A DNA stretch of 10,864 nucleotides from Syntrophorhabdaceae bacterium PtaU1.Bin034 (GTDB lineage: Bacteria; Desulfobacterota_G; Syntrophorhabdia; Syntrophorhabdales; WCHB1-27): positions 1 to 10,864 of the forward strand of contig MVRP01000139.1 of NCBI GenBank assembly GCA_002067405.1, written 5' to 3'. This document shows positions 1-10,864 of the stretch, piece after piece. Position 1 is the stretch's first letter. Each line of letters opens with the position of its first letter. The notes beneath the pieces were generated by a model, which saw only the letters and a program-made list of their open reading frames with translations, was not told the DNA's origin and ran no database searches. The translations under genes and the position numbers were made by a program.

Positions 1-1
1 T

Positions 2-109
2 ATGGAAGGCGACATCGTCGATATAAGCGCATACAATGAAGTCGACACCCACAACAGGATCGACGCATTCATCGAGACACTGGAGGCGTACAAGAATAGA
101 AAGAACTGA
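2..109 (+). CDS. C-terminal end of an upstream gene, possibly class V aminotransferase/cysteine desulfurase-like
   Basis: The open frame enters from the left edge and ends at a TGA (107-109), leaving 35 visible codons. The visible peptide contains VDISAYNEVDTHNRIDAFIE. Its pattern (V-x-I-S-x-Y-N-x3-x-x-x-x-I-D-x-F-I-x-x-L) resembles the last strand and helix of fold-type I PLP enzymes of the class V aminotransferase/selenocysteine lyase family, where an R-x-S-x-x-x-Y-N segment is followed by an acidic stretch and an I-D-x-hydrophobic helix. Too little is present to see any catalytic residue, so the family call is tentative. That a real coding region ends here is more likely than its identity. 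An ATG at position 2 is in frame but is probably internal. No hairpin-plus-T-run terminator follows it. Confidence 0.45.
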   Translation: MEGDIVDISAYNEVDTHNRIDAFIETLEAYKNRKN

Positions 110-565
110 AAACGATCGTGAGGGTGCGTGCATACACTGAGATCTCTCTTCAAGGTGTTTCTCCCCCTTTAGATCGAGGTCGTCAGGATTCTTGAAGAGT
201 GGTCATCTCGTTCCCTTCAGAACATCCTTCTGAAGCTGGTTCTTTGCTTCCCGGTAAAGGTTTCTTCTTAAGCGGGGCGTGTCTACGCGACGGCGCAGAC
301 ACGCCCGTGAATAAGCAGGCCTTTTCCGGAAATTCAGCACATCGGTCCCTTTCCCGTCGTCCACGAACACGAATATGACCGTCCCGCAGGTCTTTGAGCA
401 CGAGTAGAAGAACGAACTTCCCTTTATCAAAAACCGGCAAAAAAGCCAGAAAACTCTGCCACAGATACAAGCGGTAAGCTTATCAAAATGGTTTTTTCAC
501 AAGTGATCACCGATAGCTGTAGCTCAAGGAAGGAAAAAATAAGGAAACTTCAATCAAAATTCTTC
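110..565. other. Long non-coding gap with no recognisable gene
   Basis: About 450 bases separate the upstream gene end from the operon promoter. Minus-strand frames between 183 and 470 are open, but two overlap in different frames, neither gives a protein I recognise, and neither is preceded by a convincing ribosome binding site. I see no tRNA, CRISPR or insertion-sequence end. The only clear structure is the perfect hairpin at 275-306. A weaker 6-bp stem lies at 215-220/230-235 (CTTCAG/CTGAAG, 9-nt loop). The stretch could be the decayed remains of an old gene or a regulatory region, but the sequence alone does not decide. Confidence 0.5.
275..306. repeat. Perfect 10-bp inverted repeat (hairpin) in the intergenic gap
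   Basis: GGGCGTGTCT at 275-284 is exactly complementary to AGACACGCCC at 297-306, with a 12-nt GC-rich loop. The stem would be very stable as RNA or cruciform DNA. No T-run follows on either strand, so it is not a standard intrinsic terminator. It could still stop or stabilise the upstream transcript, act as a protein-binding dyad, or be one copy of a dispersed intergenic repeat. Confidence 0.7.
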
Positions 566-594
566 TTGACAGGCACCAGGTGATTAAATGTAAT
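566..594 (+). promoter_or_regulatory. Predicted sigma70-type promoter of the operon
   Basis: A perfect -35 hexamer TTGACA (566-571) is followed after exactly 17 nt by TGTAAT (589-594), which matches the TATAAT consensus at five of six positions. The surrounding DNA is AT-rich, unlike the GC-rich genes. The expected transcription start is near 601-602, giving a leader of about 150 nt before the chosen start of the permease gene. It is the only strong promoter-like element I found upstream of the eight-gene operon. It is a prediction from consensus matching only. Confidence 0.65.
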
Positions 595-618
595 TTAATT
601 AATTGCATCACATTTAAT
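583..618. promoter_or_regulatory. Interrupted palindrome over the -10 and start site, candidate operator
   Basis: ATTAAATGT (583-591) is the exact reverse complement of ACATTTAAT (610-618). The 18-nt spacer has the palindrome AATTAATT (597-604) at its centre, so the whole element shares one axis at 600.5. The left arm overlaps the predicted -10 hexamer, and the axis coincides with the predicted transcription start. That is where a repressor would block RNA polymerase. No regulator gene lies in the window, so the cognate protein is unknown. The AT-rich composition makes some symmetry likely by chance, but a 9-bp perfect arm pair with a nested coaxial palindrome is more than expected. Confidence 0.5.
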
Positions 619-753
619 TTTCCGGCACTGCCAGAGTGGATCAGAAAATTACTGAAATTCGAGGGACTCCCCTCCGGCTGTTATCTTTCAGGCGTTTTTC
701 GTGATTCGGCAATTCTGCCGGGGATGGATAGATGCACAGAGGAGGTCTTCTCG
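602..753 (+). other. Predicted untranslated leader of the operon with two small hairpins
   Basis: This stretch runs from the predicted transcription start to the permease start codon. It contains two short stems with 4-nt loops: GAGGG/CCCTC at 661-665/670-674 and CGGCA/TGCCG at 707-711/716-720. A T-run (GTTTTTC, 694-700) lies between them but follows no strong stem, so I do not call an attenuator. The reading frame is open through the leader back to a GTG at 580, but that codon lies inside the promoter spacer and cannot be transcribed from this promoter. No known riboswitch is recognised. Confidence 0.35.
740..746 (+). promoter_or_regulatory. Ribosome binding site deciding the permease start
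   Basis: A full AGGAGGT sits 7 nt before the ATG at 754. This favours that start over an in-frame ATG at 724 and over the GTG at 580, which lack such a site. Confidence 0.8.
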
Positions 754-2637
754 ATGTCTTCGATAACGTGGAAAGAGTTTTGGTCGGACAAACCGGTTCA
801 TCTGAAGGTGGCAACCGTCGTTGCGGTGGCCCTCGCCGTCTTCCAGATCTATACGGCACTCTTTGGCAGCCTCGATGCGATGATGCAGCGGTCGATACAT
901 CTCGGTCTCGGGCTTATCCTCGTTTTCATGACCCATACAACAGGCAAGGGCAAAGCATCCTGGCTTGACGCGATCCTCGCCCTGGCAGTTGTGGCGGCCA
1001 TAACCTATCTGCTGCTCAATTACGAATGGGTGACGGTCGACCGTTTCTCTCTCGTAACACCCCTGTTCTGGTACGAAAAGGTTCTGGGAATAATTGCGCT
1101 TATCCTTGTGCTGGAATCGGCCAGGAGGGTAGTAAGTCCGGGGCTGCTCTACGTGTCCGTAGCCTTTATTATTTACCCCTTCGTCGCCCCCTTTCTCCCC
1201 GGCCTTCTGCGCTCGGCGAAAACCGATTGGACCGCGATTCTGGACTACAACTACGTATCTACCGGGGGAATTTTCGGTATTCCTCTAGGAGTATCGGCCA
1301 CAGAGATCGGCCTTTTCATTATTTTTGGCGCCATTCTGATGCGAAGCGGCGGCTCGACCCTGATCAGTAATATCTCTTTCGTCTTCGCAGGGCGGGCAGT
1401 TGGCGGGCCGGCAAAAGTAGCAGTTGTAGGAAGCTCCCTTTTCGGCACTATCTCGGGGAGCGGTACCGCAAATGTTGCCACCATCGGGAGCGTTACCATC
1501 CCGATGATGAAAAAAGCAGGGTACAGCGCAAACTTTGCGGGTGCGGTCGAAGCGGTTTCCTCCACCGGAGGACAGATTATGCCTCCCGTCATGGGAGCAG
1601 CCGCTTTTGTCATGGCTGCTTTCAGCGGTATCCCTTACTCGACCATCCTCGGATATGCCATTTTTCCCGCAGTCCTTTACTATGTGAGCCTCTTTTTCAT
1701 CGTCGATCTTGAGGCGCGCCGCCTGAAGCTGCCCCTCATGAAGGCAGAGATCACGCTGAAGGAGACGCTGCGGGACTACGGCCACATGATCATCCCTATC
1801 GCCGTCCTCATCTACACACTTGTCAGCGGGTTCACCCCGAGACTGGCGGGCGGCTACGCCATCGTCGCCGCTCTTGTCGCCAGTCAGTTGAGAAAAACAA
1901 CGCGCCTGAGCATTCCTGCCATGCTTTCGGCTTTGATGGATGGGGCGAAAGGCATGCTCATTGTTGTGGTATCGTGTGCCACAGCGGGCATCATCGTAGG
2001 GACCGTTGATATGACGGGTGTGGGGCACAGGATGGGAAGCGCCTTCATCTATCTTGCAGGCGGAAACCTGACCATAGGTCTCATACTCGGCCTCGTCGTT
2101 GCCTTTATCCTGGGACTCGGCCTCCCGACGACGCCGGCTTACATTCTTCAGGTCGCAACCGTGATCCCGGCACTCATAAAGCTCGGCCTCCCGGTCCCGG
2201 CAGCCCATCTTTTCGCCTTCTACTACTCGTGTCTCGCGCTCATCACGCCGCCCGACGCCTCGGCTGCTTTTACCGCAGCGTCGATAGCGAAAGGGGACGG
2301 GTGGAAAACAGGCTGGATCGCGACGAGGATGGCCCTCGTCGCCTTTATTGTTCCGTTTATGTTTGCTTATGACCAGTCACTCCTCCTGATAGGCCCGGTG
2401 CCGAAGGTGATTCTCTCGGTAGTTACTGCCTTGATCGGCGTCTTCTGTCTCTGCATCGGCATCGAAGGATATTTTCGGAGAGTCCTTGCTGTGTGGGAAC
2501 GGGTTGTTGCCTTCATCGCTGCCCTGCTGTTGATCGCTCCGGGTAGCATTAACGCCGTAGTCGGCATGGCATTGTTTGGAATCCTGTTCTTTACCCAACG
2601 GAAAGGGAAGAGGCAGGTGGCGGTAGCCGGGAATTGA
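754..2637 (+). CDS. TRAP transporter fused permease (DctQ-DctM type), TAXI family partner
   Basis: This is an inner-membrane permease of 627 residues that would take up a solute, driven by an ion gradient, with the next gene's periplasmic receptor as partner. The N-terminal part (about residues 15-145) carries several hydrophobic helices corresponding to the small DctQ-like domain. The rest is the large DctM-like transport domain. Family signatures are plain: GGPAKVAVVGSSLFGTISGS from residue 217, STGGQIMPPVMG at 270-281, GLGLPTTPAY from 454 and TPPDAS from 498. The length and fusion are typical of TAXI-type TRAP systems, in which the two membrane subunits are one chain. Two to three further hydrophobic segments follow residue 530 and the chain ends in a basic tail. 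The start was chosen from the strong AGGAGGT and because the upstream residues do not look like the family. It is the first gene of the operon. The substrate cannot be read from the sequence, but the downstream enzymes suggest an aromatic or heteroaromatic acid. Confidence 0.93.
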   Translation: MSSITWKEFWSDKPVHLKVATVVAVALAVFQIYTALFGSLDAMMQRSIHLGLGLILVFMTHTTGKGKASWLDAILALAVVAAITYLLLNYEWVTVDRFSLVTPLFWYEKVLGIIALILVLESARRVVSPGLLYVSVAFIIYPFVAPFLPGLLRSAKTDWTAILDYNYVSTGGIFGIPLGVSATEIGLFIIFGAILMRSGGSTLISNISFVFAGRAVGGPAKVAVVGSSLFGTISGSGTANVATIGSVTIPMMKKAGYSANFAGAVEAVSSTGGQIMPPVMGAAAFVMAAFSGIPYSTILGYAIFPAVLYYVSLFFIVDLEARRLKLPLMKAEITLKETLRDYGHMIIPIAVLIYTLVSGFTPRLAGGYAIVAALVASQLRKTTRLSIPAMLSALMDGAKGMLIVVVSCATAGIIVGTVDMTGVGHRMGSAFIYLAGGNLTIGLILGLVVAFILGLGLPTTPAYILQVATVIPALIKLGLPVPAAHLFAFYYSCLALITPPDASAAFTAASIAKGDGWKTGWIATRMALVAFIVPFMFAYDQSLLLIGPVPKVILSVVTALIGVFCLCIGIEGYFRRVLAVWERVVAFIAALLLIAPGSINAVVGMALFGILFFTQRKGKRQVAVAGN

Positions 2638-2668
2638 AAGGATGATAAATCAACTAAGAACAGAAAAT

Positions 2669-2676
2669 AAGGAGGT
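2669..2676 (+). promoter_or_regulatory. Ribosome binding site deciding the receptor start
   Basis: AAGGAGGT precedes tandem ATG codons at 2681 and 2684. It excludes the in-frame ATG at 2642, whose extra 13 residues would also spoil the signal peptide. Which of the two tandem ATGs is used cannot be decided by eye. Confidence 0.8.
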
Positions 2677-2680
2677 AACA

Positions 2681-3631
2681 ATGATGAAGGGAAAATCGTT
2701 TTTGATCGGCCTCGCGCTCGTCGCGCTGTCGGCCTTTTCGGCTCACGCCTACGATCTTAGATGGGGCACCGCACCGGTCGGCGGCCTGTGGGGTGTGCTG
2801 GGTAATGCCATGATCGAGGATGTGCTCAAGGCAAACCCGAACATCAAGGGCTCTACCGTCCCGATCGGCGGTGCGGCAAACATTCTCGGCATAGCGGAAA
2901 ACAAATTGAACATCGCCTTCTCTTTTTCCGATGTGGCGTATGACGCATGGGAAGGCAACGAGTTCTTCAAGGCTAAGGGGAAGATCCGGAACATTCGGGC
3001 CCTTGCATGCCTCTTTCCGGAGCCCACGCAGTTCGCCGTCTATGCTGATTCGGGCATCACGAGCATTGCCCAGTTGAAGGGGAAGAAGGTGACCCCGGGA
3101 CCGAAAGGGTCGGCCATCGAACTGGTGACGAGGCGGATACTTCAGGAATACGGTCTGAGCTATAAAGACATGAAGATCCAGTTGATCGGTTTCGAGGACG
3201 GAGCACAATTGATGATCGACAATCATCTCGACGCGGTCCTGTACGGCGCAATGGTTTACCCCGCGCCCACCCTCATGAATATCAACTCGCAACGCCAGAT
3301 ACGCCTCCTTTCTCTGTCTGATGAGGTTATGGCCAATTTGGTGAAGAAGTACAAGGGGCTGATCCCTTATACGCTGCCGGCGCAATCCTACAAGGGGATC
3401 ACTTCTCCGACAAAAGGTGTCGCGTCCATGGTCAATCTTGTGGTGGACCAGGCTATGCCCGATGATGTGGCGTATGCCATCACAAAAATAATAGCTCAGA
3501 ATTTCGAGCGTTACAAGGGCCTTGTCAAGCCCATGGCACTGGCAAAGTTGAAGGAGATGCCCAATGACGCCGGTATACCTTTCCATCCGGGGGCGCTGAA
3601 GTATTATAAAGAACGAGGCTGGATAAAGTAG
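2681..3631 (+). CDS. TAXI family TRAP transporter solute receptor (periplasmic binding protein)
   Basis: This is a 316-residue substrate-binding protein. A classic Sec signal peptide is visible: a basic start (MMKGK), a hydrophobic core (about residues 6-20) and an A-x-A site (AHA, 21-23) before YDLRWGT. The mature part of about 293 residues fits the TAXI group: GTAPVGGLWGVLG near the mature N terminus, a GGAANILGI segment, SFSDVAYDAWEG, and a lobe beginning with SIAQLKGKKVTPGPKGSA. There is no lipobox cysteine, so it should be soluble in the periplasm. The gene lies 43 nt after the fused permease, the usual pairing. Known TAXI receptors bind organic acids or amino acids. Its neighbours here point to a ring carboxylate, but that is inference. 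A 38-nt gap without a terminator separates it from the molybdenum enzyme genes, suggesting co-transcription. Confidence 0.92.
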   Translation: MMKGKSFLIGLALVALSAFSAHAYDLRWGTAPVGGLWGVLGNAMIEDVLKANPNIKGSTVPIGGAANILGIAENKLNIAFSFSDVAYDAWEGNEFFKAKGKIRNIRALACLFPEPTQFAVYADSGITSIAQLKGKKVTPGPKGSAIELVTRRILQEYGLSYKDMKIQLIGFEDGAQLMIDNHLDAVLYGAMVYPAPTLMNINSQRQIRLLSLSDEVMANLVKKYKGLIPYTLPAQSYKGITSPTKGVASMVNLVVDQAMPDDVAYAITKIIAQNFERYKGLVKPMALAKLKEMPNDAGIPFHPGALKYYKERGWIK

Positions 3632-3669
3632 ATGTTGTTTTTATTATACCGGCCGACCGAGGGTAGAGC

Positions 3670-4140
3670 TTGAAAACAGCCATTTCTTTCGTCCTGAATG
3701 GAAATCAGCACACGCATATGGTGGAGGCGACCGAGATACTGGTCGATTTTATCAGGGATAGCCTTGGCTTGACCGGAACAAAGGTCGGATGCGGTATCGG
3801 TGAGTGTGGTGCATGCACGGTGCTGGTGGACGGAGAGCCGGTGAATGCATGCCTCGTACTGGCCGTGACCATTGACGGTAAGACTTTGATGACCGTGGAA
3901 GGACTGGCAGACGGAAACGGGAGCGCGATCCAGAAGGCTTTTGTTGAAGCCGGGGCCGTGCAGTGCGGTTATTGCACGCCCGGCATGCTCCTTTCCGCAA
4001 AAGCGCTGCTCGACAAGAACCCGGTGCCGACCGAAGAAGAGATCAGAAAAGCCATTTCTGGTAATCTGTGCCGTTGCACGGGCTATGAAAAGATAATACG
4101 GGCCGTGGAGATAGCGGCCCGTTCACGGGAAGACCGATAA
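3670..4140 (+). CDS. [2Fe-2S] subunit of a xanthine dehydrogenase-family molybdenum enzyme
   Basis: This 156-residue electron-transfer subunit carries two [2Fe-2S] clusters. The plant-ferredoxin-type cluster is ligated by Cys41, Cys46, Cys49 and Cys61 (motif CGIGECGAC then C). The second, all-helical cluster is ligated by Cys99, Cys102, Cys134 and Cys136 (C-x2-C-x31-C-x-C). All eight ligands are present and the length is normal for the CoxS/HcrC/NdhS-type small subunits. It would pass electrons between the molybdenum site in the next gene product and the FAD subunit encoded further down (8077). The start is a TTG, supported by a GAGGG at 3659-3663 six nt upstream and by the family's N-terminal beta strand (ISFVLNG) beginning at once. 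The next ATG (3718) would delete that strand. The rare start codon may lower its translation. The gene ends 4 nt before the catalytic subunit. Confidence 0.93.
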   Translation: MKTAISFVLNGNQHTHMVEATEILVDFIRDSLGLTGTKVGCGIGECGACTVLVDGEPVNACLVLAVTIDGKTLMTVEGLADGNGSAIQKAFVEAGAVQCGYCTPGMLLSAKALLDKNPVPTEEEIRKAISGNLCRCTGYEKIIRAVEIAARSREDR

Positions 4141-4144
4141 CTCC

Positions 4145-6403
4145 ATGGAAAAAACTGTAATCGGTCAGGGCAAACTGAAGCCCGACGCCTGGGAGAAGGT
4201 GACCGGAGAGGCCCGGTACGCGGGCGATGTGAAGGCCGAGGGGCAGCTTTATGCGAAGGCGGTGAGAAGTCCTTTTGCCCATGCACGGGTGAAAGGAATC
4301 GATGCTGCGAAGGCCCTTTCGCTGCCTGGTGTCAAGGTGGTGCTGACGGCGGCCGATATTCCGGGCCAGAATCGTATCGGTATGACCGGCGCCAAAGATC
4401 AACGCGTCTTTGCGGACGACAAAGTTCGTTTCCTCGGAGAGGCGGTTGCCATCGTTGCCGCGACATCGGAGACCCTCGCCGAGCAGGCGGCACAGATGGT
4501 CGGGGTAACGTACGAAGAACTCGAAGTGGTGGAAAGCCCCGAACAGGCCCTTCAGGCAGGAGCGCCGCAGATCGGTGACAAAGGGAACCTGTGCGTCTTC
4601 AAGAGAGTCGTGCGGGGCGACGTCGAGGCGGGCCTTCGAGAGGCGGATGTGATCGTCGAGGAGGAGTATTTCCTCGGCCCGGTTGAGCACGCATACATCG
4701 AGCCGGAGGCGGTGTTCGTGAAGCCTAAAGGTGACGCGCTTCTCGTGTGGAGCGCGACAAAGAGCGTTCACCTCGACCGGACCGAGATCGCCCGCGTCCT
4801 GAACTGGAAGGCGGACCGCATCCAGGTGGTGGCGCCGACCATCGGCGGAAGCTTTGGGGGAAAGTCCGACCTGGCCCTCGTCACCATGGCGGCCCTCGTC
4901 GCTGCTGCGACACAGCGGCCGGTAGCCATGCGATACACAAGGGAAGAAAGTTTCCAGGTAACCACTAAACGGCACGGGTGCACAATACGCTATACTCACG
5001 GCGCAACGAAAGAAGGCGCGCTCACCGCGGTAAAGATGGACCTGATGGCCGACGCGGGCGCCTACGTCGACTATACCAGCGTTGTCCTCCCCCGTATGGC
5101 GATCTTCGGTGCAGGGCCGTATCGGGTCCCGCACGTCATGCTGGAGGTACGCGGCGTCCACACCAACAATCCCGTGTCAGGCGCAATGCGTGGTTTCGGC
5201 CAGCCCCAGGTCGCCTTCGCCTGTGAGCGGCAAATGGACAGGCTGGCTGAGGTGCTCGGCATGGACCCATGGGAATTTCGCATGAAGAACGCCCTCCAGG
5301 AAGGGGACCTGTCCGCAACAGGGCAGAAGCTCCACGGCGTCACCATGCGACCCCTTCTCGAGAAGGCCCGGGAGTTGATGGCTGGTGCGGAACCGGCAAA
5401 GCCGCCCAGGTCCTATGAGCAGGAGGGCTGGGGTATGGCTTGTTTTTATTTCGGAAACGGCAGAACTAGCCTGCCGAACCCCGGCGTGGCCCATGCCCGG
5501 GTGACCGGGGACGGCCTGGTGGAGTTTCTGGTGGGATCGCCCGATATCGGTCAGGGATCAGACCTTCTCCTTGCCCAGATCGCTGCCGGCACCCTTGGGT
5601 TTCCTCTCGATGCGGTAAAAGTCACTACGGCCGACACCCGCTGTACGCCGGACTCGGGGACTACTTCGGGCACGAGGCTGACTGTCATCGTCGGGAAATC
5701 TGTTCAGTTCGCCGCAGACAAGCTGCGCACGGTGATTATGGAAAAAGCGCGAAACCTCTACCGTGTGGGCGACGGGCCCCTGGAGCTTGCTTATGACGGG
5801 AAAGAGATTACCGTAAAAGGAGCAGATGCCGTTATTCCGCTCCGCGAGCTTTTCATAAAGGCCGACGGCACTCTCAACGCGAGCGCCACGTACGACCCAC
5901 CCGTGGTTCCCCAGGACGAGAACGGCCAGGGAACCCCCTACGCCTTTTATACCTATGGCGTGCAGTGCGCGAAAGTGCGGGTGAACCCGTACACCGGCAA
6001 AGTCAACGTGGAGCGGATGATTGCCGTCTATGACGCGGGAACGATCATCAATCCCGTGCTCTTTACCGCCCAGTTGGAAGGCGCTGTCTGCATGGGTATC
6101 GGCTACGCCCTGTGCGAAGAGGTGCAACTCAGCCGGGGCAAAGTGCTCAACCCTAATTTTGACACCTATATCATGCCTACCAGTATGGATATGCCCCCGG
6201 TGGATATTGCCATGCTGGAAGTGCCCGATCAGGAAGGACCATTCGGGGCGAAAGGTATCGGTGAGCCGGCCGTAGTCCCTACCGCCGCCGCCATTGCGAA
6301 CGCCGTGGCGAGGGCCACAGGAGCCCGTTTCTCATGCCTGCCCCTGAGCCTTGAAGAGGTGACGGAGGTCCTGACCAGGAAAGAGGAGGAAGAGATACTA
6401 TGA
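4145..6403 (+). CDS. Molybdopterin-binding catalytic subunit, xanthine dehydrogenase family
   Basis: This is a 752-residue cytoplasmic subunit that should hold the molybdenum cofactor (probably the cytosine dinucleotide form, as in bacterial three-subunit members). It would hydroxylate a ring or acyl carbon with water, or run the reductive variant. It starts with the alpha/beta hammerhead domain (about residues 18-125, TGEARYAGD then SPFAHARV). The active-site loops follow in order: GGSFGGK at 234-240, AMRGFGQPQ with Arg349, GQGSD at 469-473, and the catalytic glutamate in GIGEP (Glu707), which is conserved in true hydroxylases. The AMRGFG loop lacks the cysteine of aerobic CO dehydrogenase (VAYRCSFR type), so that function is excluded. 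The length is typical. The ribosome binding site is weak (GGGAAGA about 12 nt upstream), and coupling to the [2Fe-2S] gene is likely. Its stop overlaps the next start (ATGA). Substrate class unknown: heteroaromatic acids, aryl-CoA or aldehydes are all possible. Confidence 0.93.
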   Translation: MEKTVIGQGKLKPDAWEKVTGEARYAGDVKAEGQLYAKAVRSPFAHARVKGIDAAKALSLPGVKVVLTAADIPGQNRIGMTGAKDQRVFADDKVRFLGEAVAIVAATSETLAEQAAQMVGVTYEELEVVESPEQALQAGAPQIGDKGNLCVFKRVVRGDVEAGLREADVIVEEEYFLGPVEHAYIEPEAVFVKPKGDALLVWSATKSVHLDRTEIARVLNWKADRIQVVAPTIGGSFGGKSDLALVTMAALVAAATQRPVAMRYTREESFQVTTKRHGCTIRYTHGATKEGALTAVKMDLMADAGAYVDYTSVVLPRMAIFGAGPYRVPHVMLEVRGVHTNNPVSGAMRGFGQPQVAFACERQMDRLAEVLGMDPWEFRMKNALQEGDLSATGQKLHGVTMRPLLEKARELMAGAEPAKPPRSYEQEGWGMACFYFGNGRTSLPNPGVAHARVTGDGLVEFLVGSPDIGQGSDLLLAQIAAGTLGFPLDAVKVTTADTRCTPDSGTTSGTRLTVIVGKSVQFAADKLRTVIMEKARNLYRVGDGPLELAYDGKEITVKGADAVIPLRELFIKADGTLNASATYDPPVVPQDENGQGTPYAFYTYGVQCAKVRVNPYTGKVNVERMIAVYDAGTIINPVLFTAQLEGAVCMGIGYALCEEVQLSRGKVLNPNFDTYIMPTSMDMPPVDIAMLEVPDQEGPFGAKGIGEPAVVPTAAAIANAVARATGARFSCLPLSLEEVTEVLTRKEEEEIL

Positions 6404-6648
6404 AGGTGCTTTTTGTTACATGTCCATACTGCTCGAAAAAATGGTACGCGGAAACGATCGTTTTTGAAAACAGGCTGCCCCTTCATTGTCCCGGGTGTGA
6501 TGCCTATCTCGACTATGATGTCTACTCTCAGCAAATGGCGCCTGTCACTGCATCGGCGCTGACACGGATCAGGAAGCCGCTGAACGAAAAGACCGTACCC
6601 GAGATACTCTATATACCAAAAAAATCCCGTGCCGAGTCGGGAAATTAA
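6400..6648 (+). CDS. Small zinc-ribbon protein, possible accessory subunit of the UbiD decarboxylase
   Basis: This 82-residue protein has two CxxC knuckles, CPYC at 8-11 and CPGC at 30-33 (C-x2-C-x18-C-x2-C), the layout of a zinc ribbon. The remaining 49 residues form a hydrophilic tail with prolines and basic residues (TRIRKPLNEKTVPEIL). It overlaps the molybdenum subunit gene by 4 nt, has a strong GAGGAGG about 9 nt upstream, and lies 25 nt before the UbiD gene, so it belongs to the operon. Small zinc-ribbon proteins of about 75-80 residues (BsdD/VdcD/ShdD) are known partners of UbiD-type hydroxyarylic acid decarboxylases. This protein matches in size, metal motif, tail character and position, but not in close sequence as far as I can recall. 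I infer an accessory role to the decarboxylase. A role in metal or cluster handling for the molybdenum enzyme, or in regulation, cannot be excluded. Confidence 0.75.
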   Translation: MKVLFVTCPYCSKKWYAETIVFENRLPLHCPGCDAYLDYDVYSQQMAPVTASALTRIRKPLNEKTVPEILYIPKKSRAESGN

Positions 6649-6673
6649 GCGCATTGCACGTGAAGGGGGCTAT

Positions 6674-8080
6674 ATGAGCAAGAATCTGCGCGAATGGATC
6701 GCACAAATGGAAGAATGGCTGCCGGAGGAGTTCCTCCGGACGCACGAACTCGTCAATCCGGGCAGGTATGAATGTTCGGCGCTTCTTGAATATTTCGAGA
6801 GGCAATCGAAGTTTCCAACGGTCTTTTTTGAGAACGTGGTCGACAACGAAGGGCACGCGTCATCTTTCAGGCTCCTCATGAACGCCTTTGCCACCACCCC
6901 CAAGATTGCCGCTGCCCTGGGCCTGCAAGGGGCCAACCGGCGCGAGGTGATGGAGCAGTACAACAGGGGCCAGGCGTCGCCGCGCGATCCCGTGAGGCTC
7001 GGTAAGGCAGAGGCTGCCGTAAAGGAAATCGTCTGGACCGGCGAAGAGGTTAATCTGAAAAAGCTTCCTGTGCCTAGAATAAACGAGATGGACGGAGGTG
7101 CGTACCTTTCGCCTATCATTGTCAGCCGCCACCCGCAGACAGGGCGGTACAACATCTCGTGGAACCGGTGCATGGTGATCGACGAGAGGCATCTGGGCAT
7201 CTGGATGTCGCCCCGCCATCTTTGGAGTTATTTCATGACCGCCGAAGAGTTGGGCCGGTCGTTGCCCATTGCCGTGGTCCTGGGGCATCATCCGTCCTTT
7301 TTCCTTGTCGGTGCCGGCCTCACGAAAATGGATCAGGACGAGTACCGCGTCGCCGGCGGTGTTATGGGCGAAAGCGTGCGTCTTGTCGATTCGGAGATAT
7401 TCGGCGAGGACCTTCTGGTACCGGCCGACGCGGAGATCATCCTTGAGGGCGAGATCGTGGCCGACAAGCGGACTATAGAAGGACCCTTCGGCGAATTCAC
7501 CGGTTACGAAGGGCCACAGCGTCTCTCCTGGCTGGTAGAGGTCAAGGCCGTAACGGCACGGAAGGACGGGATTATTGTCGGCGTCTTCGGCGCCCATCAG
7601 GATAACCTGAATGCCCATTACCCTATCCAGGCGGATATTTTCGCCAATCTGAGGGTAACCATGCCGAACGTGGTGGACTTGAGCTGGGTCGACGCGGGTG
7701 CCCCTTTGAGCATGGTGATCGCCATGCAAAAGAAGTCCGAGGGGGAACCGTTGCGGGCGGCGATGAACGCCTTCGCGCAGAGTAATTTTCTCAAGCATAT
7801 CACCGTGGTCGATGATGACATAGACCCCGGCAATCTCCGCCAGGTAGGATGGGCCGTCGCAACAAGGGTCCAGGCGGACAGGGACGTCAACATACTTAAA
7901 GGCATGCAGGGACAGGTGCTCGACCCCTCTCTCGAGCACGAGATCAGAGGCGCGGGCATGGTGATAGACGCCACGCGGCCTCTCGATCGTCCGTACTCCA
8001 TAAAGGCGACGCCACCCCGGGAAATAGTGGAAAAGGTTGATCCGGACAAGTATTTTTGGGGGGATAAAAAGAACAGATGA
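6674..8080 (+). CDS. UbiD family (de)carboxylase, prenylated-FMN dependent
   Basis: This 468-residue cytoplasmic enzyme belongs to the family that removes (or in some cases adds) a carboxylate on aromatic, heteroaromatic or alpha,beta-unsaturated acids, using prenylated FMN made by UbiX. The catalytic Arg-Glu-Glu set is visible: Arg165 in SWNRCMV, and Glu269 and Glu274 in EGPFGEFTG. The spacing agrees with Arg173/Glu277/Glu282 of fungal Fdc1. Other family stretches include LGHHPSFFLVGAG and AHQDNLNAHYP. The length is normal (E. coli UbiD is about 497). The start at 6674 is favoured by AAGGGGG 4 nt upstream. A GTG 45 nt earlier is in frame but overlaps the previous gene and lacks a good site. 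The gene sits between the molybdenum and FAD subunits of the hydroxylase and overlaps the latter by 4 nt, so both enzymes should act on one pathway. No UbiX is in the window; the cofactor must come from elsewhere. Ubiquinone synthesis is unlikely in this setting. Confidence 0.93.
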   Translation: MSKNLREWIAQMEEWLPEEFLRTHELVNPGRYECSALLEYFERQSKFPTVFFENVVDNEGHASSFRLLMNAFATTPKIAAALGLQGANRREVMEQYNRGQASPRDPVRLGKAEAAVKEIVWTGEEVNLKKLPVPRINEMDGGAYLSPIIVSRHPQTGRYNISWNRCMVIDERHLGIWMSPRHLWSYFMTAEELGRSLPIAVVLGHHPSFFLVGAGLTKMDQDEYRVAGGVMGESVRLVDSEIFGEDLLVPADAEIILEGEIVADKRTIEGPFGEFTGYEGPQRLSWLVEVKAVTARKDGIIVGVFGAHQDNLNAHYPIQADIFANLRVTMPNVVDLSWVDAGAPLSMVIAMQKKSEGEPLRAAMNAFAQSNFLKHITVVDDDIDPGNLRQVGWAVATRVQADRDVNILKGMQGQVLDPSLEHEIRGAGMVIDATRPLDRPYSIKATPPREIVEKVDPDKYFWGDKKNR

Positions 8081-8940
8081 TCCCCGAAGCAATCAGGTAC
8101 GTTCGTCCTGATACAATAGAGGCAGCGGTTGAGGTCTTCGAGCAATCGAGGGGGAAAGGCACTTTCCTTGCCGGAGGAACAGACCTTGTTCTGGAGATGA
8201 AAAGAGGGTCGGCGAAACCCGATGTCCTCATCGATGTCGCTCGCCTCAGGGAATTGTCGGTGCTGGAGGAGAAAAACGGGTACTTGTACCTCGGTGCGGC
8301 ATTATCTTTCAGCAGGATTGCCTCTTCCGCGCTGGTTCGACGATTTGCGCCCGCCCTCGCGGCTGCAGCGGAAGACATAGGGTCTCCGCAGATCAGGGCA
8401 CGGGGCACCATGGGCGGCAACATCGCAACAGGGTCCCCGGCCGGGGACTCCCTCCCTGCCCTTGTTGCTCACGATGCCGAGATAGTGACCGAGGGCGTCA
8501 ATGGTGCGGCGATATCTTCCCTCGAATCATTCCTCGGAAAGAAAAGTGCGGGAGGCAACCGGGGGGTGCTTATCCGGGAGGTTCGTATACCGGCCCTGCC
8601 CGGCGGACAGGTGAAGGGGACCTTCGTCAAGCTCGGCAGGCGTAACGCCCTTGCCATAGCGCGCATCAGCGCGGCTCTCGTCATAAAAGGAGAGGCAGAG
8701 GGTGCCATGAAAAAGATTTCCCTTGTCCTTGGTGCGGTGGGACGTCAACCGCTGCGCGTTCCTCTCCTCGAACCGTCAGGATCGGACTTCAATGCGCTTG
8801 CGGCTGCGGCGGCGGAACTGGCCGAACAGGCGGTAGCAAAAAGCATACCCGGCAGACCGACGGCGCCGTACAAAATGAGGGCGGTGAAAGGGGTCGTGCT
8901 CGAGGCTTTCGAGAGGGTGAGAAATGGCGGATACGGTTGA
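8077..8940 (+). CDS. FAD-binding subunit of the xanthine dehydrogenase-family enzyme
   Basis: This 287-residue flavoprotein of the CoxM/CutM type is the third subunit of the molybdenum enzyme. It would exchange electrons between its FAD and the [2Fe-2S] subunit, and then with a soluble acceptor. FAD pyrophosphate-binding motifs are AGGTDL at 32-37 and TMGGNIATGSPAGDS from 111. The C-terminal domain of the family follows (FVKLGRRNALAIARI, then GAVGRQPLRVP). The chain contains no cysteine at all, so it cannot carry the extra [4Fe-4S] cluster that marks the FAD subunit of 4-hydroxybenzoyl-CoA reductase. The enzyme is therefore more likely an oxidising hydroxylase. It starts within the UbiD stop (ATGA overlap), a sign of coupled translation. 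Its separation from the other two subunits by two genes is unusual but occurs in catabolic clusters. Confidence 0.92.
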   Translation: MIPEAIRYVRPDTIEAAVEVFEQSRGKGTFLAGGTDLVLEMKRGSAKPDVLIDVARLRELSVLEEKNGYLYLGAALSFSRIASSALVRRFAPALAAAAEDIGSPQIRARGTMGGNIATGSPAGDSLPALVAHDAEIVTEGVNGAAISSLESFLGKKSAGGNRGVLIREVRIPALPGGQVKGTFVKLGRRNALAIARISAALVIKGEAEGAMKKISLVLGAVGRQPLRVPLLEPSGSDFNALAAAAAELAEQAVAKSIPGRPTAPYKMRAVKGVVLEAFERVRNGGYG

Positions 8941-9865
8941 GATCACCGTCATCGTAGAGAATTACATCGATATCTTCCTTCCTGCTACGGATGTCGCTAT
9001 ATACCCGGTGCCGGGTAAGGGCTCGCGTCTCATTGGCGAACAAGGGTTGTCCCTGTGGGTGGACGTCCGGAGGGGGGGTGAGAGGACAAGGATCATTTAT
9101 GATTTCGGGCGAAGCAGCAGGACATTCTTTCATAATCTGCGGCTCCTCGATCTCGACGTGACCCAGGCGGACTATCTTGTTCTAAGCCATGCCCACATTG
9201 ATCATTTCGGTGCGCTCGGCCGGGTGCTGTCTGGAACCGGCACGGGGTGCACCCTGGTTATGCATGATGCGGCAGTGGGCAAAAAGAAATATATCAGGCT
9301 CAAGGACGGGAGCTGCATCGGCCCGTGGGAGATCAAGCCTGCCCTTGTAAATTCATGGACCGGGAAGACGGTCTTTAATACCGGTGCCTTTCCGATCTCC
9401 CCTGACGTCGTGCTGTCGGGGAAGATAGAAAGACGGACCGATTTCGAGCCCGAAATGGCGGCTGCGTGCGTGAAGAGCGGACCGGGGATCATACACGATA
9501 CGATTCCTGAAGACCAGGCGCTCTATATCGACATCGAGGGGAGAGGCATTCTCGTCATCACCGGGTGCTGCCACGCAGGTCTCGTGAACACGATCGAGAA
9601 GGCGCTGGAATTATTCCCCGGAAGGGGAATATACGGGATAGTCGGCGGCTTCCACCTGAACGGCGCTGACGAGCGGCAAATGGAAGAAACCATGGCACGC
9701 CTTTCTCGGCTGGCCTTTTCGTATATCGCACCCCTCCACTGCACGGGCTACTACGCGTCGAGAAAGCTCATGGAGCGATTTCCGGCAGAGTGGATAGCGG
9801 GAACGGTCGGCATGAGAATGAAATTCCACGGTGTGGCGGGCAGCACAGGCGCGCCGACAACGTAA
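8924..9865 (+). CDS. Metallo-beta-lactamase-fold hydrolase, COG1237 type
   Basis: This 313-residue cytoplasmic metallo-hydrolase has no signal peptide. The metal-binding signature is HAHIDH (His89, His91, Asp93, His94). It is followed by His217 in TGCCHAG, and by GGFHL (His244) and LHCTG (His272). The order of ITGC-C/S-HAG, GGFHL and HCTG is characteristic of the COG1237 group, which includes methanopterin-pathway RFA-P synthase-like proteins and uncharacterised hydrolases. The usual FDTG strand motif reads YDFG here. The start is supported by GAGAGGG 6 nt upstream. The gene overlaps the FAD subunit gene by 17 nt, so it is translationally linked to the catabolic enzymes and ends the operon. 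A lactonase, esterase or thioesterase step on the pathway product would fit, but the family does not fix the substrate. Its stop is 2 bp from the stop of the convergent hydG. Confidence 0.88.
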   Translation: MADTVEITVIVENYIDIFLPATDVAIYPVPGKGSRLIGEQGLSLWVDVRRGGERTRIIYDFGRSSRTFFHNLRLLDLDVTQADYLVLSHAHIDHFGALGRVLSGTGTGCTLVMHDAAVGKKKYIRLKDGSCIGPWEIKPALVNSWTGKTVFNTGAFPISPDVVLSGKIERRTDFEPEMAAACVKSGPGIIHDTIPEDQALYIDIEGRGILVITGCCHAGLVNTIEKALELFPGRGIYGIVGGFHLNGADERQMEETMARLSRLAFSYIAPLHCTGYYASRKLMERFPAEWIAGTVGMRMKFHGVAGSTGAPTT

Positions 9866-9867
9866 CC

Positions 9868-10864
9868 CTAGAAATAAAGGTCCCGCGCACCATGATCGAT
9901 CTCGTCCAGGGCGTTGGTCATTTTCCCCTTGAGCGACTTCTTCTTTACATCCGACAAAAGCTTCTCGATCAGCCGAAGTCCCTTCTGTTTTGTCTCGGGT
10001 GATGCAAAATCGAGCAGATACTCCTTGAAAGTAAATACCGCGTTGGGCATGCAAAACTCTTTTATGAGACCGGGTTTGGCCAGATCCATGAAGTCGTTGC
10101 CGACCCTTCCCTTTCTGTAGCAGCCGGTACAGAACGACGGGATGTATTCCTTGTCGATGATGGTCGATATCACCTCTTCGAGGCTCCGGTGATCTCCAAG
10201 CGAGAACTGGCTTCCGGAATCCTGGTCCGCCTTTGAGTAAGCGCCCGGATTCGTGCGGGAACCGGCCGATATCTGGCTCACGCCGTAGTTGAACAGTTCG
10301 GTCCGCATCTCCTCACTCTCCCTGGTGCTCAGTATAATTCCCGTGTAGGGCAGGGCGATCCTGATGATGGCGATGATTTTCTTGAAATCGTCATCGCTCA
10401 CCGCATGGGGGATGTGCTTTGTCAGCGGCGCGTTGTCCGCAGGCTCGATCCGGGGGAAGCTTATCGTGTGAGGACCGCAACCGAAGACCGCTTCGAGATG
10501 ATGGGCGTGCTCCATGAGCGCAAGGATCTCGAAGCGATAATCGGCGAGGCCGAAAAGCACACCCAGACCGACATCGCTGATCCCAGCCTCCATGGCCCTG
10601 TCGAAGACCGTTACCCGGTAGTCGTAATCGGCCTTGGGCGTTCCGGCAGGATGGTACTCCTTGTACAGGACGGGATCGTAGGTCTCCTGAAAACAGACAT
10701 ACGTCCCGATCTTTTCGTCCTTCAGCCTTCTGAAGTCTGTTACGGGCATGGGGGCCAGCTCGACATTTATCCTGCGAACATAATTCTTCCCTTCCCGCAC
10801 GCCGTAAGTCGTACGGATAGCCTCGCACATATAGTCCGTACCGTTCCTGTTTGATTCCCCGCAA
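9868..10864 (-). CDS. hydG: [FeFe]-hydrogenase H-cluster maturase HydG, N-terminus cut by window edge
   Basis: The 331 visible residues are the C-terminal two thirds of HydG (family about 470). HydG is the radical SAM tyrosine lyase that makes the CO and CN- ligands of the [FeFe]-hydrogenase cluster and builds the Fe(CO)2CN synthon. The decisive feature is the C-terminal auxiliary-cluster motif C-x2-C-x22-C (CTGCYRKGR through KEFC, codons from 10131 down to 10051). ThiH, the closest relative, lacks it. Other HydG stretches are GTYVCFQETY, HPAGTPKADYDYR, DVGLGVLFGL and GDHRSLEEVI. The radical SAM C-x3-C-x2-C motif should lie beyond the right edge. The frame stays open to the edge, so the ATG at 10830 is internal. 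The gene is convergent with the operon and probably belongs to a separate hydrogenase maturation or hydrogenase locus. It marks the organism as an anaerobe that makes or uses H2. Confidence 0.93.
   Translation of the reverse strand, partial: CGESNRNGTDYMCEAIRTTYGVREGKNYVRRINVELAPMPVTDFRRLKDEKIGTYVCFQETYDPVLYKEYHPAGTPKADYDYRVTVFDRAMEAGISDVGLGVLFGLADYRFEILALMEHAHHLEAVFGCGPHTISFPRIEPADNAPLTKHIPHAVSDDDFKKIIAIIRIALPYTGIILSTRESEEMRTELFNYGVSQISAGSRTNPGAYSKADQDSGSQFSLGDHRSLEEVISTIIDKEYIPSFCTGCYRKGRVGNDFMDLAKPGLIKEFCMPNAVFTFKEYLLDFASPETKQKGLRLIEKLLSDVKKKSLKGKMTNALDEIDHGARDLYF

Follow-up and report, generated by a model that had tools for sequence, protein, structure and literature searches.

In Eubacterium barkeri, nicotinate (vitamin B3) is fermented by the products of a cluster comprising Ndh-Hnr-Ena-Hgd-Hmd-Mgm-Mii. 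HmfF, a 2,5-furandicarboxylate decarboxylase, works with the furoyl-CoA dehydrogenase HmfABC, and VdcCD-type enzymes interconvert phenol and 4-hydroxybenzoate. The aerobe Alcaligenes UK21 has a quinolinate dehydrogenase in addition to its 6-hydroxyquinolinate decarboxylase. The locus analysed here resembles each of these systems in part. Like HmfF/HmfABC, it combines a UbiD enzyme with a three-subunit molybdenum hydroxylase; like VdcCD, the hydroxyarylic acid decarboxylase of Sedimentibacter and Bacillus, it places UbiD beside a small zinc ribbon with two CxxC motifs; and as in E. barkeri its molybdenum subunit is nearest the Ndh type, although the cassette adds UbiD, the zinc ribbon, a metallo-beta-lactamase (MBL)-fold hydrolase and a TAXI-TRAP transporter. 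No characterised pathway is close to it, as the preliminary description of this DNA had supposed, among those compared in our UbiD and molybdenum trees.

The window, by which we mean the whole 10,864-nt stretch of DNA analysed, holds an operon of eight genes at positions 754–9865, all on the + strand, with no gene interposed according to an ORF and domain scan of the window. It opens with a fused TRAP permease of the DctQM type (754..2637, 627 aa, PF06808) and a TAXI-family TRAP solute-binding protein (2684..3631, 315 aa), both of which exceed the curated TRAP cut-offs (TIGR02123, 597 bits versus 321, and TIGR02122, 232 bits versus 84, respectively). These are followed by the [2Fe-2S] subunit of a molybdenum hydroxylase (3670..4140, TTG start, PF01799 and PF00111), its single-chain, nicotinate-dehydrogenase-like molybdopterin large subunit (4145..6403, 752 aa, PF02738/PF20256/PF01315), the zinc-ribbon protein (6400..6648, 82 aa), a prFMN-dependent UbiD-family (de)carboxylase (6674..8080, 468 aa, PF01977 at 171 bits, PF20696 and PF20695), the FAD subunit of the molybdenum hydroxylase (8077..8940, 287 aa, PF00941) and the MBL-fold hydrolase (8924..9865, 313 aa, PF00753), whose PDB relatives are 7dck, 2p4z, 3h3e and, weakly, 8u00. 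With these starts, successive junctions measure 46, 38, 4, −4, 25, −4 and −17 nt. The eight uninterrupted, co-directional genes and the three overlapping junctions (−4, −4 and −17 nt) first described from the sequence are thus borne out. The accompanying claim that gaps are at most 43 nt holds if the TAXI gene begins at the Met three bases earlier (2681; another alternative Met lies at 2642), but not with the start given above, which leaves 46 nt.

To place the operon in a wider context, we compared UbiD loci in the best 80 of 508 stretches encoding a relative (79 distinct). Fifteen of them carry a UbiD of the same clade, and the 64 non-clade loci serve as control and are, since the best 80 were used, the nearest other UbiDs. 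In this sample, a zinc ribbon lies within 1 kb of UbiD in 14/15 clade loci versus 1/64 others, the MBL gene is found in 9/15 versus 0/64, and a TAXI protein of at least 50% identity in 8/15 versus 0/64. A molybdenum subunit of at least 38% identity is present in 11/15 versus 0/64, and one of at least 25% in 12/15 versus 11/64. Several loci sit on short contigs, so some absences reflect contig truncation. The gene set, with its order shuffled, also occurs in Thermodesulfobacteriota, Nitrospirota, Bacillota and Actinomycetota, and finding the same genes around same-clade UbiDs in several phyla makes the set more than chance. The earlier proposal of a single catabolic unit is strengthened by this recurrence; of the conserved co-occurrence of eight genes sought at the same time, gene content is conserved beyond this genome and gene order is not.

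The UbiD protein retains N160, R165, H182, E223, E269 and E274, which we take to be the equivalents of Fdc1 N168, R173, H191, E233, E277 and E282 and which are present in 60/60 rows of its clade. That clade of 60 rows (support 100, quick tree method) lies apart from all four characterised enzymes added to the tree. The parallel initially drawn with the furandicarboxylate/furoate (Hmf) route has something to recommend it, in that HmfF is the top PDB match of UbiD (201.5 bits) and the pairing with a three-subunit molybdenum enzyme makes the same kind of set. However, UbiD falls outside the HmfF group, the position of HmfF R304, presumably the substrate-binding Arg, is occupied by Ile in 59 and Leu in one of the 60 clade rows, no CoA ligase or thioesterase was found among the nine window proteins scanned and hence no CoA steps, and the genomic context is different, with nicotinate genes in relatives. 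The parallel does not survive these comparisons, and we regard a variant of the Hmf route as highly improbable. The lack of a CoA ligase and of UbiX described before holds for the window; in Desulfovirgula (L014), however, the operon itself encodes a flavoprotein resembling UbiX (PF02441), and Syntrophorhabdus (L130) has a homologue of it with 53% identity.

One residue hints weakly at a nitrogen heterocycle. At UbiD position 311, 49 of the 60 clade rows carry Asn and the other 11 His; this position aligns with HmfF H296, the residue numbered H297 in the excerpted text of PMC7976604. There it is equated with N318 of HudA (PA0254), a pyrrole-2-carboxylate decarboxylase, and N318 is placed within hydrogen-bonding distance of a bound imidazole nitrogen (PMC7976604, excerpt). 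By way of HmfF, the 49 Asn rows would therefore resemble HudA at the inferred heterocycle-nitrogen position, but the argument is weak because Asn occurs in 23 and His in 25 of the 105 other rows. Differences from HudA are its dimeric state (PMC7976604, excerpt) and a match to UbiD of only 93 bits.

It is the relatives that connect the cassette with nicotinate. In genome G530, the cassette reads MoCo-TRAP-TAXI-MBL-ZnR-UbiD, and genes of the nicotinate route continue from it on that strand. They encode an amidohydrolase matching E. barkeri enamidase 2vun at 543 bits (next match 43), a 502-aa Fe-S protein, a protein with 2-hydroxymethylglutarate dehydrogenase 3cky as top PDB match (302 bits), proteins resembling a serine dehydratase and a B12-binding mutase, a match to 3-methylitaconate isomerase 3g7k (521 bits) and GlmL. 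As in the E. barkeri cluster, enamidase (Ena) and further route genes thus share one operon, here with the cassette. The Fe-S protein is probably 6-hydroxynicotinate reductase (Hnr), a name given because it adjoins enamidase and has a 4Fe-4S domain. The molybdenum gene of the Desulfovirgula cassette (G012) is immediately preceded by enamidase and Hnr, and in Syntrophorhabdus PtaB.Bin047 (UbiD 70% identical) two contigs sharing a 75-nt end join to give MoCo-ZnR-UbiD-FAD-MBL-UbiX-DctPQM-FeS-FAD-MoCo-Ena-Hnr. Overall, Hnr and Ena are beside the cassette in G530, G012 and G001, on one contig with it in G013, and about 14 kb from it in G003.

An Hnr homologue occurs in 13/19 genomes with a clade UbiD, the two sets being far apart or on different contigs in 8/13. 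In a phylum sample it is found in 5/8 genomes with this UbiD versus 54/387 without (p=0.0025), and in the class of G012 in 2/2 versus 8/111, in tests that ignore kinship and with phylum searches that scored 3 or 4 first-look candidates per genome. The domain scan detected neither Hnr nor Ena in the window itself, so the link between cassette and nicotinate genes runs through relatives, from which we infer Hnr in the window's own genome. The 6-hydroxynicotinate destination, and with it the E. barkeri-type nicotinate pathway, was missed in the first reading because the genes concerned lie beyond the window and only relatives reveal them; its suggestion of a (hetero)aromatic acid is supported, the substrate being most likely a heteroaromatic carboxylate. 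Among the 19 genomes, no Hnr homologue was found in G002, G004, G005, G008, G093 and G273, which, like the separation of the two sets in 8/13, counts against the link. The first three have an M20 hydrolase within the cassette and probably follow a different route; beside the UbiD of G093 and G273, no molybdenum subunit was seen. B12 mutase is present in only 3/19, and therefore the steps after enamidase differ.

With modest confidence, we favour a reading from sequence and gene context in which the operon is an anaerobic peripheral module feeding the 6-hydroxynicotinate pathway from a pyridine acid with an extra carboxylate. TAXI-TRAP would import this acid, which has one more carboxylate than nicotinate has; the most plausible first natural candidate is quinolinate (pyridine-2,3-dicarboxylate). 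The molybdenum hydroxylase would then place a water-derived hydroxyl next to the ring nitrogen, and UbiD with its zinc-ribbon activator, using prFMN supplied by a UbiX whose gene lies next to the operon or elsewhere, would remove the extra carboxylate to leave 6-hydroxynicotinate, which Hnr and enamidase would reduce and open; both the order and the direction of these steps we infer. UbiDs prefer electron-rich ring carbons, which we count against this pathway. Alcaligenes UK21 carries out the same reaction types on quinolinate, and its decarboxylase is reported to show some similarity to UbiD-family phthalate decarboxylases (PMC6644310, excerpt). Against our proposal, however, this sole reported 6-hydroxyquinolinate decarboxylase yields 6-hydroxypicolinate, not 6-hydroxynicotinate (PMC6644310, excerpt).

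The large molybdenum subunit matches 1rm6 and 3hrd in the PDB and has a GIGEP motif whose Glu, E707, we take to be catalytic; three subunits and an active-site Glu place the enzyme in the XDH family. In a tree built on at most the N-terminal 430 residues, with no HmfA sequence among its rows, cassette subunits group in a clade of their own (support 99/95; 16 rows, of which 14 are distinct) that adjoins E. barkeri Ndh-type rows at a joint node of only 83/71. The cassette subunit lies outside the clade of E. barkeri NdhL and is a single chain, whereas E. barkeri 3hrd has split large and medium chains. Tree placement, proposed at the outset as a check, therefore gives a separate clade beside the nicotinate-dehydrogenase type with no characterised member inside, among those compared. 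Outside the cassette clade fall the Hnr-adjacent subunits of G003 (L105_11927) and G012 contig C88 (L127), as does the G008 subunit (L009), whose neighbour is a UbiD of the clade; these outliers and the 83/71 node we count against the proposed pathway.

The proximity to the Ndh type would also suit the reverse order, in which an imported pyridine dicarboxylate is first decarboxylated to nicotinate by UbiD and the molybdenum enzyme of the cassette is another nicotinate dehydrogenase. None of the other 12 molybdenum subunits of G530 falls with Ndh-type rows, which makes the cassette enzyme a candidate for the nicotinate dehydrogenase of that genome. Yet in eight Hnr genomes (G001, G006, G007, G009, G013, G014, G111 and G330) a second, Hnr-adjacent subunit groups with NdhL (weak node), and in G012 the cassette is followed by a split pair of the Ndh type. 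That all nine still retain the cassette subunit next to UbiD and the zinc ribbon suggests that its substrate is another one, and we consider decarboxylation first unlikely, if worth keeping in mind.

The zinc ribbon has C8, C11, C30 and C33, its two CxxC motifs, invariant in 14/14 aligned sequences and a conserved C-terminal tail. Its role was left open in the first reading; it is most likely a small activating subunit of the UbiD enzyme, like VdcD, described as a zinc ribbon activating VdcC in the excerpt of PMC8379154. VdcD itself was absent from 17 sequence matches up to E 10 and from the 50 listed of 194 fold matches for a model of pLDDT 71, none of them at E 0.001. The VdcCD-like arrangement (PMC8379154, excerpt) would suit a carboxylase, which would act on hydroxylated pyridine or 2-hydroxypyridine, para to the hydroxyl, and whose product, 6-hydroxynicotinate, would enter Hnr directly. 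The UbiD, however, scores 249 bits against the VdcC model NF041204 (cut-off 650) and lies outside the VdcC clade, and from the conserved TAXI-TRAP one would expect an organic anion rather than an uncharged pyridine. The chemistry fits, as a hydroxyarene would be carboxylated at the para position, but we hold this reading to be improbable. If true, simple pyridines would reach 6-hydroxynicotinate independently of O2 by CO2 fixation onto the ring, a nitrogen counterpart of anaerobic phenol carboxylation; to our knowledge, no prFMN enzyme with an identified gene has so far been described as acting on pyridine rings.

The set includes the MBL hydrolase, whose gene was seen in 13/19 clade-UbiD genomes (the G002 copy is cut by a contig end), and Hnr occurs in 12/13 of these versus 1/6 of the remainder (p=0.003). 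The steps of the pathway we favour require no hydrolase, and the MBL protein is unexplained by them, which counts against it. Another N-heterocycle or (hetero)aromatic acid could be the substrate, with nicotinate genes nearby through general clustering of heterocycle islands. In Moorella (L102-L104), which has no Hnr, the cassette sits in an island with other molybdenum hydroxylases and amidohydrolases, next to M20, fumarase and a lyase of the fumarase/aspartase family; a Thermoleophilia genome likewise has several other molybdenum hydroxylases near (L105, L128). The tie between MBL and Hnr argues otherwise, as do the unbroken operons that join the cassette to enamidase and Hnr in G530 and G012 and the adjacency of these genes in Syntrophorhabdus, and we give this explanation little credence.

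If the favoured pathway is correct, the operon provides candidates for the genes by which pyridine dicarboxylates are degraded without oxygen; a search by title and start of abstract, with most subscription journals outside it, found no publication giving such genes. It would also point to a clade of prFMN decarboxylases whose heteroaromatic substrate is of a new kind and, in the zinc ribbon, a new UbiD partner subunit. The UbiD clade, zinc ribbon and MBL together would be a marker for the trait in syntrophs, sulfate reducers and thermophilic Bacillota.

Outside the cassette, the window ends in hydG, the [FeFe]-hydrogenase maturase gene (9868..10863, − strand; TIGR03955, 398 bits versus a cut-off of 312), whose 5' part extends past the window. 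This flank is 86–89% identical in four loci of the class of Syntrophorhabdus PtaB.Bin047 and 82–89% in 6/46 genomes searched, and its closeness to that class agrees with the anaerobic host first suggested.

The eight-gene, co-directional operon claimed in the preliminary description is confirmed. The cassette occupies 754–9865 on the forward strand and encodes, all in one direction, a fused TRAP permease, a TAXI binding protein, the [2Fe-2S] and molybdopterin (Mo) subunits of a molybdenum hydroxylase, a zinc ribbon, UbiD, the FAD subunit and a metallo-beta-lactamase-fold (MBL) hydrolase, with overlaps at three junctions and gaps of at most 46 nt. At its left, the window holds the end part of a gene (2–109, 35 residues visible) that has no Pfam match, and no convincing ORF or promoter before the TRAP gene was found in the long stretch within positions 1–753. 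At its right, hydG (9868–10863, opposite strand) meets the last cassette gene. The hydG product is 82–89% identical to its counterpart in six of 46 genomes of the class of Syntrophorhabdus PtaB.Bin047. Nucleotide similarity to four of those six hydG loci is 81–82%; it stops where hydG stops, and the window's left end is unmatched in these four loci, so that the cassette appears to be an accessory neighbour, in a host that we infer to be Syntrophorhabdus-like.

GTDB species genomes were scanned with an alignment of 41 UbiDs, and the eight window proteins were mapped on the best 80 of 508 relative-encoding stretches, which represent 79 distinct loci. Co-occurrence of the eight genes, proposed earlier as a check, is conserved across phyla as a complete or partial set, but the gene order is shuffled. 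Among these best 80 stretches, carriers belong to Syntrophorhabdus, other Deltaproteobacteria, Nitrospirota, Bacillota (Desulfovirgula, Moorella, Pelotomaculum and a Clostridia MAG) and one Thermoleophilia genome. Fifteen of the 79 loci were assigned to the UbiD clade of the window protein, 14 via the tree and L013 via identity, leaving 64 for comparison; neighbours were counted up to 1 kb away for the zinc ribbon and up to 10 kb away for other genes. In this same sample the zinc ribbon is found in 14/15 clade loci versus 1/64 others, the MBL gene in 9/15 versus 0/64, the FAD subunit in 8/15 versus 6/64 and the FeS subunit in 7/15 versus 6/64. For the remaining genes the contrast depends on the threshold: the Mo subunit is present in 11/15 versus 0/64 at an identity of at least 38% and in 12/15 versus 11/64 at 25% or more, the TRAP permease in 7/15 versus 0/64 (at least 55%) and 10/15 versus 3/64 (at least 30%), and TAXI in 8/15 versus 0/64 (at least 50%).

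The trait is patchy in distribution. At E 1e-140 such a UbiD is found in 8 of 395 sampled genomes of the phylum and in 2 of 113 genomes of the Desulfovirgula class, and at E 1e-100 in 3 of 46 genomes of the Syntrophorhabdus class, two of the three being only 40% identical. A second association of UbiD (38–41%) with a molybdenum hydroxylase (Mo subunit 30–36%) is seen in five loci of Deltaproteobacteria MAGs (L016, L021, L029, L048 and L051), within which zinc ribbon and TRAP genes are absent.

In a UbiD tree of 165 rows, built by a quick method, the cassette-type UbiDs form a clade of 60 rows (59 distinct) with a support of 100, and the four characterised enzymes added to the tree all fall outside this clade. 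The prFMN and catalytic residues are retained. In the alignment, H315 and N371 (each 60/60 clade rows versus 0/105 others) and W163 (59/60 versus 0/105) are typical of the clade, as are I318 (59/60 versus 2/105) and R361 (60/60 versus 8/105), while at position 311 the 60 clade rows have Asn (49) or His (11), and of the 105 others 23 have Asn and 25 have His. Tree placement, active-site position and genomic context speak against the furandicarboxylate/furoate (Hmf) route, and the parallel drawn with it in the preliminary description is dropped. The zinc-ribbon protein carries two CxxC pairs, and its tail is conserved. The decarboxylase VdcC is activated by a subunit, VdcD, that is likewise a zinc ribbon with two CxxC motifs; the proline-rich tail of VdcD lies where the subunits meet (PMC8379154). 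As no match between the two was found by sequence or by fold, a VdcD-like role for the cassette protein is suggested by analogy.

The genomic context in relatives points to nicotinate. In genome G530 the cassette order is MoCo-TRAP-TAXI-MBL-ZnR-UbiD, followed on the same strand by genes for an amidohydrolase, a 502-aa Fe-S protein, UPF0280, PF06684 and a HIBADH-like dehydrogenase, then a serine-dehydratase-like protein, a B12-binding protein, PrpF and GlmL; this corresponds to the nicotinate fermentation set. The amidohydrolase matches E. barkeri enamidase (2vun) with 543 bits, the next match scoring 43; the top match of the dehydrogenase is 2-hydroxymethylglutarate dehydrogenase (3cky, 302 bits; next 245), and that of the PrpF protein is 3-methylitaconate isomerase (3g7k, 521 bits; next 286). 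In this route, 6-hydroxynicotinic acid is partially reduced to tetrahydro-6-oxonicotinic acid, and enamidase (Ena) opens the ring to give 2-formylglutarate (PMC9304392). Our label for the probable 6-hydroxynicotinate reductase, Hnr, was given from genomic context rather than from a solved structure. Desulfovirgula (L107/L108) has enamidase and Hnr immediately ahead of the cassette and, behind it, a split pair of nicotinate dehydrogenase (Ndh) type. In the nearest named relative, Syntrophorhabdus PtaB.Bin047, a stretch of 75 nt is common to contigs C217 and C88, and the joined order is MoCo-ZnR-UbiD-FAD-MBL-UbiX-DctPQM-FeS-FAD-MoCo-Ena-Hnr-UPF0280-PF06684. Both sets share a contig in G013 and are about 14 kb apart in G003; the other eight Hnr-positive genomes have them on separate contigs, except that in G330 about 1.5 Mb lies between them.

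Overall, 13 of the 19 genomes with a clade UbiD have an Hnr homologue. In the phylum sample, where only three or four first-look candidates per genome were scored, Hnr homologues occur in 5/8 UbiD-positive versus 54/387 other genomes (Fisher p 0.0025), and in the Desulfovirgula class in 2/2 versus 8/111 (p 0.007), one of these eight, G011 (Pelotomaculum), in fact carrying a broken-up cassette; both tests ignore kinship and take the UbiD and Hnr searches, in our judgement, as covering the same genomes. For the MBL protein, a PDB search gave only relatives for which no function is stated. Its gene was seen in 13 of these 19 genomes (the G002 copy is cut by a contig end), and Hnr is found in 12/13 genomes with it versus 1/6 without a seen copy (p 0.003). 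Two of the 19, G093 and G273, show no Mo subunit beside UbiD. A complete Mgm branch in all carriers is ruled out, as the B12 mutase is present in only 3/19.

The cassette Mo subunits form a clade of 16 rows (14 distinct; support 99/95), with the exception of that of G008 (L009), which adjoins a clade UbiD and is placed elsewhere. Outside this clade fall eight single-chain Hnr-adjacent Mo subunits (G001, G006, G007, G009, G013, G014, G111, G330) and two split ones, in G012 (3' of the cassette) and in G004, a genome without Hnr. These ten share a larger group with the cassette clade and E. barkeri NdhL, the nicotinate dehydrogenase large subunit, at a weak node (83/71), and the G014 protein pairs with NdhL at 100/100; L105_11927 (G003) and L127_7179 (G012), both near Hnr, lie outside the larger group. 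That most of these genomes own both a nicotinate-dehydrogenase-like and a cassette enzyme argues for different substrates. All 12 further Mo subunits of G530 are outside the larger group; one of them, L131_9403, groups with L127_7179, so that G530 could possess an unrecognised nicotinate hydroxylase.

Every gene except MBL finds a place in the following scheme, the simplest one that also leads to Hnr and accounts for the second Mo enzyme: a pyridine acid with an extra carboxylate would be imported, hydroxylated next to the ring nitrogen and then decarboxylated by the prFMN enzyme to 6-hydroxynicotinate. This reading, specific and testable, takes the place of the furan parallel; a literature search, covering few subscription journals, found no genes for such a step. 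Quinolinate is our first guess at the substrate, as this common metabolite already bears the carboxylate of nicotinate. Against it counts the preference of UbiDs for nucleophilic ring carbons. So does the one reported 6-hydroxyquinolinate decarboxylase, which removes the other carboxylate (PMC6644310). Carboxylation of 2-hydroxypyridine by UbiD, the reverse reaction, would fit the chemistry but not the anion transporter, and we consider it improbable.

In loci of the Moorella type, which have an M20 hydrolase but lack Hnr, the core may serve a different end route. M20 genes are found in the cassettes of G002, G004 and G005, all three without an Hnr homologue. In Moorella stamsii, where no Hnr homologue was found, L102–L104 belong to a large N-heterocycle island that contains several Mo hydroxylases and amidohydrolases as well as a split Ndh-type pair; next to the cassette it has an M20 hydrolase, PucR, a class I fumarase and a fumarase/aspartase-family lyase. 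High scores of XDH models, together with PucR and an amidohydrolase in Moorella, made purine or pyrimidine catabolism a candidate; it was set aside because the Mo subunit is below the cut-off of all 13 listed families (518 of 784 for pucD, for example) and because it is nicotinate genes that are linked to the operon.

Two unexplained families seem to belong to anaerobic nicotinate breakdown. UPF0280 (ApbE-like) is near Hnr in 13 of 14 Hnr loci (L096, L107, L117, L119–L129), the exception being L107. The PF06684 'AA_synth' protein accompanies Hnr in 10 of the 14, or in 11 if L108, next to L107, is included; L124, L126 and L127 lack it. In Pelotomaculum UBA10960 (L129 and L013), nicotinate genes are, over the pieces that match, 82–100% identical to their G530 counterparts, and enamidase, Hnr, UPF0280, 2-hydroxymethylglutarate dehydrogenase (Hgd) and the cassette UbiD are fragmented by assembly errors or decay. 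In the Thermoleophilia genome (L003, 12300–14389), a B12-binding protein and a split MTTB-family methyltransferase are encoded directly downstream of the cassette.
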